Positions 1 to 64,000 of a DNA stretch of 64,000 nt are shown piece by piece. The DNA comes from Aquimarina spinulae (GTDB lineage Bacteria > Bacteroidota > Bacteroidia > Flavobacteriales > Flavobacteriaceae). Position numbers and translations under genes: made by a program. Numbering within the stretch: position 1 is the stretch's first letter; every line of letters begins with the position of its first letter. The DNA lies in the NCBI RefSeq assembly GCF_943373825.1, contig NZ_CALSBP010000001.1:186001-250000 (forward strand), written 5' to 3'. Under the pieces are notes generated by a model. That model saw only the letters and a program-made list of their open reading frames with translations, did not search any database and had not been told where the DNA came from.

Positions 1-1
1 A

Positions 2-322
2 AGATATAATGTGTTATTAAGAAACGTATTCTTTGGAGAAGTAACCGACCCAGATGATTTTAATGGAGATCCAAGAGTTGAAGGAACTGTGGTTAGTGAT
101 GATGCTGTTTATGGAGGGAAAATCGTAACCGATCTTTCCGTTTCTGCAAAGATTTTTGAAAACCTTAATGTCACCATAGGAGCCAATAATTTGTTAGATA
201 TATATCCAGATGAAAATAGAGCAGGAGGAACTGCAGGGGATCAGTTTGTGTATTCCCGAAGAACATCACAATTTGGATATTCAGGAAGATTCTTATTTGC
301 AAGAATTTATTTTAGCCTATAG
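2..322 (+). CDS. TonB-dependent receptor, C-terminal fragment (5' end outside window)
   Basis: This is the last part of an outer-membrane beta-barrel protein; the frame is open to the left window edge. The visible residues include a typical late TonB-receptor strand (LNVTIGANNLLDIYPDENR) and end in an aromatic terminal strand (FLFARIYFSL), the pattern of barrel proteins inserted by the Bam complex. In this family the protein imports a ligand across the outer membrane using TonB energy; the ligand cannot be inferred from this fragment. A palindromic terminator follows. The last ~90 bp have a decayed copy about 2 kb downstream. Confidence 0.8.
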   Translation, partial: RYNVLLRNVFFGEVTDPDDFNGDPRVEGTVVSDDAVYGGKIVTDLSVSAKIFENLNVTIGANNLLDIYPDENRAGGTAGDQFVYSRRTSQFGYSGRFLFARIYFSL

Positions 323-352
323 TTGAGTTTGTATTATTAGTTTAGTACAATA

Positions 353-382
353 ATAGACAGGGATACATGTATCCCTGTCTAT
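353..382. terminator. Bidirectional terminator between convergent genes
   Basis: A perfect 30-bp palindrome (ATAGACAGGGATACA and its complement) lies between the receptor fragment and the convergent M56/M23 gene. A T-rich tract follows on the plus strand and an A-rich one precedes it. Confidence 0.75.
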
Positions 383-411
383 CTTTTAAGCAATCTACTA
401 TAGTCGGTATC

Positions 412-1758
412 TTATTTTTTAAAGTAATCCATAGGGTTTACTCTTTCTTTGTTTAATCGTACTTCGTAATGAAGATGAAATCCTGTTGATTTACCAGTAC
501 TTCCTACATATCCAATAATCTGACCTTTTTTAACTCTTTCTCCATTTTTAATGTTGAAACCTTGTAAGTGTGCATACCAGGTTTCGTAACCATTTGCATG
601 AGATATTACTATTAAATTACCCCAGTCATCTTCTGAAGAAGTATTTGCAATCATACCGTCTGCTGTTGCTAAAACAGGAACACCTTCTTTTGCTCTAATG
701 TCAATACCTCCGTGAATTATTTTTTTCTTCTCAATAGGATGTGTAAAACTTTTGCCAAAAGATGCTGTGATATCATTAGTAGAACCATTTTTTACAGGAA
801 AAATGGAAGGAGGATCTTTTTTGTCTATTTCAGTACTCATAGACGGTATACTAGTATAATCAAATTTGTCTTCTGGTTCATGTACAGGTTTTGTAAAAGC
901 CATTAGAAGAAAAAGAAGAACAGGAATTAGTACAGCATATCGTATAATGTTTGTTTTAGTAGAATGGTTTTTTGTGATCATGTCTATTCGTTTTTTGATA
1001 ATTGATTGATTGAAATAACTATATAATTTGATAGATTGCTTTGCTGTTATGTTTTTAAATAAGAGTTCTAGATAATATGATTTTTTAATTTGTGTATTGA
1101 TTACAGCCTGATCTGCCTGAAATTCGTGGACAGCAATAATTGATTTTTTGAAAAAATATACAAAAGGATTAAACCAGTGTAAAGCGATATAAATTTCAGT
1201 AAAAATTAAATCTATAGTATGTAGAGATTTACTATGAACTTTTTCATGATCAATGATGGGTTGTTCGTAATCACTTATTTTACTCTCCGGAATAAAAATC
1301 CAATTAAAAAAAGAAAATATTGCGGGTACATCTGCAATGATAAAATGATAACCTTCTTTGATATAGGTTCTAGACTTTCTCTTTATAGTATATAATCGTA
1401 TTATAGGTGCCAACAATCGAATTATATATATTACAAAACCAATACAGTAAAATATCCATATATAATCAATGATATTCCTGTTGCTCCCGGGAGTAACAAT
1501 TTTGTCTTTATGATTTGTTATTGTTAGATGATCTATTGATATAAATTCATCAAAACCAGAAATGTTAATAGGATCTTTTTTGAAAGGTAACTCTACTTCG
1601 TTTAAAACAGGAAGAATTAATGAAAGAGGTAATAAAATTAATAGTATAACCCTATTAACTTTATGAAAAGTTAGTTTTCTCAAAAACAAATAAAATACAA
1701 TGTATAAAACCGAAAAACAGAAGCTTACTTCTAGTAAGTGTATTAAATAATTATTCAT
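412..1758 (-). CDS. BlaR1-like M56 metallopeptidase fused to an M23 (LytM-type) peptidase domain
   Basis: The 448-residue protein has N-terminal membrane helices (about 5-50 and 97-120) and an M56 zinc-peptidase motif, HEKVH at 171-175, with a second conserved motif HEFQAD at 211-216. Another membrane helix (about 271-289) leads to a C-terminal M23 domain with an intact metal site: HGGID at 349-353, H397 in WYAHLQG and HLH at 428-430. In BlaR1/MecR1 the M56 domain cleaves the BlaI repressor after an outside sensor domain binds beta-lactam. Here the outside domain is a peptidoglycan-peptidase fold instead, so the signal may be a cell-wall fragment (inference). The start overlaps the end of the upstream blaI-like gene by 8 bp, a two-gene operon. 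Confidence 0.88.
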   Translation of the reverse strand: MNNYLIHLLEVSFCFSVLYIVFYLFLRKLTFHKVNRVILLILLPLSLILPVLNEVELPFKKDPINISGFDEFISIDHLTITNHKDKIVTPGSNRNIIDYIWIFYCIGFVIYIIRLLAPIIRLYTIKRKSRTYIKEGYHFIIADVPAIFSFFNWIFIPESKISDYEQPIIDHEKVHSKSLHTIDLIFTEIYIALHWFNPFVYFFKKSIIAVHEFQADQAVINTQIKKSYYLELLFKNITAKQSIKLYSYFNQSIIKKRIDMITKNHSTKTNIIRYAVLIPVLLFLLMAFTKPVHEPEDKFDYTSIPSMSTEIDKKDPPSIFPVKNGSTNDITASFGKSFTHPIEKKKIIHGGIDIRAKEGVPVLATADGMIANTSSEDDWGNLIVISHANGYETWYAHLQGFNIKNGERVKKGQIIGYVGSTGKSTGFHLHYEVRLNKERVNPMDYFKK

Positions 1759-2134
1759 TTTCTTTTTTTAATTTGTCTATTTTTTCTTCAATTAATGACT
1801 TCATTTTTTCTAGTTCAGATAAGTTTAAATCTTCATCATTGGCAAAATGAAGTGCAAATTTGCTTATAGAGCCACTAAAAAAGTTACCAACTACGTGCTT
1901 AAAATGATTCTTAAAATATACTTCTTTCGACACCAGAGGGAAATATTCACGAACTCTGCCATATGAATTAAAGTTTATAAATTTTTTTGTGACCAAAGTT
2001 CTTATAACTGTTGATATTGTTGTGTAGGCTGGTTTAGGTTCAGGAAACTCCTCAACTATATCTTTTAGGAATGCTTTTTCCAGTTTCCAGAGGTATTGCA
2101 TTATTTGCTCTTCTGCTTTTGTTAAATCTCTCAT
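1751..2134 (-). CDS. BlaI/MecI/CopY family transcriptional repressor
   Basis: The 127-residue protein begins with the typical BlaI winged-helix region (LTKAEEQIMQYLWKLEKAFL) and contains the DNA-recognition part TTISTVIRTLVTKKFI, followed by a C-terminal dimerisation and cleavage region. It is translationally coupled to the M56/M23 gene. Known members bind palindromes over their own promoter and are inactivated by cleavage by the partner M56 protein. Two palindromes start 12 bp upstream of this start codon, fitting autoregulation. Target genes other than this operon are not visible here. Confidence 0.9.
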   Translation of the reverse strand: MRDLTKAEEQIMQYLWKLEKAFLKDIVEEFPEPKPAYTTISTVIRTLVTKKFINFNSYGRVREYFPLVSKEVYFKNHFKHVVGNFFSGSISKFALHFANDEDLNLSELEKMKSLIEEKIDKLKKENE

Positions 2135-2145
2135 ATAGCAAATGT

Positions 2146-2181
2146 AACTATAATTTTAGTAATATTACTAAAATTATAGTT
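2146..2181. promoter_or_regulatory. Probable BlaI operator 1 (perfect 36-bp palindrome)
   Basis: The half site AACTATAATTTTAGTAAT is followed by its exact reverse complement, with no mismatch and no spacer. It lies 12 bp before the blaI-like start codon. BlaI-type proteins bind dyads with TACTA/TAGTA-like cores, which both halves contain. Confidence 0.8.
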
Positions 2182-2205
2182 TTATTACTATTTTTATAGT
2201 AATAA
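2182..2205. promoter_or_regulatory. Probable BlaI operator 2 (10-bp arms)
   Basis: Arms TTATTACTAT and ATAGTAATAA are perfect complements separated by TTTT and abut operator 1 directly. The core TACTA/TAGTA is shared with operator 1, suggesting cooperative binding of two repressor dimers. Confidence 0.65.
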
Positions 2206-2317
2206 AGCTCTGAAAGCTTCATGTAACAAGGGAAAAGCTAGGAATTATAAAGATGTTTAGAATACTTATTACATTAATATTAAGATAGAAATTCGTAATT
2301 ACCAGAAATTAATTGGC

Positions 2318-2406
2318 GTGTTTCCGAAGAACATCACAATTAGAATGTGCCATAAGATTCTTACTTTACAAGGATCGATTTTAGCGTATAGTTGAGTTTG
2401 TATTAT
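2318..2406 (+). pseudogene. Decayed copy of the 3' end of the TonB receptor gene
   Basis: Positions 2318-2406 align with 248-338 across the end of the receptor gene and past its stop codon. Shared blocks include CCGAAGAACATCACAATT, AAGATTCTTA and TATAGTTGAGTTTGTATTAT. Small indels break the frame and no upstream part of the gene remains. It is a duplication or deletion scar, not a functional gene. Confidence 0.75.
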
Positions 2407-2455
2407 GATCTAATTTAAAATTGATAAAAATCTTATTTATCCTTGCCTGTTTTTT

Positions 2456-2551
2456 TTAAATCATCATTATAACTGCAATAAGTGAGGCTGCACTAAATAA
2501 TAAACAGAGTTTTGCAAAAAAATAATCATTGATTTTTATATTAGTTCTCAT
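2456..2551 (-). CDS. Possible 31-residue membrane microprotein
   Basis: An ATG-started frame encodes a short polar N-terminus followed by one hydrophobic stretch (FSAASLIAVIMMI) and stops directly before a T-rich tract. Small one-helix membrane proteins are common in this group, but there is no homology evidence and no clear promoter. It could be chance. Confidence 0.25.
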   Translation of the reverse strand: MRTNIKINDYFFAKLCLLFSAASLIAVIMMI

Positions 2552-2953
2552 GGTTGTTCGGTTTTAAGGGTTGTACAAATGAAATGTGGAAAAACTATTT
2601 TTTATAAGTAACACATCTTTATCTATGAATGGCGTGACTACAGGCTCCGGGAAGACTTGATAAAAAATTAAAAACTACTCTAATGTTAAATTTGATTTTG
2701 GTTTTAAAAGGATTCATAATATATTTTTTTAGTGTTGAATATTTAATTGGTTATTGTTATGAGTTTAAATCATAACCTTATGAATCAAAGGTAATTAGAG
2801 TTGTTGTCTTTCCAAATACGTGGAAATACGTAATTTTTTATTGAAGTATGTAAACTAAAAAGAAAGATTTTCTTGGGATTGGATATTTTGATCAGTTGAA
2901 AAAAGAGTATGGGTAATTTTGTAGAATGTGATTTTCTAAGAAAGGAAGAATAT

Positions 2954-2982
2954 CGTGTGTGTGTCATCTTTACAGACACACG
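2954..2982 (-). terminator. Possible terminator of tRNA-Leu
   Basis: CGTGTGTGTC and GACACACG form a stem about 15 bp downstream of the tRNA-Leu 3' end (minus strand), followed by a pyrimidine-rich but not pure T tract. Confidence 0.4.
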
Positions 2983-2997
2983 TTATACAATTAATTG

Positions 2998-3081
2998 TGC
3001 CCAGAGCGGGAGTCGAACCCGCACGCCCTAATGGACACATGGCCCTCAACCATGCCTGTCTACCAGTTCCAGCACCTGGGC
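2998..3081 (-). tRNA. tRNA-Leu (anticodon GAG)
   Basis: The minus strand folds as an 84-nt class II tRNA. The acceptor GCCCAGG pairs with TCTGGGC (one G-T pair) with discriminator A. The anticodon stem is CATGG/CCATG with loop TTGAGGG, there is a long variable arm, and the T arm is GCGGG-TTCGACT-CCCGC. CCA is not encoded. It reads CUC/CUU codons. Confidence 0.95.
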
Positions 3082-3112
3082 AGTATGAATACTACAATAT
3101 AACATAAAACTA

Positions 3113-3143
3113 AAAAAGTATCGTAAAAATTACGATACTTTTT
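3113..3143 (-). terminator. Terminator of the tRNA-Lys unit
   Basis: A 14-bp perfect stem (AAAAAGTATCGTAA, loop AAA) lies 2 bp downstream of the first tRNA-Lys on the minus strand. Its downstream arm ends in a T run. Confidence 0.8.
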
Positions 3144-3145
3144 AG

Positions 3146-3218
3146 TGACCGGGCTGGGGCTCGAACCCAGGACCCTCTCCTTAAAAGGGAGATGCTCTAC
3201 CAACTGAGCTACCAGGTC
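3146..3218 (-). tRNA. tRNA-Lys (anticodon TTT), copy 1
   Basis: A 73-nt cloverleaf on the minus strand: acceptor GACCTGG with CCGGTC, D arm GCTCAGTTGGTAGAGC, anticodon stem TCTCC/GGAGA with loop CTTTTAA, and T arm CTGGG-TTCGAGC-CCCAG. The sequence is identical to copy 2. Confidence 0.96.
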
Positions 3219-3262
3219 ATTGATAATTTCATTATCAAATATTTTTAAGAACTGAATAAATA

Positions 3263-3297
3263 ATAAATTACTATTTATTTATTGTGACCGGGCTGGG
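3263..3297 (-). repeat. 35-bp direct repeat carrying a truncated tRNA-Lys 3' end
   Basis: Positions 3263-3297 are identical to 3375-3409. The repeat includes the last 13 nt of tRNA-Lys (3285-3297) plus its downstream flank. Homology stops abruptly at 3298, where an unrelated short interspersed repeat begins. This suggests a third tRNA-Lys copy lost all but its 3' end. Confidence 0.8.
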
Positions 3298-3298
3298 A

Positions 3299-3324
3299 CT
3301 TCCTTCGACTATGCTCAGGATATA
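3299..3324. repeat. Short interspersed repeat (CCTTCGACTATGCTCAGGA type)
   Basis: The core CCTTCGACTATGCTCAGGA resembles short palindromic repeats scattered between genes in many Flavobacteria (family knowledge). Related cores occur at 21906-21933 and 55271-55297. It sits exactly where the truncated tRNA-Lys copy ends. Confidence 0.55.
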
Positions 3325-3396
3325 CTTCTCGCCAACATCACTTCTAATTTTTTTAAATAAACAATAGTTATTCTATAAATTACTATTTATTTATTG

Positions 3397-3469
3397 TGAC
3401 CGGGCTGGGGCTCGAACCCAGGACCCTCTCCTTAAAAGGGAGATGCTCTACCAACTGAGCTACCAGGTC
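3397..3469 (-). tRNA. tRNA-Lys (anticodon TTT), copy 2
   Basis: It is identical in sequence and fold to copy 1 at 3146-3218 (anticodon loop CTTTTAA, discriminator A, no encoded CCA). The two copies are about 180 bp apart and probably co-transcribed on the minus strand. Confidence 0.96.
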
Positions 3470-3603
3470 ATACATTCTTTTTTCCTTGAATGCGGGTGCA
3501 AATATACTATCATTAATTTATTTTTCAAGAAGAAATTGATATAAATTTGCGTTTTATTTAAAATGATGTTTTTTTTGAGCAATATCTATTTAATTTTTAC
3601 GGT

Positions 3604-4125
3604 ATGAATATAGTTTTAATGGGGTATATGGGAAGCGGAAAATCCCTGGTAGGCAGAGATTTGGCTGCTAAAATGAAATTGAATTATCTGGATTTGGATG
3701 ATTTTATAGAAAATCAAGAAAAAAAATCAATTAGAAAGATTTTTGACGATCAGGGGGAAATATATTTTAGAAAAAAAGAATCTTTATACCTTAAAGAGGT
3801 GTTAGAGACTTATAAAAACACCATTATTTCTCTTGGAGGAGGTACTCCTTGTTTTGCAGGTAACCTGGAAACTATAGCAAATAATGAAAATGCAAAAAGT
3901 ATATATCTACAAACTTCATTAGATGAATTAACAAAAAGGTTATTTGCAGAACGAAGCAAACGACCATTGATTTCTCATATTACTTCATCAAACGAACTTA
4001 AAGATTTTGTTCGTAAACATTTGTTTGAGCGATCGTTTTACTATAATCAAGCTGATTACAAAGTAATCACTGATCAAAAAAGTGAGGATCAAATAAGTAA
4101 AGAAATTAAAACTTTTTTATTTTAG
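3604..4125 (+). CDS. aroK: Shikimate kinase
   Basis: This cytoplasmic enzyme phosphorylates shikimate to shikimate-3-phosphate with ATP in aromatic amino-acid synthesis. At 173 residues it has the usual size. The P-loop GYMGSGKS is at residues 7-14, the substrate-binding acidic segment DLDDFIE at about 31-37, the LGGGTPC loop near residue 80, and the lid arginines in ERSKRPLI around 118-125. The 3' end overlaps the convergent phosphoribosyltransferase gene by 9 bp. It stands alone on this strand with no aro neighbours. Confidence 0.93.
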   Translation: MNIVLMGYMGSGKSLVGRDLAAKMKLNYLDLDDFIENQEKKSIRKIFDDQGEIYFRKKESLYLKEVLETYKNTIISLGGGTPCFAGNLETIANNENAKSIYLQTSLDELTKRLFAERSKRPLISHITSSNELKDFVRKHLFERSFYYNQADYKVITDQKSEDQISKEIKTFLF

Positions 4126-4617
4126 AATAGCGAGATCCTCATCCCCAAATTTAACAATGATATGCTCATGTAAAGAGGTAGATAAAGAGATTCCTTTAAA
4201 ATCAGCCTTAATTGGGTATTTCTTATGATTTCGATTAACCAAAACCGCAGTCTTAAATCTGGTAAGAGGAACATCAAGAAAATGTTTTACACCATAAATA
4301 AGAGCGGTACCAGAATTAAGTACATCATCTGCAAGAATTATAGGCTTGTTTTGATACTCAGTCGCTTCTATCGAAGTCTTAACGGTATTGTGAGGGGATT
4401 TTTTATTCATGGTAACCTCACATAACGTCACTTTTAGGTTAGAGATGCTTTCTATTATAACTTTTAACCGTTGGGCAAATATATATCCGTTTTCTGCTAT
4501 TCCAGCAATTACAATCTCTTTTTCATCAACATTAGTTTCGTAAATCTGGTAAGCAATACGTTTTATTTTGTGTTGTATTTGTTCGTGAGTAAGAATTATA
4601 TTGTTGTCGGTTTGCAT
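4117..4617 (-). CDS. Phosphoribosyltransferase (PyrR / purine PRT-like fold)
   Basis: The 166-residue protein carries the type I PRTase PRPP-binding motif ILADDVLNSGTALIYG at about 94-109 and the hydrophobic IVIAGIAENGYIFA segment at about 35-48. Family members transfer phosphoribosyl from PRPP to a nucleobase, or sense it as PyrR does. The substrate cannot be told from the motif. The gene is short, lies convergent to aroK with a 9-bp overlap, and has no pyr genes nearby, so a PyrR attenuation role is not supported by context. Confidence 0.8.
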   Translation of the reverse strand: MQTDNNIILTHEQIQHKIKRIAYQIYETNVDEKEIVIAGIAENGYIFAQRLKVIIESISNLKVTLCEVTMNKKSPHNTVKTSIEATEYQNKPIILADDVLNSGTALIYGVKHFLDVPLTRFKTAVLVNRNHKKYPIKADFKGISLSTSLHEHIIVKFGDEDLAILK

Positions 4618-4706
4618 GCTTCAGAATTGTTGATTGCTATTTATAATGATATAAATAAACTATTACTAATGATTGTTTTAATTATAAATGGGGTTTTATA
4701 AAAAAT

Positions 4707-5291
4707 TTATAATGGGTTTTCAAATATAAAAAAGAGTTCGTTACCCATGCGTGGTTCTATAGAATTATAACAGTTTTCTAATTTTTTTATAGTAAAAGAT
4801 TGAGAAAACAGAAGTTCATACTCTTTTTTACTCCCTCCGAAAGGAGGTCCATCATGTTTAAATTCTTTATCAAATAGGAGCCCTACAAGTTTTCCTTTTT
4901 TAGAAAGAAGGCTTGAAGCCTTATTAATATAGTCTTGGCGTCGTTTAGGTGGTAATGCGCAAAAAAAAGTTTGTTCTATAATCAAATCAAATTTGTCCTG
5001 GTAACTGAAAAAATCACCACATATTAATTTTTCTGAAGGAAACTCAGGTAATCGTTGTTTAAAACTTTGTAATACATCTTCAACAAGATCTAATATATAA
5101 ATATTCTTAAACCCTTGATTAAATAAATATTCTGCTTCGTAGGCATTGCCGCAACCAGGAATAAGGATTTTAAGATCACGATCGGTTAACTGATCAAAAT
5201 AATTGATGATAGGAGGAGACGCAAAACCAATATCCCATCCTGTTTGTTTATTTTGATAACGATATTTCCAATATTCTTTATCCGGGATCAT
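4707..5291 (-). CDS. SAM-dependent methyltransferase, thiopurine methyltransferase (TPMT) family
   Basis: The 194-residue cytoplasmic protein starts with the family signature YWKYRYQNKQTGWDIG and has the SAM-binding motif LIPGCGNAYEAEYL at about 43-56, followed by the acidic ILDLVEDV strand. TPMT-family proteins methylate small thiol, selenol or similar nucleophiles; the bacterial substrate is uncertain. Its start codon overlaps the stop of the S4-domain gene by 4 bp (ATGA), so the two are translationally coupled. Confidence 0.85.
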   Translation of the reverse strand: MIPDKEYWKYRYQNKQTGWDIGFASPPIINYFDQLTDRDLKILIPGCGNAYEAEYLFNQGFKNIYILDLVEDVLQSFKQRLPEFPSEKLICGDFFSYQDKFDLIIEQTFFCALPPKRRQDYINKASSLLSKKGKLVGLLFDKEFKHDGPPFGGSKKEYELLFSQSFTIKKLENCYNSIEPRMGNELFFIFENPL

Positions 5292-5692
5292 TCTTCACTA
5301 TCATTTATTTCGCCATCATTTACTTCACCATCAGAATACCAATCATCGATATCTCTTCGGTCTTTTTTGGTAGGCCTGCCGGTACCTTTTTTTCGATAAT
5401 AATCTTTAGAATATTTTAAAAGATCTAATTTTTGCAACGCTTCCTTCGGAGTGGTGTCTTTACGATAGATATCGACGAGTTTAGCTCCAATTCGACTATC
5501 TGGTGTATCGAGTACCACAAGTTCATAATTAATTTGATTTTTACGAACAGTGATTTTATCCATAGGATAGACATCTCTAGAAGGTTTGATGATATCTCCG
5601 TTAACACGAATTTTACCATCTTTACACGCTTTTGTAGCAATACTTCGAGTTTTAAAGTATCGAATACACCATAAATATTTGTCAACTCGCAT
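5288..5692 (-). CDS. S4-domain RNA-binding protein (Hsp15-like)
   Basis: The 134-residue protein opens with an S4 fold (MRVDKYLWCIRYFKTRSIA, then DGKIRVNGDIIKPSRDV), matching Hsp15/HslR-type proteins that bind structured rRNA and rescue stalled 50S subunits. A basic linker (YYRKKGTGRPTKKDRRDID) and a very acidic C-terminus follow. It is the first gene of a two-gene unit with the TPMT-like methyltransferase. The assignment to HslR rather than a generic S4 protein is inference. Confidence 0.82.
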   Translation of the reverse strand: MRVDKYLWCIRYFKTRSIATKACKDGKIRVNGDIIKPSRDVYPMDKITVRKNQINYELVVLDTPDSRIGAKLVDIYRKDTTPKEALQKLDLLKYSKDYYRKKGTGRPTKKDRRDIDDWYSDGEVNDGEINDSEE

Positions 5693-5783
5693 AAAAAAAT
5701 AATTAAAATGCGTTTTTATATTAAATAATTGTGAAACAAAAGTACAAGAAAATCGTATCTTGCGCCTTCAAAAAAGTAAATAC

Positions 5784-6746
5784 ATGAATGTAATAAAATA
5801 TAGTTGTGCCATTGTGCTGGCTTTGGTGGTTTTATATGCTTGTAAAAAAGACGATGATGATAATGGTGGCACTGTCACTCCTCCTGAAGATAGAGGAGAG
5901 CAACAAATAAAAGATGATGCGGCGCTTCAGGATTATTTGAGAACACATTTTTATACTATGGAGGATGTGTTTATAAATGGTGATACTACTGTCGAGTATC
6001 AAGTAGTAAACTTTGATACCATAGCAATACCTAATGAGAATGAACAATCGATTTTGGATTCTCCTCTTTTAGCAACTAAAAAAATTACGAGAAACGATGT
6101 TGAATATACATTGTATATTTTAAACTTTAACAAAGGAGAAGGTACACATCAGCCAACTTTTGCAGATTCTACTCTGGTGACCTATAGAGTGAAATTATTA
6201 GATACCGATGATAAAGTATTTGATAGTGCACTAAATCCTGTGTGGTTTGATTTGGTGTCTGTTGTAGAGGGTTTTAGAGAGTCATTGGTGGATTATAAAG
6301 GAGCCTCGAGTTTTGTTGAGAATAGCGATGGTACAGTTACGTATACAGGTTATGGAGACCTGGTTGTGTTTATGCCCTCTGGTTTAGCTTATTTTAATGA
6401 AAAAAGAGGTGATATTCCTGCATATTCTCCATTAATTTTTAACATTCAATTGTATAAGGTCAATCAAGCTGATCACGATAGAGATGGTTTGCCGTCTTAT
6501 TTAGAAGATATAGATGGTGATCGTTTGGTTTTAGATGTAGATGATAATACAGATGGAAATAATGCACCAAATTATGTAGATAATGATGATGATGGAGACG
6601 GTACATTAACCAAAGATGAGATAACTGTTAACGACAGTAATAATGATGGGTTTATTACCTTGGATGAAATTACATTTTATGATGATGATGGTGATGGTAT
6701 AAAAAATCATTTGGATGCCGATGATAGAGATTTAAAAAACGAATAA
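5784..6746 (+). CDS. Lipoprotein with FKBP-like domain and acidic EF-hand/thrombospondin-3-type tail
   Basis: The ATG at 5784 is preferred over the upstream in-frame TTG at 5760, because it begins a lipoprotein signal ending in LYAC. The mature protein starts CKKDDDDNGG, which matches the acidic export signal of surface lipoproteins in Flavobacteria, so exposure on the cell surface is likely (inference). Residues about 110-225 resemble an FKBP-type peptidyl-prolyl isomerase (VSVVEGFRESLVDY, VVFMPSGLAYFNEK). The last ~90 residues are rich in DxDxDG motifs that bind calcium in thrombospondin type 3 and EF-hand repeats. A strong terminator follows the stop. Confidence 0.8.
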   Translation: MNVIKYSCAIVLALVVLYACKKDDDDNGGTVTPPEDRGEQQIKDDAALQDYLRTHFYTMEDVFINGDTTVEYQVVNFDTIAIPNENEQSILDSPLLATKKITRNDVEYTLYILNFNKGEGTHQPTFADSTLVTYRVKLLDTDDKVFDSALNPVWFDLVSVVEGFRESLVDYKGASSFVENSDGTVTYTGYGDLVVFMPSGLAYFNEKRGDIPAYSPLIFNIQLYKVNQADHDRDGLPSYLEDIDGDRLVLDVDDNTDGNNAPNYVDNDDDGDGTLTKDEITVNDSNNDGFITLDEITFYDDDGDGIKNHLDADDRDLKNE

Positions 6747-6785
6747 AAAAAAAACTCCGATTGAAAAATCGGAGTTTTTTTTATA
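6747..6785. terminator. Terminator between convergent genes
   Basis: The stem AAAACTCCGAT / ATCGGAGTTTT with a short loop is flanked by an A run and a T run, so it can work in both directions for the FKBP lipoprotein and the convergent barrel protein. Confidence 0.85.
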
Positions 6786-6816
6786 ACAAAGTTCTACTGC
6801 ATATCCGGGTTTAAAT

Positions 6817-7401
6817 CTATAAGTCCAGAGAAAGGCCTATAATGAGCTGATTCGGTCTAGAATCTACTCGTATACTCTTATCTATTGATTCTGCAGTATT
6901 TTTACTAAGCCCACGTTCATAGCGTATATCTGCTGTAAGTCTGCCAAATTGTACGCCTGCTCCAAATTGTACCCCAACAGTAAACTCATTTTTAACATCA
7001 CCAAGTCGTACATCCTCTAGGTCTGTTTCTACAATATACTGTAATGCAGGGCCTCCAAAAATATGTATTGGCCCCAAAACAGAAATTCCTAAAAGAATGG
7101 GTAGATCTAACTTTTTTATAGTGTAATCAAGCTCTGTATTCACAAGCTTGTAGGAACTGTTGTTCACAGTGTATTGTAATTCTGGTTTGAGATAAATATT
7201 ATCAGTTAGTTTTCCTCTTAAAAACACCCCTAGGTGATACCCAACCCGATCATCTGCTGTTGTTCTTGTAACATCGGTAATTTCAATTTTACCATTATCT
7301 CCATAATTAAGCCCTCCTTTTACTCCAAAAGTTACTCTTTTTTCCTGAGCAAGTATGGCACAAGAAGTAAATAGCATAAAAAAAATAAATACATTTTTCA
7401 T
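6817..7401 (-). CDS. Outer-membrane beta-barrel protein (porin-like, PorT-type family)
   Basis: The preferred start is the second methionine (MKNVFIFFMLFTSCAILAQ), which gives a normal signal peptide; the longest frame adds seven residues. The mature part has alternating hydrophobic strands and glycine-rich turns (VTFGVKGGLNYGDNG, FGAGVQFGRLTADIRYERG) and ends in a barrel-type strand LIIGLSLDL. Small barrels of this kind are abundant in Bacteroidota and mostly uncharacterised. It is monocistronic, with its terminator shared with the convergent FKBP lipoprotein. Confidence 0.75.
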   Translation of the reverse strand: MKNVFIFFMLFTSCAILAQEKRVTFGVKGGLNYGDNGKIEITDVTRTTADDRVGYHLGVFLRGKLTDNIYLKPELQYTVNNSSYKLVNTELDYTIKKLDLPILLGISVLGPIHIFGGPALQYIVETDLEDVRLGDVKNEFTVGVQFGAGVQFGRLTADIRYERGLSKNTAESIDKSIRVDSRPNQLIIGLSLDL

Positions 7402-7682
7402 TATAAAATAATTTTGCTTCAATCAGGATTATCTAATAGAGCTTTATTAGGAAGGTTCAAAAAGCAATACAACCTGATGTTTTTTGGGTTTTTGCATGGT
7501 GCACTACGTTTACACTAAAAAAACATAGCATAATGTCATCAGGATTTAAAACTACTTCAAACTGTAATAGATTATCTATTATGTAATCCAGATTTAAAGA
7601 TTAATAAATAATTTGAGTGATTTTGGTATAAAGGCTAGTCTATCAAGAACGAATGTCTTTCTGTTTTATTTTTTATAAAAAC
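7402..7682. other. Intergenic region upstream of the barrel protein
   Basis: No gene or clear structured element is seen. It should contain the promoter of the minus-strand barrel-protein gene, but no convincing TAnnTTTG box with a -33 partner was found. Confidence 0.4.
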
Positions 7683-7714
7683 AAAAAACCTTCTGAAATA
7701 AATCAGAAGGTTTT
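7683..7714 (-). terminator. Terminator of the transketolase operon
   Basis: The stem AAAACCTTCTGA / TCAGAAGGTTTT with a 6-nt loop lies about 20 bp after the stop codon of the transketolase C-terminal subunit and ends in a T run on the minus strand. Confidence 0.85.
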
Positions 7715-7735
7715 CTTAATATTTTAAAAATACTA

Positions 7736-8689
7736 TTATTTTCTTTTTACAACTTTTAACACGGCTTTGTTTATAGCTTCTGCATTTAAGCCATATTTTT
7801 CCATTAGCTGATCTGGTGTTCCGCTTTCTCCAAAAGTATCATTTGTTGCAATAAACTCTTGAGGAACAGGATTGTGCTGCGTTAAAACCCTTGAAACGCT
7901 TTCTCCTAAACCACCTAAAAAATTATGTTCTTCTGCAGTAACAATACATCCTGTTTTCTTTACCGAATTTAGAATTGCTTCGTCATCAAGAGGTTTTATC
8001 GTATGTATATTAATGACTTCTGCGCTGATTCCTTGCTCGTGTAGTGATTCTGCAGCTTGTAAAGCTTCCCATACTAGATGGCCGGTAGCAACTATAGTAA
8101 CATCGGTTCCTTCTTGTAATAATACTGCTTTTCCGATTTCGAAGTTTTGATCTTCTGGGGTGAAATTGGCAACTTTTGGTCTTCCAAATCTTAAATAAAC
8201 AGGGCCTTGATAATCTGCTATTGCTATAGTAGCAGCTTTAGTTTGATTGTAATCACATGTGTTGATTACTGTCATTCCTGGTAGCATTTTCATTAGACCA
8301 ATATCTTCCAGAATTTGGTGTGTTGCTCCATCTTCTCCTAGTGTTAAACCTGCATGCGAAGCGCAAATTTTCACATTTTTATCACTATACGCTATAGATT
8401 GACGAATTTGATCATAAACACGTCCTGTAGAGAAATTCGCAAACGTTCCTGTAAAAGGGATTTTACCACCTATAGTTAATCCCGCAGCGATTCCCATCAT
8501 ATTTGCTTCAGCAATACCAATCTGGAAAAAACGCTCTGGATGATTCGCAATAAAAGCATCCATTTTTAAAGAACCGATCAAATCAGCACATAATGCCACT
8601 ACATTTTCATTAGTCTTACCTAATTCTTCTAAACCGGCTCCAAAACCAGAACGAGTATCTTTTTTTCCTGTGTCTATATATTTTTTCAT
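7736..8689 (-). CDS. Transketolase, C-terminal subunit
   Basis: The 317-residue protein corresponds to the pyrimidine-binding and C-terminal domains of transketolase, starting near TRSGFGAGLEELGKTNENV. It contains GIAEANMMGIAAGLTIGG with the ThDP-activating glutamate, and the ASHAGLTLGEDGATHQ segment. With its N-terminal partner it transfers two-carbon ketol units in the pentose phosphate pathway. The start overlaps the stop of a secreted-protein gene by 4 bp, so a foreign gene separates the two halves of the enzyme. Confidence 0.92.
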   Translation of the reverse strand: MKKYIDTGKKDTRSGFGAGLEELGKTNENVVALCADLIGSLKMDAFIANHPERFFQIGIAEANMMGIAAGLTIGGKIPFTGTFANFSTGRVYDQIRQSIAYSDKNVKICASHAGLTLGEDGATHQILEDIGLMKMLPGMTVINTCDYNQTKAATIAIADYQGPVYLRFGRPKVANFTPEDQNFEIGKAVLLQEGTDVTIVATGHLVWEALQAAESLHEQGISAEVINIHTIKPLDDEAILNSVKKTGCIVTAEEHNFLGGLGESVSRVLTQHNPVPQEFIATNDTFGESGTPDQLMEKYGLNAEAINKAVLKVVKRK

Positions 8690-9390
8690 TCTGTTATTTT
8701 ATAACTAAAGTTAATATCTAAAGTTTTGGGATTACTATCCGTTTTTACTGCCTTAATTAAAGTTTTATTTTTATTGGCAAGATATAATATAACCCCATTT
8801 ATTTTTGGTGTTTTAATATCTTCTGATATGTTAGAACCCGACATCATTTTGTAAATTGAATTCAAAAGTATAGAATTGTTAAATTTCATATCTTTTGAAC
8901 AGACAATTTTAATTTTTTCTTCCGGTTCATTATCAGGATACAATTGGTGAATATTGTAGTCTTTATTTTCAATTTGAATGTTATCTTCTGTTTTTTCAAA
9001 AATAAATTGTGATACCCCATCAAATGGAGATTTATCTTTTACAGAAGGGATAAAATCATTAACATTCATTTTCATAAAGAACTCATTTTTATCAAAAGTC
9101 ATTAGAAAATAGACAAACTGTTTTTTGATATCAAAAACAATATGCATTTCAGAATTTTTAATATCGGCATTTCGACTTTTAAATACTGATCTTTGAAAAC
9201 TTTCTACCAGAGCATCAGAGTCGGTGTACAAATAATCACCATTTTTACTAAACCCGATAGTAATAGTATCTTTCTTATTTTTAGTTTCAATTTCATAATC
9301 AACAAAATAATCGATTACTATTTTTTGACTAAAAGAAGAAACAGATGTTAATACAAAGAATACAAAGAATGCTAGTTTAGCTATTTTCAT
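8686..9390 (-). CDS. Secreted protein of unknown function inside the transketolase operon
   Basis: I do not recognise the family. The 234-residue protein has a clear signal peptide (MKIAKLAFFVFFVLTSVSSFSQ) and then a charged, beta-rich region without cysteines or metal motifs; it looks like a small periplasmic or envelope protein of the GLPGLI/DUF4412-like style. It starts about 10 bp after the N-terminal transketolase subunit and its stop overlaps the start of the C-terminal subunit by 4 bp. It is therefore translated within the operon, although its compartment differs from that of transketolase. Confidence 0.75.
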   Translation of the reverse strand: MKIAKLAFFVFFVLTSVSSFSQKIVIDYFVDYEIETKNKKDTITIGFSKNGDYLYTDSDALVESFQRSVFKSRNADIKNSEMHIVFDIKKQFVYFLMTFDKNEFFMKMNVNDFIPSVKDKSPFDGVSQFIFEKTEDNIQIENKDYNIHQLYPDNEPEEKIKIVCSKDMKFNNSILLNSIYKMMSGSNISEDIKTPKINGVILYLANKNKTLIKAVKTDSNPKTLDINFSYKITE

Positions 9391-9400
9391 TTTATGGTCT

Positions 9401-10246
9401 TTAATAATCTCCCAGAGTTTCGGGATTTTGTGCTAATCCGATTTCTAGTTGTTCATCGTTAGGAGCTTTGCCATGCCATGCATGTGTATGCATCATAAAA
9501 TCGACTCCATTACCCATTACAGTATGCATTAGTATACATACGGGTTTTCCTTTACCTGTTCTGCTTTTTGCTTCTTTTAAGCCTTCAATAACAGTAGAAA
9601 TATTGTTGCCGTCCTTAATTTCCATAACATCCCAGCCAAAAGCTTCAAATTTTGCTTTTAGATCTCCTAGTGGAAGAACATCATCTGTAGCACCATCTAT
9701 TTGTTTACCATTATAATCGATGGTAGCAATAAGATTATCTACTTTTTTTCCGGAAGCATACATAGCTGCTTCCCAAATTTGCCCTTCCTGAAGCTCTCCA
9801 TCACCATGAAGACTGTATACCAGGTGAGAATCATTATTTAACTTTTTTGCTTGTGCAGCACCCAAGGCTACAGACATCCCTTGTCCCAATGATCCAGAAG
9901 CAATACGAATACCAGGAAGCCCTTCATGAGTTGTTGGGTGTCCTTGCAACCTACTGTTAATTAGCCTAAACGTGTTTAGCTCTTCTACAGGGAAATACCC
10001 ACTTCGCGCTAATACACTATAATAGACTGGCGAAATATGACCATTAGATAAGAAGAAGATATCTTCATCGATACCATCCATATCAAAATCATCTTTTCGA
10101 TCTAAAACTTCTTGAAACAGGGCAACAAAAAATTCTGTACAGCCCAAAGATCCTCCTGGATGACCAGAATTTACTTTGTGTACTTGTCGTAAAATATCTC
10201 TACGTACTTGTGTTGCAAAATCCTCTAATTGTTTTGTTTTTGGCAT
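9401..10246 (-). CDS. Transketolase, N-terminal subunit
   Basis: The longest frame reaches 10378, but the ATG at 10246 is preferred. It starts PKTKQLEDFATQVRRDILR, the usual beginning of these subunits, and the upstream 44 codons are not transketolase-like. The 281 residues hold the pyrophosphate-binding domain of ThDP enzymes: NSGHPGGSLG, the GDG motif in HGDGELQEGQIWEA and the metal-ligand region IDYNGKQIDG. It is the first gene of the operon and is divergent to tgt. Confidence 0.92.
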   Translation of the reverse strand: MPKTKQLEDFATQVRRDILRQVHKVNSGHPGGSLGCTEFFVALFQEVLDRKDDFDMDGIDEDIFFLSNGHISPVYYSVLARSGYFPVEELNTFRLINSRLQGHPTTHEGLPGIRIASGSLGQGMSVALGAAQAKKLNNDSHLVYSLHGDGELQEGQIWEAAMYASGKKVDNLIATIDYNGKQIDGATDDVLPLGDLKAKFEAFGWDVMEIKDGNNISTVIEGLKEAKSRTGKGKPVCILMHTVMGNGVDFMMHTHAWHGKAPNDEQLEIGLAQNPETLGDY

Positions 10247-10370
10247 TATATTGCTGATTTCTTGATAATAAAGCTTCAAAAGTACTGGTTTTGTATGCGG
10301 TGACAAAATGTATAGACTGCTTTTAATTAAGAAACTAATGTTAATAACAAAAAGTTTTAGAAAACCTAAA

Positions 10371-10402
10371 TTGATCAATGTGATTTTAGTTAGCTATCTT
10401 TG
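10371..10402 (+). promoter_or_regulatory. Bacteroidota-type housekeeping promoter of tgt
   Basis: TTG at 10371-10373 and TATCTTTG at 10395-10402 are separated by 21 bp, matching the group's -33 TTG / -7 TAnnTTTG pattern. The tgt start codon lies 21 bp downstream. Confidence 0.75.
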
Positions 10403-10422
10403 CGCTCCACCAAACAGGAATT

Positions 10423-11553
10423 ATGCAATTTGACCTTTTGTCCAAAGACTCTCTAAGTAAAGCGAGAGCAGGTAAAATAAGTACAGATCACGGTGTTATA
10501 GAAACTCCGATTTTTATGCCGGTAGGAACAGTTGCTACCGTAAAAGGAGTACACCAAAGAGAATTAAAAAATGATATTAATCCCGATATTATTTTAGGAA
10601 ATACATACCATTTATATCTAAGGCCTCAGACTCCTATTTTAGAAAAAGCAGGAGGGTTACATAAATTTATGAACTGGGACCGAAATATCCTTACCGATAG
10701 TGGAGGTTACCAGGTGTATTCTTTATCTGCTAATCGTAAAATAAAAGAAGAAGGCGTAAAGTTTAAATCTCATATTGATGGATCATATCATGTGTTTACC
10801 CCAGAGAATGTGATGGAGATCCAACGAACCATTGGAGCCGATATCATAATGGCATTTGATGAGTGTACACCTTACCCTTGTGATTATCGATATGCAAAAA
10901 GAAGTATGCATATGACTCACAGATGGTTAGATCGTTGTATGCAACATTTAGAAAAAATTCCGGTTAAATATGGATATGATCAGGCTTTTTTTCCAATAGT
11001 ACAGGGAAGTACCTATAAGGATCTTAGAAAACAATCGGCAGAATATATTGCGAATGCTGGAGCCGTTGGTAATGCAATTGGAGGATTGTCTGTAGGAGAA
11101 CCGGCAGAAGAAATGTATGCGATGACAGAAGTAGTAACAGATATTTTGCCAGAAGATAAACCAAGATATTTAATGGGAGTAGGAACACCTATTAATATTT
11201 TAGAAAATATTGCCCTTGGTGTAGATATGTTTGATTGTGTAATGCCTACACGTAATGCACGTAATGGGATGTTGTTTACAGCACATGGAACTATTAATAT
11301 AAAAAATAAGAAATGGGAAGATGATTTTTCACCAATAGATGAAATGGCTATCACTTTTGTAGATACCGAGTATTCTAAGGCGTATTTAAGACATCTTTTT
11401 TCGGTAAATGAATTATTAGGAAAACAAATAGCAACAATACATAATTTAGGTTTTTATTTGTGGTTGGTTCGCGAAGCTAGAAAACATATCTTAGCCGGTG
11501 ATTTTAGTTCCTGGAAAAATATAATGGTTAAACAAATGGATAAAAGATTATAG
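10423..11553 (+). CDS. tgt: tRNA-guanine transglycosylase lacking the usual zinc cysteines
   Basis: The enzyme exchanges guanine-34 of GUN tRNAs for the queuosine precursor preQ1. The 376 residues include the general-base region LTDSGGYQV, the FDECTPYPCDYRYA segment, the QGSTYKDLR loop and the nucleophile region GVDMFDCVMPTRNAR. The zinc site of most bacterial Tgt proteins (CxCxxC about 25 residues before a conserved His) is not present: the corresponding segment reads DEMAITFVDTEYSKAYLRHLF, with the histidine kept. The following permease gene starts 1 bp after the stop. Confidence 0.93.
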   Translation: MQFDLLSKDSLSKARAGKISTDHGVIETPIFMPVGTVATVKGVHQRELKNDINPDIILGNTYHLYLRPQTPILEKAGGLHKFMNWDRNILTDSGGYQVYSLSANRKIKEEGVKFKSHIDGSYHVFTPENVMEIQRTIGADIIMAFDECTPYPCDYRYAKRSMHMTHRWLDRCMQHLEKIPVKYGYDQAFFPIVQGSTYKDLRKQSAEYIANAGAVGNAIGGLSVGEPAEEMYAMTEVVTDILPEDKPRYLMGVGTPINILENIALGVDMFDCVMPTRNARNGMLFTAHGTINIKNKKWEDDFSPIDEMAITFVDTEYSKAYLRHLFSVNELLGKQIATIHNLGFYLWLVREARKHILAGDFSSWKNIMVKQMDKRL

Positions 11554-11554
11554 A

Positions 11555-12625
11555 TTGAAAATACTAGACTGGTACATACTTAAAAGATATCTGGGGACAT
11601 TTTTTACAATGATTCTGCTTTTTATCCCTATAGGAATAATAGTAGACCTTTCAGAAAAAATTGATAATATGCTAGAACATCAGGTTCCTCTTGATGCTGT
11701 TGTAGGATATTACCTCGACTTTACCGTTTATTTTGCCAATTTACTATTTCCTCTCTTTGTATTCTTATCTGTAATTTGGTTTACCTCTAAGCTTGCTAAT
11801 AAAACAGAAATTATAGCTTTTTTAAGTTCCGGAGTTTCATTCTGGAGATTTCTTAGACCCTATATGATAGGTGCGGTTATCATTTGTTTCGGTGCATTAG
11901 CTATGGGATTGTTTTTGGCTCCAAAAGCTAGTCAAGGATTTAATGAATTTAAATACTCTTACCTTAAAAAAGGTAAAAAAGTACAAGAAACTAAAAACGT
12001 ATATCGACAACTTAATGATAGTATGTTTTTGTACGCAAATAACTTTAAACCTTTAGAGAAATCTGCTACTAATTTTACAATAGAATATTTTGACGGTAAT
12101 AGATTAAAGATAAAAATATCTGCAAGAAGAATTGTATTTAAAGATAGTATTTATGAATTGAGAGACTATGTAAAACGAACTGTATTAGAAAATAAAGATA
12201 TTATTGAAAAAGCTACAACTAAGGATACTGTCTTGCCGTTTAATATAGATGAATTTACCCCGGTTACGTATGTGGCAGAAACTCTTAACTATACAGAGTT
12301 AAGTAAGTTTATCAAAAAAGAAAGTAAAAGAGGATCATCTGATATCAATAGATATAAAGTTGTAGCGTATAAAAGGTGGAGTATACCAGTATCTGCATTT
12401 ATTCTTACCATTATTGGCGTAGCCGTTTCTTCTATGAAAAGAAGAGGAGGGATGGGGGTTAATCTGGCTGTTGGTATTTCATTAGCATTTGTTTTTATCT
12501 TTTTTGATAAAGTATTAGGTACATTGGCCAATCAATCTGATTTTCCACCAATTGTTGCTGTATGGTTTCCTAATATATCTTTTGGAATCTTAGCCATTTA
12601 TCTTTTATATAATGCCAAACGCTAA
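11555..12625 (+). CDS. LptF/LptG family permease (lipopolysaccharide export)
   Basis: The 356-residue inner-membrane protein matches the YjgP/YjgQ family. It starts MKILDWYILKRYLGTF, has two N-terminal helices (about 13-35 and 50-75), a third near 100-125, a periplasmic beta-rich domain (about 130-270) and three C-terminal helices. With LptB and LptC it extracts LPS from the inner membrane. The start is TTG, 1 bp after the tgt stop codon; the family N-terminus begins exactly there, so the unusual start is well supported. It overlaps the next gene by 14 bp. Confidence 0.88.
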   Translation: MKILDWYILKRYLGTFFTMILLFIPIGIIVDLSEKIDNMLEHQVPLDAVVGYYLDFTVYFANLLFPLFVFLSVIWFTSKLANKTEIIAFLSSGVSFWRFLRPYMIGAVIICFGALAMGLFLAPKASQGFNEFKYSYLKKGKKVQETKNVYRQLNDSMFLYANNFKPLEKSATNFTIEYFDGNRLKIKISARRIVFKDSIYELRDYVKRTVLENKDIIEKATTKDTVLPFNIDEFTPVTYVAETLNYTELSKFIKKESKRGSSDINRYKVVAYKRWSIPVSAFILTIIGVAVSSMKRRGGMGVNLAVGISLAFVFIFFDKVLGTLANQSDFPPIVAVWFPNISFGILAIYLLYNAKR

Positions 12626-13544
12626 ACTTTTTAATTACCTTCATTTACATTTTATAGTATTTATATGGGGGTTTACAGCTATCCTTGGAGAATTAATATC
12701 TATCGAAGCACTACCACTGGTTTGGTATAGAATGCTTCTGGCTTCAGTGTTTATTTATGTTTACATTTATTTCAAAAAATTACCATTAGCGGTTTCCAGA
12801 AAATTATTTTTTACACTTTTTTTAGCAGGAATTGTCATAGCATTACACTGGATTACTTTTTTTGCAGCAATCAAAGTTTCTAACGTATCTATAACACTAT
12901 CCATGATGTCTACAGGAGCTTTTTTTACTTCAATTTTAGAGCCTATTTTTTATAAAAGAAAGGTAATATGGTATGAAATTCTTTTCGGACTTTTAGTCAT
13001 TACAGGATTGTATATTATTTTTAAAGTTGAAGGAGATTACTTTATAGGTATTGTTTATGCATTGTGTTCTGCTTTTTTATCTTCGGTTTTTTCTTTAATA
13101 AATGGAAAAGTAGCACAGCAATACAACCCATCGGTAATTTCTTTTTATGAATTATTAAGTGGTGTGGGGGTTGTAACTGTATATTTATTAGGAATAACAA
13201 TATTTGGTACAACAACCGAAGGATTTACAGTTTCGTTTTTTCAATTATCAACCTCGGATTGGATGTTTATGTTGTTATTAGCGTCGGTGTGTACAGCTTA
13301 TGCTTTTATAGGCTCTGTACAGGTAATGAAATATTTAACTCCGTATACAGTAATGTTAACAACGAACTTAGAACCTGTATATGGGATACTATTAGCTTTC
13401 TTAATTTTTGGAGAAGCAGAAAAGATGAATCCCCAATTCTACTACGGTGCGGCAATTATTCTGGGTACAGTTGTTTTAAATGGAATATTTAAAAATGCTA
13501 AAAAAAGAAAAAGAGAGGGAACTTTGCATAACATTACGAAGTAA
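12612..13544 (+). CDS. EamA/DMT-family transporter
   Basis: The 310-residue integral membrane protein shows about ten hydrophobic helices in two related halves (about 10-150 and 155-300), the layout of drug/metabolite transporters of the EamA type. The first helix contains HFIVFIWGFTAILGE, the classical start of the family, and the C-terminus is short and basic (KNAKKRKREG). The substrate is unknown. Its start lies inside the end of the LptF/G gene, making tgt, permease and transporter one likely transcript. Confidence 0.85.
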   Translation: MPNAKLFNYLHLHFIVFIWGFTAILGELISIEALPLVWYRMLLASVFIYVYIYFKKLPLAVSRKLFFTLFLAGIVIALHWITFFAAIKVSNVSITLSMMSTGAFFTSILEPIFYKRKVIWYEILFGLLVITGLYIIFKVEGDYFIGIVYALCSAFLSSVFSLINGKVAQQYNPSVISFYELLSGVGVVTVYLLGITIFGTTTEGFTVSFFQLSTSDWMFMLLLASVCTAYAFIGSVQVMKYLTPYTVMLTTNLEPVYGILLAFLIFGEAEKMNPQFYYGAAIILGTVVLNGIFKNAKKRKREGTLHNITK

Positions 13545-13550
13545 AGTTTT

Positions 13551-13558
13551 TATATTTG
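13551..13558 (+). promoter_or_regulatory. -7 box of the accA promoter
   Basis: TATATTTG lies 37 bp before the accA start. A TTTG at 13523-13526 is 24 bp upstream, slightly longer than the usual spacing, so only the -7 element is well supported. Confidence 0.45.
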
Positions 13559-13595
13559 TCGGCTAACCCTAGTTAATATAAAATATATTCTTGAT

Positions 13596-14549
13596 ATGGA
13601 ATATTTAGAATTTGAACTCCCCATTAAGGAACTCGAAGAACAATTTGAGAAAGCTTGTGCCATCGGTGAAGAGAGCGAAGTTGATGTTACTGATACGTGT
13701 AAGCAAATTGAAAAAAAGCTAAAAGAAACTAAAAAAGAAATATATAAAAACCTTACGCCGTGGCAACGAGTTCAGCTGTCAAGGCATCCTTCTAGGCCAT
13801 ATACATTAGATTATATAGATGCTATCTGTGGTGAATCCTTTTTAGAACTACATGGTGATCGAAATGTAAAGGATGATAAAGCCATGATTGGTGGTTTAGG
13901 AAAAATTGGAGACCAGAGTTTTATGTTTGTTGGTCAACAAAAAGGATACAATACCAAGACCCGACAATACCGTAATTTTGGAATGGCAAACCCAGAAGGG
14001 TATCGTAAAGCACTACGCTTAATGAAAAGTGCAGAAAAATTTAATATTCCGGTGGTTACTTTTATTGATACTCCTGGTGCTTATCCTGGATTAGAAGCAG
14101 AAGAACGTGGACAAGGAGAGGCAATTGCTCGTAATATACTAGAAATGACTCGTCTTAAAGTACCAGTTATTGTAGTGATTATAGGAGAAGGAGCCAGTGG
14201 AGGAGCATTAGGAATAGGAGTAGGAAATAAAGTGTTGATGCTCGAAAACGCATGGTATTCTGTAATTTCTCCAGAAAATTGCTCTTCTATTTTATGGAGA
14301 AGCTGGGATCAGAAAGAACAAGCTGCAGAAGCTTTAAAGCTTACAGCCAAAGATAGTGTTAAACTTAAGGTGGTTGATGAAATCATTAAAGAGCCACTTG
14401 GTGGTGCACATAGTGATCGAGAAACAACCTTTAAAACAGTACGGGATAAAATATTAGCATCTTTTGAAGAATTAAAAAACTTATCACCAGAAGAATTGGT
14501 TGAAAAGCGAATGGAAAAATATGCAAATATGGGAGTCTTCAAAGACTAA
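13596..14549 (+). CDS. accA: Acetyl-CoA carboxylase carboxyltransferase, alpha subunit
   Basis: With AccD this subunit transfers the carboxyl group from biotin to acetyl-CoA, giving malonyl-CoA for fatty-acid synthesis. At 317 residues the length is usual. The N-terminal helical region ([15 protein letters not shown]) is followed by the crotonase-like core with [36 protein letters not shown] and the oxyanion region [15 protein letters not shown]. It has its own -7 box and a terminator after the stop, so it is monocistronic. Confidence 0.96.
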
Positions 14550-14575
14550 CCCCTAAAGGAATCACTTACTACCTG

Positions 14576-14605
14576 AATCTGAAGTTGTAAGCTTCAGATT
14601 TTTTT
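14576..14605 (+). terminator. Terminator of accA
   Basis: The perfect stem AATCTGAAG / CTTCAGATT with a 7-nt loop is followed by seven T residues, about 25 bp after the stop. Confidence 0.85.
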
Positions 14606-14643
14606 ATGCTTATTAACAATAAATTTAAGTTATTAACAGTTCA

Positions 14644-14676
14644 TTTGTTGAAGACTAGTGGACATTCGTATCTTTG
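14644..14676 (+). promoter_or_regulatory. Housekeeping promoter of dnaB
   Basis: TTTG at 14644-14647 and TATCTTTG at 14669-14676 are separated by 21 bp. The promoter overlaps the first bases of the longest reading frame, which therefore cannot start there, and this places the true start at 14719. Confidence 0.75.
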
Positions 14677-14718
14677 TATTTAGGTACATCTTTTTACAAT
14701 TTTTTTACATTCGTAGTC

Positions 14719-16266
14719 ATGGAAAAAGTACAGCAAGCTAAGCAAATAAATTACGATCGGGGGAACGTAATTTCGCTTGAAAAAGGAAAAATACCTCCTC
14801 AAGCACTTGATTTAGAGGAAGTTGTGCTTGGGGCAATGATGATTGATAAGAAAGGGGTCGATGAAATTATAGATATACTAAATCCCGATGTTTTTTATAA
14901 AGAAGCACATCAATACATCTTTGAAGCAATATACAAGCTATTCGAAAACTCTGAGCCAATAGACTTATTAACGGTTTCTAGCCAATTAAAGAAGGATTCG
15001 AAATTAGAATTGGCCGGAGGGGATTATTATTTGGTACAATTAACCCAAAAAGTAGCCTCCTCTGCGCATATAGAGTTTCATGCCAGAATAATTCTTCAGA
15101 AATATATACAGCGAAGTTTGATTAAAATTTCGAATGAAATTATTGAAGAATCTTACGATGAGACTACAGACGTTTTTGACCTTCTCGATATGGCAGAATC
15201 CAGATTGTATGAAGTAACACAAGGAAATATAAAACGTTCTACAGAGACCGCACAAAATCTGGTTATACAGGCAAAGAAAAAAATACAGGAAATTTCAAAC
15301 AAAGAAGGATTAAGTGGAATCCCGTCTGGCTTTGATAAGCTAGATAAATTAACTTCGGGTTGGCAGCCAAGTGATTTAATCATTGTGGCTGCCCGTCCGG
15401 GTATGGGAAAAACAGCATTAACCCTTTCTATGGCCAGAAATATGGCTGTAGGACAGAATATTCCTGTAGCATTCTTCTCATTAGAGATGTCTTCGGTACA
15501 GCTCATTACACGTTTAATATCTTCTGAAACTGGTCTCTCTTCAGAAAAATTACGTACCGGTAAGTTAGAAAAACACGAATGGGAACAGCTTAATGTAAAA
15601 GTAAAAGATCTTGAAAAAGCACCATTGTTTATCGATGATACTCCATCTCTTTCAATTTTTGACCTTAGGGCAAAAGCACGTCGTCTTTCATCTCAGCATG
15701 GTATAAAAATGATCGTTATTGATTATTTGCAGCTAATGACCGCAGGAGGTACCGGGAAAAATGGAAATAGGGAACAAGAAATTTCTACAATTTCTCGTAA
15801 CCTGAAAGCTCTGGCAAAAGAATTAAGTGTACCAGTAATTGCATTATCGCAGTTATCAAGGGCGGTAGAAACTCGTGGAGGAAGTAAAAGGCCACTGCTT
15901 AGTGACCTTCGTGAATCTGGAGCAATAGAACAGGATGCAGATATTGTATCTTTTATCTACAGACCAGAATATTATAAGATTGATGAGTGGGATGATGATG
16001 AAAGATCACCTACTCAAGGACAAGGAGAATTCATAGTTGCAAAGCACCGTAATGGTGGTTTAGAAAATATTAGGTTAAAATTTATTGGTCACTTAGGTAA
16101 ATTTGATAACTTAGATGATTTTAGCACTCCTTTTGAGTTTCATTCTAAAATGAATGATGGTAGTGAAGATGAACCGCTTAGTACGAGTCATCTTCCTAGC
16201 GCAGATGAAGCCTTTGGGAGTAGCATAAATGACTCAAGCGATGATGACGATGAAGTACCTTTCTAA
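14719..16266 (+). CDS. dnaB: Replicative DNA helicase
   Basis: The ATG at 14719 gives a 515-residue protein. The in-frame TTG at 14674 lies within the -7 box and is rejected. The N-terminal domain contains PQALDLEEVVLGAMMIDKKG; the RecA-like domain has the Walker A motif ARPGMGKTA at about residue 224, the Walker B region MIVIDYLQLM, and SRNLKALAKEL and QLSRAVE further on. It unwinds DNA at the replication fork. An intein is absent. The acidic C-terminus (SSDDDDEVPF) overlaps the next reading frame. Confidence 0.96.
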   Translation: MEKVQQAKQINYDRGNVISLEKGKIPPQALDLEEVVLGAMMIDKKGVDEIIDILNPDVFYKEAHQYIFEAIYKLFENSEPIDLLTVSSQLKKDSKLELAGGDYYLVQLTQKVASSAHIEFHARIILQKYIQRSLIKISNEIIEESYDETTDVFDLLDMAESRLYEVTQGNIKRSTETAQNLVIQAKKKIQEISNKEGLSGIPSGFDKLDKLTSGWQPSDLIIVAARPGMGKTALTLSMARNMAVGQNIPVAFFSLEMSSVQLITRLISSETGLSSEKLRTGKLEKHEWEQLNVKVKDLEKAPLFIDDTPSLSIFDLRAKARRLSSQHGIKMIVIDYLQLMTAGGTGKNGNREQEISTISRNLKALAKELSVPVIALSQLSRAVETRGGSKRPLLSDLRESGAIEQDADIVSFIYRPEYYKIDEWDDDERSPTQGQGEFIVAKHRNGGLENIRLKFIGHLGKFDNLDDFSTPFEFHSKMNDGSEDEPLSTSHLPSADEAFGSSINDSSDDDDEVPF

Positions 16267-17566
16267 AATAATACAAATATTGAGATCTTTCTTACTACAT
16301 CAAAGATGGTTTCGATCTGGTGTAGTTACGTTGGTTTTTTTATTTGCATTTCAATCTTATGCATCTTATGTGTTAATTCCGATGGATGCAGATGGCCAGC
16401 AAAATCACCTGAAAGCCTATGGGATTACATACTGGACATTAAGTAAAGATCTAAAAGTAAAATGGTTGTTAAACTACAGAGGAGGATCTTTTTTATTACC
16501 GGATACAGAATATATTAGAAAAGAATGCACCATTAGAGGTGTTTCGTACGAAGTACTTAGCGATGCAGAAACTAATGAGATTTTAGAAGAAATTAGTAGT
16601 CCTTCACAGAATATGGAAGCCGTAGTGTTAGAAAAAGCACCAAAAATAGCAGTATATTCTCCTAAAGGGAATCAACCTTGGGATGATGCGGTTACAATGG
16701 TATTAACATTTGCAGAAATTCCTTACAAAACCATTTATGATAAAGAAGTTCTTGAAGATAACCTGATCTTATATGATTGGTTGCATTTGCATCACGAAGA
16801 TTTTACCGGACAATATGGTAAGTTTTATGCTTCGTATAGAGCTGCTCCATGGTATATTAGAGAAAAAGCCGCTGCAGAAAAACTAGCTAATGAACTTGGA
16901 TACTCAAAAGTTTCTCAAGAGAAACTGGCAGTGGCCTTAAAAATTAGAGACTACGTTGTTGGTGGCGGATTTATGTTTGCTATGTGCAGTGCTACTGATA
17001 GTTTTGAGATTGCCATAGCTTCAGAAGGAGTTGATATTTGTGAACCCATGTTTGATGGAGATCCGAGTGAACCGGGATATCAGTCCAAAATAGATTATAA
17101 TAAAACTTTTGCGTTTAAAAACTTTACATTAGAACGTAGCCCAAATGTATATGAGTTTTCTTCAATCGATATGACCAGAAAGCGTCGTATCCCTAAAACA
17201 ACAGATTATTTTACACTGATGGATTTCTCTGCAAAATGGGATCCTATCCCAACTATGCTTTGCCAAAATCATACGGCTTTGGTCAAAGGATTTATGGGAC
17301 AAACTACAGCATATAATCCTAATGAAATTAAATCTAATGTATTAGTGTTGGGCGAAAATAAAACCAATTCAGAAGCTCGTTATATACATGGGATTAAAGG
17401 AAAAGGATTCTTTACATTTTACGGAGGGCACGATCCCGAAGATTATACGCATAGGGTGGGTGACCCAAAGACAGAGCTAGAACTACATCCTAACTCACCA
17501 GGATATCGACTAATTCTAAACAACGTACTCTTTCCGGCTGCAAAAAAGAAAAAGCAGAAAACTTAA
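16250..17566 (+). CDS. Conserved secreted or membrane-anchored protein of unknown function
   Basis: Several in-frame ATGs exist (16229, 16241, 16244, 16250), all overlapping the dnaB end; 16250 gives the shortest overlap. A hydrophobic segment (VVTLVFLFAFQSYA) suggests export or a membrane anchor. The rest is highly conserved-looking (YVLIPMDADGQQNHLKAYGI, LLNYRGGSFLLPD). I recall similar Flavobacterial proteins labelled asparagine synthetase B, but no glutaminase or AMP-binding motifs of that enzyme are visible, so the name is probably wrong. The segment GKGFFTFYGGHDPEDY near the end may be a GATase-like or ThuA-like fold. Function unknown. Confidence 0.75.
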   Translation: MKYLSKIIQILRSFLLHQRWFRSGVVTLVFLFAFQSYASYVLIPMDADGQQNHLKAYGITYWTLSKDLKVKWLLNYRGGSFLLPDTEYIRKECTIRGVSYEVLSDAETNEILEEISSPSQNMEAVVLEKAPKIAVYSPKGNQPWDDAVTMVLTFAEIPYKTIYDKEVLEDNLILYDWLHLHHEDFTGQYGKFYASYRAAPWYIREKAAAEKLANELGYSKVSQEKLAVALKIRDYVVGGGFMFAMCSATDSFEIAIASEGVDICEPMFDGDPSEPGYQSKIDYNKTFAFKNFTLERSPNVYEFSSIDMTRKRRIPKTTDYFTLMDFSAKWDPIPTMLCQNHTALVKGFMGQTTAYNPNEIKSNVLVLGENKTNSEARYIHGIKGKGFFTFYGGHDPEDYTHRVGDPKTELELHPNSPGYRLILNNVLFPAAKKKKQKT

Positions 17567-17670
17567 TAGCAATATTGTACTCCTAATCACGGTTTACAGG
17601 GATAAATTTACATATTACTTTTTATAATTTTGTTTTTGATTCATGATAAGATGAAGCAGACATAAATAAA

Positions 17671-18678
17671 ATGATAAAAAAAGTATTAATGATTTTAGCC
17701 GCGATTTTTCTATTACTAATTACACTAGGTATTTATGGAGTGTATCGTTTTTTAAATCCATTTGGGGAATTAGTAAATAAGGAGAAATCAGAATCTTACT
17801 TTTATACACGAGATGGTGATAAAATTATACACAGTCCCATGGGGAATTGGTTTTCATTAGGTAAAACCGAAATGAATGTTGATTTTGATACTTTTCAAGT
17901 TTTAGGAAGAGAGTATGCAAAAGATCAAAACCATGTATATTATGGAGCAAAACTTCTAGATTTTGATATCGATGTTCCTTCCTTTACTGTTAAGTTTAAT
18001 TACAATATCCCTATGGATAAAAACCATGTATACATTTTGTATGATCGATATGATTTAGAAGATGGAGGAGGTTTTAAAATTTTAGAAGATGCAGACCCTG
18101 CTACATATGAACAGTTAAATTTTAGTTTTGCAAAAGACAAGAATTACATATTTAGGGATAATGAAAAGCTAACAGAAGTAGACTATTCATCTTTTGAAAT
18201 ACTTAATGAAGAGTTTTGCAGAGATAACAAAGGGGTGTACTATTATTTATATCATGAACCTTTGCGTAAAATTGAAACGAATCTATCAGAAGTAACTGTA
18301 TTAAATCAATATTGTATTCGTGATGATAAATATATATACCTTCATACCAGTAGAAGAAATGGAGAAAGCGTTGATGAAGTAGTTAGTATACCTTTTAAGA
18401 ATGCTGAAAGAATAACGTTTTTTGATAGTAATAAAATAATCAAAATAGATGATATGATCTATTATGAAACAACACCCTTAAAAGAAGCAGATGCCGATAC
18501 TTTTGAAGAAGTCGAATATGGATACACAAAAGATATCAATCATGTTTTTTTTCTTGGAGAAATTGTTAAAGGTGCAGATCCTAAAACTTTTAAATATAAT
18601 AGTAGAAACTACACTTTTTCAGACAAAAACTATATTTATGAATCTGGAGAGGTTTTAAAAAAATCAAAAAGCTGGTGA
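17671..18678 (+). CDS. DKNYY-repeat protein, membrane anchored
   Basis: One N-terminal membrane helix (about 3-22) is followed by repeats of about 25-35 residues with the core (A/M)KDxNxVYY or DKNxxY, for example YAKDQNHVYYGAKLLD, PMDKNHVYILYDRY, FAKDKNYIFRDNEKL, YTKDINHVFFLGEI and SDKNYIYESGEVL. This is the DKNYY family, found in many bacteria in variable copy number; no activity is known. The soluble part probably lies in the periplasm. It has no clear operon partner. Confidence 0.85.
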   Translation: MIKKVLMILAAIFLLLITLGIYGVYRFLNPFGELVNKEKSESYFYTRDGDKIIHSPMGNWFSLGKTEMNVDFDTFQVLGREYAKDQNHVYYGAKLLDFDIDVPSFTVKFNYNIPMDKNHVYILYDRYDLEDGGGFKILEDADPATYEQLNFSFAKDKNYIFRDNEKLTEVDYSSFEILNEEFCRDNKGVYYYLYHEPLRKIETNLSEVTVLNQYCIRDDKYIYLHTSRRNGESVDEVVSIPFKNAERITFFDSNKIIKIDDMIYYETTPLKEADADTFEEVEYGYTKDINHVFFLGEIVKGADPKTFKYNSRNYTFSDKNYIYESGEVLKKSKSW

Positions 18679-18749
18679 TACAATAGTGTAAGGTAATTTA
18701 AGTACTACGACTACATTGTCTAGAATTAACTTATTTATAAAACTTAAAC

Positions 18750-19559
18750 ATGAAAAACCTTATCCCAGTATTACTCTTGATTGTAACTATTATTTCTTGC
18801 AAGCAAGAAGTAAAACCAGAAAAAGAAATCAAGGTTCGCGAAGAACAAAAAGAAGAGGTTACACCAGATAGATCTGGAGATTTTCCTGAAGATATTGCTA
18901 CTGTTTTTAAAGCTCATGGAGGTATCAACGTGTTTGATCAAATGAATAGTATGATTTTTGAGATTGCCAAACCCGAAGGAAACGAAAAACATACTATAGA
19001 TCTTAAAACTCGTCATGCACGAGTAGAAACAGATAAATTTGTTTTGGGGTTTGATGGTAAAGAAGCCTGGTTAGAGCAGGATTCTACTTATTTTAAAGGA
19101 AATCCTCGTTTCTACCATAATTTGATGTTCTATTTTTATGCAATGCCTTTTGTTTTGGGTGATGACGGAATTTCATATCAAAAGGTAGATGATCTTAACA
19201 TAGATGACGTTTCGTACGCTGGTTATAAAATATCTTACGGAGATGGTGTAGGAGATTCACCTAAAGACAATTATTTCCTTTATTATGATAAAGTATCTGG
19301 AAAGATGAAGTTTCTGGGATATACGGTTACATTTTTTAGTAAAGAATCCAGCGAAAAAATAAGCCTGATAGAATATACTTCCTGGAATGATGTAAATGGA
19401 ATATTACTTCCTGCAACTCTTAAATGGAGAGCGTATAAAGATGGTGTAGTAGGAGAGGTTAAAAGCGAAATGAATTTTGTAAATGCTAAAATAAATAAGA
19501 AAAAAGTTTTTGGTTCATTATTCAAAAAAACCGTTATTGAAGAAAGTAAGACTTTGTAA
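18750..19559 (+). CDS. Lipoprotein, DUF6503-like
   Basis: A lipoprotein signal (MKNLIPVLLLIVTIISC) is followed by a charged linker rich in E and K and a beta-rich domain beginning AHGGINVFDQMNSMIFEIAK, which resembles the DUF6503 family of Flavobacterial lipoproteins (recalled from sequence style, not searched). Later segments (NPRFYHNLMFYFYAMPFVL, DNYFLYYDKVSGKMKFLGY) suggest a LolA/LolB-like curved sheet that might carry lipid. Role unknown. It is probably transcribed alone. Confidence 0.7.
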   Translation: MKNLIPVLLLIVTIISCKQEVKPEKEIKVREEQKEEVTPDRSGDFPEDIATVFKAHGGINVFDQMNSMIFEIAKPEGNEKHTIDLKTRHARVETDKFVLGFDGKEAWLEQDSTYFKGNPRFYHNLMFYFYAMPFVLGDDGISYQKVDDLNIDDVSYAGYKISYGDGVGDSPKDNYFLYYDKVSGKMKFLGYTVTFFSKESSEKISLIEYTSWNDVNGILLPATLKWRAYKDGVVGEVKSEMNFVNAKINKKKVFGSLFKKTVIEESKTL

Positions 19560-19629
19560 ATAATGTATGTTGTAATGCCAGAAAACTTAATTGAAAATAA
19601 GTTTTAAAATCAAATAAGATTAAGAGAAT

Positions 19630-20448
19630 ATGACATTACATTTCAGATTCATTACTATAATTTTAGTTTTAACTTTTGGTACAAATAATTTTGTTCAGGC
19701 ACAGGAAATTCCGAATACTGCGAAATTACCTGATACTTCATCTTGGGAATCAGTGAGAAAACAAATTAAAATGGAAACCCGTTTTATAAAGAGATGGCCC
19801 GATGCCGAGCATTATTATAAAAGAGGTAAATATAAAGCAGTAATACATGAGTGGAAATCAGCATTATCAGATTTGGATAAATCAATTGAGTTTAGCCCTA
19901 ATACAATGATTTCATATTATGTTAGAGGAGGTGTGAAAGAAAGATTAGATGATTTAGAAGGATCAAGAGATGATTTTTCAAAAGTTATCGAACTAAGACC
20001 AGATTTTGAAATGGCTTGGTTAGATAGAGCCCAGATTTATACAAAACTTAAAAATTTTGATGCTGCAAAAGAAGATTTGGATATGGCTCTAAAATTGTAC
20101 CCAAATTGGAGTCTCGCTTTCTTTCGATTTGGTAATTTGTATGGTGATAAAAAAGACTACGATAAAGCAATAATATATTACGAAAAATGTATAGAAATCA
20201 ACAAAGATTCATATATGGCATATAATAATTTGGGAGATATATATTATAAGAAAAGGAACTATGACAAAGCAATTTTTTATACCACCGAAGCAATACTAAT
20301 TTTTCCTAACTATGTAAAAGCTTTAAAAACAAGAGTAGGAGCAAAAATGGCTAAAGGAGATACGGATTTCTGTGAAGATATTAAAAAGTTGGTAAAATTA
20401 GGGGATATAGAATCGATAGCAATTATTGATGAATATTGCCCAAATTGA
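19630..20448 (+). CDS. Secreted tetratricopeptide-repeat protein
   Basis: A signal peptide (ending in NNFVQAQ) is followed by five to six TPR units from about residue 60 to 245, for example ALSDLDKSIEFSPNTMISYY, DDFSKVIELRPDFEMAWLDR, AIIYYEKCIEINKDSYMAYN and AIFYTTEAILIFPNYVKALK. TPR solenoids bind partner peptides; no catalytic domain is attached. The partner is unknown. A strong bidirectional terminator separates it from the convergent amidohydrolase operon. Confidence 0.85.
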   Translation: MTLHFRFITIILVLTFGTNNFVQAQEIPNTAKLPDTSSWESVRKQIKMETRFIKRWPDAEHYYKRGKYKAVIHEWKSALSDLDKSIEFSPNTMISYYVRGGVKERLDDLEGSRDDFSKVIELRPDFEMAWLDRAQIYTKLKNFDAAKEDLDMALKLYPNWSLAFFRFGNLYGDKKDYDKAIIYYEKCIEINKDSYMAYNNLGDIYYKKRNYDKAIFYTTEAILIFPNYVKALKTRVGAKMAKGDTDFCEDIKKLVKLGDIESIAIIDEYCPN

Positions 20449-20527
20449 TTTATAAAGTAATATTACCTTAATGTTAATTGTATTTTCTTAGTAAGTATAC
20501 ATTAGCCTATATCGGGGACATATTTTT

Positions 20528-20573
20528 TTAAAGAAGTAACGCCTTTTTAGCTAAAAAGGCGTTACTTCTTTAA
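20528..20573. terminator. Bidirectional terminator (perfect 46-bp palindrome)
   Basis: The arm AAGAAGTAACGCCTTTTTAG and its exact complement form one uninterrupted dyad between convergent genes, with T-rich ends on both strands. Confidence 0.88.
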
Positions 20574-20591
20574 TAAGAGTATTTAGAACTA

Positions 20592-21884
20592 TTATTTAGT
20601 ATATTTTTCACTATATCGTTTCCATAACTTAGTCTGATGGCTTTCTAAGCTAATATCACGTCCTTGAATAAAAGCTTTCTCTAATTGATTTGTGCGCATA
20701 TCCAGAGCATCACCAATACTTATAAATAAAGTAGCATCTTTACCAATTTCAAGAGTTCCGGTACTATTATCTATACCTAAAATTTTAGCACTATTACCAG
20801 TAATGAGTTGTAAGGCCTTTTCTTTATCTAATCCATGTGCAGCAACAGTTCCTGCCTGAAACGGTAAATTACGTGCATTAGCACGCTCCATTTGCCCGCT
20901 ATTCTGTAATGCAACCAGCACTCCAGCATCCATCAATAATTTTGCATTTTTATAGGGTAAATCATAATCTTCATCTTCTTGTCTGGGAGTAGAGTGTGTT
21001 CTTGTAGTTAATACAGGAACATTGTTTTGTTTTAGCTGTGCTGCAACTTTATAAGCTTCATAGGCACCTACTAAAACTATTTTCTTAATATTATTTTCTT
21101 TAGAAAAATTAAGTACGTCCAAAATTTCTTTTTCGGTATTTACATGTATAAACAAAGTCTTTGATCCATCAAAAATGCCTTTCATTGCAAGATGAGGAAG
21201 GTTTCCTGTTGTTGTATTTGACTTAATAGAAGCTTTGGATTGATGTATGAAATCTACCAATTCGGTTATTTGTTCTACATATTTTTTATTTGGTTTATAT
21301 CCTGGTTCTTCACCAAGCCACCAACGACCCCTGGTAAAGGAACTTGGCCAATTGATATGGATACCATCATCTACTTTTATAGTTGCATCTTCCCAATTCC
21401 AGGCATCTAATTGTACAATCGATGATGTTCCCGAAATTCTACCACCACGGGGAGTAATCTGTGCCATTAAAACACCATTAGGGCGCATGCTTTCAACAAT
21501 TTTACTTTCTGCATTGTAGGCAATAATACTCCGAATATGTGGGTTGTAATTTCCAATCTCGCTATCGTCATCTGTGGCACGAACAGCACCTATTTCTACT
21601 AATCCTAATGTAGAATTTGGAGCTATAAAACCGGGATAGACATGTTTACCAGAAGCATCGATTACGGTTCCTTTTGCAGAAGCACTTCCATTAGCACCTA
21701 TTGCTGTTATCTTTCCTTTTTCGAAAATGAGAATGCTGTTTTCAATAACTTCTCCATTGCCTATGTGTGCCGTAGCACCAGTAATTGTTATTGCTTCGCT
21801 TTGAGCTTTTGCTGGGGTTTGCTGCGCTGTTACTTTTCCAAAGAAAATGGTACACAGTGCTATTATGAATACTATTTTTTTCAT
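20592..21884 (-). CDS. Amidohydrolase-like exported protein with degenerate active site
   Basis: The ATG at 21884 is chosen because it starts a signal peptide (MKKIVFIIALCTIFFGKVTAQQ); the longest frame adds 27 residues encoded by an intergenic repeat. The 430-residue protein has the composite beta-sandwich and barrel layout of imidazolonepropionase-like amidohydrolases (GKHVYPGFIAPNSTLGLVE; GNSAKILGIDNSTGTLEIGK). At the place where active enzymes have GxxDxHxH it reads GFIAPNSTLG, and the later catalytic Asp region reads LQNSGQMERA, so hydrolase activity is doubtful. It follows the 994-residue amidohydrolase and is probably its operon partner. Confidence 0.82.
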   Translation of the reverse strand: MKKIVFIIALCTIFFGKVTAQQTPAKAQSEAITITGATAHIGNGEVIENSILIFEKGKITAIGANGSASAKGTVIDASGKHVYPGFIAPNSTLGLVEIGAVRATDDDSEIGNYNPHIRSIIAYNAESKIVESMRPNGVLMAQITPRGGRISGTSSIVQLDAWNWEDATIKVDDGIHINWPSSFTRGRWWLGEEPGYKPNKKYVEQITELVDFIHQSKASIKSNTTTGNLPHLAMKGIFDGSKTLFIHVNTEKEILDVLNFSKENNIKKIVLVGAYEAYKVAAQLKQNNVPVLTTRTHSTPRQEDEDYDLPYKNAKLLMDAGVLVALQNSGQMERANARNLPFQAGTVAAHGLDKEKALQLITGNSAKILGIDNSTGTLEIGKDATLFISIGDALDMRTNQLEKAFIQGRDISLESHQTKLWKRYSEKYTK

Positions 21885-21905
21885 ATCTGTTTTGTATAAT
21901 TTTCT

Positions 21906-21933
21906 TGTCACACTGAGTCTGTCGAAGTGCTGC
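21906..21933. repeat. Short interspersed repeat (CACTGAGTCTGTCGAAGTG)
   Basis: The core CACTGAGTCTGTCGAAGTG has partly complementary ends and belongs to the same style of intergenic repeat as those at 3299-3324 and 55271-55297. It lies between the two amidohydrolase genes, just upstream of the chosen start. Confidence 0.5.
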
Positions 21934-21971
21934 TTGAATTGATTCTGGACAAGTTTTGTGTACATATCTTT

Positions 21972-24956
21972 TTAATTAATAGTTTCTAAAGTTTCACATT
22001 CGAAATGCTGCTTTTCCTTTTTCTTGGCAGGTTGGGTTTTAAGGCCACTGTTTTTTGCTTTTAGCATCATAGTAGAAAGTTTGTTTCTTTCTGTAGCAAT
22101 AGATTTTCTCATTGCCTTGTCTTTTTCAAGGTCAAAATAAACGGCTCCTTCAATTATGGTTTTTTCTGCTTTGGCATATATCGATAGTGGATGATCTGTC
22201 CACAGCACCAAATCTGCATCTTTACCTATTTTAATACTTCCTACCTTGTCATCGATATGTAAAAGTTTAGCAGGATTAAGAGTTACAAATTTCAAAGCAT
22301 CTTCTTCGCTTACACCACCGTATTTTACAGATTTTGCAGCTTCCTGATTAAGACGGCGAGACATTTCTCCGTCATCACTATTAATTGCAGTAACTACCCC
22401 TTGTTTATGCATAATTGCAGCATTATAGGGGATCGCATCATTAACTTCGTATTTGTACGCCCACCAATCAGAAAAGGTAGACCCTCCAACACCATGCGCT
22501 ACCATTTTATCTGCTAATTTATATCCTTCTAGGATATGAGTAAAAGTGTTAATTCTAAAATTAAATTTTTCGGCAACCTTCATTAGCATATTGATCTCAC
22601 TTTGCACATAAGAATGACAGCTGATATAACGTTGACCGTTTATGATCTCTGCCAGGGTTTCCATTTCGGTATCCTTGCGATAGGGTTTGCCACTGGTTTT
22701 ACGTTTATGATATTCTTTTGCACGAGAAAAGTAATCTATATACAATTGTTCGACTCCCATTCTTGATTGTGGGAAACGGCTAAAACTTTGCCAGTTACTT
22801 TGTTTTACATTCTCACCTAACGCGAATTTGATAAATTTAGGCGAATTTGGATAGATAAGATTATGAGCACTCTCTCCCCATTTTAATTTTATGATTGCAG
22901 AGCGCCCTCCGATCGGATTGGCAGAACCGTGAAGTATCTGAATTGAGGTTACACCACCGGCCAGGTTTCTATAAATATCGATGTCATCTGGAGAAACAAC
23001 ATCTTCGATAGTTACTTCGGCAGAAGAATTATGTCCAGCTTCATTAATTGCTGCCGCAGCGATATGAGAATGCTCGTCAACAATACCAGAAGTAAGATGT
23101 TTTCCTGTAGCATCTATTATTTTGGCGCTACTATCATTAAGGTTTTTACCAATAGCAGTGATTTTACCATTTTTGACTAATACATCGGTCTCTGTTAAAA
23201 TTCCGTCGGTTTCATTAGTCCAAACTGTTGCATTTTTAAATAGTAACGACTCTGACTTTGGTAATTGAGAGTTCCCATATGCTATATTAGGATACACCAC
23301 AGGAAGAACTTCGGGTTTTTCTTTTTTGTCGGTTGATTTTTTATCCTTTTTTTCTGAAGACTCTTCGGGTTTCTTTTTTACAGAAAAAGAAGTTTGTGCT
23401 CCATTAGGAAGAATAGCTTTACCACTCCAAAAATTAGGAGTACCAGCAATACTGGATACAATTCTTGTATATTGGGTCTTAGTAGTGTCGGTATCGGTAA
23501 AAGTGATAGTTACCCAATCATTTTTATAATTTATTTTGGATCCTAATTTTGTTTCACCAAGTTTTATTTCGGTTTTAGGTTTTGTGGGCTTTCCAGAAAT
23601 AGACATATCATAAGTCTTTCCGGCAACGGTTAGCGTATAGTTACCGTTAATATCGATAACATTCATATCATTCACTATATTTTTACGACCCTGTACCCAG
23701 TTTTCATAAATGATATTGTCTTCTGAAAATAATTCGCTTTTAGTGATTAGAAAGTTGGCATAACTTCCTTTTTTTATACTTCCTAAAAGATTACTCTTTC
23801 CCAAAATCTGTGCAGGTACTGTTGTTAGAGCAGCAATGGCAGTTTTTTTATCCAGACCATACTCAATAGCTTTTATGATTCTATCATTAAGATCTGCTAT
23901 CTTTTTTAATTTATGTGTAGTCAAAGAAAAGGTAATTCCATTTTTTGATAATACCGAAGGGTTTGTCGGGGCCTGGTTCCAATGTCTCATATCTCCGAGG
24001 CTTACCAAATTAGTCATAAAAGGATCTGAAACATCATAGGCTTCAGGAAAATCCAGAGGAATGATATACTTGGCATTGGTAGCTTTTACTTTGTCGATTC
24101 TGGCATATTCATCTCCACCACCAACAAGTATATATTGTGTCTTAAATTGATCCCCAACCTTATCAGCTCTAAACCCGTTTATTCGGCTTTCAGCTTCAAA
24201 AATTTGAGGGAGGTTTTTATTTCTGTTTAAGGCTTCTAATGATAGATCTTTGTTGGTTGCATTACCACCAGCATACCAATCGGCATCGTGATACATTTGT
24301 CTTAGAAGTGCCATAGCCCCCATAAGTGATGTAGGGTATATTTGTTTACTTTTATTACTCTTAGAAAAAGATAAGAATTGTGATGAACGATCACTTAATA
24401 ATCGATCCCCTTCTGTACCTTCATTATTTAGAGCCACCAATAGTCCCGTTCCTCTTACAATACCGTCGGGCATATGTGTATTAAGTACTCCAAACCCTTC
24501 TTTTACATATTCTGTCGCTTTTTTGGCGTCATATTTAAATGATGTTAAAGCATTCGTTTCGGGACGAATGTGATCGTTCCAGTAGTACCCTTCTCGGGAA
24601 GCTTCGTATTGAGGATTACCACTAAAAGGACTTCCTCCTTTTCGTTTAGGTTTTTTGATACCAAAATTGGTAAACAGATCAATAAAAGAAGCATAGATAT
24701 GCTTTCCCTTTAGGTCAATTATCACACTATTCGCAGGGGCTGAAATGGTATTTCCTACCTGTACAATCTTACCCTTTTGGATAACTAGAGTTCCATTTTT
24801 GATCTCAGTATCAGGTGTTGTGTGAATCGTTGCGTTTTTAAATACGGTGTAATTAGAATTGGTAGTGTTAACCCCATCATTTTTTGGAAAATAATCTTGA
24901 GAGTAAGAATTTAAAATTCCGAATATCACCGTAAGTGATAATAGAAGTTTTTTCAT
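21972..24956 (-). CDS. Double-domain amidohydrolase, exported
   Basis: The 994-residue protein has a signal peptide (MKKLLLSLTVIFGILNSYSQ) and two consecutive amidohydrolase modules joined by a lysine- and glutamate-rich linker (around residue 550). The first module lacks the metal-binding HxH (KHIYASFIDLFTNFG). The second keeps it (GIVDEHSHIAAA), together with a later His (SCHSYVQSE, THILEGYKLAD) and the catalytic Asp region AINSDDGEMSRRL. The active module probably hydrolyses a cyclic amide, dipeptide or related C-N bond in the periplasm; the substrate is unknown. It is first in the operon with the downstream degenerate amidohydrolase. Confidence 0.85.
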   Translation of the reverse strand: MKKLLLSLTVIFGILNSYSQDYFPKNDGVNTTNSNYTVFKNATIHTTPDTEIKNGTLVIQKGKIVQVGNTISAPANSVIIDLKGKHIYASFIDLFTNFGIKKPKRKGGSPFSGNPQYEASREGYYWNDHIRPETNALTSFKYDAKKATEYVKEGFGVLNTHMPDGIVRGTGLLVALNNEGTEGDRLLSDRSSQFLSFSKSNKSKQIYPTSLMGAMALLRQMYHDADWYAGGNATNKDLSLEALNRNKNLPQIFEAESRINGFRADKVGDQFKTQYILVGGGDEYARIDKVKATNAKYIIPLDFPEAYDVSDPFMTNLVSLGDMRHWNQAPTNPSVLSKNGITFSLTTHKLKKIADLNDRIIKAIEYGLDKKTAIAALTTVPAQILGKSNLLGSIKKGSYANFLITKSELFSEDNIIYENWVQGRKNIVNDMNVIDINGNYTLTVAGKTYDMSISGKPTKPKTEIKLGETKLGSKINYKNDWVTITFTDTDTTKTQYTRIVSSIAGTPNFWSGKAILPNGAQTSFSVKKKPEESSEKKDKKSTDKKEKPEVLPVVYPNIAYGNSQLPKSESLLFKNATVWTNETDGILTETDVLVKNGKITAIGKNLNDSSAKIIDATGKHLTSGIVDEHSHIAAAAINEAGHNSSAEVTIEDVVSPDDIDIYRNLAGGVTSIQILHGSANPIGGRSAIIKLKWGESAHNLIYPNSPKFIKFALGENVKQSNWQSFSRFPQSRMGVEQLYIDYFSRAKEYHKRKTSGKPYRKDTEMETLAEIINGQRYISCHSYVQSEINMLMKVAEKFNFRINTFTHILEGYKLADKMVAHGVGGSTFSDWWAYKYEVNDAIPYNAAIMHKQGVVTAINSDDGEMSRRLNQEAAKSVKYGGVSEEDALKFVTLNPAKLLHIDDKVGSIKIGKDADLVLWTDHPLSIYAKAEKTIIEGAVYFDLEKDKAMRKSIATERNKLSTMMLKAKNSGLKTQPAKKKEKQHFECETLETIN

Positions 24957-25014
24957 AAATGTAGTGTAAAAGTAAATTGAATCAGATTTAAAGATAATGG
25001 TTGAAATAAAAAGA

Positions 25015-25042
25015 GGTTGTTAATTAAGATTGTTTTAACATT
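25015..25042 (+). repeat. Duplicated upstream block of the paralogue pair, copy 1
   Basis: GGTTGTTAATTAAGATTG followed by TTTTAACA also occurs, with a few changes, at 25970-25995 upstream of the second paralogue. A -7-like TAAATTTG lies at 25058-25065 for this copy. The gene duplication included its upstream region. Confidence 0.6.
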
Positions 25043-25111
25043 AGCTATTACCCTATTAAATTTGTATTTTTAGAGTTATAACTGTATTGATTAACAATAG
25101 AATGTATAATA

Positions 25112-25807
25112 ATGAAAAGTTTTTTTATTCTTTTTTTATGGATTGGTAATACTTTGATGATTGGTCAAACCAATATAAACAACGACTTTAATTCTAGTAA
25201 TAACTTGGCATATGATACTACAAAAGTACTTAACGTATATAGTAGCCCTACCGGAAATAGTTATACCGAAAAATCGATAAAAGGGCATAAATATTATGAT
25301 GAGGAGTATAAAATAGCAGAGATTTATGTTAATGATAGGATGATTCATAAATATGCTATTCGTTATGATGCCTATCATGATCAAATTGAGGTTATAGAAA
25401 ATGATAAAAAATTTGTGCTTTCTAAAGAAAATAAAATCCGAGTGGTTTTGAAAGGTTATGAATATGGGGTATTATTAAATAAAAAAGGAGTAGAAGAGTA
25501 TTTTATTATTTTTAATAAGAACAAAGAAACTTCATTAGTATTAAAAGCAAGAAAAAAAATTGAGGATGCCAAAAAACCTCAATCAGGTTTTGAGAAATAT
25601 AAACCACCGGCTTTTTATAGAGATTATTCTTATTTTATAAAAAACAATTCAAGTGATTTAAAGAAAGTAAGACTAAAAAAGAATAATATTCTTACTGCTT
25701 TGAAAGATAAAAAAGAAGAACTTGAAAAATTTGCCTCTTCAAAGAAATTGAAGTTTAAAAAAGAAGCAGATTTAATTAAAATTATAGATTACTACAATAC
25801 ATTGTAG
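25112..25807 (+). CDS. Secreted protein of unknown family, paralogue 1
   Basis: I do not recognise the family. The protein has a signal peptide (MKSFFILFLWIGNTLMIGQ), a central part with EEYKIAEIYVNDRMIHKY and RYDAYHDQIEV, the strand EEYFIIFNKNKETSLVLKAR, and a lysine-rich C-terminal helix (LKDKKEELEKFASSKKLKFK) ending in IIDYYNTL. It is clearly related along its whole length to the gene 255 bp downstream. The central part resembles the small surface-antigen-like proteins of Bacteroidota (inference only). No cysteines or catalytic motifs stand out. Confidence 0.75.
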   Translation: MKSFFILFLWIGNTLMIGQTNINNDFNSSNNLAYDTTKVLNVYSSPTGNSYTEKSIKGHKYYDEEYKIAEIYVNDRMIHKYAIRYDAYHDQIEVIENDKKFVLSKENKIRVVLKGYEYGVLLNKKGVEEYFIIFNKNKETSLVLKARKKIEDAKKPQSGFEKYKPPAFYRDYSYFIKNNSSDLKKVRLKKNNILTALKDKKEELEKFASSKKLKFKKEADLIKIIDYYNTL

Positions 25808-25969
25808 TGCTATTAGAATCTTGCTTGGTACTATTTAAAAACTATATAATTATATAGGTGCCCTCCATTATTGTTTCCATTTTTAACTTCTAATAGAGAC
25901 AGAGTATATACATCAGAAATCTCAATTTGATCGGGGTATCATATGCAAAGCAACAATTGATATAACAAA

Positions 25970-25995
25970 GGTTGTTAATTAAGGTTTATTTAACA
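25970..25995 (+). repeat. Duplicated upstream block of the paralogue pair, copy 2
   Basis: GGTTGTTAATTAAGGTTTAT then TTAACA matches 25015-25042. The remainder of the intergenic regions differs, so the match is likely conserved for regulation or is a remnant of the duplication. Confidence 0.55.
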
Positions 25996-26061
25996 GGTAA
26001 GTTTTTTTTTCTTGTAGACTTAATATTTACTTTATCTAATTGAATTAAAATTATATTTCTT

Positions 26062-26745
26062 ATGAAAAAAAATGTTGTTGTTCTTGGTTTATTTTTTCAT
26101 CTTTTTCTTTTTAGTCAGGAAGTTCAGGTTAATACTGAATTAAATTCTGATGGTACTTCTACTGTCTTAAGCGCATATGCGAAACCTATTGTAACAAATT
26201 ATTCTGAAGAATCTATTACGGGGAGTAAATACCACGAAGAAGAGTATATGATTGCTGAAGTATATCTTGATAATAAAAAAATTCATAAATGTGCTGTTAG
26301 GTATGACGCATATTCTGATGAAATAGAGGTTGCAGCAAACGATAAAAAATATGTGTTGTCAAAAGGAGATGGTATTAAGACTATTTTAAAGGACTATGAA
26401 TATCAGAGATTAGATCAAAAAGGGAATACTGGTTATTTTATAATTTTTAATAAAAATAAAGAAACTTCTCTGGTCCTAAAGGCAAAAAAGAAAATCAAAG
26501 AAGCAGTTGAGCCTAAATCAGGTTTTGGAAATTATGTTCCTCCAAGTTTTATTAAAGATTATAAGTATTTTATAAAAAATAGAGCAGGGGATTTAACAAG
26601 GATAAAACTTAAAAAGAAAGATGTTTTAGGTGTCTTAAAAGATAAAAAAGAAGAGCTTGAAAAGTTTGCTGCTTCAAAGAAATTGAAATTTAAAAAAGAA
26701 TCAGATTTAGTTAAAATTATAAATTACTATAATACATTATTATGA
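26062..26745 (+). CDS. Secreted protein of unknown family, paralogue 2
   Basis: The 227-residue protein has a signal peptide (MKKNVVVLGLFFHLFLFSQ) and aligns end to end with paralogue 1: EEYMIAEVYLDNKKIHK, RYDAYSDEIEVAANDKKYVL, YFIIFNKNKETSLVLKAKKK, and the C-terminal helix LKDKKEELEKFAASKKLKFK ending in IINYYNTLL. The C-terminal half is better conserved between the two than the region after the signal peptide. Unknown function. The stop abuts the stop of the convergent DUF3810 gene. Confidence 0.75.
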   Translation: MKKNVVVLGLFFHLFLFSQEVQVNTELNSDGTSTVLSAYAKPIVTNYSEESITGSKYHEEEYMIAEVYLDNKKIHKCAVRYDAYSDEIEVAANDKKYVLSKGDGIKTILKDYEYQRLDQKGNTGYFIIFNKNKETSLVLKAKKKIKEAVEPKSGFGNYVPPSFIKDYKYFIKNRAGDLTRIKLKKKDVLGVLKDKKEELEKFAASKKLKFKKESDLVKIINYYNTLL

Positions 26746-27810
26746 TTACAACTTTGTCTTATAATAATTAACTAATAAAGCTACAACATAACTATAGGTC
26801 TCCATACCATCAGGTTGGTTATTAGCTTTTAAATAACTATCGTAAGTACTTTTAAAAATGGGTTCCAGGGGATTTTCAAAAGATTCCCAGAACTCGTTTA
26901 CTTCGATATAATTTCTTCTAATACCAGGTCTTAACTTTTCGATAAGACAGATTGCTTTTTCTTCATTACGAAGATAAAGATCGTTTAGGCAAAACTTTAA
27001 GGCAAAGGTAGTCCCACTATAATTAAAATATATATCATCATAATTCATTGTAGTCAATGCCGCTATAAAATTGGCTTCATTTTCTTTGGCAAACCCTAAT
27101 TGATGTGCTTCTTCGTGACAACTAGTAGTAGGTGCCTTGTAATTGAGTATTAGTCCATTTACTTGTGCTTCATTGGTAATAGGGTTTAAATACCCGCTAA
27201 AACCCATATAGGTAAGAGGAAGACTTAATATAGACGTTTTAATACTTTTAGGGTGATATTGTAATACAGGAAGTATTTGATGCAACTGATCGTATGCAGG
27301 AACTGTTTTTTGAAATATTTCTTCTTTAGAATAGGGGATGTGTATCGGTAGAGAATCGTTAGATTCTAGTTGCAAATGCAAAGAATTGGCTTGAATTATT
27401 AATTTTTCTGAAACGGTAATCAGCTCTTCTTCAGTATATTCATCATCTAATCCTAATATCTCATGTAAGGGTAATCTATAGTAATTCATTCCCCAAAGAA
27501 TATGAAAACAAGCATACACAATAGATAAAGTAGCGCCAATATCCAATACTACTTCTTTCCACAACAAACGCTTCTTAAATACTTTTTTAAATAAAAAACG
27601 TATAAGCATAATAATCAAAACACAATATAAAATGTCACCAAAAGAAAATGGAAGCCATCCAAATACATATCGCAAAGCCTTAGAGATATAAACAAACAAG
27701 CCGTTACTATAAAATCGTTCTATAACTTCGGGGAAAAAAGAAAGAATTTGAATCAGAATGATTTGAACAGGAAGTAATACGGTGAGATAAAGTTTTGTCT
27801 TAGATTGCAT
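26746..27810 (-). CDS. DUF3810 family membrane protein with HExxH motif
   Basis: The 354-residue protein has three N-terminal membrane helices (about 8-25, 36-70 and 85-105), then a soluble domain containing CHEEAHQLGFAKENEANFIAAL. This is an HExxH zinc motif with a downstream ENEAN glutamate, as in gluzincin peptidases. DUF3810 is a family of unknown function common in Bacteroidota; a membrane-bound metalloprotease role is inference from the motif. Its stop codon lies directly next to that of paralogue 2 on the other strand. Confidence 0.85.
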   Translation of the reverse strand: MQSKTKLYLTVLLPVQIILIQILSFFPEVIERFYSNGLFVYISKALRYVFGWLPFSFGDILYCVLIIMLIRFLFKKVFKKRLLWKEVVLDIGATLSIVYACFHILWGMNYYRLPLHEILGLDDEYTEEELITVSEKLIIQANSLHLQLESNDSLPIHIPYSKEEIFQKTVPAYDQLHQILPVLQYHPKSIKTSILSLPLTYMGFSGYLNPITNEAQVNGLILNYKAPTTSCHEEAHQLGFAKENEANFIAALTTMNYDDIYFNYSGTTFALKFCLNDLYLRNEEKAICLIEKLRPGIRRNYIEVNEFWESFENPLEPIFKSTYDSYLKANNQPDGMETYSYVVALLVNYYKTKL

Positions 27811-27989
27811 GGGATAAAGATATTTACAATTCTCAATTTAGAATGAAGAATTAAGAGTTTTTTAGTATCTATTCGTTTGATTCTAGAAACTTTGAGACTT
27901 TGATAGCACTATGCTTTGATACTTGATTTAAAATTTAGAATTTTGCTGGATATCTATAATATAAAGCTGTCAATATTTAAACATCAATT

Positions 27990-29450
27990 ATGAATTCAGA
28001 AATAAGAAGCCTTGAGCCTAAAGTGATATGGAATAAATTTGCAGATCTTAATGCAGTTCCCAGACCTTCAAAAAAAGAAGAACGTGTTATTGCGTTTATG
28101 AAAAATTTTGGAGAATCATTGGGGTTAACTACCGAAATAGATAAGGTTGGTAATGTTCTAATAAGAAAACCAGCTACTCCGGGAATGGAAGATCGAAAAG
28201 TAGTGGTGATGCAGTCCCATTTGGATATGGTACATCAAAAAAATGCAGATACCGATTTTGATTTTGATACCCAAGGTATAGAAATGTATATCGATGAAGA
28301 TTGGGTTAGAGCCAAAGGAACAACTCTTGGTGCCGATAATGGATTAGGAGTAGCTACTATTATGGCAGTTCTCGAATCTACAGATATAGCACATCCTGCT
28401 ATCGAGGCATTACTTACCATAGATGAAGAAACTGGGATGACAGGTGCTATGGGATTAGAAGGAGGATGGTTACAAGGAGATATATTGCTAAACCTGGATA
28501 CCGAAGAAGATGATGAAATAGGAGTTGGTTGTGCTGGTGGAATTGATGTTACAGCAAAAAGAAATTACAAAGAAGAACCAGTTGCAGAGGGTAAAGTAGG
28601 ATATACAATTGCTATTACAGGACTTAGTGGTGGGCATTCTGGAATGGATATTCATAAAGGATTAGGGAATGCTAATAAAATAATGAATAGACTGTTGTTT
28701 GATGGTTTTGAGAATTTTGGTTTACAAATTAGTGAAGTAAAAGGAGGAAGCCTACGCAACGCAATCCCAAGAGAGAGCTTTGCGATAGTTGTAGTAGATG
28801 CAGTACAGGCAAAAGCTTTTGAATTCGAAATAGGTGAGTTGTCAAAAACAATCCAGAATGAGCTTTCTATTGCTGATCCTGATCTTACCATAGAAATTAA
28901 TACTACCGATCTGCCAGCACAAGTAATGGAGTTAGGTGTTCAGGAAGGGGTAATAAAGGCGTTATATGCTGCACATAATGGGGTGTATACCATGAGTGCT
29001 TCAATCCCTGATCTGGTAGAAACTTCTAATAATATTGCCAAAATAACAATAGGACAAGGAGATATCACTATCGAATGTCTAACCCGTAGTAGTGTAGAAT
29101 CTTCTAAGCTAGATCTTGCAAACAAGTTAAGAGCTACTTTTGAGTTAATAGGATGTGAAGTAACTACTAGTGGTGATTATCCTGGTTGGGCGCCTAATAT
29201 GAATTCTCCAATTTTAAAAGTAATGGACGAATTGTATCAAAACCTTAATGGTGAAAAAGCACATGTAGCTGCCTGTCATGCAGGATTAGAGTGCGGTATC
29301 CTGGGGCAGAATTATCCAGATATGGATATGATATCATTTGGCCCAACAATCTTAGGAGCACATTCACCAGATGAAAGAACAAGCATCTCATCGGTACAGA
29401 AATATTGGAAATTCGTAAAAGAAATCTTAAAAGAAACTCCAAAGAAATAA
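27990..29450 (+). CDS. pepD: Aminoacyl-histidine dipeptidase (M20 family)
   Basis: The 486-residue zinc peptidase hydrolyses Xaa-His and other dipeptides in the cytoplasm. Visible motifs are the metal-ligand region MQSHLDMVHQ (about residue 82), GTTLGADNGLGVA with the bridging Asp, DEETGMTGAMGL with the catalytic Glu pair, the dimerisation domain GLSGGHSGMDIHKGLGNA, and the C-terminal AACHAGLECGIL and LGAHSPDERTSI. The length and order match the PepD family. A long hairpin terminator follows, so it is likely monocistronic. Confidence 0.95.
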   Translation: MNSEIRSLEPKVIWNKFADLNAVPRPSKKEERVIAFMKNFGESLGLTTEIDKVGNVLIRKPATPGMEDRKVVVMQSHLDMVHQKNADTDFDFDTQGIEMYIDEDWVRAKGTTLGADNGLGVATIMAVLESTDIAHPAIEALLTIDEETGMTGAMGLEGGWLQGDILLNLDTEEDDEIGVGCAGGIDVTAKRNYKEEPVAEGKVGYTIAITGLSGGHSGMDIHKGLGNANKIMNRLLFDGFENFGLQISEVKGGSLRNAIPRESFAIVVVDAVQAKAFEFEIGELSKTIQNELSIADPDLTIEINTTDLPAQVMELGVQEGVIKALYAAHNGVYTMSASIPDLVETSNNIAKITIGQGDITIECLTRSSVESSKLDLANKLRATFELIGCEVTTSGDYPGWAPNMNSPILKVMDELYQNLNGEKAHVAACHAGLECGILGQNYPDMDMISFGPTILGAHSPDERTSISSVQKYWKFVKEILKETPKK

Positions 29451-29501
29451 ATAGTAATCATCTTTTGACTATAACTGTTAATTGAAAAATTGATAGTATG
29501 T

Positions 29502-29555
29502 AGACCTATCTTACTTATACCAGAATATGATATCTCGTATAAGTAAGGTAGGTCT
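29502..29555 (+). terminator. Long hairpin terminator after pepD
   Basis: AGACCTATCTTACTTATAC pairs with GTATAAGTAAGGTAGGTCT over 19 bp with one G-T pair and a 16-17 nt loop, followed by TTTCGTTTT. Confidence 0.7.
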
Positions 29556-29729
29556 TTCGTTTTATAGAAGTATACATTAAAAGCACTCTATAATAACTCC
29601 ATAATTCATTGTTGTAGAATTTTCTTATCATATTCACTTGAATTAATTACTTTTAAACTACAGTAGAAATCGACTCTAGTCTTTTTTTAATTATATAATT
29701 AGCATAAAATAGCTGTGCGTTACCTTAAA

Positions 29730-30446
29730 ATGATAATGATAAAAAAATTAGTAGTAGTTCTAATTATAATGAGTATGTCGGGGTGTGGTAACTCACAAAC
29801 CAATAAAAAAGCACATTCGGTTCTTGTAGATACAACAAAAACAATAGCTATAGATAACTCATATCCTAATAAGAAAGTAAACCTTTCTAATGATAAGCGA
29901 CATAACATCGATGAAAGGAAAACCGAAATTAGTATTAAAAATAAGTCTGATTATTCAGAAAATTTCATCGAAGGACTCAAAAAATTAGGAGAGGAGAAAA
30001 TTACACTTTCAGATAATCTGTTGATTTTAAATGATACAGATACAATTTATTTTCCAGAAACTCCAAAAATAAATCGTCGAATAACATTAACAGGTAAAAA
30101 GGGTAATCTTGCTATTGCGGTTACAATTAAACGATTTAATTATACTACAGTCGATTATAAAATTGAGATAACAGAATTTGGAAAATCAAATCATACCCAA
30201 AAAGGAAAAGCCGACATAGCTTCGAGTTTCTATTTTGGTGACGAATCTGATGAAAGTGAGAAAACCGGAGTTAGTTATTTTGTAACAGAATTTTCTGAGC
30301 AGAGAGAAAGTGATTGTTATACGTATATTCGACTTGGATACGAAAAAGAAACGGGCCCTTATTTACTTGGAAAAATAATAAAGAATTGTAATGGTAAGCT
30401 ATCGGATATAGATCTTGATAATTTTCCAACATTAATAGAAAAGTAG
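29730..30446 (+). CDS. Lipoprotein of unknown function
   Basis: The frame is open from a GTG at 29715, but the ATG at 29730 (or 29736) begins a compact lipoprotein signal ending in MSMSGC, so it is preferred. The mature protein starts GNSQTNKKAHSV after the lipidated Cys, has a polar linker and a beta-rich domain with TDTIYFPETPKINRRITLTG and two late cysteines (SDCYTY, KNCNG). I do not recognise the family. It is followed by small genes on the same strand with gaps of about 100 bp or less. Confidence 0.65.
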   Translation: MIMIKKLVVVLIIMSMSGCGNSQTNKKAHSVLVDTTKTIAIDNSYPNKKVNLSNDKRHNIDERKTEISIKNKSDYSENFIEGLKKLGEEKITLSDNLLILNDTDTIYFPETPKINRRITLTGKKGNLAIAVTIKRFNYTTVDYKIEITEFGKSNHTQKGKADIASSFYFGDESDESEKTGVSYFVTEFSEQRESDCYTYIRLGYEKETGPYLLGKIIKNCNGKLSDIDLDNFPTLIEK

Positions 30447-30544
30447 GATGTTTAAAATGATAACAACCTGTCATAGGTACGTATTTATGAAGACACGAAA
30501 ATCATAAAAACTACAAATCATAATGCACTAGACGAAAAGATAGT

Positions 30545-31054
30545 ATGAAAAAAAATAAAAAAATAAGTAGTGGCGTAAAAGTGGGACTTATAGCTATTAC
30601 TATTAATATTATTACAGTTGCAGTTTATATCTACCAAACAAATCTAATGCAAAAAGAACAACATGCTTCGGTATGGCCTTATTTAGAATGGAGAATTATT
30701 TATAACCAGGATGATGGGGTAGTGTTGAAAGTTCGTAACAATGGCGTTGGTCCTGCAATAATTAACAAAGCAGCTATAAAATTGAATAATAAATCTGTTC
30801 CAGTGTTAGATTCCTTATTTTCTAAACTTCTCGGAACCACTCAATTTCCACACCTGACAGCAGAAGTTCAAAATCGAGTCTTACCTGCAGGAGAATCAAT
30901 AAATATGATAAAAGTTGTTGACCCAATATGGGCAGAACTTCTTTATGCAAAAGTAAACAAAAGTAATTTTGAAATGAAAATATGTTACGAATCGATCTAT
31001 GAGGATCAATGGGTATGTACCGGGACTACAGTTAAAGAATCTAGATGTAATTAA
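30545..31054 (+). CDS. Single-pass membrane protein of unknown function
   Basis: The 169-residue protein has a lysine-rich start, one helix (VGLIAITINIITVAVYIYQT, about 13-32) and a soluble beta-rich domain: HASVWPYLEWRI, a strand-turn-strand unit KVRNNGVGPAIINKAAI, and MKICYESIYEDQWVCTGT at the end. The NNGVGPA pattern occurs in many bacterial membrane-anchored proteins of unknown role. The following frame begins 8 bp after the stop, although its likely true start is further downstream. Confidence 0.7.
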   Translation: MKKNKKISSGVKVGLIAITINIITVAVYIYQTNLMQKEQHASVWPYLEWRIIYNQDDGVVLKVRNNGVGPAIINKAAIKLNNKSVPVLDSLFSKLLGTTQFPHLTAEVQNRVLPAGESINMIKVVDPIWAELLYAKVNKSNFEMKICYESIYEDQWVCTGTTVKESRCN

Positions 31055-31155
31055 CCTTTTAATTGGGATGCTTTATTTTATTAGAAAATAAAACGAAAAA
31101 TAAAAACTCCTCGATAGAGAAGAAAATAAAAAGCACAATCGAAATATTTTGTCAT

Positions 31156-31596
31156 ATGAAAGATACAGACGCACCAATTGTAGTAGAAGAAACTTATATG
31201 ACGACTCTAGAAAATGTTTGGAAAGCCATAACAGAATTAGACCAAATGAAAAAATGGTTTTTTGAACAAATTGAATCGTTTGAAGCTAAAGAAGGATTTG
31301 AAACACAATTTGTTGTCGAGGTCGAAAACCGAAAATTTACTCACCTCTGGAAGATAACAGAAGTTATACCAAATCAAAAGATAAAATATAATTGGAGATA
31401 TAAAGAATATAACGGAGATTCATTTGTAACATTCGAATTGTTTGAAAACAAGAGTCACGTTAAACTTAGGTTAATAACCGAAATAATACACAGTTTTCCA
31501 TCAAGCATTCCAGAATTTACACGAGAGAGCTGTATAGGAGGCTGGGAATACTTTATCAAAAGTAGTTTAAAAGAATATTTAATGTCAAAAAAATAA
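31156..31596 (+). CDS. SRPBCC (START/AHSA1-like) domain protein
   Basis: The ATG at 31156 is preferred over the upstream frame start at 31063, because the helix-grip fold begins at EETYMTTLENVWKAITELDQMKKW; the extra 31 residues are lysine-rich and not family-like. The 146-residue protein follows the AHSA1 pattern: N-terminal strand and helix, DQMKKWFFEQI, the strand block HLWKITEVIPNQKIKYNWRY, then a long C-terminal helix. Such proteins bind small hydrophobic ligands or act as Hsp90 co-chaperone-like domains; the ligand is unknown. Confidence 0.8.
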   Translation: MKDTDAPIVVEETYMTTLENVWKAITELDQMKKWFFEQIESFEAKEGFETQFVVEVENRKFTHLWKITEVIPNQKIKYNWRYKEYNGDSFVTFELFENKSHVKLRLITEIIHSFPSSIPEFTRESCIGGWEYFIKSSLKEYLMSKK

Positions 31597-31665
31597 GTGA
31601 AGAATGAAAACTACCTCTATAGATTACCATATCATTGCTTGGGTTTATTAATATCTTAATGAATC

Positions 31666-32181
31666 ATGGATAACAAAGAAATTAAAATAAGGCAGCTTGT
31701 AGAATCAGATAAATCACAATTGGCAAAACTTGCCAACAATAATAATATATCAAATAACTTAAGAGATTATTTTCCTAATCCTTATAACGAAGAGGATGCT
31801 AAATCCTTTATTAAGATGACAATACAACAGGATCCTACAGTAAGCTTCGGAATAGAGTTTGGAGGAGAACTTTGCGGAGTTATATCACTGATGCTACAAG
31901 ATGATATGTATAGAAAATCGGCAGAAATTGGGTATTGGTTAGGAGAACCCTATTGGGGTAAAGGGATTACTACAAAGGCAGTAGACCAGATAACCAAATA
32001 TGGATTTGAAAAATTAAACCTGATCAGAATATACGCAGGAGTTATTGAATATAATACAGCTTCGATGAATGTCCTCGAAAAAAGCGGATTTAAAAAAGAA
32101 GGAATATTCCAAAAAGCAATTGTTAAGAATGGTAAAATTTGGAATGAACATAGATATTGTATCTTAAATAAAAAGATATAG
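31666..32181 (+). CDS. GNAT family N-acetyltransferase (RimJ/RimL type)
   Basis: The 171-residue protein has the GNAT order of motifs: IKIRQLVESDKSQLAKLANN at the start, then SFGIEFGGELCGVISLM, the acetyl-CoA site IGYWLGEPYWGKGITTKAV (pyrophosphate loop Q/GxxGxG/A) around 95-115, and ASMNVLEKSGFKKEGIFQKA near the end. RimJ/RimL-like enzymes acetylate N-termini or small amines; the acceptor is unknown. Confidence 0.88.
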   Translation: MDNKEIKIRQLVESDKSQLAKLANNNNISNNLRDYFPNPYNEEDAKSFIKMTIQQDPTVSFGIEFGGELCGVISLMLQDDMYRKSAEIGYWLGEPYWGKGITTKAVDQITKYGFEKLNLIRIYAGVIEYNTASMNVLEKSGFKKEGIFQKAIVKNGKIWNEHRYCILNKKI

Positions 32182-32236
32182 TAGAAATTATTGCAATACT
32201 CAATGGATAAAAAAGTGTGATTTTAGATTTTGAAAA

Positions 32237-32803
32237 ATGAAAATAACAGAGATTGAACTCAATAAAGAATACCTGATTACTAAACAAAGTAAGGATATAA
32301 GTTACTCTGATGTTTTTCAATTAAGAACAACATCGCTAAAAGAAGTGCCCAAGCCAAAAGATTGTATGATAGCATTCTTTAAAGCATTCTCACCATTCTT
32401 TACAAAACTATTACTCTCTAGAGAGAAAATAGCCAAAAAATTAGGGCTGAAAACGGCAACTAAACTAACTCAAGTAGAAAGAGAAACATATTTGAACGAG
32501 TTTGAAGGTAATATTGGGGATAGTATTGCAATATTTGATGTGCTGGACAAGAATGATATAGAATTGTTAACAGGACAGACAGATAAACATCTGGATTTTA
32601 AACTATCTTTTATTAGTTATGAAGAAGGGGATGACAAGATAATGGAACTAGCTACCACAGTAAAAATTCATAATACCTTAGGGAAAATATATTTCTTTTT
32701 AGTAAAACCGTTTCATCGATATTTTATGAAAAAAATATTTATAAAAATGGAAAAAGAAGTAGTGCTTATAGAAAAAAGAAAACGCGATAATACAGTAAAG
32801 TGA
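32237..32803 (+). CDS. DUF2867 family protein
   Basis: The 188-residue protein resembles DUF2867 (SRPBCC-like fold): DVFQLRTTSLKEVPKPKD, the GDSIAIFDVLDKNDIEL region, TDKHLDFKLSF and the C-terminal block FLVKPFHRYFMKKIFIKM. No function is established for the family. The gene lies among other small single genes and ends about 235 bp before the YtrA-type operon. Confidence 0.72.
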   Translation: MKITEIELNKEYLITKQSKDISYSDVFQLRTTSLKEVPKPKDCMIAFFKAFSPFFTKLLLSREKIAKKLGLKTATKLTQVERETYLNEFEGNIGDSIAIFDVLDKNDIELLTGQTDKHLDFKLSFISYEEGDDKIMELATTVKIHNTLGKIYFFLVKPFHRYFMKKIFIKMEKEVVLIEKRKRDNTVK

Positions 32804-32977
32804 CCTTCTTTTACTTTAAAAATTTTATCACAATCAAGGTGTTGAACTAAGAATACGTCAATTTTAAGGATTACAATTCTAAAAATGTAATACTCCGTAA
32901 AGCTTTACTATATCTGGTCTGGGCGTTACTTCAATTTTATTTAGTTAACTAGCAGATAATCAATAAAATAAAAAATC

Positions 32978-33009
32978 TTTGGTTAATTGATTTATGTTAG
33001 ATATATTTG
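32978..33009 (+). promoter_or_regulatory. Promoter of the YtrA-type ABC operon
   Basis: TTTG at 32978-32981 and TATATTTG at 33002-33009 are 20 bp apart, fitting the group's housekeeping promoter. Transcription would begin inside the adjoining operator dyad. Confidence 0.75.
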
Positions 33010-33010
33010 C

Positions 33011-33034
33011 AGTGTACTAGATAACTAATACACT
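33011..33034. promoter_or_regulatory. YtrA-family GntR operator
   Basis: Arms AGTGTACTAG and CTAATACACT are separated by ATAA, with one mismatch in 10 pairs. YtrA-type GntR repressors bind GTGTA..TACAC dyads. The site overlaps the expected transcription start and lies 5 bp before the start codon of the ABC gene. The third gene of the operon encodes a YtrA-like regulator. Confidence 0.8.
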
Positions 33035-33038
33035 AACC

Positions 33039-33887
33039 ATGATTCAAATTAAAGACTTACGGTTCTACTACCCAAAAAGCAAAATAATCCTGGATAATAT
33101 CACTTTAGATTTTATCCCGGGAAACATTTATGGGCTTTTTGGTAAGAATGGAGAAGGAAAGAGTACATTAATGAAGATAATGACTGGATTATTGTTTCCA
33201 AAGGCAGGTTATTATAGGGTTTTGGGTAAAGATATTTCTGGAAGAAATGTAAAATGTCTTCAGGAGATTTTTATGGTGCCAGAAGATTTTGAGCTACCAG
33301 GGCTTAAAATTTCTACTTATGAACAAGTAAATTCTCCCTTTTATCCTGGGTTTTCTAGAGATCAATTTTATAAGCTAATAGAAGAGTTTAAGCTTTCTGC
33401 CGACGAAAATATATCGACTCTTTCTTTTGGGAATAAAAAGAAAGTACTTATCGCCTTTGGAATAGCAACAAATACGAAACTCTTACTTATGGATGAGCCA
33501 ACTAACGGGTTGGATATCCCATCAAAAAGTCAATTTAGGAAGATTATGGCTCTGGCGGTTGATGAGGGAAAATGTATTATTATTTCTACCCATCAGGTTC
33601 GGGATTTACATAGCTTGATAAACCATGTAGTGATATTGGATCAATCCAAAGTAGTATTTAATCAGCCATTGTCTAATGTTTCTGAACATTTATGGTTTGG
33701 AAAACCTAGGAGAGATGCAAAAGAGTCTATTATTTATTCTGAAACATCTTTTGGAGGAAAAGCTATGCTTTTTAGAGAAGATAGAGATGAGACAGAAGTG
33801 GATCTCGAATTATTATTTAATGCCGTTTTAAGCGAATCTAATAGAATTAATAATGCCTTAAATACATTTCATGATGGAACAATTTAA
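33039..33887 (+). CDS. ABC transporter ATP-binding protein (YtrB-like)
   Basis: The 282-residue ATPase has Walker A GLFGKNGEGKST (about 33-44), a signature-like LSFGNKKKVLIAFGIA in place of LSGGQ, and Walker B LLLMDEPTNGLD. It powers the membrane partner encoded next, whose start overlaps by 17 bp. In Bacillus the ytr operon responds to cell-wall antibiotics; the same order of ABC genes and GntR regulator suggests an envelope-stress role here (inference). Confidence 0.88.
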   Translation: MIQIKDLRFYYPKSKIILDNITLDFIPGNIYGLFGKNGEGKSTLMKIMTGLLFPKAGYYRVLGKDISGRNVKCLQEIFMVPEDFELPGLKISTYEQVNSPFYPGFSRDQFYKLIEEFKLSADENISTLSFGNKKKVLIAFGIATNTKLLLMDEPTNGLDIPSKSQFRKIMALAVDEGKCIIISTHQVRDLHSLINHVVILDQSKVVFNQPLSNVSEHLWFGKPRRDAKESIIYSETSFGGKAMLFREDRDETEVDLELLFNAVLSESNRINNALNTFHDGTI

Positions 33888-34623
33888 CATTAAGAGAATA
33901 GGCAGTTTCATATATAGAGATATCATACTTCTTAAGGGAGCAATACTTACTACTTTATCTGTTGCCAGTGCTATTTTTTTTATTGTCTTTTTGTTTAGTT
34001 TACGAGGGGACCATCAGATTTCGAGTGGCGAATTTATGAGCATATTCGGTAAGTTTTATGTAGCGCTAGGAGTACTATTTATTTTTTCAACTTTTAAAGA
34101 AGCGCATAACCAAAAATCAAACCATTTATATTTTTCATTACCCGTTTCATCTTATGAAAGAATAGCTGCAGCCTGGCTTAGTACTTTTGTGGTATATACT
34201 CTTGCATTTTCATTCCTTGGTTTTTTGGTTGGGCAAATAGCAATTATACTTGGCAGTATGTTTTCTGAAACGAATTTTCACCTGTTACCTATATTTTCAG
34301 AAAGCTACTGGCAGTTGGTTAAGGTGTATTTTGTTATACAGCCGGTATTTCTCTATGGTGCTATTGCATTTAATAAAAATAGAGTGGGAAAAACATTACT
34401 TGTAGTTGTATTACTTGTTTTTGGGTTGATAGTACTCAATATGATGCTTTTCGGGATGCTCAATTATGGGTATGATGTATTTTCGGGAGAAGGGCTAGCT
34501 TCAGAGGCATTTGATAAGACTGGACAAGGTTTTTCTGGAATAGGAAAAGGAATTTTTATGGGCGTTTTTGCCCCATTAATGCTATTGGCAAGTTATTTTA
34601 AGATAGTAGAAAAGGAAGTTTAA
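33871..34623 (+). CDS. ABC transporter permease (ABC-2-like)
   Basis: The 250-residue membrane protein has about six helices (about 20-40, 55-75, 100-125, 145-165, 175-195 and 225-243). The segment NHLYFSLPVSSYERIAAAWL between the second and third helices is typical of ABC-2-type permeases that work with YtrB-like ATPases. It overlaps the ATPase gene by 17 bp and precedes the GntR gene by 2 bp. Confidence 0.82.
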   Translation: MMEQFNIKRIGSFIYRDIILLKGAILTTLSVASAIFFIVFLFSLRGDHQISSGEFMSIFGKFYVALGVLFIFSTFKEAHNQKSNHLYFSLPVSSYERIAAAWLSTFVVYTLAFSFLGFLVGQIAIILGSMFSETNFHLLPIFSESYWQLVKVYFVIQPVFLYGAIAFNKNRVGKTLLVVVLLVFGLIVLNMMLFGMLNYGYDVFSGEGLASEAFDKTGQGFSGIGKGIFMGVFAPLMLLASYFKIVEKEV

Positions 34624-34625
34624 GA

Positions 34626-35006
34626 ATGGATTTTGATAACAGTAAACCTATTTATTTACAAATCGTAGATGTTTTCTACGAGAATATACTTGTAAAAAAA
34701 TGGCAGGAAGGCGAAAGAATACCTTCTGTGAGAGAGATTGCTGTTATGGTAGAGGTAAACCCTAACACCGCGATAAGAGCTTTTACCTATTTACAAGAAC
34801 AAGAGGTAATCTATAATAAAAGAGGGATAGGGTATTTTGTTTCAGAAAATGGGTATAATAAGGTTCTCGATATTAAAAGAAAAGAATTTATGGAAGATCT
34901 TCTTCCCGATATATTTAAAAAAATGAGATTACTTGATATAAAATTTGAAGAAGTAAAAGACTCATTTAACCAATATCTAAATAATATAGATCATGAAAAC
35001 AAGTAA
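34626..35006 (+). CDS. GntR family regulator, YtrA subfamily
   Basis: The 126-residue protein has the winged helix DFDNSKPIYLQIVDVFYENI through IPSVREIAVMVEVNPNTAIR and a short C-terminal helical tail without the ligand-binding domain of other GntR proteins, which defines the YtrA subfamily. It probably represses this operon through the dyad at 33011-33034. It overlaps the next gene by 14 bp. The inducing signal is unknown. Confidence 0.9.
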   Translation: MDFDNSKPIYLQIVDVFYENILVKKWQEGERIPSVREIAVMVEVNPNTAIRAFTYLQEQEVIYNKRGIGYFVSENGYNKVLDIKRKEFMEDLLPDIFKKMRLLDIKFEEVKDSFNQYLNNIDHENK

Positions 35007-35550
35007 TTGGATTGTAATAGGCGCATTAGGAGCTGTTATTCTTTTTTTTCTGGCTTTCCAGTTTTCTATACATGATAATGTGAGGAAAGGAGAACTTCGA
35101 GAGAATGCAATTCAATATACAGGGAATATGATATCCGAAACAAGAAATGTCTCTGCATTTAGCAAGATATCAGTTACTCATGGTATTGAAGTTTTTTTTA
35201 AACAAGATAGCTTAGCAGAAGTAAAAGTAGAGGCCTCAGAAAATTTGATGGCTTATATCAAAACCGAAGTGAAGCATAATAAATTAATCATAGAAAAAAC
35301 AAAGAGAGAAGAAAAAGGGGATACCGTGAGGATATTTGTTTCTAATCACCAGTTGGATTCACTACAAGTAGCCTCAGAATCATATTTTGAAACAAAAGGT
35401 ACAGTTTCTGGAAAAGATTTGATACTCGAATTTACAGATGACAGTAATGGGAATCTAGAATTGTCGTACGAATCGGTTAAATGCTCTGCTACTCCTGGAT
35501 CTAATGTGAAATTAAAAGGAAATACAAATCAAATCGATTTCTCTAACTAA
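34993..35550 (+). CDS. GIN-domain (DUF2807) protein, membrane anchored
   Basis: The 185-residue protein has an N-terminal helix (IVIGALGAVILFFLAFQFSI) and a head GIN domain of repeating short beta-strands: ISVTHGIEVFFKQDSLAEVK, VEASENLMAYIKTEV, LDSLQVASESYFETKGTV and NLELSYESVKCSATPGSNV. GIN domains form beta-helical envelope proteins, often next to regulators, in Bacteroidota; no activity is established. It is the last clear member of the YtrA operon and ends where the shared-leader gene series begins. Confidence 0.82.
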   Translation: MKTSNWIVIGALGAVILFFLAFQFSIHDNVRKGELRENAIQYTGNMISETRNVSAFSKISVTHGIEVFFKQDSLAEVKVEASENLMAYIKTEVKHNKLIIEKTKREEKGDTVRIFVSNHQLDSLQVASESYFETKGTVSGKDLILEFTDDSNGNLELSYESVKCSATPGSNVKLKGNTNQIDFSN

Positions 35551-35573
35551 TCAATAGAGAAGAAAATTAAATT

Positions 35574-35600
35574 ATCATCATCAATCAAAAAACGAACATT
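35574..35600 (+). repeat. Shared leader, copy 1
   Basis: ATCATCATCAATC followed by AAAAAACGAACATT directly precedes the ATG at 35601. Near-identical leaders directly precede the ATGs at 36208, 37016, 37525 and 38332. Confidence 0.75.
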
Positions 35601-36035
35601 ATGGATTTAATCAAAAAAAACAGAATATTAGAAGATTACAAAATCAATATAAAACTAAAACTTTCTGCCTTGTGGACCTCACTTGTTGTGTGTTATATTT
35701 ATGGAGATTTTTTCTCTTTATTCGTTCCAGGAGCAATAGAAGACATGATAGCTAAAGTCACCCCTATTGGTGAGACAACTCCTACTATAATTCTAGCTTT
35801 TGCAATAAGTATGGCTATTCCTGCAATGATGATTTCATTGTCTCTATTACTAAAACCAAACATAAATCGCTGGTTAAATATCATTGTTGGTAGCCTTTAC
35901 ACTATTATAATGGTTCTTACGATGATAAACCCTACACCCTGGACAATATACTATATGTTTTTGGGGGTAATAGAAATCGCTCTGAGTTTATTAATCATTC
36001 GCTATGCCTTGAAATGGCCTAAGCAAGAAGTTTAG
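35601..36035 (+). CDS. Four-helix membrane protein (DUF6326-like)
   Basis: The 144-residue protein has four hydrophobic helices (about 22-42, 60-82, 90-108 and 114-136). Its N-terminus IKLKLSALWTSLVVCYIYGDFF matches the DUF6326-like membrane proteins I recall from Bacteroidota. Function is unknown. It is the first of five genes carrying the shared leader and comes 50 bp after the YtrA operon. Confidence 0.72.
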   Translation: MDLIKKNRILEDYKINIKLKLSALWTSLVVCYIYGDFFSLFVPGAIEDMIAKVTPIGETTPTIILAFAISMAIPAMMISLSLLLKPNINRWLNIIVGSLYTIIMVLTMINPTPWTIYYMFLGVIEIALSLLIIRYALKWPKQEV

Positions 36036-36183
36036 AAACAACATACATAATAAATCAAAGTAGTTATGTAGATGTAGAATACACATTTCATTCTATAACC
36101 TAACTATATAAATAAGCAGTATTAAGTATAGATATTACTTTTTACTACAGGAATTTTGTTCTCAATATTTTCAAAAGGCAATT

Positions 36184-36207
36184 ATCATCAATCAAAAAAC
36201 AAACATT
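36184..36207 (+). repeat. Shared leader, copy 2
   Basis: ATCATCAATC then AAAAAACAAACATT ends directly at the ATG of the DUF4386 gene. It has one ATC unit fewer than copy 1 and one base change. Confidence 0.75.
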
Positions 36208-36930
36208 ATGAGTTTAATAAAAAACGAAGATTATCATGCACAAAATAGGACTGCAAGAATAGCAGGACTAGTTTATTTAAGTGTTGTATTAAGTGGAATC
36301 TTTAATCTAGTGTATGTACCCTCAAAACTTATAGTATGGGATGATGCCTCGATTACATTTAACAATATAACTACATCAGAACTGTTATTTCGAATGGGGA
36401 TTTTAAGTGGATTGATTAGCTATGTATGTTATATAATGTTACCGATAGTTTTATACAAATTGCTTAAACCAGTTCATAAAAATTCTGCAATATTAATGGT
36501 AGTATTTGCTATCATTAGTGTTCCTATTTCTTATTTGAATATACAAAACAAAGTTGATATCCTTTCTTTAATTGGTCATGCCGAATATCTGAAAGTGTAC
36601 ACCACAGAACAGTTACAAGCACAGGTAATGCTGCTTTTGGAGTCTTATCATAATGGAATTCTTATTGTTGAGGTATTTTGGGGACTTTGGCTCTTTCCTT
36701 TTGGGTATCTGGTTTTTAAATCAGGTTTTCTTCCTAAAGCGTTAGGTATTTTGTTGATGATCGGCTGTTTTAGTTACTTGATAGCGGTATGTGGAGAATT
36801 ACTTTTTCCTAATTACAAAATCCCCTCCTTTGTTATGCTTCCTGCCAGTATAGGAGAAATAGGTTCTTGTCTGTGGCTACTAATCATGGGCACAAAAAAA
36901 GACAAATCAACGTATGTATCTAACAGCTAA
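36208..36930 (+). CDS. DUF4386 domain membrane protein
   Basis: The 240-residue protein has six or more helices and the DUF4386 hallmarks: RTARIAGLVYLSVVLSGIFN near the start, a periplasmic loop, the ELLFRMGILSGLISYVCYIM block, and WGLWLFPFGYLVFKSGFLPK before the last helices. Members are found in many bacteria, without known function. It is the second gene in the shared-leader series. Confidence 0.85.
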   Translation: MSLIKNEDYHAQNRTARIAGLVYLSVVLSGIFNLVYVPSKLIVWDDASITFNNITTSELLFRMGILSGLISYVCYIMLPIVLYKLLKPVHKNSAILMVVFAIISVPISYLNIQNKVDILSLIGHAEYLKVYTTEQLQAQVMLLLESYHNGILIVEVFWGLWLFPFGYLVFKSGFLPKALGILLMIGCFSYLIAVCGELLFPNYKIPSFVMLPASIGEIGSCLWLLIMGTKKDKSTYVSNS

Positions 36931-36984
36931 AATACATATATCTAGATAAAATTTTTAAAACCTGAATATTTTAAGTTTTAAGAA

Positions 36985-37015
36985 ATCATCATCATCAATC
37001 AAAAAACGAACAATT
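36985..37015 (+). repeat. Shared leader, copy 3
   Basis: Four ATC units and AATC, then AAAAAACGAACAATT directly before the ATG at 37016. The first coding bases ATGAAATCA are also shared with copies 4 and 5. Confidence 0.75.
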
Positions 37016-37468
37016 ATGAAATCAAAAGACGCTGTCACAAACACGTTGGAAAACGAGTCTGTGAAAATTAAAAAAGTACCAAAGTTCTATATGTATGCTA
37101 TGAGAGCTATTTATCTCCTTACCTTTTTTACTTTGGGGCATAGTACATGGACAGAAATTATTAACCCTAGCGAAGTTTGGGGTCCTTATGATGGAGTTAC
37201 CTATAGTTTTTGGGCTGCGTATGCTACTTTGATGGGCTTAGGAATACGATATCCTTTAAAAATGCTGCCTTTACTATTACTGCAATTATTTTATAAGTCG
37301 GTATGGGCCATAGGTATTGCATATCCTTTATGGTCTTCTGGTCAACTAGATTCGACCTCAGAAGAATTTCTCAAACCATTTCTTATGGCAATTCCTATTG
37401 ACCTTATCGTTATCCCTTGGGGATATGTGTTTAGAAACTACATAAAAGAACTTTTTAGATTTAGGTAA
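37016..37468 (+). CDS. Small membrane protein of unknown function
   Basis: The 150-residue protein has four helices (about 28-45, 64-80, 85-108 and 123-140). A lysine-rich, hydrophilic N-terminus precedes the first helix (YMYAMRAIYLLTFFTLGHST). I do not recognise the family. It is the third gene of the shared-leader series; the protein starts MKS, as do the next two. Confidence 0.65.
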   Translation: MKSKDAVTNTLENESVKIKKVPKFYMYAMRAIYLLTFFTLGHSTWTEIINPSEVWGPYDGVTYSFWAAYATLMGLGIRYPLKMLPLLLLQLFYKSVWAIGIAYPLWSSGQLDSTSEEFLKPFLMAIPIDLIVIPWGYVFRNYIKELFRFR

Positions 37469-37481
37469 TCTATACCGAACT

Positions 37482-37524
37482 TATCATCAATCATCAATCA
37501 TCATCAATCAGAAAACGAATAGTT
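37482..37524 (+). repeat. Shared leader, copy 4 (expanded)
   Basis: The ATC/AATC part is repeated (ATCATCAATCATCAATC and more), then GAAAACGAATAGTT precedes the ATG at 37525. The longer repeat suggests slippage or unequal recombination in this leader. Confidence 0.75.
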
Positions 37525-38082
37525 ATGAAATCAAATGAAAAAAAGAAGTTAGAAATTCGAATCTATTTTACTGGAATAATAACTCTATTGGTAGGAACAC
37601 ATTTAATTTGGGACTATTATCATGGGGGAGTGCCAACCCATCATATTCTTCATCGTGCGGATTTACCAGGTATATCAAATTGGTGGAGTATCATTGCTCT
37701 ACCTATACTAATCTGGTATCTGTTATATCGCATTCATCGAAGAATAGTTAATAACGAAAAGTTGAGAGTGCACCAAAACATGACTAATATCCTTTATAGA
37801 TTTATTGGAGCTCTTTTATTTGGAATGTTGATTTCTCTCTTTTTTACGCTTGATATGGATTTTCCAAAGTATATGATGATTGGATTATTTCTAATATCAT
37901 TTTTCATTCCATTATACAGGTCTGAGTACCTACTTGGTTTTATCATTGGAATGACATACACTTTCGGAGGAATTCTACCAATAGGAATAGGAGTTTTATT
38001 GACTATTATATTTGTAATTACGTACAAACTTGTGAGAGGCGGTATCTTATACCTTGTATCAAAAAAGGTAAGAACAAGCTAA
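37525..38082 (+). CDS. Membrane protein of unknown function
   Basis: The 185-residue protein has about five helices (about 12-30, 52-68, 88-108, 115-130 and 135-172). A histidine-rich loop (YYHGGVPTHHILHRADLPG) sits after the first helix. I do not recognise a family. Fourth gene of the shared-leader series; about 250 bp of plain intergenic sequence follow. Confidence 0.65.
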   Translation: MKSNEKKKLEIRIYFTGIITLLVGTHLIWDYYHGGVPTHHILHRADLPGISNWWSIIALPILIWYLLYRIHRRIVNNEKLRVHQNMTNILYRFIGALLFGMLISLFFTLDMDFPKYMMIGLFLISFFIPLYRSEYLLGFIIGMTYTFGGILPIGIGVLLTIIFVITYKLVRGGILYLVSKKVRTS

Positions 38083-38304
38083 CTTTAATGAAAAGGGAAT
38101 AGATTAAGAAACCGATCCTACAAACACGGTTAATAATCTTATTGGCAATTTTTGACCGCAGTATAAGAATGATTTAATTCCTTCCAATAGTCTTAATCAA
38201 TTATTTCTAACAGTACGAACTTATTATTAAAGAACAAATGACTGCTATTCTATAATCAAAGAAAGTCTTTCATATTAAATATTAAAAAAACAAGTGTTAA
38301 TCAT

Positions 38305-38331
38305 ATCATCATCAATCAAAAAACGAATACA
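38305..38331 (+). repeat. Shared leader, copy 5
   Basis: ATCATCATCAATC then AAAAAACGAATACA precedes the ATG at 38332. It is close to copy 1, even though the genes are 2.7 kb apart. Confidence 0.75.
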
Positions 38332-39162
38332 ATGAAATCAGAAAATAGTAGGGCAAATATTGTACAACCTAAAGCCGTGAGAGCAGATAAAGCTTTAAGT
38401 GCCACTGTGGCATTTTGGTTTCTAATAGCCGTTATTGGTCAATGGATATTTGTGTATTATGTAACTTTATTTTACGGTAGTGCTGCAGTAAAAGGAGATT
38501 TTGAAAAATGGAATGAAGTTCTTCCTCATGGATATATTCCTGGTGAAACCATGGGTAATTTGGCGGTTGCTCTACATATTGTATTAGCAATTATTATCAT
38601 GGTAGGCGGTCCACTTCAATTTATTCCTCAGATTCGTACCTATGCCCGCACTTTTCATCGATGGAATGGACGTATATATATCTTCACTGCACTATTGATT
38701 GGTGTTGATGGGCTTTATATGATTTGGACTCGCGGTAATATAGGTGGGCTTGTTGGTCAAGTAAGCGTTAGTATTAATGCTTTTTTGATTATGTTTTTTG
38801 CTATTATGTCCTGGCGAACAGCAGTTGCTCGTGATTTTGATAAACACAGGCAATGGGCACTTAGATTGTTTTTGGCGTCTAATGGCGTTTGGTTTTTTCG
38901 TATTGGATTAATGTTTTGGCTTTTTGTTAATGGTGGCCCAGTCGGTTTTGATCCAGAGACATTTCGGGGACCATTTCTTGTATTCCTGGATTTTGGTCAA
39001 TTTCTAGTGCCATTAGCTATTCTTGAACTCTACCTTAGGGTGCAGGATCGAAGCAGCACTTCGGGTAAAATAGCGATGACAACTTTTCTTTTTTTTCTAA
39101 CTATTATAACTGGCATAGGAATTTTTGCTGCTACCATGGGGATGTGGCTTCCTCGAATTTAA
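38332..39162 (+). CDS. DUF2306 membrane protein
   Basis: The 276-residue protein has about eight helices. The DUF2306 core is visible: ALHIVLAIIIMVGGPLQFIP, a conserved FHRWNGRIYIFTALLIG block, then RTAVARDFDKHRQWALRLFLA. The paired histidines in membrane segments resemble those of haem-binding membrane proteins, but no function is established. It is the fifth and last gene of the shared-leader series. Confidence 0.85.
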   Translation: MKSENSRANIVQPKAVRADKALSATVAFWFLIAVIGQWIFVYYVTLFYGSAAVKGDFEKWNEVLPHGYIPGETMGNLAVALHIVLAIIIMVGGPLQFIPQIRTYARTFHRWNGRIYIFTALLIGVDGLYMIWTRGNIGGLVGQVSVSINAFLIMFFAIMSWRTAVARDFDKHRQWALRLFLASNGVWFFRIGLMFWLFVNGGPVGFDPETFRGPFLVFLDFGQFLVPLAILELYLRVQDRSSTSGKIAMTTFLFFLTIITGIGIFAATMGMWLPRI

Positions 39163-39195
39163 AGTACATCTGTAATCACTAATCAATATTTAGAA

Positions 39196-40356
39196 ATGAA
39201 GAATCGGAACATGATAATAGATAATCAAGAAATCAACAAAAAAACTGAACTGGAAAAAGTATGTGATAAACTCTATGAAGTTGAGAAGACTAAAAACTAT
39301 AAAGAATTCTATGCTTTTATAAAAACAACAAGACTACCTTTTATTCCTTGTTATGAGAAAAATACAGAAATAGTTTATCAAGAATGTTTCAGAATTTTGC
39401 ATAGAATTGGCGAAATATCAATTCCCGTGTCTGTAGCGTTATCTATGCATTATTACATTCTGGCATCATTATCTTCTTTCCCTTTTTCAAAAAAAAGCAT
39501 ACAATATTGGAAAAGAGAAGCTCTGCTTAAAAAGATAGAAAAAGAACAAATATTGATTGCCAATACAGGCTCGGTACGCACTTTTAAAGAGGCTTCTGGT
39601 AACAAAGGTATAGTGGCACAAAAAGAAAAGGATTTTTATATAATAAATGGCCAGGCGCCATACATGTCATTATCTGGTGTGGCAGATTATTTAGTATTCA
39701 CAGCAATATTAACCAAAAGCACTAAAGCAGTATTTTTTCTACCAGCAAATGATAATAAAATCGAATTCGAGGATGCTGCATTTGGGGATACTATGAAAGG
39801 GTCGTTTACAAAATCAGTTGTTTTCAAAAATTTAATAGTGAGTAGTACCAATATTATTAAACTAGATAACACAGATGAAGAGAGGTGTGAACTTTTGGTT
39901 TATCAGAGATCGTGGTTTCAGGCATTAGTACCTGCTTCTTATCTTGGAGCGGCATTTTGTGTGATTTTGCACTTAAAAGCTTTTAGTCAAAAAAAAATCA
40001 AGAATGATAAAAAAATATGCGAGTCAGATAATTTTCTTGATAACCTTGGAGAGTTAATGATAAAATATAAAACGGGATATATGCTATGTGAGAATGCGGG
40101 AACTACAATAGCAAATTTTGAAAAAGGAAATAAGATATCATTAGAAAAAATATTTGAAACATCTGTAGCAGCAAAGTATTTCTCTACACATTTTTCTGAA
40201 GAAATTGTTAATGAAGCACGATATATAATGGGATCAAAATTTTTGTCTCCCAATTCCTTAACCAATAAAATTTATAAAGAAATAGTATATGGAGTTTTAC
40301 AACCCATGACCGATATAGACATAAAAGAACATTTTGGCAAGTCATTAATGAAGTAA
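39196..40356 (+). CDS. Acyl-CoA dehydrogenase-fold protein
   Basis: The 386-residue protein follows the acyl-CoA dehydrogenase layout: an N-terminal helical domain with FRILHRIGEISIPVSVALSM, a middle beta-domain (FKEASGNKGIVAQKEKDFYI, ADYLVFTAILTKSTKAVFFL) and a C-terminal helical bundle (YLGAAFCVILHLKAF). The family comprises FAD enzymes that oxidise acyl-CoA, and related flavin monooxygenases. No fatty-acid genes lie nearby. A second ATG six codons in is also possible as start. Confidence 0.72.
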   Translation: MKNRNMIIDNQEINKKTELEKVCDKLYEVEKTKNYKEFYAFIKTTRLPFIPCYEKNTEIVYQECFRILHRIGEISIPVSVALSMHYYILASLSSFPFSKKSIQYWKREALLKKIEKEQILIANTGSVRTFKEASGNKGIVAQKEKDFYIINGQAPYMSLSGVADYLVFTAILTKSTKAVFFLPANDNKIEFEDAAFGDTMKGSFTKSVVFKNLIVSSTNIIKLDNTDEERCELLVYQRSWFQALVPASYLGAAFCVILHLKAFSQKKIKNDKKICESDNFLDNLGELMIKYKTGYMLCENAGTTIANFEKGNKISLEKIFETSVAAKYFSTHFSEEIVNEARYIMGSKFLSPNSLTNKIYKEIVYGVLQPMTDIDIKEHFGKSLMK

Positions 40357-40411
40357 TAATGGCTATAATTTCTTATAATATTTGAAGCATCGTAAAAAAC
40401 ACATGATAATG

Positions 40412-40440
40412 TGCAACCTTTTTTTACATAGACTGTCTAA
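40412..40440 (+). promoter_or_regulatory. Putative ECF promoter of the sigma/anti-sigma pair
   Basis: TGCAAC at 40412-40417 and GTCTAA at 40435-40440 are separated by 17 bp. The same two hexamers with the same spacing occur at 41504-41532. The start codon at 40458 lies 17 bp downstream. Confidence 0.7.
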
Positions 40441-40457
40441 TCTTGATATTGGACTAT

Positions 40458-41054
40458 ATGGAACAAAGAGGAACAATAGATAGAGACTTGATTAAAAGAG
40501 TATTAGATGGTGATTCTAGTGCTTTTGAAGCTATTATTTCCAATACTAAAGGATTGGTTATCCAGATCATTTATAAAATGGTTAGGAACCATGAGGACAG
40601 AAAAGATCTGGCACAAGAAGTATATTTAAAAGTTTATGATAAGTTAGGCGGGTTTAGATTTAATTCTAAGTTATCTACCTGGATTGCAACCATAACATAT
40701 AATACTTGCTTAAACTATCTGAAAAAGAAAAAAATACCAATTCTGGATATAGACAAAAATGAGGAAAAAGAACTTTGGGAAAGGATAAGTACTAATACGT
40801 TCTATTGCTTTGATAATCAGATAGAAACAGACATTTTTAAAAAAGAACGTTCTCAAATATTGACCTTAGCAATAGAGAAACTACCTCCAGTATACAAAAC
40901 CCTGATTACACTTTATCATAATGAAGAATTAAGTTATTCAGAAATTACAGATATTACTGGTTTACCAGAAGGAACCGTAAAGAATTATTTGTATAGAGCT
41001 AGAAAAAAACTAAAAGAAAACCTATCCCTTAATTATAAAAAAGAAGAACTATGA
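40458..41054 (+). CDS. ECF RNA polymerase sigma factor
   Basis: The ATG at 40458 is chosen over the TTG at 40443, which is almost on top of the proposed -10 element. The 198-residue protein has sigma-2 (LVIQIIYKMVRNHEDRKDLA, then QEVYLKVYDKLGGF and FNSKLSTWIATITYNTCLNY) and sigma-4 (IEKLPPVYKTLITLYHNEEL, GLPEGTVKNYLYRARKKLKE). It overlaps its anti-sigma gene by 4 bp. The promoter repeated upstream of 41563 suggests it autoregulates and also drives that gene. Confidence 0.93.
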   Translation: MEQRGTIDRDLIKRVLDGDSSAFEAIISNTKGLVIQIIYKMVRNHEDRKDLAQEVYLKVYDKLGGFRFNSKLSTWIATITYNTCLNYLKKKKIPILDIDKNEEKELWERISTNTFYCFDNQIETDIFKKERSQILTLAIEKLPPVYKTLITLYHNEELSYSEITDITGLPEGTVKNYLYRARKKLKENLSLNYKKEEL

Positions 41055-41494
41055 AAACACAACACCCGTGTGATAAAGATATTCAGGAATATATTTTTGA
41101 TACATCAAATTGCAGTAGTGATAGTATTGAACATATTAATTCATGTGAAGTATGTAAAAAGGTTTCAGAAAGTTATTTGTTATTGTCGGGAGAACTTAAA
41201 TCTCAACCAGAACCCGTGTTAGAATTTAATTTAACAAAATTAGTCTTAGACCGGTTAACTTTACCTAAAAAAGAGCCAATCTATAATTATATGCTCTCTT
41301 TTATAATCATAATGAGTATAGGAATTACTTTTTTTACCATTTATATTTTTAGAGACGTATTCAATAATATATTTAGTGCCAATATTACGATCTCAAACTA
41401 TTTTGTCGTTAGTATAACGATTCTCATTTCATTGTTTCTTGGCCTTGATATATATAGATCTTACTATAAAAAAATAAATATGTTGAAGTATTAA
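41051..41494 (+). CDS. Zinc-finger anti-sigma factor, membrane bound
   Basis: The 147-residue protein has an N-terminal anti-sigma zinc domain with HINSCEVC (HxxxCxxC), a linker, and two membrane helices (about 80-100 and 112-136). The upstream His of a full ZAS motif is less clear. Such proteins hold the ECF sigma factor at the membrane until a signal releases it. It is translationally coupled to the sigma gene, which identifies the partner. Confidence 0.85.
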   Translation: MKTQHPCDKDIQEYIFDTSNCSSDSIEHINSCEVCKKVSESYLLLSGELKSQPEPVLEFNLTKLVLDRLTLPKKEPIYNYMLSFIIIMSIGITFFTIYIFRDVFNNIFSANITISNYFVVSITILISLFLGLDIYRSYYKKINMLKY

Positions 41495-41503
41495 CAAAAG
41501 GAT

Positions 41504-41532
41504 TGCAACATTTAAGAAGGGTAGTTGTCTAA
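41504..41532 (+). promoter_or_regulatory. Putative ECF promoter of the downstream membrane gene
   Basis: TGCAAC at 41504-41509 and GTCTAA at 41527-41532 are separated by 17 bp, exactly as upstream of the sigma gene at 40412-40440. The ATG at 41563 lies 30 bp downstream. Confidence 0.7.
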
Positions 41533-41562
41533 TCCCATATAAACATAAAAAAGATACAGGTT

Positions 41563-41937
41563 ATGAACTCAATATTTATTTCTCCCACACAATATATAGA
41601 TCCAGATTTTATTAAAATGGGTGTCTTTATTTTTATCATTGTTTTGGTAATGCTGTTTGCGTTATTAATTATAAGAAAAATACTAGAGCATAAACTAAAA
41701 AATAAGATCATAGATAAAGGAATATCTGAAAATATCGTCTCTTCTATTTTACAAAAAAAATCAGATAATCATCACATCAATATTAAATGGTTTGCCATTT
41801 TGATGAGTGTAGGAATTGGGCTATTCATTGTTAATTATACACTGCCTTTAGGAATACATTCTTTTGCTATCATGGCGATCAGTATTTCGATTAGCTTTTT
41901 ACTCTACTTCTGGTATTTAAAGCGATTTGATAAGTAA
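41563..41937 (+). CDS. Three-helix membrane protein (DUF6249-like)
   Basis: The 124-residue protein has one helix near the N-terminus (about 20-42) and two near the C-terminus (about 74-95 and 98-118), separated by a basic cytoplasmic segment (RKILEHKLKNKIIDKGI). Its layout resembles DUF6249-like proteins that often accompany sigma factors in Bacteroidota (recalled, not searched). The matching promoter element makes it a probable target of the adjacent sigma factor. Confidence 0.7.
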   Translation: MNSIFISPTQYIDPDFIKMGVFIFIIVLVMLFALLIIRKILEHKLKNKIIDKGISENIVSSILQKKSDNHHINIKWFAILMSVGIGLFIVNYTLPLGIHSFAIMAISISISFLLYFWYLKRFDK

Positions 41938-42044
41938 TACTTTTTAGAAACTAAAATCAAAAAAACGGCAAGTTTATATATGGCTCTCTAAAAGGGCTTG
42001 GATAAATACGTCCTAATATTAACATAGAAAAAATTAATACAATT

Positions 42045-43802
42045 ATGAAAAAAGCATTTTTAACCTTAATCAGTCTCATTGTATTATCTGGAGGAACGAC
42101 TTCATGTGCACAAAAAGCAGAGAAAGATAAATTTATTGTTAGAAAAATAGATAATTATTTAAATGAAAACATTTCAAATGGGTTTTCGGGAGCAGTTTTG
42201 ATAGCAAAACAAGGAAAAATTATTCTTAATAAAGGGTATGGTTTGGCGAATAGAGAAGATGATATTTTGTATTCACCTAATACAGTTGCTACAATAGGGT
42301 CTACAACAAAGCAATTTACAGCAACTGCTATATTAAAATTAGTAGAGTTTAATAACATAAAGGTAACCGATCCTCTTAGTACGTTTTTTACTGACCTGCC
42401 AAATGATAAAAAAAACATCACCATTCATCAACTATTAACACATACTTCGGGGCTAATTGATGTAATTGGTAAGGGAGATTTTGATTATATCCCAAGAGAA
42501 CAGTTTTTCAAGACATTATTTGAAACAGAATTAATTCAGAAACCTGGTTTAAAATACAGGTATTCTAATGCTGGTTATAGTATACTGGCACGAATTATCG
42601 AATTAGTTTCTGGACAGGAGTATGAGCGTTTTTTAAATGAGTATTTGTTTAAACCTGCAGGCATGAAACAAACAGGATATTTTATCCCTGACTGGGATAA
42701 AAAGATGATTGCAAGTGGTTATATGAATACTATTATACCTGTAGGAACGATGATTGAACGGTTTCATAAAGCGGGTAATAAAGTATCATGGACTCTAAAA
42801 GGAAATGGAGGAATACACTCTACACCCGAAGATATGTATAAATGGTATTTGGCTCTAAAATCGAATACGATTTTATCAAAATCACTAACAAAAACATTAA
42901 CTACACCGTATACTCCAGAGCAGGAAAGCGGATCTAGTCATTATGCTTATGGATGGGCAATTTTTAATTCAGATAGAAATACAAAAATGGTAAGCCATAA
43001 TGGGGGAAATCGTATATTTTTCCATGATTTTATATGGCTTCCAAAAGAAGATGTGGTAATTATATTTTTTACAAATGCGACCAGTAGAGAGGTAGAACTT
43101 GCATGGCCTATAGAAAAAATGATTTTTAATGCAGATTACCAGCCAAAACCAATTAAAAAGAACCTTAACTTTTTTATACTCGACTTCATTAAGAAAAATA
43201 AAATAAACAAGTCAAATGTTTTAACAACAATGATCAAAAAAGAGTATAGCTCTGATTTAAGAAATGGTGATGCTCTTAATGATACGGGGTATATGATATT
43301 AAGACAAGAGGAAAATCCTGATTGGGCAATAGAGTTATTTAGTTTAAATGTTCAATTATTTTCGGATAATGGTAACCTTTGGGACTCTCTTGGAGATGGA
43401 TATAAGAAAAAAGGGGATAAAGAAAAAGCAATTAAGGCATATCAAAAAGCATATAAACTCGATCCTTCATTAACTGCATCAATTAATTCTTTAGCAGAGT
43501 TTGGTATTAAGGTTGAAGTAAAAGCAAAAAAAGAAGTTGTTGTTGATCATTCGATTCTAAAAAGTTATACGGGGAAATATGAGCTTAAACCAGGGTTTGT
43601 ACTAACAGTAATGTATAAAAATGGTAAGCTAATTGTTCGGCCAACCGGTCGAGATACGATGCCAATGTTTGCAGAATCAAATGAGAAATTCTTTCTAGAA
43701 AAAATAAATGCTAATATTAGATTTAATAAAAATGATGATGGAAAAGTAGAAAGTTTAACTCTTATAGAGAGTGGAGAAGAAATGCTTGCGAACCGATTAT
43801 AG
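42045..43802 (+). CDS. Serine hydrolase (beta-lactamase/DD-peptidase family) with TPR and C-terminal domain
   Basis: The 585-residue protein has a signal peptide with a lipobox-like end (SGGTTSCA), then a class C beta-lactamase-like domain (about 30-360) with the nucleophile motif STTKQF (SxxK), YSN in YRYSNAGYSIL and HNGG in MVSHNGGNRIF. A TPR-like segment follows (LWDSLGDGYKKKGDKEKAIK, about 450-475), then a beta-domain near 490-585 (VLKPG-like, LTVMYKNGKLIVRPTG). Members act as D-aminopeptidases or esterases in the envelope; the substrate is unknown. A strong terminator follows. Confidence 0.88.
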   Translation: MKKAFLTLISLIVLSGGTTSCAQKAEKDKFIVRKIDNYLNENISNGFSGAVLIAKQGKIILNKGYGLANREDDILYSPNTVATIGSTTKQFTATAILKLVEFNNIKVTDPLSTFFTDLPNDKKNITIHQLLTHTSGLIDVIGKGDFDYIPREQFFKTLFETELIQKPGLKYRYSNAGYSILARIIELVSGQEYERFLNEYLFKPAGMKQTGYFIPDWDKKMIASGYMNTIIPVGTMIERFHKAGNKVSWTLKGNGGIHSTPEDMYKWYLALKSNTILSKSLTKTLTTPYTPEQESGSSHYAYGWAIFNSDRNTKMVSHNGGNRIFFHDFIWLPKEDVVIIFFTNATSREVELAWPIEKMIFNADYQPKPIKKNLNFFILDFIKKNKINKSNVLTTMIKKEYSSDLRNGDALNDTGYMILRQEENPDWAIELFSLNVQLFSDNGNLWDSLGDGYKKKGDKEKAIKAYQKAYKLDPSLTASINSLAEFGIKVEVKAKKEVVVDHSILKSYTGKYELKPGFVLTVMYKNGKLIVRPTGRDTMPMFAESNEKFFLEKINANIRFNKNDDGKVESLTLIESGEEMLANRL

Positions 43803-43810
43803 AGTATACA

Positions 43811-43856
43811 AAAACAAAAAAGACATCCCGAATTAGTCGGGATGTCTTTTTGTTTT
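43811..43856. terminator. Bidirectional terminator
   Basis: The stem AGACATCCCGA / TCGGGATGTCT has a 5-nt loop and is flanked by A-rich and T-rich tracts that also pair. It serves the serine hydrolase and the convergent gldI operon. Confidence 0.88.
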
Positions 43857-43879
43857 AACTATTGTGTGATGCTATAGAA

Positions 43880-45022
43880 TTATTTTTTTTCTTCTGTCTG
43901 CCCTTGTATATTAGCTAATTCTACCTCGAAAATAAGATCGGTATTTGGTGGAATTCCTCGATTACCTCTTTCTCCATAAGCAAGATGAGAAGGAATAAAA
44001 AGTATAGCTTTGGAACCAACATTTTTTAGTTGTAATATACCTTCTCTAAAACCAGCAATCATTTTTGCTTCTGCAGAATATGGCATTGGAGCAGGAGCAT
44101 ATCCTCTTGGATCGTCAGCTCTACCTTTATTAAAAACCCCAAGTTCTTTTGCCTTTTCTGCAATATTAGTATCAAAGACTCTTCCATCTGTAAAATATCC
44201 TGCATAATTTACACCTACCATTTCTCCCGGCTTAGGTTGTTGTCCATCTCCCTGATTTGTGTGTATAATTTCAAGACCGCTTTCTAGTTTTGTTGCTGTA
44301 CTTTTTAGTTCAGTAAACTTTGCAGCAATAGCTTCATTACGTTCCTTTTCTAATCGTTCTTTTTCGGCTTTTTCTTCTTCAAGAACTTTTATCTTGTCTG
44401 TAAACGCAGTTTCTGTATTAAAAGCTTTAGCATCCGAACCTTTACGAATGATGTTTACTTCCATCATTTTTACTTCTGCTTCTGGCTTATCTCCAGCACC
44501 TGTTTTTGCAACACCAATACTATCAATAATGTCTTGTCCTAAAACAATTTCTCCAAAAACAGTATGTTTTCCATTTAACCATGGAGTTTCTTTTAGTGTA
44601 ATAAAAAACTGACTACCATTGGTATTTGGGCCAGAATTAGCCATTGATAAGATTCCTTTTGATTTATGAGAAAGTGAATCTACAATCTCATCAGGAAATT
44701 TATATCCTGGATCTCCTGTACCGGTTCCTAAAGGATCTCCGGTCTGAATCATGAAATCTTTGATTACTCGGTGAAATATAATTCCATTATAATATTTTTT
44801 GCCTTTATAAGTACTATCGACCATAGTATTGGTGCCTTCTGCCAGAGAAATAAAGTTAGCAACCGTCATTGGAGTAAGATCATAATGTAATTTTGCTACC
44901 GCAGTACCTTTGTTTGTAACGATTTCGGCATAAACACCTTCTTGTAAATCTGGATATTTTTCATTACAACTGTTAAACGCTAATGCAATAATAGCTAAGA
45001 ATAATAAATTTAATTTTTTCAT
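43880..45022 (-). CDS. Dual immunophilin: cyclophilin fused to FKBP, lipoprotein
   Basis: The 380-residue protein has a lipoprotein signal (LFLAIIALAFNSC), a cyclophilin domain (about 30-195; KYYNGIIFHRVIKDFMIQTG, SMANSGPNTNGSQFFITL), a charged coiled coil (about 205-245) and an FKBP domain (about 260-372; VNYAGYFTDGRVFDTNIAEK, GFREGILQLKNVGSKAILFI, IPPNTDLIFEVELANI). Both domains catalyse prolyl isomerisation and the protein probably folds envelope proteins. Dual immunophilins are known from Flavobacteria. It is the last gene of the nrnA-gldI unit. Confidence 0.92.
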   Translation of the reverse strand: MKKLNLLFLAIIALAFNSCNEKYPDLQEGVYAEIVTNKGTAVAKLHYDLTPMTVANFISLAEGTNTMVDSTYKGKKYYNGIIFHRVIKDFMIQTGDPLGTGTGDPGYKFPDEIVDSLSHKSKGILSMANSGPNTNGSQFFITLKETPWLNGKHTVFGEIVLGQDIIDSIGVAKTGAGDKPEAEVKMMEVNIIRKGSDAKAFNTETAFTDKIKVLEEEKAEKERLEKERNEAIAAKFTELKSTATKLESGLEIIHTNQGDGQQPKPGEMVGVNYAGYFTDGRVFDTNIAEKAKELGVFNKGRADDPRGYAPAPMPYSAEAKMIAGFREGILQLKNVGSKAILFIPSHLAYGERGNRGIPPNTDLIFEVELANIQGQTEEKK

Positions 45023-45034
45023 TTTTGTTGGTAA

Positions 45035-45586
45035 TTAATTTTCTGTTGTTGATTCTTTTGTAATTGTGTTAAGTGTTACTTCTGCTATTAACGGAATATT
45101 TGTGCCAATCTTATTATCATCCCCATAATATCCATATGCTTGATAAGAAGGAAATAGAAATGTGACCATTTCACCTTGCTTCATAAGCTTTAATCCTTCT
45201 CTAAGACCTAAAAAAAGTTCTTCTTTATCAATGCGATATGTAATTGTATTTAATTCTTGCTGTGAATAAATTACTGTACCCCTTAAATCTTTTACATTAT
45301 AATCGAAGGTTACAATGTCTCCAAATTTTGGAGTGATAGTAGACACCGTATCTTTTTTAGTATAGAAATACCAGAATCCTGTTTCTGAGGTTATATAAGC
45401 ATGAGTAGAATCTTCATTAATAATTTTTTGAATTCTAGCTTCTTCTCTTGCTGCAAGTTCCTTATTTCGATTAATAGATTCATTTATAAAAGAACCAGAT
45501 TTAATACTTACTGGTCTTCGGGCTTCAGGTGTTTTACAAGAAGAAAATAAAAAAAGAAGACAAAGCGTGTGAAGGGCTAATCTCAT
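45035..45586 (-). CDS. gldI: Gliding-motility lipoprotein GldI (FKBP-type isomerase)
   Basis: The 183-residue lipoprotein (signal ending in LLFLFSSC) has one FKBP-type domain: FGDIVTFDYNVKDLRGTVIY, LFLGLREGLKLMKQGEMVTF, SYQAYGYYGDDNKIGTNIPL. In Flavobacterium johnsoniae GldI is needed for gliding, probably for folding other gliding or type IX secretion proteins. Its position between nrnA and another isomerase gene matches the usual Flavobacterial neighbourhood. It overlaps nrnA by 4 bp. The remaining gld genes are not in the window. Confidence 0.88.
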   Translation of the reverse strand: MRLALHTLCLLFLFSSCKTPEARRPVSIKSGSFINESINRNKELAAREEARIQKIINEDSTHAYITSETGFWYFYTKKDTVSTITPKFGDIVTFDYNVKDLRGTVIYSQQELNTITYRIDKEELFLGLREGLKLMKQGEMVTFLFPSYQAYGYYGDDNKIGTNIPLIAEVTLNTITKESTTEN

Positions 45587-46599
45587 TGATTTAGGACTTT
45601 TTTATAAGTTGGTAAGATACTAATAAATTTTTCAACAGTATTAGATAATGAGAGATTACTTCTTCCGCCAGCGGCATTATTATGTCCTCCTCCTTCAAAA
45701 TGATTTCTTGAGAATTCGTTTACCGAGAAATCACCTTTAGAACGTAGAGAGATCTTAATAATTTCTTCTCCTTTATTCTCTATAAAGATAGCAGCAAATT
45801 TAATTCCTTTTATAGAAAGTCCGAAATTAACAAAACCTTCGGTGTCTCCTTTTTTGAAATTATGTTGATCTAACTCTTTTTGAGATAAAGTAATGTATGC
45901 TGTTTTATATTCTGGGAGTACTCTTAGATTATTTAGAGCAACACCTTTTAATTGAATTTTGGACAGTGTATTGGTATCATAGATATTTTCGTGTATTCGT
46001 GTATTATCTGCCCCTCGATCGATTAAATCTGCTATTACTTTATGAGTAGTACTTGTTGTAGATCTATATCTAAAAGATCCAGTATCTGTCATTATTCCAA
46101 CATAAATACAGGTAGCAGCTTCTGAGGTGATTTTATCCAGATCATTTAATTTTTCTATAAAATGATATATCATCTGGCAGGTAGAACTCATACCAGGGTC
46201 ACTATAAGTAAATTCTGCGTAATCGGCAGGTTGTTGATGATGATCAATCATAACAAAACTAGTTTTGGCTTTTGCCAAAACGTTTTCCATGTCACCACTT
46301 CTAGAAAAGTGATTAAAATCTAAAGTGAAAATAAGATCTGCGTTTTCGATTTTTGATAAAGCAGTTTTGGTATCACTATCATACTTAAGAATCGTATTTT
46401 CACCAGGCATCCACTTTAAAAAAAGAGGGTAATCATTTGGCGTAATAACCGTAGCCTTATGCCCTAAAGAAATAAGATAGTGATATAATGCCAAACTAGA
46501 ACCTATGGCATCACCATCTGGGTTTTTATGGGTTACAATTACAATGTTTTTTGAAGAAGAAAGAAGTCCTCTTATCTTGTTTATTTCAATAGTATTCAT
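45583..46599 (-). CDS. nrnA: Bifunctional oligoribonuclease and PAP phosphatase (DHH/DHHA1)
   Basis: The 338-residue phosphoesterase has the DHH-domain motifs VTHKNPDGDAIGSSLAL (about 22-38), TLDFNHFSRSG, FVMIDHHQQPADYAEF (the DHH motif) and MTDTGSFRYRSTT, and the DHHA1 substrate motif NHFEGGGHNNAAGG at the end. It degrades short RNA oligonucleotides and 3'-phosphoadenosine 5'-phosphate in the cytoplasm with Mn2+. It is the first gene of a unit with gldI (4-bp overlap). Confidence 0.9.
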   Translation of the reverse strand: MNTIEINKIRGLLSSSKNIVIVTHKNPDGDAIGSSLALYHYLISLGHKATVITPNDYPLFLKWMPGENTILKYDSDTKTALSKIENADLIFTLDFNHFSRSGDMENVLAKAKTSFVMIDHHQQPADYAEFTYSDPGMSSTCQMIYHFIEKLNDLDKITSEAATCIYVGIMTDTGSFRYRSTTSTTHKVIADLIDRGADNTRIHENIYDTNTLSKIQLKGVALNNLRVLPEYKTAYITLSQKELDQHNFKKGDTEGFVNFGLSIKGIKFAAIFIENKGEEIIKISLRSKGDFSVNEFSRNHFEGGGHNNAAGGRSNLSLSNTVEKFISILPTYKKVLNQ

Positions 46600-46678
46600 A
46601 GGTCAGCGAAGATACAATAAATAATATTTTAGTAATATTAGAACAATTAATTTTGTTGAGTCACTAAATTTGATAGCC

Positions 46679-47707
46679 ATGAGATATATCGCTAGTTTTC
46701 TAATTATGTTTTTTTGTGTACTTCAATTATCATTTGCACAAGATAAGACATCATCATCATCAGATTTTGTTATAGCTTTCGGAAGCTGTAATAAGCAGAA
46801 CAGTCCTCAGCCATTTTGGAATGAAATTTTAAAGAATACCCCTGATCTATTTATTTGGGGAGGAGATAATATCTATGCAGATTCTAATGATATGTCCAAA
46901 ATAGAAAGTGATTATACGATACAAAATAGTAATCCCGATTATCAAAAATTAAAGAAAGTAGTTCCTGTAATGGCTACTTGGGACGATCATGATTATGGTA
47001 AAAATGACGCTGGAGTAGAGTGGAATAAAAAAGAAGAGAGTCAACAGTTATTTCTGGATTTTTTAGAAGTTTCAAAAGAAGACCCTCTAAGAGATCAGAA
47101 TGGGATATATACATCTAGGGTTTTTGAAATTGAAAAGGGAAGTGTTAAAGTGATTGTTTTAGATACCCGATATTTTAGATCTGCTTTAAGAAAAAGTACA
47201 GAAGAAGGAAGACGTTATGAACCATATGAAAATAATGAAGGTACTGTATTAGGAGAAGCGCAATGGAAATGGTTTGAAAAAGAGCTGGCATCAAATTATT
47301 CTGATTTTGTTCTTATTGTGAGTAGTATTCAATTTTTGTCATCAGAACATGGTTTTGAAACTTGGGGTAATTTTCCTCATGAGGTAAAACGATTAAATGA
47401 TATGCTAATACGTAATGGAGTAAGAAATGCTATAATACTTAGTGGAGATCGACATATTTCTGAGTTTTCGATGACCCGTGTAAAGGGACTTAAGTATCCA
47501 TTAATTGATTTTACATCTAGTGGTTTAACACATTCATATGCCGAATATAAAGGAGAATCTAATAAGTACAGAATCGGTCGGGTAATCTCGACTCCAAGTT
47601 TTGGAATGCTAAAATTTGATCTTGATTCTTATACCGTAACGATGCAGATTCGAGGTAAAAATAATATTGTATTGCAAGAGTATAAACGACAATACCCTAA
47701 AAAATAG
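46679..47707 (+). CDS. PhoD-like alkaline phosphatase/phosphodiesterase, exported
   Basis: The ATG at 46679 is preferred over a TTG three codons upstream, because it begins a signal peptide (MRYIASFLIMFFCVLQLSFA). The 342-residue protein has the PhoD metallophosphatase motifs FGSCNKQN, LFIWGGDNIYAD, MATWDDHDYGKND, VIVLDTRYFRSAL and ILSGDRHISEF. It probably hydrolyses phosphate esters in the periplasm; the substrate is unknown. There is no phosphate-regulated gene cluster around it. Confidence 0.9.
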   Translation: MRYIASFLIMFFCVLQLSFAQDKTSSSSDFVIAFGSCNKQNSPQPFWNEILKNTPDLFIWGGDNIYADSNDMSKIESDYTIQNSNPDYQKLKKVVPVMATWDDHDYGKNDAGVEWNKKEESQQLFLDFLEVSKEDPLRDQNGIYTSRVFEIEKGSVKVIVLDTRYFRSALRKSTEEGRRYEPYENNEGTVLGEAQWKWFEKELASNYSDFVLIVSSIQFLSSEHGFETWGNFPHEVKRLNDMLIRNGVRNAIILSGDRHISEFSMTRVKGLKYPLIDFTSSGLTHSYAEYKGESNKYRIGRVISTPSFGMLKFDLDSYTVTMQIRGKNNIVLQEYKRQYPKK

Positions 47708-47818
47708 ATTTGGAGACCTAGTTATTGAACGCGCTTTTCTTTAACTATAAAAAGAAGAATAAATCTATTCGGATGTAAATAATTGATTCTTAATAATGCT
47801 CATTTCATATAATAATTC

Positions 47819-47848
47819 TTGTTTTTGATGCTTTTATATATATTTTTG
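47819..47848 (+). promoter_or_regulatory. Putative promoter of ndk
   Basis: TTG at 47819-47821 and TATTTTTG at 47841-47848 are separated by 19 bp. It implies a 5' leader of about 85 nt before the ndk start. Confidence 0.5.
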
Positions 47849-47939
47849 CACAAAAATTTTAAAAATCGGGTTTTATATACCTAAGTAATAATTTGAAATA
47901 CTTCTGATTATAAGAGGTATTAGATAACAAAAACATACA

Positions 47940-48359
47940 ATGGCAACAAACAGAACTTTTACAATGCTTAAACCGGATGCGGTAAGAAAAGGATACATTG
48001 GAGGAATTATTGAGCAAATTACTGCTTCAGGATTTAGAATTGTAGCGATGAAATTAACTCAGCTGACTACAGATGATGCTTCAGCATTTTATGCGGTTCA
48101 TAAAGAGCGTCCTTTTTATGGAGAATTAGTAGAGTATATGACAAGTGGTCCAATTGTAGCGGCTATTTTAGAAAAGGAAAATGCTGTAGAAGATTTCAGA
48201 ACTTTAATAGGTGCAACAAATCCAGAAGAGGCTGCAGAAGGTACTATTCGTAAAAAGTATGCTACTTCTATTAGTGAAAATGCTGTACACGGTAGTGATA
48301 GTGATGAAAATGCTGCTATTGAAGGAGCTTTTCATTTTGCAGGAAGAGAGCAATTCTAA
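47940..48359 (+). CDS. ndk: Nucleoside diphosphate kinase
   Basis: The 139-residue enzyme transfers phosphate from ATP to NDPs to balance NTP pools. Motifs seen are [20 protein letters not shown] at the N-terminus, [20 protein letters not shown], and the active-site histidine segment [20 protein letters not shown]. Length and order are standard. It is monocistronic, with its own promoter and terminator. Confidence 0.96.
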
Positions 48360-48379
48360 AAAGATATATTTCTTATTAC

Positions 48380-48413
48380 AAAAAAGCTGTCTGTATATAC
48401 AGACAGCTTTTTT
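48380..48413. terminator. Bidirectional terminator after ndk
   Basis: AAAAAAGCTGTCTGTAT is followed by its exact complement, a perfect 34-bp dyad with A and T runs at the ends, between convergent genes. Confidence 0.9.
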
Positions 48414-48425
48414 GTGTTTTATAGA

Positions 48426-49535
48426 TTATACTTTTTCTTTTATTTTTTTAGGAATACCATCTTTATGAAGTAAAATCCCTACGGTTTTCATTCTAAAATA
48501 TGCTTCAGACATATAAAGATACCCATGTTGAGCTCCTTTAATTCCCCATGAATTTTTGATCTTATAATACGTTTTTCCTTTTTTATCAACGCCTTTGCCT
48601 ACTAAATGCATTAAGTGATCATCTGTAGTATTGTAATTTTCGAATTCTTTTTGTCGAGATTCGGGAGTTACTTTTTCTTCTTCAATATATTCTTTAAATG
48701 CATCTTTACGTTCTTTCTTATGAGTTAGAATTGCCAAGCCACTTTTTTGAGAAAACCCTATTTCACTTACATCTCCGTCCCAAGCTACAGTGTACCCTTC
48801 TTTTAAAGCGTGATCAACAACTTGTTGTAACTCATCAAGGGAGATATTATGATATATACCATTAGAGAAATTATCTGGGATTTCCAGAATAAAATCACTA
48901 TTCATGGGATGATGGGTAAAAGAGGTTAGTGTGATGTAGTTATTTGCATCAATCCCAAGTTCTTTGGCAAACTCAATAGGAGTATAGGTTTTGTTATTAT
49001 ATGTAAAAGTATCAGGTCTTTCTCCAAGATAGATATCTAACATAGCTTCATAACTTTTCCACCAGTTTTTTGAAAGAATTTTGTGTTTCACTGCGTTATC
49101 AACCATATTGGTTAATAATTTAATTAATTCACTGTGATCGTGACGGTCTGCAATACTTCCTGCAAAACCTGTATACATTTGATTAGGGATAATTCCGTGT
49201 TTACGAATAGATTTTATAACATCATGAGCAAGTGCTCCTTCACTAAATTGGGCTTTACCTTGTCTTAATATATAATTTCTGGCTTTATCTGTGTATGTAT
49301 TTCTGACTTGAAATACTTCTGATAAATCGTGAACTCCGTGTCCTAGACGAGCAATTTCTGACTCAATATAAGAAGTGGTAGAAAAGCTCCAGCAGGTACC
49401 TGTTTTTCCTTGACTAATAACAGGATTGCATTTAAGAGATATTTCATCTGTTATACTATAATCGGGATGTGTTTCTTGAGCATATCCTATAGATAAAAAT
49501 AGAAACATGCAATTAATAAAAAAGAGTTTTTTCAT
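48426..49535 (-). CDS. Exported C1-family cysteine peptidase (bleomycin hydrolase-like)
   Basis: The start MKKLFFINCMFLFLSIGYAQ at 49535 gives a normal signal peptide; the longest frame adds eight residues. The 369-residue protein has the catalytic Cys in QGKTGTCWSFSTTS (about residue 46 of the export form), the His in TDDHLMHLVGKG and the Asn in KIKNSWGIKGAQHGYLYMSE, the order of papain-fold C1B peptidases. Unlike most bleomycin hydrolases it is exported, so it probably degrades peptides in the envelope or outside. Confidence 0.9.
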   Translation of the reverse strand: MKKLFFINCMFLFLSIGYAQETHPDYSITDEISLKCNPVISQGKTGTCWSFSTTSYIESEIARLGHGVHDLSEVFQVRNTYTDKARNYILRQGKAQFSEGALAHDVIKSIRKHGIIPNQMYTGFAGSIADRHDHSELIKLLTNMVDNAVKHKILSKNWWKSYEAMLDIYLGERPDTFTYNNKTYTPIEFAKELGIDANNYITLTSFTHHPMNSDFILEIPDNFSNGIYHNISLDELQQVVDHALKEGYTVAWDGDVSEIGFSQKSGLAILTHKKERKDAFKEYIEEEKVTPESRQKEFENYNTTDDHLMHLVGKGVDKKGKTYYKIKNSWGIKGAQHGYLYMSEAYFRMKTVGILLHKDGIPKKIKEKV

Positions 49536-49618
49536 TTTAGTTATATGATTTGTAGGCAATGAAGGTACAAGAAAATAGATAAAAAAGGAAAACTCAACTT
49601 AAAAAAATAAAGCGGCTA

Positions 49619-52171
49619 TTACCAAAAAATTCTAAAGCTAATATTAGGAGTAATCCCTAGTGATAATATATCAGAATTGATCAACTGGTTATTAAGAGAA
49701 TTTGTTGTTCTAAACTCTCGATTTAGTAAATTCTTTTTATTGTATAAATTTAAAACAGAAAGTCCAATTCTGTATTTTATATTGGGATTATATCCTATTT
49801 TAAAATTATAAATAGCAGAGAAATCTAACCTGTGATATTCTGGAAGATTATTACTATTAATCTCATCAAATTCTAAGATTACGATTTCACCACTTTCATC
49901 TACTCCAGATACATTAGTATAGGCTTTACCTGTATGCCAAATCCACCCCAGAGAGAACTGAAAATTATTAATTTTATAAAATTGAGACCATTTTACGGTA
50001 TGTTCAATATTCCAATTACCAGGAAAAGATTCATTGTTATTAATGTCTTCAAATGTATTACGGGTATTGATATAAGAATAACTAACCCAGGTTTTGTAGT
50101 TTTTAAACCTTTTTTTTAGAAAAAGATCGATCCCAAAAATTCTACTTTCTCCTACATGGTGAACATTGTCTATGGGGTTAATAAAACCTGCGGTTAATGT
50201 AGTGATATCTTCGATTTGTTTATAATACCCATCGATATCCAGGTACCATTTGTTTTTTCTAAAACTGCTTCCCAATGTAAACTGATAACTGCTAATCACG
50301 GGAAATTGCTCATTGTTTGCCAATGTCCAAACTTGATTTTCAAGAGATAAGTCACTCACGACAGATTCTTGTATCTGACTGGTTGATTGACTTCTGTATT
50401 CTAGACTAGTATTGATTTCCCAGTTTTCGGTAATATATTTTTGAGCAAACACCCGAGGTTCGATATACGTTTTGTCGAGCTCTGCATAAAAATTGAAACG
50501 TAATCCAGCAGAAACATAAAAGTTTTTTGGATTATCGAATGTGTATTCTGCATATGCTGCATGTGTATTTAAAAAACGATCATCTTCATCCAGAATTAAC
50601 TCATAACTTGGGGTTGCAGTAACAAAGGCATATCTAATCGTATTGTTGGATAATTGATAACCTCCAGAAATGTTTTGATATTTTGATAGTTCATAATTTA
50701 ACCCAAGTTCTGCCCCATAATCCCCAACAGTATTTTTTTTACTTTCGATTTCGGTTATTGCTCCTAGATTTCTGGTGATGAACTGATAATTTAAAAGGTA
50801 TTTGGTATAATACCCACTTACTTTGGTATTAAAAGTTTTACTGTATGTGTGACTCCATTTAAAATTATACCCTTCATTTTCTGTAGTAAGGTCATCATTA
50901 AAGGACTCGATAGCATCACTTCTTCTAAAATCTAAGTCATTTTTACTATAAATCGTGTTAATTTCAATTTTGTCATTATCTGAAGGCTGTAGAATTAAAT
51001 TCGCATTATAATCTATATAGAAAAAATCGTTATTTTCATTATTAAGGGTAACGGTTTCGGCAATTTTAGTATTCTGAAAAACGCGATCAGAGAGTTGTTT
51101 ATAGGTAAATGTTTCTAAAACATCGGTATATGATCTTCTTCCTGATACCTGAAGTGATATTTTGTCTCGTATGATAGGAATATGCGCTACTATATCTGCA
51201 TTGATCATATTAAATCCGGCTCCACCAGAAAAACGTTCTGCAATTTGGTTTTCGGATTTAATATCTACAACTCCTGCAATTCTATCCCCATACTTGGCAC
51301 TAACTCCACTTTTAGAAAAATTCACCTCTTTAGCTACATATGGGTTAAATGCAGATAGCATACCAAATAAATGTCCCTGATGGTAGGTTTTTATACCATT
51401 CCATAGTACCAGGTTTTGATTAGGAGAACTTCCTCTTACAAATAACCCAGAAGCAGTCTCAAAAGGATTGTTAACACCAGGAGTGAGTTGTATAGTTTGT
51501 AATATATCTGGCTCTGTACGCCCAGGAAGAATTTCTACATTATTTAAATCAATATGAATTATTTCTTTGTTTTGGGTAATTCCTTTGGCTAAATACTCCT
51601 GAATAAAAACTTCGTCCAAAATTTCTTCATGCGCATTGGTAAGATATATTTTAATACACTCGTCGGTTAAAAACGATTTAGAATTCAAAACCCTTTGGCG
51701 AAATCCCGGAGCGCTAATTAAAATAACCGAGTTGTATGGTACCTGATTACTTTTAAAATAACCCGTGTTATCGGTAGTTACATTAGTGCGATTAGCTTTA
51801 AAAAAAACTCCTATATCCTTAAGAGGCTTTTGCTCTTTATCTAAAATATATCCACAAACAGAAATAATATCTCTTTTATTTAAAACACTAATGGTAACGA
51901 AGTTTTCACCAGTGATTTTAAACTGTAGTTTCGTTTGTTGTTGTAGTTTTTTTATTAAATCTTCTAGAGAGAGTTGAGGATTTAGAGTTATAGAAATATT
52001 TTTATCCTTTATAAAAGTATCGATGTAAGAAAACTTAAGACTATAAAATGCTTCAATTATAGGGATTACTTCGGGGAGTGGTTTATTATTGATAGTAACA
52101 ACTTTTGCTTCTTCCTGGGAAGAAACAGATATGCTACATAAGAAAATACATACACATAGAAGTCTTATCAT
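49619..52171 (-). CDS. TonB-dependent receptor with STN signalling domain (FecA-like)
   Basis: The 850-residue outer-membrane receptor has a signal peptide (LLCVCIFLCSISVSSQ), an STN/secretin N-domain (about 30-95; SLEDLIKKLQQQTKLQFKIT), a carboxypeptidase-regulatory-like domain (about 105-190; VCGYILDKEQKPLKDIGVFF), a plug (LQTIQLTPGVNNPFETASGL) and a 22-strand-type barrel. STN domains contact a FecR anti-sigma factor, so this receptor both imports and reports a ligand. It follows fecR by 4 bp and has no SusD partner of its own. Ligand unknown. Confidence 0.9.
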   Translation of the reverse strand: MIRLLCVCIFLCSISVSSQEEAKVVTINNKPLPEVIPIIEAFYSLKFSYIDTFIKDKNISITLNPQLSLEDLIKKLQQQTKLQFKITGENFVTISVLNKRDIISVCGYILDKEQKPLKDIGVFFKANRTNVTTDNTGYFKSNQVPYNSVILISAPGFRQRVLNSKSFLTDECIKIYLTNAHEEILDEVFIQEYLAKGITQNKEIIHIDLNNVEILPGRTEPDILQTIQLTPGVNNPFETASGLFVRGSSPNQNLVLWNGIKTYHQGHLFGMLSAFNPYVAKEVNFSKSGVSAKYGDRIAGVVDIKSENQIAERFSGGAGFNMINADIVAHIPIIRDKISLQVSGRRSYTDVLETFTYKQLSDRVFQNTKIAETVTLNNENNDFFYIDYNANLILQPSDNDKIEINTIYSKNDLDFRRSDAIESFNDDLTTENEGYNFKWSHTYSKTFNTKVSGYYTKYLLNYQFITRNLGAITEIESKKNTVGDYGAELGLNYELSKYQNISGGYQLSNNTIRYAFVTATPSYELILDEDDRFLNTHAAYAEYTFDNPKNFYVSAGLRFNFYAELDKTYIEPRVFAQKYITENWEINTSLEYRSQSTSQIQESVVSDLSLENQVWTLANNEQFPVISSYQFTLGSSFRKNKWYLDIDGYYKQIEDITTLTAGFINPIDNVHHVGESRIFGIDLFLKKRFKNYKTWVSYSYINTRNTFEDINNNESFPGNWNIEHTVKWSQFYKINNFQFSLGWIWHTGKAYTNVSGVDESGEIVILEFDEINSNNLPEYHRLDFSAIYNFKIGYNPNIKYRIGLSVLNLYNKKNLLNREFRTTNSLNNQLINSDILSLGITPNISFRIFW

Positions 52172-52175
52172 TCTA

Positions 52176-53090
52176 CTATTTTTCTAATACCACAGTCTTG
52201 CTATCTTTCGATACGCTATACTTCATGCCTAAGGTACTAAAAACTGTTCTAAGAGCAACTTCCTTATTATTATTAGGGAAAGTTCCTGTATATATAGTTT
52301 CGAGATTTATCTCTGTTGTTTTAATTTTTAAATCATATTGCTCTTCAAGCTCCTTAAATACGTATTTGATAGGTGTACTTCTAAACGAGCTTGTATTACT
52401 AAGCCAAGAAGGCTCTCTGATATCAAAAACCCAGCTTTCTGGCTCGGTGTTTTCAAGATTTCTATATCCTTTTCCTACTGTTAGGATTTTTTTATTTCCC
52501 TTATTAGTAACACTAACTTTACCTTCATAACAAGTAACTTCAAAAAAAGAATTTTGGGATTGCACATTAAATTGGGTTCCTAATACAGAAACTTCTCCGT
52601 TTTCAGTAGTAACAGTGAATTTACTTCCTTTTTTTACTTTAAAAAAGGCTTCTCCTTCTAAGGTTACCATTCTGTTTTCTTTCCAGTTTTCTTTGTCAAA
52701 ACTTGCTAAAGATCTAGCATTTAGAATCATTTCTGATCCATCTGGTAATGTTACAGATAATTGTTCTCCAAAATTCGTACTGAAAGACTCATTGGGATTA
52801 AATAAAAAGATCCCCAGAATAATTGCAATCGAAGCGGCAACCGCAATATAAGGCCATAATTTTATAACCGAATTAGATTTTTCTTTTGCTGTATAACTCG
52901 ATTTTGATTTTAAAGCAGAAAGTTCTTTTTCTACATCATAATCTTTTAGATTCAAAGCATCAGCGCCAGCCATTATTTTTACATAATACTCATACTCAGG
53001 GTGGGATTTAAACTCACGAAGTTCCTCTTCAGAAAGCTCTCCGCTAATCCACCTGGATAAGAATATATCATCTTTTTTATCGTCTAACAT
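52176..53090 (-). CDS. FecR-type anti-sigma factor
   Basis: The 304-residue protein has a cytoplasmic N-terminal anti-sigma region (FLSRWISGELSEEELREFKS), a membrane helix (LWPYIAVAASIAIILGIFLF, about 83-102), the periplasmic FecR domain (VTLPDGSEMILNARSLASFD to NVQSQNSFFEVTCYEGKVSV) and a C-terminal DUF4974/STN-like domain (FKELEEQYDLKIKTTEINLE). It links the receptor downstream and the sigma factor upstream. A proposed ECF promoter lies between the sigma gene and this gene (53112-53138). Confidence 0.93.
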   Translation of the reverse strand: MLDDKKDDIFLSRWISGELSEEELREFKSHPEYEYYVKIMAGADALNLKDYDVEKELSALKSKSSYTAKEKSNSVIKLWPYIAVAASIAIILGIFLFNPNESFSTNFGEQLSVTLPDGSEMILNARSLASFDKENWKENRMVTLEGEAFFKVKKGSKFTVTTENGEVSVLGTQFNVQSQNSFFEVTCYEGKVSVTNKGNKKILTVGKGYRNLENTEPESWVFDIREPSWLSNTSSFRSTPIKYVFKELEEQYDLKIKTTEINLETIYTGTFPNNNKEVALRTVFSTLGMKYSVSKDSKTVVLEK

Positions 53091-53111
53091 AACTTCGGCA
53101 TATAATATGTG

Positions 53112-53138
53112 AACGTTTTATTTTTAAATTACCCTACC
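53112..53138 (-). promoter_or_regulatory. Proposed ECF promoter, copy A (before fecR)
   Basis: On the minus strand GGTAGGGTAA (53129-53138) is followed by 13 bp and CGTT (53112-53115), 21 bp before the fecR start codon. The same 10-mer, spacing and 4-mer occur at 53777-53803 and 60571-60597 upstream of two lipoprotein genes. Confidence 0.8.
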
Positions 53139-53178
53139 TCTTTGTATTAAAAAGTTTTTTAGGTTAACTAGATTTCCT

Positions 53179-53700
53179 TTAAATATTTCCTATTTTTCCT
53201 CTTAGTGTTAATAATGCTTTATGCATCAATTTTTCTATAGCTTTTACAGAAACATTCGATAGCTCTGCAATTTCTTTATATGTTTTTTTATCTATTCGAC
53301 TTAGCAAAAACACTTCTCTTTGGCGTTCTGGTAAATCGGCAATTGCATTTTTTAATTTTTCCATATACTCTTTCTCAAGAGCGATAAATTCTGGGGACTC
53401 GTGGTTGACATCTGTTTTACGTTGTGTAATATAATCTCTGTATTTAAACTTTACTTTTTGATGTCGTGTAATGCTAATACCAAGATTGGTCGCGATAGTA
53501 TAAACATAACTTTTGGCCTTATCTATAGATACTTTAGAACAATTATTCCAGAGTTTAATAAATGCATCCTGAACAATATCTTCTGCCTGTTCGAGATCTC
53601 CAAATTTGTAATAAATATAATTCCTCAAAAGTTTAGAATTACTCTTGAAGAACTTGTCAAAGACTTGCTCGTTACATGTAGAATTATTGTTGTCAGACAT
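53179..53700 (-). CDS. ECF RNA polymerase sigma factor (FecI-like)
   Basis: The 173-residue protein has sigma-2 (KLLRNYIYYKFGDLEQAEDI, then VQDAFIKLWNN) and sigma-4 (IADLPERQREVFLLSRIDKK, YKEIAELSNVSVKAIEKLM). It belongs to the FecI/RpoE-like group that is held by FecR proteins. The next gene downstream is fecR, 88 bp away, with its own proposed promoter copy. No copy of that element was found in front of the sigma gene itself, so it may be transcribed from a basal promoter. Confidence 0.93.
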   Translation of the reverse strand: MSDNNNSTCNEQVFDKFFKSNSKLLRNYIYYKFGDLEQAEDIVQDAFIKLWNNCSKVSIDKAKSYVYTIATNLGISITRHQKVKFKYRDYITQRKTDVNHESPEFIALEKEYMEKLKNAIADLPERQREVFLLSRIDKKTYKEIAELSNVSVKAIEKLMHKALLTLRGKIGNI

Positions 53701-53776
53701 TTAGGGGAATAAAAATATATTTTCAAATCTAGATTTTTTTTTCAAGCTATCAAAGAATAAAAAATGAAAGTATGGG

Positions 53777-53803
53777 GGTAGGGTAATTTTTTTTTAAGCC
53801 GTT
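53777..53803 (+). promoter_or_regulatory. Proposed ECF promoter, copy B (before PKD lipoprotein 1)
   Basis: GGTAGGGTAA at 53777-53786, 13 bp, then CGTT at 53800-53803. The lipoprotein start is at 53867, leaving a leader of about 55-60 nt. See copies A (53112-53138) and C (60571-60597). Confidence 0.8.
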
Positions 53804-53866
53804 TCACTTTAAGAGAGGTTTAAAAAGCTTCTGAAGAAAATTTAGTAACCCCTAAAATTATTTACG

Positions 53867-55027
53867 ATGAAAAAACTTGGTATTTGGTATACGTTAATAC
53901 TTACACTTGTATTAGGATTTACCTCTTGTGAAACTGAAGATTTTAATAGTGATCCAGAGGTCGAGATTGTTATTGATAACAAAGAAGGAAGTGCGGTTTA
54001 TAGTTTTGAAGCTAAGACAAGCGGGATTGACAATGGTGCACAGACGATTTGGTCTGTAGATGGAAATGATATTGAAGGAGAAGATGAAGAAAATATTATT
54101 AATCAGATCTTAGATTACCTGTTTGAGCCTGGTAAACATACCATTTGTGTTAGAATTATAACCGAACAAAGAACAATAGAAGCCTGCACTGATATAGAGG
54201 TAGAGGTAGACGAAAATAATCCTTGTCCCGATTTGTTTTTTAGAAGTAAGCATTATCAAGGACGATCTACTTATAAGTTTTATGCAAATTTTAGAGGAAT
54301 TAATGAAGTGTCTTATGGATGGTATATTAATGATAGATTGGTAGAAGATTCTGCACCTGATGAAGATAATTATTTGATTTGGGATTTTAAAGAACCGGGA
54401 AGATATGAAGTGTGTATAAAAACAGAAACGCCAAATTGCCCAGAAGGAGTTTCTTATTGTAAAGTTATAGAAGTAGAAGAATCAAATTTGGTTTGCCCAG
54501 AAGTTTCTTTTACAAAAGAAACAGAACCAGGAACGGTAGGGACGTATACTTTTGGAGCCAAGATAGAAGGTGTAGATGAGGTAAGCCAAATACTATGGTA
54601 TGTTGATGGAAAGGTTGTTGAATCACCAAAAAATGATCCACAGGCAGGAAATAGAACTCTTGTATATCAATTTAATTCTGGAGTTCATGAAGTGTGCTTA
54701 AAAGTGATTACACCAGATTGCCCAGAGGGAGTAAAATATTGTAAAGAGATAAGAGTAGGGGATTGTCCGGATCTGTTCTTTGAACCAGAGCGAGATGGCG
54801 ATAAAGCTGCATATTATTTTTATCCTCGTGCATTCGAAGGAATCGATGACGTTACTCTAGAGTGGTTTGTTGACGGAAAATATGTAGGTAAATCACCAGA
54901 ATTCCCTCATAACAACCCATTTTATCACGAATTTGATGGACCAGGGAGATATGAAGTGTGCTTAATGATAGAAACTCCAGAATGCCCTGGCGGAACATCA
55001 TTCTGTAAGGTTATAGAATTTGAATAA
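53867..55027 (+). CDS. Cysteine-rich PKD-like repeat lipoprotein 1
   Basis: A lipoprotein signal (LTLVLGFTSC) with an acidic mature start (CETEDFNSD) suggests surface exposure. Four PKD/Ig-like repeats of about 85-95 residues follow. Repeats 2-4 share the pattern CPxxxF at the start, a WYxxxxxV strand, then VCxKxxTPxCPxGxxxC at the end (for example HEVCLKVITPDCPEGVKYC), giving four cysteines per repeat; repeat 1 is more divergent. The protein is divergent to the sigma gene and has promoter copy B. It probably binds or displays something outside the cell (inference). Confidence 0.85.
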   Translation: MKKLGIWYTLILTLVLGFTSCETEDFNSDPEVEIVIDNKEGSAVYSFEAKTSGIDNGAQTIWSVDGNDIEGEDEENIINQILDYLFEPGKHTICVRIITEQRTIEACTDIEVEVDENNPCPDLFFRSKHYQGRSTYKFYANFRGINEVSYGWYINDRLVEDSAPDEDNYLIWDFKEPGRYEVCIKTETPNCPEGVSYCKVIEVEESNLVCPEVSFTKETEPGTVGTYTFGAKIEGVDEVSQILWYVDGKVVESPKNDPQAGNRTLVYQFNSGVHEVCLKVITPDCPEGVKYCKEIRVGDCPDLFFEPERDGDKAAYYFYPRAFEGIDDVTLEWFVDGKYVGKSPEFPHNNPFYHEFDGPGRYEVCLMIETPECPGGTSFCKVIEFE

Positions 55028-55108
55028 TTGCTTGATTTTCTATTCGTTTCTAATAAAAAGAATAGAATACAAAATATGATAAGTTAGTTAGGTTAGATTA
55101 ATTAGGTT

Positions 55109-55144
55109 GATTCCCCGGGAGCGAGGCCATGCTTTTGGGGAATC
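55109..55144 (+). terminator. Possible terminator after lipoprotein 1
   Basis: GATTCCCC and GGGGAATC pair around a 20-nt loop, followed by TTTATTTATA, about 80 bp after the stop. The large loop makes this a moderate call. Confidence 0.45.
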
Positions 55145-55451
55145 TTTATTTATAGGATTAAGATGTAGTATGATTTTTAGTTCCTGAAAATAACTAATTG
55201 ATCACAATGCTTAACATAAGAATTAGAAAGAACGACACATTAAGTAGAGTAGTTTTTATATTGTCTTCTAAATCATCCCATTTTGAGCGAAGTCACTTGT
55301 TTTTGATACATCTTCTTTTATCCAGAGAAAACTCCTTTAGATTTATATTTAATGTTCTAATAAGACCTAATTTGATCGAAGAATAGAAAGCCACAGAATG
55401 TAAAATGAGGGAATATCGTTGTAGATAATTTAGCAATTGTAATATTGATGT
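55145..55451. other. Intergenic region between lipoprotein 1 and SusD
   Basis: No credible gene is seen; a 62-codon frame at 55198 looks like chance. The region contains one interspersed-repeat-like core at 55271-55297. Confidence 0.5.
55271..55297. repeat. Short interspersed repeat-like core
   Basis: CATCCCATTTTGAGCGAAGT resembles the TGAGC.AAGTC repeat core found in many Flavobacteria and the elements at 3299-3324 and 21906-21933. It is more degenerate than those. Confidence 0.4.
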
Positions 55452-55488
55452 AAAAAAATAGGGATGAGATTTTATATCTCACCCCTAT
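55452..55488 (-). terminator. Terminator of the susCD operon
   Basis: On the minus strand ATAGGGGTGAGAT pairs with ATCTCATCCCTAT (one mismatch, 5-nt loop) and is followed by seven T residues, about 30 bp after the susD stop. Confidence 0.8.
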
Positions 55489-55519
55489 ACATTATGTTAA
55501 TAATTATCTGAAATATTGA

Positions 55520-56974
55520 CTAGTTCAAATCCCAGAAAAGTTTTGTTTCTGCAAGATCACCACCTATTGCAGTAGAACCAGTGGTCCAATTAGTAGGATT
55601 TAAAGTCTGCTCAATAACAGGATATGTATATCTGTTTGGGAAGCCAGACTTAGGTTTGTCAGGAGTGGCTAATATTGGGAAATCTAAAAGTCTGATTGAA
55701 GTCCAGGCTTCTATACCTCTATTAAATAAGGCTATCCATTTTTGATTACCGATTACTTCTTTCCAAGGGGTTGTAGCAGTACTTGCAGCCAAAGCAGTAT
55801 CGTAATCAACTTCTGGTTGAGCAAGATAGGTTAAGGCATCTGCATTTGTTCCTCCCCAACTTTCTATTGATTCTACTACAGCAATATCATAGTGACTTTT
55901 TGCTGTTCCGCCCACTGCAAAAGTTCTCGCAGCAGCTTCGGCCAATAAAAACTCAACTTCTGCATAATCTAAAATTATACCGGGAGTTGTAGCTGCTTCT
56001 ACCTGAGCGGATACGTGAGAATGCGAATCATAATCCGAGGTCATACCAATACCTCCTCCAATATAGTTGCCAGTTCCAGGTACTTCTAAAAAGTATAAGG
56101 GTCTTCTGGGATCATTTAATGTATTCATCATATCTATAATTGTAACTGCAGCAACAAAATCATTTCTTCCACTCAAAACTAAATTATTATGAATAGGATT
56201 TGTGTTAGGAGCTGCTGCTAAATATGTGAAATTAGCATTATCGGCTCTACTGGTAAATACGCCACTTGTCACAGCATCTTCTACTGTAGTTCTAGCAAAT
56301 GCATTATCTACATCAGATAGTAAAATACCCATTCTTAGTTTTAAGGAAGCAGCAAATTTTTTCCATAGCGATGTATCACCACTATAAATATTATCGGCTG
56401 CTCCAAAACTTCCTTTGCTCGTATCTAAGGCATCGATAGCAATAGAAAGTCTTCCTATAAGATCTTTATAAATCGTCTCACCATCATCATATACTGGTAA
56501 TAAATCATCAATATCTAAAGCTTCTGTGTAGGGAACATTTCCAAAAGTTTCTACTAAGATACTATAGGTATAAACGGTTAATATTTCTATTACCTGAAGT
56601 TTATTGGCTTTAGTTTCAATATCAGCAGGTAGTGAATATTGCGTTTCTGCAATAATCTTTGCAGCTTCGTCAAAATCTTTTAAAACATCTTTATAAAGAA
56701 CACTCCAATGTGTAGCAGGAATGGTTCTTGTTACTTGATCATATTGGCTTTCTTGTAAATATGTTGTTTCCTGTAAATATTGCGCCCAAAGCTTCGTGTT
56801 ATTATTGTTCACGTTTAGATCGACCATTTGGTCAACCAAGTTCTTCTGTGCACCTGTAAATAAAGTTTCACCCGGAACAGAAGATGGATCTTTAATATTC
56901 TCATTCAGACTCTCGAGATTATCTGAACAAGATGCTATAATTACTGCTGTAATTAGAATTAATAATTTTTTCAT
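55520..56974 (-). CDS. SusD/RagB-family nutrient-binding lipoprotein
   Basis: The 484-residue surface lipoprotein (signal ending in AVIIASC) matches the SusD-like group: YLQETTYLQESQYDQVTRTI, ATHWSVLYKDVLKDFDEAAK, and the TPR-type helices ETFGNVPYTEALDIDDLLPV and SLWKKFAASLKLRMGIL. The C-terminal part has YAEVEFLLAEAAAR and WIALFNRGIEAWTSIRLLDF. SusD proteins cap the SusC channel and capture the ligand. No glycosidase or peptidase is encoded beside it, so the ligand is unknown. It follows susC by 12 bp. Confidence 0.93.
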   Translation of the reverse strand: MKKLLILITAVIIASCSDNLESLNENIKDPSSVPGETLFTGAQKNLVDQMVDLNVNNNNTKLWAQYLQETTYLQESQYDQVTRTIPATHWSVLYKDVLKDFDEAAKIIAETQYSLPADIETKANKLQVIEILTVYTYSILVETFGNVPYTEALDIDDLLPVYDDGETIYKDLIGRLSIAIDALDTSKGSFGAADNIYSGDTSLWKKFAASLKLRMGILLSDVDNAFARTTVEDAVTSGVFTSRADNANFTYLAAAPNTNPIHNNLVLSGRNDFVAAVTIIDMMNTLNDPRRPLYFLEVPGTGNYIGGGIGMTSDYDSHSHVSAQVEAATTPGIILDYAEVEFLLAEAAARTFAVGGTAKSHYDIAVVESIESWGGTNADALTYLAQPEVDYDTALAASTATTPWKEVIGNQKWIALFNRGIEAWTSIRLLDFPILATPDKPKSGFPNRYTYPVIEQTLNPTNWTTGSTAIGGDLAETKLFWDLN

Positions 56975-56986
56975 CTTTGCTATTTT

Positions 56987-59900
56987 TTAAAATTGTAATT
57001 TTAAGTTGAAACCTATGTCTCTAGTTGTTGGTAAAGGTCCAGTAGAATATCCTTGTAAATTACCAGAGCTTAAACCTCCTTCAGGATCTTCATGAGGAAT
57101 ATTTTTATCAATAATCCAAAGATTAGAACCAATTACACTAAAAGATACATCACTTAAAAAGGTGCGGTCAATTATTTTTTTAGGAAAAGTATATGTTAGA
57201 GAAACTTCTCGTAATTTTATATAACTAGCGTCGTAAACGAAAGCCGAGTCAGGAAAACCTCCATCCGATCCAAAAAGAGTATATTCATCTCCTGGAAGTC
57301 TTGTGGTATTTGGAGAACCATCAGCGGTAACACCTGGATTAATAAAGCCTCCACCATCTGCTAAGGTGTTTCTTACAGGGTTTCCAAGATCATTTATAAA
57401 AGCAGTTTCAGCATATAAACCAGTACCTAAACCATAGTATTGATCCAAAGAGAATATATCTCCACCTTTCTGAATGTCAATTAAAAAGCTAAAAGCAATA
57501 TTTTTATAGTTAAACTTATTAGAAATACCCATTAACCATTCTGGGTTTGTATCACCAATTACATTGTTAGATGCAGTAGTTTTTTCATAGTATCCATCAG
57601 CGTCAACAATTCTCTGACCATTTAAATAAGTATAATCAGTACCGTAAATAACTCCATAAGGTTGTCCTATAGTAGCATTTATTGTTATGCCTCCCTGAAA
57701 ATCACCTAGTTGTAAGTTTTCGATACCGTCTTCTAAGGAAATTACTTTATTTTCATTTTTAGACCAGTTTACATTCACATCCCAGCTAAAGTTTTGTGTT
57801 TGTACAGGAGTTCCGTATACAGATAACTCAATACCTTTGTTTTCAATTTCTCCTGCATTTAATATTTTAGAAGTGTATCCTGTTCCTCTACTTACAGGTA
57901 CTCCAAAAATTTGATCTATAGAGTTGTTTATATAATATGCGATGTCAAACCCAAGTCTACTTTGTAAAAGTTTCATCTCTAAACCAAGCTCTGTACTTGT
58001 TGTTCTTTCAGGTTTTAAATTTGGATTCTTTTTTACATTACCAACTGAAGTGCTTGCACTTCCAATAGGTGTATTTACAATATAGCTATCATATAAAAAG
58101 TCAAAAGGAGCACTGTTACCCACTTCTGCATAATTTGCTCTGATCTTACCGAATGAAATAATATCTGTATTTAAAAGATTAGAAAAAACAAAACTACCTG
58201 CAATGGATGGATAATAGAATGTACTATTATCTTTAGGTAGTGTTGAAGAATGATCTCTTCTTATTGTACCATCCAAAAATAACATGTTTTTATATCCTAA
58301 AGATACACTAGCATACACGCCGTCTACTCCAATTTTTTCATCTCTTTCAACTGGTAAAGGAAGAGGGCCTTTACTGTTTTGTAAAGAATATAACCTAGGT
58401 ACACTCAATCCACCACTGGTAGATGCATAAATAGATTGAAAATGATTTCTTCTGATATTAGTTCCTAGAGTTCCTTTAATGTTAAATTCGTCGCTTAAAT
58501 TTTTGTTGAAATTAAACATTAAATCATAGTTGGTCTCTGTGTTTTGAATATCTCTTCTTCCGTAACCAGAATCTACGTTACCTCTACTAACTCCAAAACG
58601 AGTAGGAACACTACCATTTGCTCTTCTTTCCTCTTGCAATTCAGAATATGTATCTGTAGCAACTCTACCGGTAATATCAAACCAATCTGTTACTTTGTAA
58701 TTTAAAGAAACGTTACCTAAGAAACGATTTCTCGTATCGGTTTGGTAATTTTCATATCGTTTCCAATATGGGTTATCCCAATAAATAGGAGCAGAACCTG
58801 CATTAGCAGAGGCGGGGTTCCAAGTTACATTTCTTCTTGTAGCAAAATAGATGTTTTCTTGTTGTTTTAGATCAACATTGGTTTGCCACCATTGTTTAAA
58901 CATACTGGTGATATTATCGTTATACCCTGTAGAGTTACGACCTAAACCATCTGTTTTGATATAATTTGCATAACCTGTGGCTGTTAATTTATCACTAAGT
59001 TTAAAGCTTCCGCTCATAGAAAAATTATGCTTCTTTATAGAGCTGTTAGGCATTATCCCAGTTTGATCAAACTTAGTATAATTTAACCTATAAGAACCTT
59101 GATCAGTTCCTTTATCAAATGATAGAGAATTTATAATGGTTATTGGAGTTTCGAAAAAGGTAATAGGGCCATTCTTTGCATTTACCCAAGGAGTAGCTAT
59201 TCTATAATTAGGAGAATCGGGATCTAAAGCATCCCATTGGTATACTAATAAGCTAGAATCAAACGGAGATCCATAAGAAGCATCATGGCTATATCTAACT
59301 GTTCTATCATCTGCTGTACCATCACCAAGAATGTCTCGTTGATAAAAACCTGAACTATAACCTGCACCATATTGCGTTTGATATTTTGCAAATGTACTTT
59401 TATCAATAGATCCAAATGTCATTCCAGAACTTACAGTGATACCTAATCCCTTAGATTTCCCTCCTTTTTTAGTAGTAATCATAATTACTCCATTTGCGGC
59501 TCTTGACCCATAAAGGGCAGATGCAGCTGCTCCTTTTAAAACATTTATAGATTCTATATCTTCAGGATTAATATCTGATGCTGCATTTCCATAATCATAA
59601 TACCCACCTCGAGCATTTGCCTGACCTACAGAATTACTATTTGTATTATTGATAGGAACCCCATCAATGACAAATAAAGCCTGATTACTTCCTGTTAAAG
59701 AAGCGTTACCTCTAATAACAACATTGGTAGATCCTCCTAAGTTATTATTTCTTTTAATTTGAAGACCAGAAGCTTTACCAGAAAGAGAGTTTACAAAATT
59801 TGCAGTCTTCACTCTGTTTAAATCTTCTCCGTCAACCTCTTGTGTAGAATATCCCAGAGATTTTTTATCTCTAGAAATACCAAGTGCAGTAACTACTATT

Positions 59901-60211
59901 TCTTCTAATTGAGAAGCGGTGACTTCTAATTGTACATTAATAGTTTTTTGGGTACCGACAACAACTTCTTGATCGGCAAAACCAAGATAACTGAATACAA
60001 GAGTACTCCCTTCTGAAGCTTGTAACGAATACATCCCATCAAAGTCTGTTTGAGTTCCACTGTTGCTGCCCTTTACGATAATGTTTACACCAGGTAAAGG
60101 TGTGCCACCATCGTCTGTGACCTTACCTGTAATAGGGGTCTCTTGCGCAACAGAAAATTGCGTCACTAATACTGTTAAAAGTATTAGCATGTTTTTAGTT
60201 AATAATTTCAT
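56987..60211 (-). CDS. SusC/RagA-family TonB-linked outer-membrane protein
   Basis: The 1074-residue protein has a signal peptide (MLILLTVLVTQFSVAQ), a carboxypeptidase-regulatory-like domain (about 28-105; GKVTDDGGTPLPGVNIIVKG, DFDGMYSLQASEGSTLVFSY), the TonB-box region LEEIVVTALGISRDKKSLGY, the plug (RVKTANFVNSLSGKASGLQI, VLKGAAASALYGSRAANGVI) and a large barrel ending in IGFNLKLQF. It forms the transport channel with SusD. No STN domain is present, so it does not signal to FecR directly. No copy of the GGTAGGGTAA element lies in front of it. Confidence 0.95.
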   Translation of the reverse strand: MKLLTKNMLILLTVLVTQFSVAQETPITGKVTDDGGTPLPGVNIIVKGSNSGTQTDFDGMYSLQASEGSTLVFSYLGFADQEVVVGTQKTINVQLEVTASQLEEIVVTALGISRDKKSLGYSTQEVDGEDLNRVKTANFVNSLSGKASGLQIKRNNNLGGSTNVVIRGNASLTGSNQALFVIDGVPINNTNSNSVGQANARGGYYDYGNAASDINPEDIESINVLKGAAASALYGSRAANGVIMITTKKGGKSKGLGITVSSGMTFGSIDKSTFAKYQTQYGAGYSSGFYQRDILGDGTADDRTVRYSHDASYGSPFDSSLLVYQWDALDPDSPNYRIATPWVNAKNGPITFFETPITIINSLSFDKGTDQGSYRLNYTKFDQTGIMPNSSIKKHNFSMSGSFKLSDKLTATGYANYIKTDGLGRNSTGYNDNITSMFKQWWQTNVDLKQQENIYFATRRNVTWNPASANAGSAPIYWDNPYWKRYENYQTDTRNRFLGNVSLNYKVTDWFDITGRVATDTYSELQEERRANGSVPTRFGVSRGNVDSGYGRRDIQNTETNYDLMFNFNKNLSDEFNIKGTLGTNIRRNHFQSIYASTSGGLSVPRLYSLQNSKGPLPLPVERDEKIGVDGVYASVSLGYKNMLFLDGTIRRDHSSTLPKDNSTFYYPSIAGSFVFSNLLNTDIISFGKIRANYAEVGNSAPFDFLYDSYIVNTPIGSASTSVGNVKKNPNLKPERTTSTELGLEMKLLQSRLGFDIAYYINNSIDQIFGVPVSRGTGYTSKILNAGEIENKGIELSVYGTPVQTQNFSWDVNVNWSKNENKVISLEDGIENLQLGDFQGGITINATIGQPYGVIYGTDYTYLNGQRIVDADGYYEKTTASNNVIGDTNPEWLMGISNKFNYKNIAFSFLIDIQKGGDIFSLDQYYGLGTGLYAETAFINDLGNPVRNTLADGGGFINPGVTADGSPNTTRLPGDEYTLFGSDGGFPDSAFVYDASYIKLREVSLTYTFPKKIIDRTFLSDVSFSVIGSNLWIIDKNIPHEDPEGGLSSGNLQGYSTGPLPTTRDIGFNLKLQF

Positions 60212-60570
60212 TATTGCATGTTAATTTTTGTTAGTAAGCAAGGTTATTAAGAATATTTAGAGGAGAATAGTGATAGTAATTTTTTAACAAAAGATTAACC
60301 TCAAATTTGTAAGGGTAATTATTTGAAACGACTAAATAAGATTTTTATCTATTTGTGAAGAAATTTTAGATCGTTTTAAACTCTATAACTTTATAGAACG
60401 ATGAATATCGAATATTGTGATTTAAGACCCAATGTTTTTTTATAATAATACAGGTAAATTAAAATTTATCGAGTTGTTTTATTATTTTTAAATATGTTAG
60501 ATGTATTTAGATAGTCTTTTGATTCTAATTTTATTTTATATACATTCATCCATATTAAATAGAGAAATGG
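60212..60570. other. Intergenic region between susC and lipoprotein 2
   Basis: AT-rich sequence without a gene. It must contain the susC promoter on the minus strand, but no clear box was recognised. The sequence GTAAGGGTAA at 60310-60319 resembles the ECF element only partly (spacing to a CG is 10 bp) and was not accepted as a copy. Confidence 0.5.
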
Positions 60571-60597
60571 GGTAGGGTAAATGAGTTTGTAAACGTT
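60571..60597 (+). promoter_or_regulatory. Proposed ECF promoter, copy C (before lipoprotein 2)
   Basis: GGTAGGGTAA at 60571-60580, 13 bp, then CGTT at 60594-60597; the start codon at 60624 lies 26 bp downstream. Spacing and both elements are identical to copies A and B, while the 13-bp spacers differ, which argues for selection on the elements. Confidence 0.8.
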
Positions 60598-60623
60598 ATA
60601 AATATATCTAGAACAGTTTAATA

Positions 60624-61796
60624 TTGAATAAATTAAGTACATATTGCAAAGGTTTTATACTCGCATTGGTAATGTTTACATACTCTTGTGTAAATGATGA
60701 CTCTTTTTTTCCTGATAGTATAGATGCTAAGATTACATCTACAACAACAATAGTATCTATCCTTAATGATATAAAAACAAGAAATTCGATAGTAAACGAA
60801 GAAGATCTGTGTTTTACTTTTAAATACCCATTAATATTTGGATATAATACAGATTCGACCATACGAGTTGATGACTATCAAGGGTTACTTGGAGTAATTT
60901 CTGGACAAAGCGCAAATTTTAATATAACCGGGCTGCAATTTCCTGTTCAGATCATGTTTAAAGGAGCCAATAGTACAATTCTTGTAGAGAATGAAGATAC
61001 TTTGATTAATGTGCTTAGAGAATGTGAGATAAAAACGTTTAGAGACGTTTTTAATCATTTATATAGGCAATGTTTTAAGTTTGAATATCCTATTGTTCTA
61101 AACGATAAAGACAATAAAGAAGTAGATATTGATACAGAGGAAAGCTTTAGTCGTTTTCTTGTAGATCAAGGTGCTAATTATCAACCAGATTTTAAGTTTC
61201 CAATATCGATATTAGTTACTCCTGACCTTAAACCGACACGGATATCAACATATTATGAATTTTATGAAATTATAAATAATTGCATTGGATGTCCTGCAAT
61301 ACGATTTGAAATCCAACCTTTACAAGAGAATGAGTATAGGTTTATTCCAGATATTGAGATTATGGAAGGATATCAATTGTTTTTCAAAATCAATGGAGAA
61401 GTGATTACCGATCAGGTTATTGATGGAAACCCATTTACAAGACAATTCACCCCAGGAACATATGAAACGTGTATAAAAGTAATTACGACTAACTGTCTTA
61501 AAGGAACAATTGCTTGTAAAGAAATTGTAGTAGAGCCTATTTGTCCCGTTGTTACATTTACTAATGAACGGGTTACAGGTACAAATACATATAAATTTAA
61601 CCCCTCTGTTACGGGAGTGAGTAATGATGTTACTATAGGTTGGTATGTAAATGAAGTTTTTATCGAAAACTCATTGTTAAGTGCCGGGATAGTAGAACTA
61701 GATTTGGATCAAGGTACAAATAATGTATGTGCAAAAGTGATAACTCCAAATTGCCCCAATGGGCAAAAGTTTTGTGATGAAGTAGTTGTTCCCTAA
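60624..61796 (+). CDS. Cysteine-rich PKD-like lipoprotein 2
   Basis: The start appears to be TTG at 60624: the frame has a stop shortly upstream, no earlier ATG exists, and the lipoprotein signal (ILALVMFTYSC) follows at once. The acidic mature start is CVNDDSFF. The N-terminal half has two units of one domain (CFTFKYPLIFGYNTDSTIRV and CFKFEYPIVLNDKDNKEVDI, each ending in a FPxxI strand). The C-terminal half has two PKD-like repeats with the same cysteine signature as lipoprotein 1 (TCIKVITTNCLKGTIACKEI, VCAKVITPNCPNGQKFCDEV). Shared promoter and repeats link both proteins. Function unknown. Confidence 0.8.
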   Translation: MNKLSTYCKGFILALVMFTYSCVNDDSFFPDSIDAKITSTTTIVSILNDIKTRNSIVNEEDLCFTFKYPLIFGYNTDSTIRVDDYQGLLGVISGQSANFNITGLQFPVQIMFKGANSTILVENEDTLINVLRECEIKTFRDVFNHLYRQCFKFEYPIVLNDKDNKEVDIDTEESFSRFLVDQGANYQPDFKFPISILVTPDLKPTRISTYYEFYEIINNCIGCPAIRFEIQPLQENEYRFIPDIEIMEGYQLFFKINGEVITDQVIDGNPFTRQFTPGTYETCIKVITTNCLKGTIACKEIVVEPICPVVTFTNERVTGTNTYKFNPSVTGVSNDVTIGWYVNEVFIENSLLSAGIVELDLDQGTNNVCAKVITPNCPNGQKFCDEVVVP

Positions 61797-61919
61797 CTAC
61801 CTTTTATAGTGTTAATGACAGAGCGTTAAATAGTATATGTCTTAACTTTAAAATCCTTTTCTTTTATCGAGTATAGAACACGATATTTTTGATAATTTTG
61901 CGATAAACAAAATGAAGTC

Positions 61920-62312
61920 ATGAAATATCACACCAGAAAAATTGTAAAACCAGGCGATTTAAATTCTAATGAGACGTTATTTGGAGGTAGATTATTAGAA
62001 TGGATAGATGAAGAAGCGGCATTGTATGCAATTATACAATTACAAAATAGAAGGGTAGTGACCAAATTTATGTCTGAAATCAATTTTGTAAGCTCTGCGG
62101 TACAAGGTGATATTATTGAAATAGGAATGGATGTCGTGAAATTTGGAAATACTTCTTTAATTCTTAAATGTGAAGTGAGGAATAAATTAACACGCAAAAC
62201 AATTATTAAGGTAGAAAATATAACGGTGGTTAATCTTGATGTCAATGGAAAACCAGTGTCACACGGTAAAACTAAGGTTGTACACGAAAAAAAAGAACTA
62301 CCTCAGAACTAG
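61920..62312 (+). CDS. Acyl-CoA thioesterase (hotdog fold, YciA-like)
   Basis: The 130-residue protein has the hotdog thioesterase features KPGDLNSNETLFGGRLLEWI, with the catalytic-type Asn/Asp region WIDEEAAL, MSEINFVSSAVQGDIIEIG, and FGNTSLILKCEVRNKLT. These enzymes hydrolyse acyl-CoA in the cytoplasm. An ATG eight bases upstream is followed almost at once by a stop, so 61920 is the start. Its end overlaps the convergent DUF721 gene by 15 bp. Confidence 0.85.
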   Translation: MKYHTRKIVKPGDLNSNETLFGGRLLEWIDEEAALYAIIQLQNRRVVTKFMSEINFVSSAVQGDIIEIGMDVVKFGNTSLILKCEVRNKLTRKTIIKVENITVVNLDVNGKPVSHGKTKVVHEKKELPQN

Positions 62313-62594
62313 TTTTTTGACTAATACTTTACCTAATTCATCATTGAGGTTGTCTATTATTTTTTGTCTGCCATAACTAAGTTCTTCTCTTAATACAGAT
62401 GATGTAAGTTCTACATACACAGTTTCTCTTTCAAGTTTAATATTTCGAGTATACTTTGTTATTGCAGGGCCCATTATTTTTTCCCAAACATCACGTACAG
62501 CAACCTTGTCCAACCCTTTTTGTAAATTATTGTCAGAAACAAAGCTTTTTAAAACTTCTTCCATACTCTGATGTTCTTGATGACGTTTTGCCAT
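62298..62594 (-). CDS. DUF721 (DciA-like) protein
   Basis: The 98-residue protein matches DUF721: EVLKSFVSDNNLQKGLDKVA, VRDVWEKIMGPAITKYTRNI, then VYVELTSSVLREELSYGRQK. DciA, a member of this family, is the loader or helper of the replicative helicase in bacteria without DnaC or DnaI. The nearby recF supports a DNA-replication role, and dnaB lies elsewhere in this window. Its start overlaps the lipoprotein stop by 1 bp. Confidence 0.82.
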   Translation of the reverse strand: MAKRHQEHQSMEEVLKSFVSDNNLQKGLDKVAVRDVWEKIMGPAITKYTRNIKLERETVYVELTSSVLREELSYGRQKIIDNLNDELGKVLVKKLVLR

Positions 62595-63007
62595 TATAAT
62601 TGTAGCTTTTGATATCGTTGATAAAAGTAAACATTTCCTGTTTCATTCTTGAAAATTATCTCGTTTTCTTTTGCAGAAATAATGGTTTCTTTCCATGTTG
62701 CTAACGAATTTTTATACTGTAGTCTTACACTATCATTTTCAATAGTTATAGAAAAAAACTCCTGATTATCGGTAACTATAAAACCCCCATCTAGTCTAGG
62801 ACGTACTTTTTTACGTATTCCTATCGAGTCTTTAACTTCAAAAAAGTCAATATCCTGATTGAACATATATTCTTTTTCGTTTCCATCAGATAATACTACC
62901 TTTTTAATTTCCCAATACCCATTTAGATATTGAATATACTCTTTTGGATCTGTGGTTGTACAAGAAGTAATGTATAGAAGTAGTGTATAAAGTAAAACTC
63001 GCCGCAT
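62594..63007 (-). CDS. Lipocalin-like small lipoprotein
   Basis: The 137-residue protein has a short lipoprotein signal (LLYTLLLYITSC) and a lipocalin-like beginning of the mature part (YLNGYWEIKKVVLSDGNEKE), followed by alternating strands and a final aromatic strand (NVYFYQRYQKLQL). The ligand is unknown. It sits between recF (55 bp upstream) and the DUF721 gene (1-bp overlap), an arrangement I believe is common in Flavobacteria (recalled, not searched). Confidence 0.72.
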   Translation of the reverse strand: MRRVLLYTLLLYITSCTTTDPKEYIQYLNGYWEIKKVVLSDGNEKEYMFNQDIDFFEVKDSIGIRKKVRPRLDGGFIVTDNQEFFSITIENDSVRLQYKNSLATWKETIISAKENEIIFKNETGNVYFYQRYQKLQL

Positions 63008-63062
63008 ATTTTATCTGAGTGTTTTTATCTTTTTTATTAACCAGAAGATATTAGTACTTGTT

Positions 63063-64000
63063 TTAGTTTTCTGATTCGTTGTTTTTTAGCTTGATGATTT
63101 TGTATGATTGTGATATTTTTTTCACCACACTTTCTGTTCGATCTGCATGGGTATCACTAATAAATAATTGCCCAAAATTTTGATCATCAACCAATTTTAT
63201 AATATGTTCTACGCGTTTTTCGTCGAGTTTGTCAAAAATATCATCGAGTAAAAGTATAGGATTCACTTTACTTTGTTTTTTTATAAAATCGAATTGAGCC
63301 AATTTTAAAGCAATAAGAAATGATTTTTGTTGTCCCTGGCTTCCAAATTTTTTAATAGGATATCCTTCAATTTCAAAAGACAAATCATCTTTGTGAACTC
63401 CCACACTAGTGTATTGTAGCATTCTGTCTTTAGAAAGGTTTTGCTCTAAAAGAGTTAGCAAATTAGTTTCAGATAGCTTACTTTGATAAGAAAGAGTAAC
63501 ACTTTCCTTACCAGAGCTAATGGCTTGGTACCTATTTTCGAAAATAGGAATAAAAATCTCTAAAAATGCTGCTCTTTTTTCATAGATAATGCTACCGTAT
63601 TCATGCATTTGCTGGTTGTACACCTCTAAGGTGGTAGGATCAAAAGTGTTGTTAGCGATAAAGTACTTTAGTAGAGAATTACGTTGTGATACAATTTTAG
63701 AATATTTTAATAATGTTTTTAGATAAGATTGATCACTCTGAGAAATCACACCATCTATAAATTTACGGCGAGTGTCACTCCCTTCTGTAATCAAATCTCT
63801 ATCTGCCGGAGAAATAATTACCAAAGGTAAAAAACCAATATGCTCGCTAAAAGTATCGTAAATTTTTGCGTTGCGTTTGATTACTTTTTTTTGCCCTCTT
63901 TTTGCACTTACAATAACTTTTTCATCACGATCTTCTTTTGTGTAAAGACCATCGATGACAAAAAAATCGGTATTATGTTTAATGTTTTGACTGGTAATTG
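63063..64000 (-). CDS. recF: DNA replication and repair protein RecF (5' end outside window)
   Basis: The minus-strand frame stays open to the right window edge, so the start lies outside; the visible 312 or so residues are the C-terminal part of a usually ~360-residue SMC-like ATPase. Motifs seen are [20 protein letters not shown] and [20 protein letters not shown], the ABC signature region [18 protein letters not shown], and Walker [21 protein letters not shown]. RecF loads RecA at gaps through RecOR. Any shorter start inside the window is not supported. Confidence 0.93.

Follow-up and report, generated by a model that had tools for sequence, protein, structure and literature searches.

The 64-kb window (the whole stretch of DNA that was analysed, from a marine Aquimarina) carries a cell-surface-signalling (CSS) module whose FecI-type sigma factor, with a probability of roughly 0.84, reads the promoter GGTAGGGT-N15-CGTT and controls both a coding and a noncoding arm. 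On the model of FecA/FecR/FecI, engagement of the receptor would cause FecR to let the sigma factor act. The sigma factor would then drive transcription of fecR and the receptor gene in a feedback loop, of two surface lipoprotein genes, one of them divergent from the sigma gene, and, as the noncoding arm, of two or more small RNAs encoded at distant sites. The proteins would remodel the surface and the RNAs probably adjust envelope mRNAs, by analogy with the small RNAs of sigma-E.

Among the common regulators of Bacteroidota are FecI/FecR/TonB systems; to our knowledge, only a minority of their promoters and targets is known. Here a promoter word can be read from the sequence, differs by one base between paralogous systems, and leads to RNA genes outside Rfam. 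If our reading is right, receptor functions become approachable through the regulon, and a surface-triggered RNA response would exist in a phylum with little-known sRNA control.

The locus and its promoter element

Three exact copies of GGTAGGGTAA-N13-CGTT occur in the window, all in non-coding sequence and with differing 13-bp spacers. Their sequence, coordinates, strands and unlike spacers were exact on recheck of the original prediction, and the distances to the start codon (Table 1) agree with its range of 21-63 bp. Allowing up to two mismatches returned the same three copies and none besides (shuffle mean 0.18, largest 2). The genome-wide search proposed with that prediction found the mismatch-free form nowhere in the 6.24-Mb Aquimarina genome but at these three sites. 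Three sites have one mismatch, two of them preceding small-RNA genes, while the two-mismatch form is at chance level genome-wide (41 matches vs 40 in the control). The exact core has six matches in the genome, one of them inside a coding gene (C2:1827143).

Table 1. Features of the signalling locus (window coordinates) and the candidate RNA genes (genome coordinates).
Feature	Location	Strand	Remarks
C1-like (papain-type) peptidase	48426..49559	-	PF03051; about 60 bp after the receptor gene
TonB-dependent receptor/transducer, 850 aa	49619..52171	-	PF00593, PF07715, N-terminal PF16344
FecR-like anti-sigma factor, 304 aa	52176..53090	-	PF04773, PF16344; next to sigma gene
Element 1, GGTAGGGTAA-N13-CGTT	53112..53138	-	Predicted promoter of fecR-receptor, perhaps of the C1 peptidase too; 21 bp before fecR ATG (53090)
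FecI-type ECF sigma factor, 173 aa	53179..53700	-	PF08281, PF04542 over cut-off
Element 2	53777..53803	+	Divergent from sigma; predicted lipoprotein 1 promoter; 63 bp before ATG (53867)
Lipoprotein 1	53867..55027	+	Signal peptide, tandem PKD-like beta-sandwich domains; PF06832 over cut-off, PF16820 under
Element 3	60571..60597	+	Predicted lipoprotein 2 promoter; 26 bp before TTG start (60624)
Lipoprotein 2	60624..61796	+	N-terminal alpha/beta region without Pfam match, PKD-like C-terminal domains
Two candidate small RNA genes	C1:133534 and C2:1342724	minus	Roughly 75 and 120 nt; element at start, intrinsic terminator at end

Pfam agrees with the earlier gene calls for the sigma factor, FecR (PF04773 at 71.4 bits, cut-off 24) and the TonB receptor; against TIGR02985 the sigma factor scores 126.0 bits, marginally below the cut-off of 126.4. 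The receptor had been described as carrying STN. It does have an N-terminal periplasmic signalling domain, but Pfam reports no STN there and matches FecR_C (PF16344) instead, a domain that we take to be STN-like. By this architecture the receptor counts as the signalling type, and the locus fits a CSS system in its FecI-type sigma factor, adjacent FecR anti-sigma factor and TonB receptor with signalling domain. The C1-like peptidase gene lies downstream of the receptor gene in 7 of the 16 loci listed and is possibly the last gene of the fecR-receptor operon.

The element in related loci and genomes

We assembled 82 related loci, 79 by receptor homology plus three of the host's own paralogues, none chosen by motif. 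The core NNTAGGG-N16-NGTT is present in 73 of them, before fecR in 62 and before sigma in 11, sigma being counted as the preceded gene where sigma and fecR abut; this comparison with related genomes, also proposed originally, shows the core tracking the sigma/FecR/receptor family across genera. The exact form is absent in the remaining nine (L050, L078, L081, L084, L098, L102, L120, L134 and L143). The host's other FecI/FecR pairs resemble this one in protein families and layout, most of them adjoining SusC-like receptors, but differ in that the element is absent within 400 bp upstream of fecR in nine of nine. At L046 a bare GTAGGG stands upstream of fecR, the -10 box missing.

Among 52 Aquimarina genomes we counted 228 element sites vs 12 for the reversed pattern, both figures being per-genome sums and the control total added by hand. 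Of 88 sites sorted into classes, five fall within ORFs; the sorting was crude, putting the RNA1 site (L182) among the lipoprotein ORFs and overlooking an ORF that starts at some 'no ORF' sites (e.g. L246). The element is kept before both lipoproteins in orthologous Aquimarina loci: a counterpart of element 2 precedes a lipoprotein-1-like gene in L066-L076, L080 and L086, and counterparts of element 3 precede lipoprotein-2-like genes in L066-L077, L080 and L086. In L077 the element 2 counterpart has no following ORF, and in L072-L074 the copy closest to sigma lacks the exact form. The regulon in the window had been called complete; this was wrong, since the core is also found before two or more RNA genes at other places in this genome and before many other genes in relatives.

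The first base of the -10 box

In loci with two elements facing away from sigma, both have the same first -10 base in every one of the 43 cases (shuffle mean 27.6, largest 37). Paralogous systems in the host genome have TGTT in place of CGTT, with like anatomy and other neighbours behind, so that this base probably keeps the paralogous regulons apart. The genes of the TGTT paralogue include one for an RloB-like membrane protein and a ligase-like one. The GGTAGGGT half is common to the element and the paralogue at L048; at a fourth paralogous locus, L050, whose sigma factor is 35% identical, no element was found.

Sigma sequences fall into classes that follow the -10 base: those with C and those with T have no residue in common at positions 33, 75 and 76, as compared in 68 of the 74 element-bearing loci (six were left out because their sigma was missing or short or their -10 base was a different one). 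Position 33 is F in the 21 C-class rows and C or S in the 47 T-class rows; position 76 is S, or in one case D, in the former and N in the latter. Two changes on the tree suffice for this split, with one supported independent pair. Positions 33 and 76 may read the -10 base, which we offer as a lead, not a result. That the neighbouring FecI-type sigma factor reads the element, as originally predicted, is well supported by the 73 of 82 loci, the nine other fecR genes without it, the 43/43 concordance, the TGTT of the paralogues, and the sigma classes.

Candidate small RNA genes behind the element

Two further element sites precede short, terminator-ended, conserved candidate RNAs without apparent protein message. 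Models of the two RNAs (R1 and R2) were built without the promoter and searched against the 52 Aquimarina genomes, matches being counted as one row per genome. R1 matched in 19, with the element upstream of all 19; in one of these (G024, 89% complete) no close sigma was found. R2 matched in 24, with the element upstream of 15. The nine R2 matches without it (L228, L231-L238) have E values of 7e-6 to 1e-3, a range that also takes in two matches with the element at 2e-5, and were treated as chance, as were two opposite-strand matches (L239 and L240).

Both terminators come no more than about 80-120 nt after the element. Their pairing survives double changes at 6 of 13 and 5 of 18 consensus pairs in the two alignments, and the host's own two RNAs have fold z-scores of -4.0 each. 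In RNA2, identity goes up at the element and down after the terminator, and the alignment has, by eye, no start codon common to all rows; RNA1 has a poorly conserved terminator and, by eye, 12 of its 14 rows contain an ATG. An RNAalifold consensus of 18 RNA2 rows retained the terminator alone, the inner stem of the five-sequence model being missing, and a diverged RNA (L191) found at the RNA1 place has a weak fold (z -1.85). Rfam gave no match above gathering score at the RNA loci searched. Its only matches were to tRNAs, in the window, and to DUF805b, which is unrelated, in L091.

By their position, these terminator-bearing candidate sRNA genes sit behind the predicted promoter of the sigma factor, as in sigma-E-type ECF responses; they were assigned to the CGTT sigma and not to the GGTAGGGT/TGTT paralogue by the -10 base alone. 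Target prediction over 360 gene starts gave no signal above 20 shuffles: the best duplex of RNA1 was weaker than those of all 20, and three of the 20 exceeded that of RNA2. Nor did the complement of the RNA2 loop show enrichment (26 matches vs 42 in the control).

A third structured block, RNA3, lies behind the element in another clade. RNA3-like stretches stand about 1.15-1.19 kb behind the element in six of 12 R3 genomes, and the one case examined (L255) lies in the 3' end of a gene for a secreted protein; RNA3 may therefore be what is left of a gene. Small membrane proteins with long leaders follow some element sites, and of the 16 stretches without an ORF that face away from sigma, four (L116, L126, L127 and L132) have one 240-280 nt downstream. 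The terminator scan overlooked an earlier, long-loop Kordia terminator that was found by eye.

Alternative explanations

The sigma factor could control proteins only, namely fecR-receptor and the lipoproteins, the apparent RNAs being leaders, decayed genes or small-peptide mRNAs. The placement of RNA3, the small-membrane-protein leaders, the downstream ORFs and the ATG in most RNA1 rows all lean this way. We nevertheless consider it unlikely, since RNA1 and RNA2 end in terminators close to the element whose pairs survive double changes, and RNA2 shows no common start codon and a drop in identity past its terminator.

We regard it as quite improbable that some other regulator binds the element, or that several ECF sigma factors use it in common, in place of the neighbouring one. 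The half shared with L048 is compatible with this, as are the CGT-box ECF promoters of Flavobacterium psychrophilum, which may serve several sigmas according to the available text of PMC9723704; against it stand the fixed spacing and place before fecR, the within-locus concordance of the -10 base, the lack of any common residue at the three sigma positions, and the nine fecR genes without the element. Chance or composition would fit the background-level count of the loose two-mismatch form, but as an account of the element itself it has next to no probability: no window shuffle reached three matches even at two mismatches, and the 52-genome counts, the few sites inside ORFs, the related loci and the -10 concordance also rule against it.

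Comparison with known systems

In FecA-FecR-FecI of E. coli and in Pseudomonas CSS, a sigma-dependent promoter precedes the receptor gene (available text of PMC9249621). The Aquimarina system is alike in its sigma factor, FecR-type anti-sigma factor and TonB receptor with signalling domain; it differs in that the element precedes fecR and the receptor together, in the extra sites before surface lipoproteins and small RNAs, and in showing no iron link. The terms small RNA and sRNA are absent from the available text of that CSS review. An HxuI effect in P. aeruginosa needs the PrrF RNAs (PMC8768829, in part), which differs from a sigma-driven RNA gene. The SM6 ECF promoters of F. psychrophilum, a member of the same bacterial family, likewise have a CGT box at -10; their targets, unlike ours, include type IX secretion genes, and the string TAGGG is absent from the main text as available (PMC9723704). 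Neither the element nor a FecI/FecR-type noncoding arm is described among the literature matches listed, whose coverage lies largely outside subscription journals.

The noncoding arm of E. coli sigma-E includes MicA and RybB, and we know of no release via FecR and a TonB receptor for sigma-E of E. coli or Fusobacterium, or for RpoE2. Fusobacterium sigma-E has FoxI/FoxJ (PMC11005410, in part), and Sinorhizobium RpoE2 is reported to activate seven sRNAs (PMC6180224, in part). An ECF sigma factor driving both proteins and small RNAs is thus the common trait, predicted in the case of Aquimarina, whose RNAs differ in having no Rfam match.

Tentatively, and with somewhat less than even confidence, we suggest that a noncoding arm is frequent in the FecR/TonB surface signalling of Flavobacteriia. 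In several lineages, Kordia, Psychroserpens and Lacinutrix among them, the element facing away from sigma would drive a structured small RNA, and in other lineages it would drive a gene for a lipoprotein or an enzyme. Receptor occupancy would then yield surface proteins and regulatory RNA at once, with the first -10 base as the address separating parallel systems in one cell.

The lipoproteins and their surroundings

The predicted model of lipoprotein 1 is nearly all-beta (mean pLDDT 77.6), and its homologue search gave 62 rows. Lipoprotein 2, which matches no Pfam family at E 0.001, is modelled with mean pLDDT 86.5, gave 44 rows with its own sequence counted, and contains a 220-residue stretch with 34% identity to lipoprotein 1. 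The suggestion that these are adhesins or binders finds no support beyond a very weak resemblance, by profile, to a glycan-binding protein (E 0.3 and 0.095). A SusC/SusD pair between the two genes (55520-60211) was considered as a regulon member and rejected, as susC in the window has no element before it; in L069-L075 no such pair separates lipoprotein 2 from lipoprotein 1, so it looks like a later insertion.

Promoter element in the window and across Aquimarina

The element predicted for the FecI-type sigma factor occurs where it had been described, before fecR and before the genes of lipoproteins 1 and 2, on the expected strands and 21, 63 and 26 bp from the start codons; even at two mismatches the window holds no further match (shuffle mean 0.18). 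In the genome holding the window (6.24 Mb) the exact form is confined to these three sites, while the two-mismatch form stands at background (41 matches vs 40 for the reversed pattern), so that the genome-wide search suggested in the original prediction could not decide the question from a single genome. The core, GGTAGGGT-N15-CGTT, occurs there six times: at the three window sites, before two candidate small RNAs (RNA1 and RNA2), and within a coding gene. Over 52 Aquimarina genomes it gives 228 sites vs 12 for the reversed pattern (control summed by hand), with at least one match in 48 genomes. The element is a real promoter element, with good probability controlled, as claimed, by the neighbouring sigma factor. 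The regulon had been drawn too narrowly, with sites also preceding RNA1 and RNA2, and the unexpected part of it is found outside the window.

Crude classification of 88 distinct sites, a chosen part of the 228 lying mostly outside the sigma locus and with orthologous sites counted separately, placed 4 before fecR, 20 before a lipoprotein-like ORF, 10 before another ORF and 5 inside an ORF (4 sense, 1 antisense); 21 had a terminator and no ORF, and 28 had neither. One possible further regulon member in the same genome is a glucose/sorbosone-dehydrogenase-like lipoprotein gene, with AGTAGGGT-N15-CGTT ~170 bp upstream (L064:8045). Elsewhere, three elements ~1.57 kb apart precede tandem genes for very similar, secreted-looking 392-aa proteins (L177:2968-6145). 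At six loci (L149, L158, L173, L259, L268, L270) the element lies ~200 bp upstream of an apparent small membrane-protein ORF, with CCTACCCC in the leader; the length of such ORFs behind long leaders was seen in L154 and L261.

Features associated with the element outside the window (C1 and C2, contigs of the genome holding the window; L047 and L048, paralogous loci in that genome)
Feature	Location	Strand	Description
RNA1	C1:133534	minus	Element site, no long ORF, terminator-ended
RNA2	C2:1342724	minus	Element site, no long ORF, terminator-ended
GGTAGGGT-N15-TGTT	L048, three copies		Before fecR; divergent RloB-like transglutaminase/7TM gene; alpha-L-glutamate-ligase-like gene
AATAGGGT-N15-TGTT	L047		Before sigma-fecR-receptor genes and before divergent lipoprotein

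Paralogous loci and paired elements

The window receptor shares 96-97% identity with receptors recorded for A. atlantica, A. macrocephali, A. megaterium and Aquimarina sp. Aq78, which points to Aquimarina as the genus of the genome. Counting the window locus, this genome has four paralogues of the same sigma/FecR/receptor type; the other three, L047, L048 and L050, have receptors sharing 31-39% and sigmas sharing 35-51% identity with their window counterparts. Inspection of L050 revealed no element. Near-identical AATAGGGTGTTCT-type TGTT elements (L178:3730 and L179, minus) precede two different short genes whose starts resemble signal peptides, and which perhaps belong to the regulon of the L047 sigma.

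Relatives came from a receptor-profile search of named genomes, with the best 80 of 556 loci kept. Among 82 loci (79 of these 80 that have fecR, plus L047, L048 and L050), NNTAGGG-N16-NGTT precedes fecR in 62 and sigma in 11, where the sigma-fecR gap is only 9-15 bp. The 9 exceptions include L081 and L084 (GGTAGGGT with a spacer one base longer), L078 (GGTGGGGT with one extra base) and L102, cut by a contig end. Within 400 bp upstream of nine other fecR genes of the window's genome the element was not found; one of that genome's loci, L046, has a bare GTAGGG upstream of fecR.

The sigma gene often sits between two elements pointing away from each other. There are 43 loci with two such elements ending in CGTT or TGTT. 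All of them have the same first -10 base on both sides (10 C/C, 33 T/T), against a shuffle mean of 27.6 and a maximum of 37; for the two bases preceding TAGGG the sides match at 33 loci, against a shuffle mean of 14.8 and a maximum of 25. The -10 concordance is strong, as judged by shuffling that ignores relatedness and yields no formal probability. This base is also associated with the sigma residues at positions 33, 75 and 76 (68 rows); the tree needs only two changes, so that its reading by these residues is offered as a hypothesis. A family-wide scan with RGTAGGGT-N15-YGTT gave at least one match in 93/120 genomes, single matches meaning little because the reversed control also has many. 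Among the matches listed, an outward-facing pair ~570-690 bp apart was seen by eye in 17/35 genomes, with the intervening sigma confirmed for one, the window's own.

Candidate RNAs: RNA1, RNA2 and RNA3

Covariance models built without the promoter match 24 (RNA1) and 19 (RNA2) of the 52 Aquimarina genomes. The element lies upstream of all 19 RNA2 matches and 15 of the 24 RNA1 matches, the training sequences, supplied by 5 and 4 of the matched genomes for RNA2 and RNA1, having themselves been found by the element. For RNA2, 14 have GGTAGGG...CGTT beginning 25-61 nt 5' of the model start, three a GGTGGGG form at 27-35 nt, and two an element 132 nt away behind an insertion, one of these a GGTGGGG form with longer spacer. 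A ~100 bp repeat-like insert between element and RNA2 in L208 and L211 would lengthen the RNA. The 15 for RNA1 include one AGTAGGG, one GGTGGGG and one longer-spacer form; the nine element-less matches all have E-values of 7e-6 or worse, as do two with the element (2e-5).

Across eight genomes, identity for RNA2 rises at the element and falls past the terminator. RNA1 shows high identity between the element and about +50 and low identity in its terminator, with values climbing again in the neighbouring gene. Terminator stems of the two RNAs stay paired through two-sided changes at 6/13 and 5/18 consensus pairs. Rfam gave no match at those RNA loci that were searched. One genome has four tandem ~110-nt RNA gene copies, each with its own element (L176:2461-3110), one terminator being common to three copies and a different one ending the last.

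A third structured block, RNA3, matches 12 other genomes, none of them with RNA2. The element begins 35 nt 5' of the model start in five (four being training genomes), overlaps it in one, and lies 1.15-1.19 kb upstream in six. In L255, the case examined among these six, the block coincides with the 3' end of a gene whose protein carries a type IX sorting domain, which makes it possible that RNA3 is the remnant of a gene.

A proposed noncoding arm

An element faces away from sigma at 45 of 84 loci (80 relatives, three paralogues and the window), with an ORF behind it at 29 and an ORF-free stretch at 16, of which 15 are outside Aquimarina. Fold z for these 16 stretches spans +0.5 to -6.1, a terminator was found by scan in 7 of them, and three Kordia loci look alike by eye. 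We put at about 0.40 the probability that surface signalling of this type in Flavobacteriia often has a noncoding arm, with the outward element driving a small RNA in several lineages; this was lowered from 0.45 because in 4 of the 16 an ORF lies 240-280 nt downstream, these stretches counting as leaders. The same four loci slightly raise the standing of a regulon of proteins only, its RNAs being leaders, decayed genes or small-peptide mRNAs, which we nevertheless consider improbable. A close sigma (at least 69% identity) is listed in 37/52 Aquimarina genomes, including 18/19 with RNA2 (the other, G024, is an incomplete assembly) and 12/12 with RNA3; shared ancestry alone could explain this co-occurrence.

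The E. coli sigma-E has a noncoding arm in MicA and RybB. An arm as proposed here is also reported for sigma-E of Fusobacterium, with small RNAs FoxI/FoxJ (PMC11005410), and for RpoE2 of Sinorhizobium, likewise an ECF sigma (PMC6180224). The system would work like FecI/FecR/FecA signalling, of which the sequence-testable features (FecI-type sigma, adjacent FecR-type anti-sigma, TonB receptor) are present, the receptor's signalling domain here being a FecR_C match rather than STN. In the largely open-access literature searched, no description of FecI/FecR-type signalling combined with a noncoding arm was found among the papers listed.

Lipoproteins and neighbouring genes

Homologue searches gave 62 rows for lipoprotein 1 and 44 for lipoprotein 2, the named ones nearly all Aquimarina. 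The model of lipoprotein 1 has tandem beta-sandwich domains (mean pLDDT 77.6), and that of lipoprotein 2 an alpha/beta region plus beta domains (86.5). Comparison with solved structures yielded two very weak leads: surface glycan-binding protein B, at E 0.3 and 0.095, and Tako8, matched over a single 56-residue stretch at E 0.006. Between the lipoproteins, here and in close relatives, stands a SusC/SusD pair (window 55520-60211); it has no element and is missing in L069-L075, and looks like a later insertion. A C1-like peptidase gene (window 48426-49559) follows the receptor by ~60 bp, and has the same place in 7/16 loci listed.
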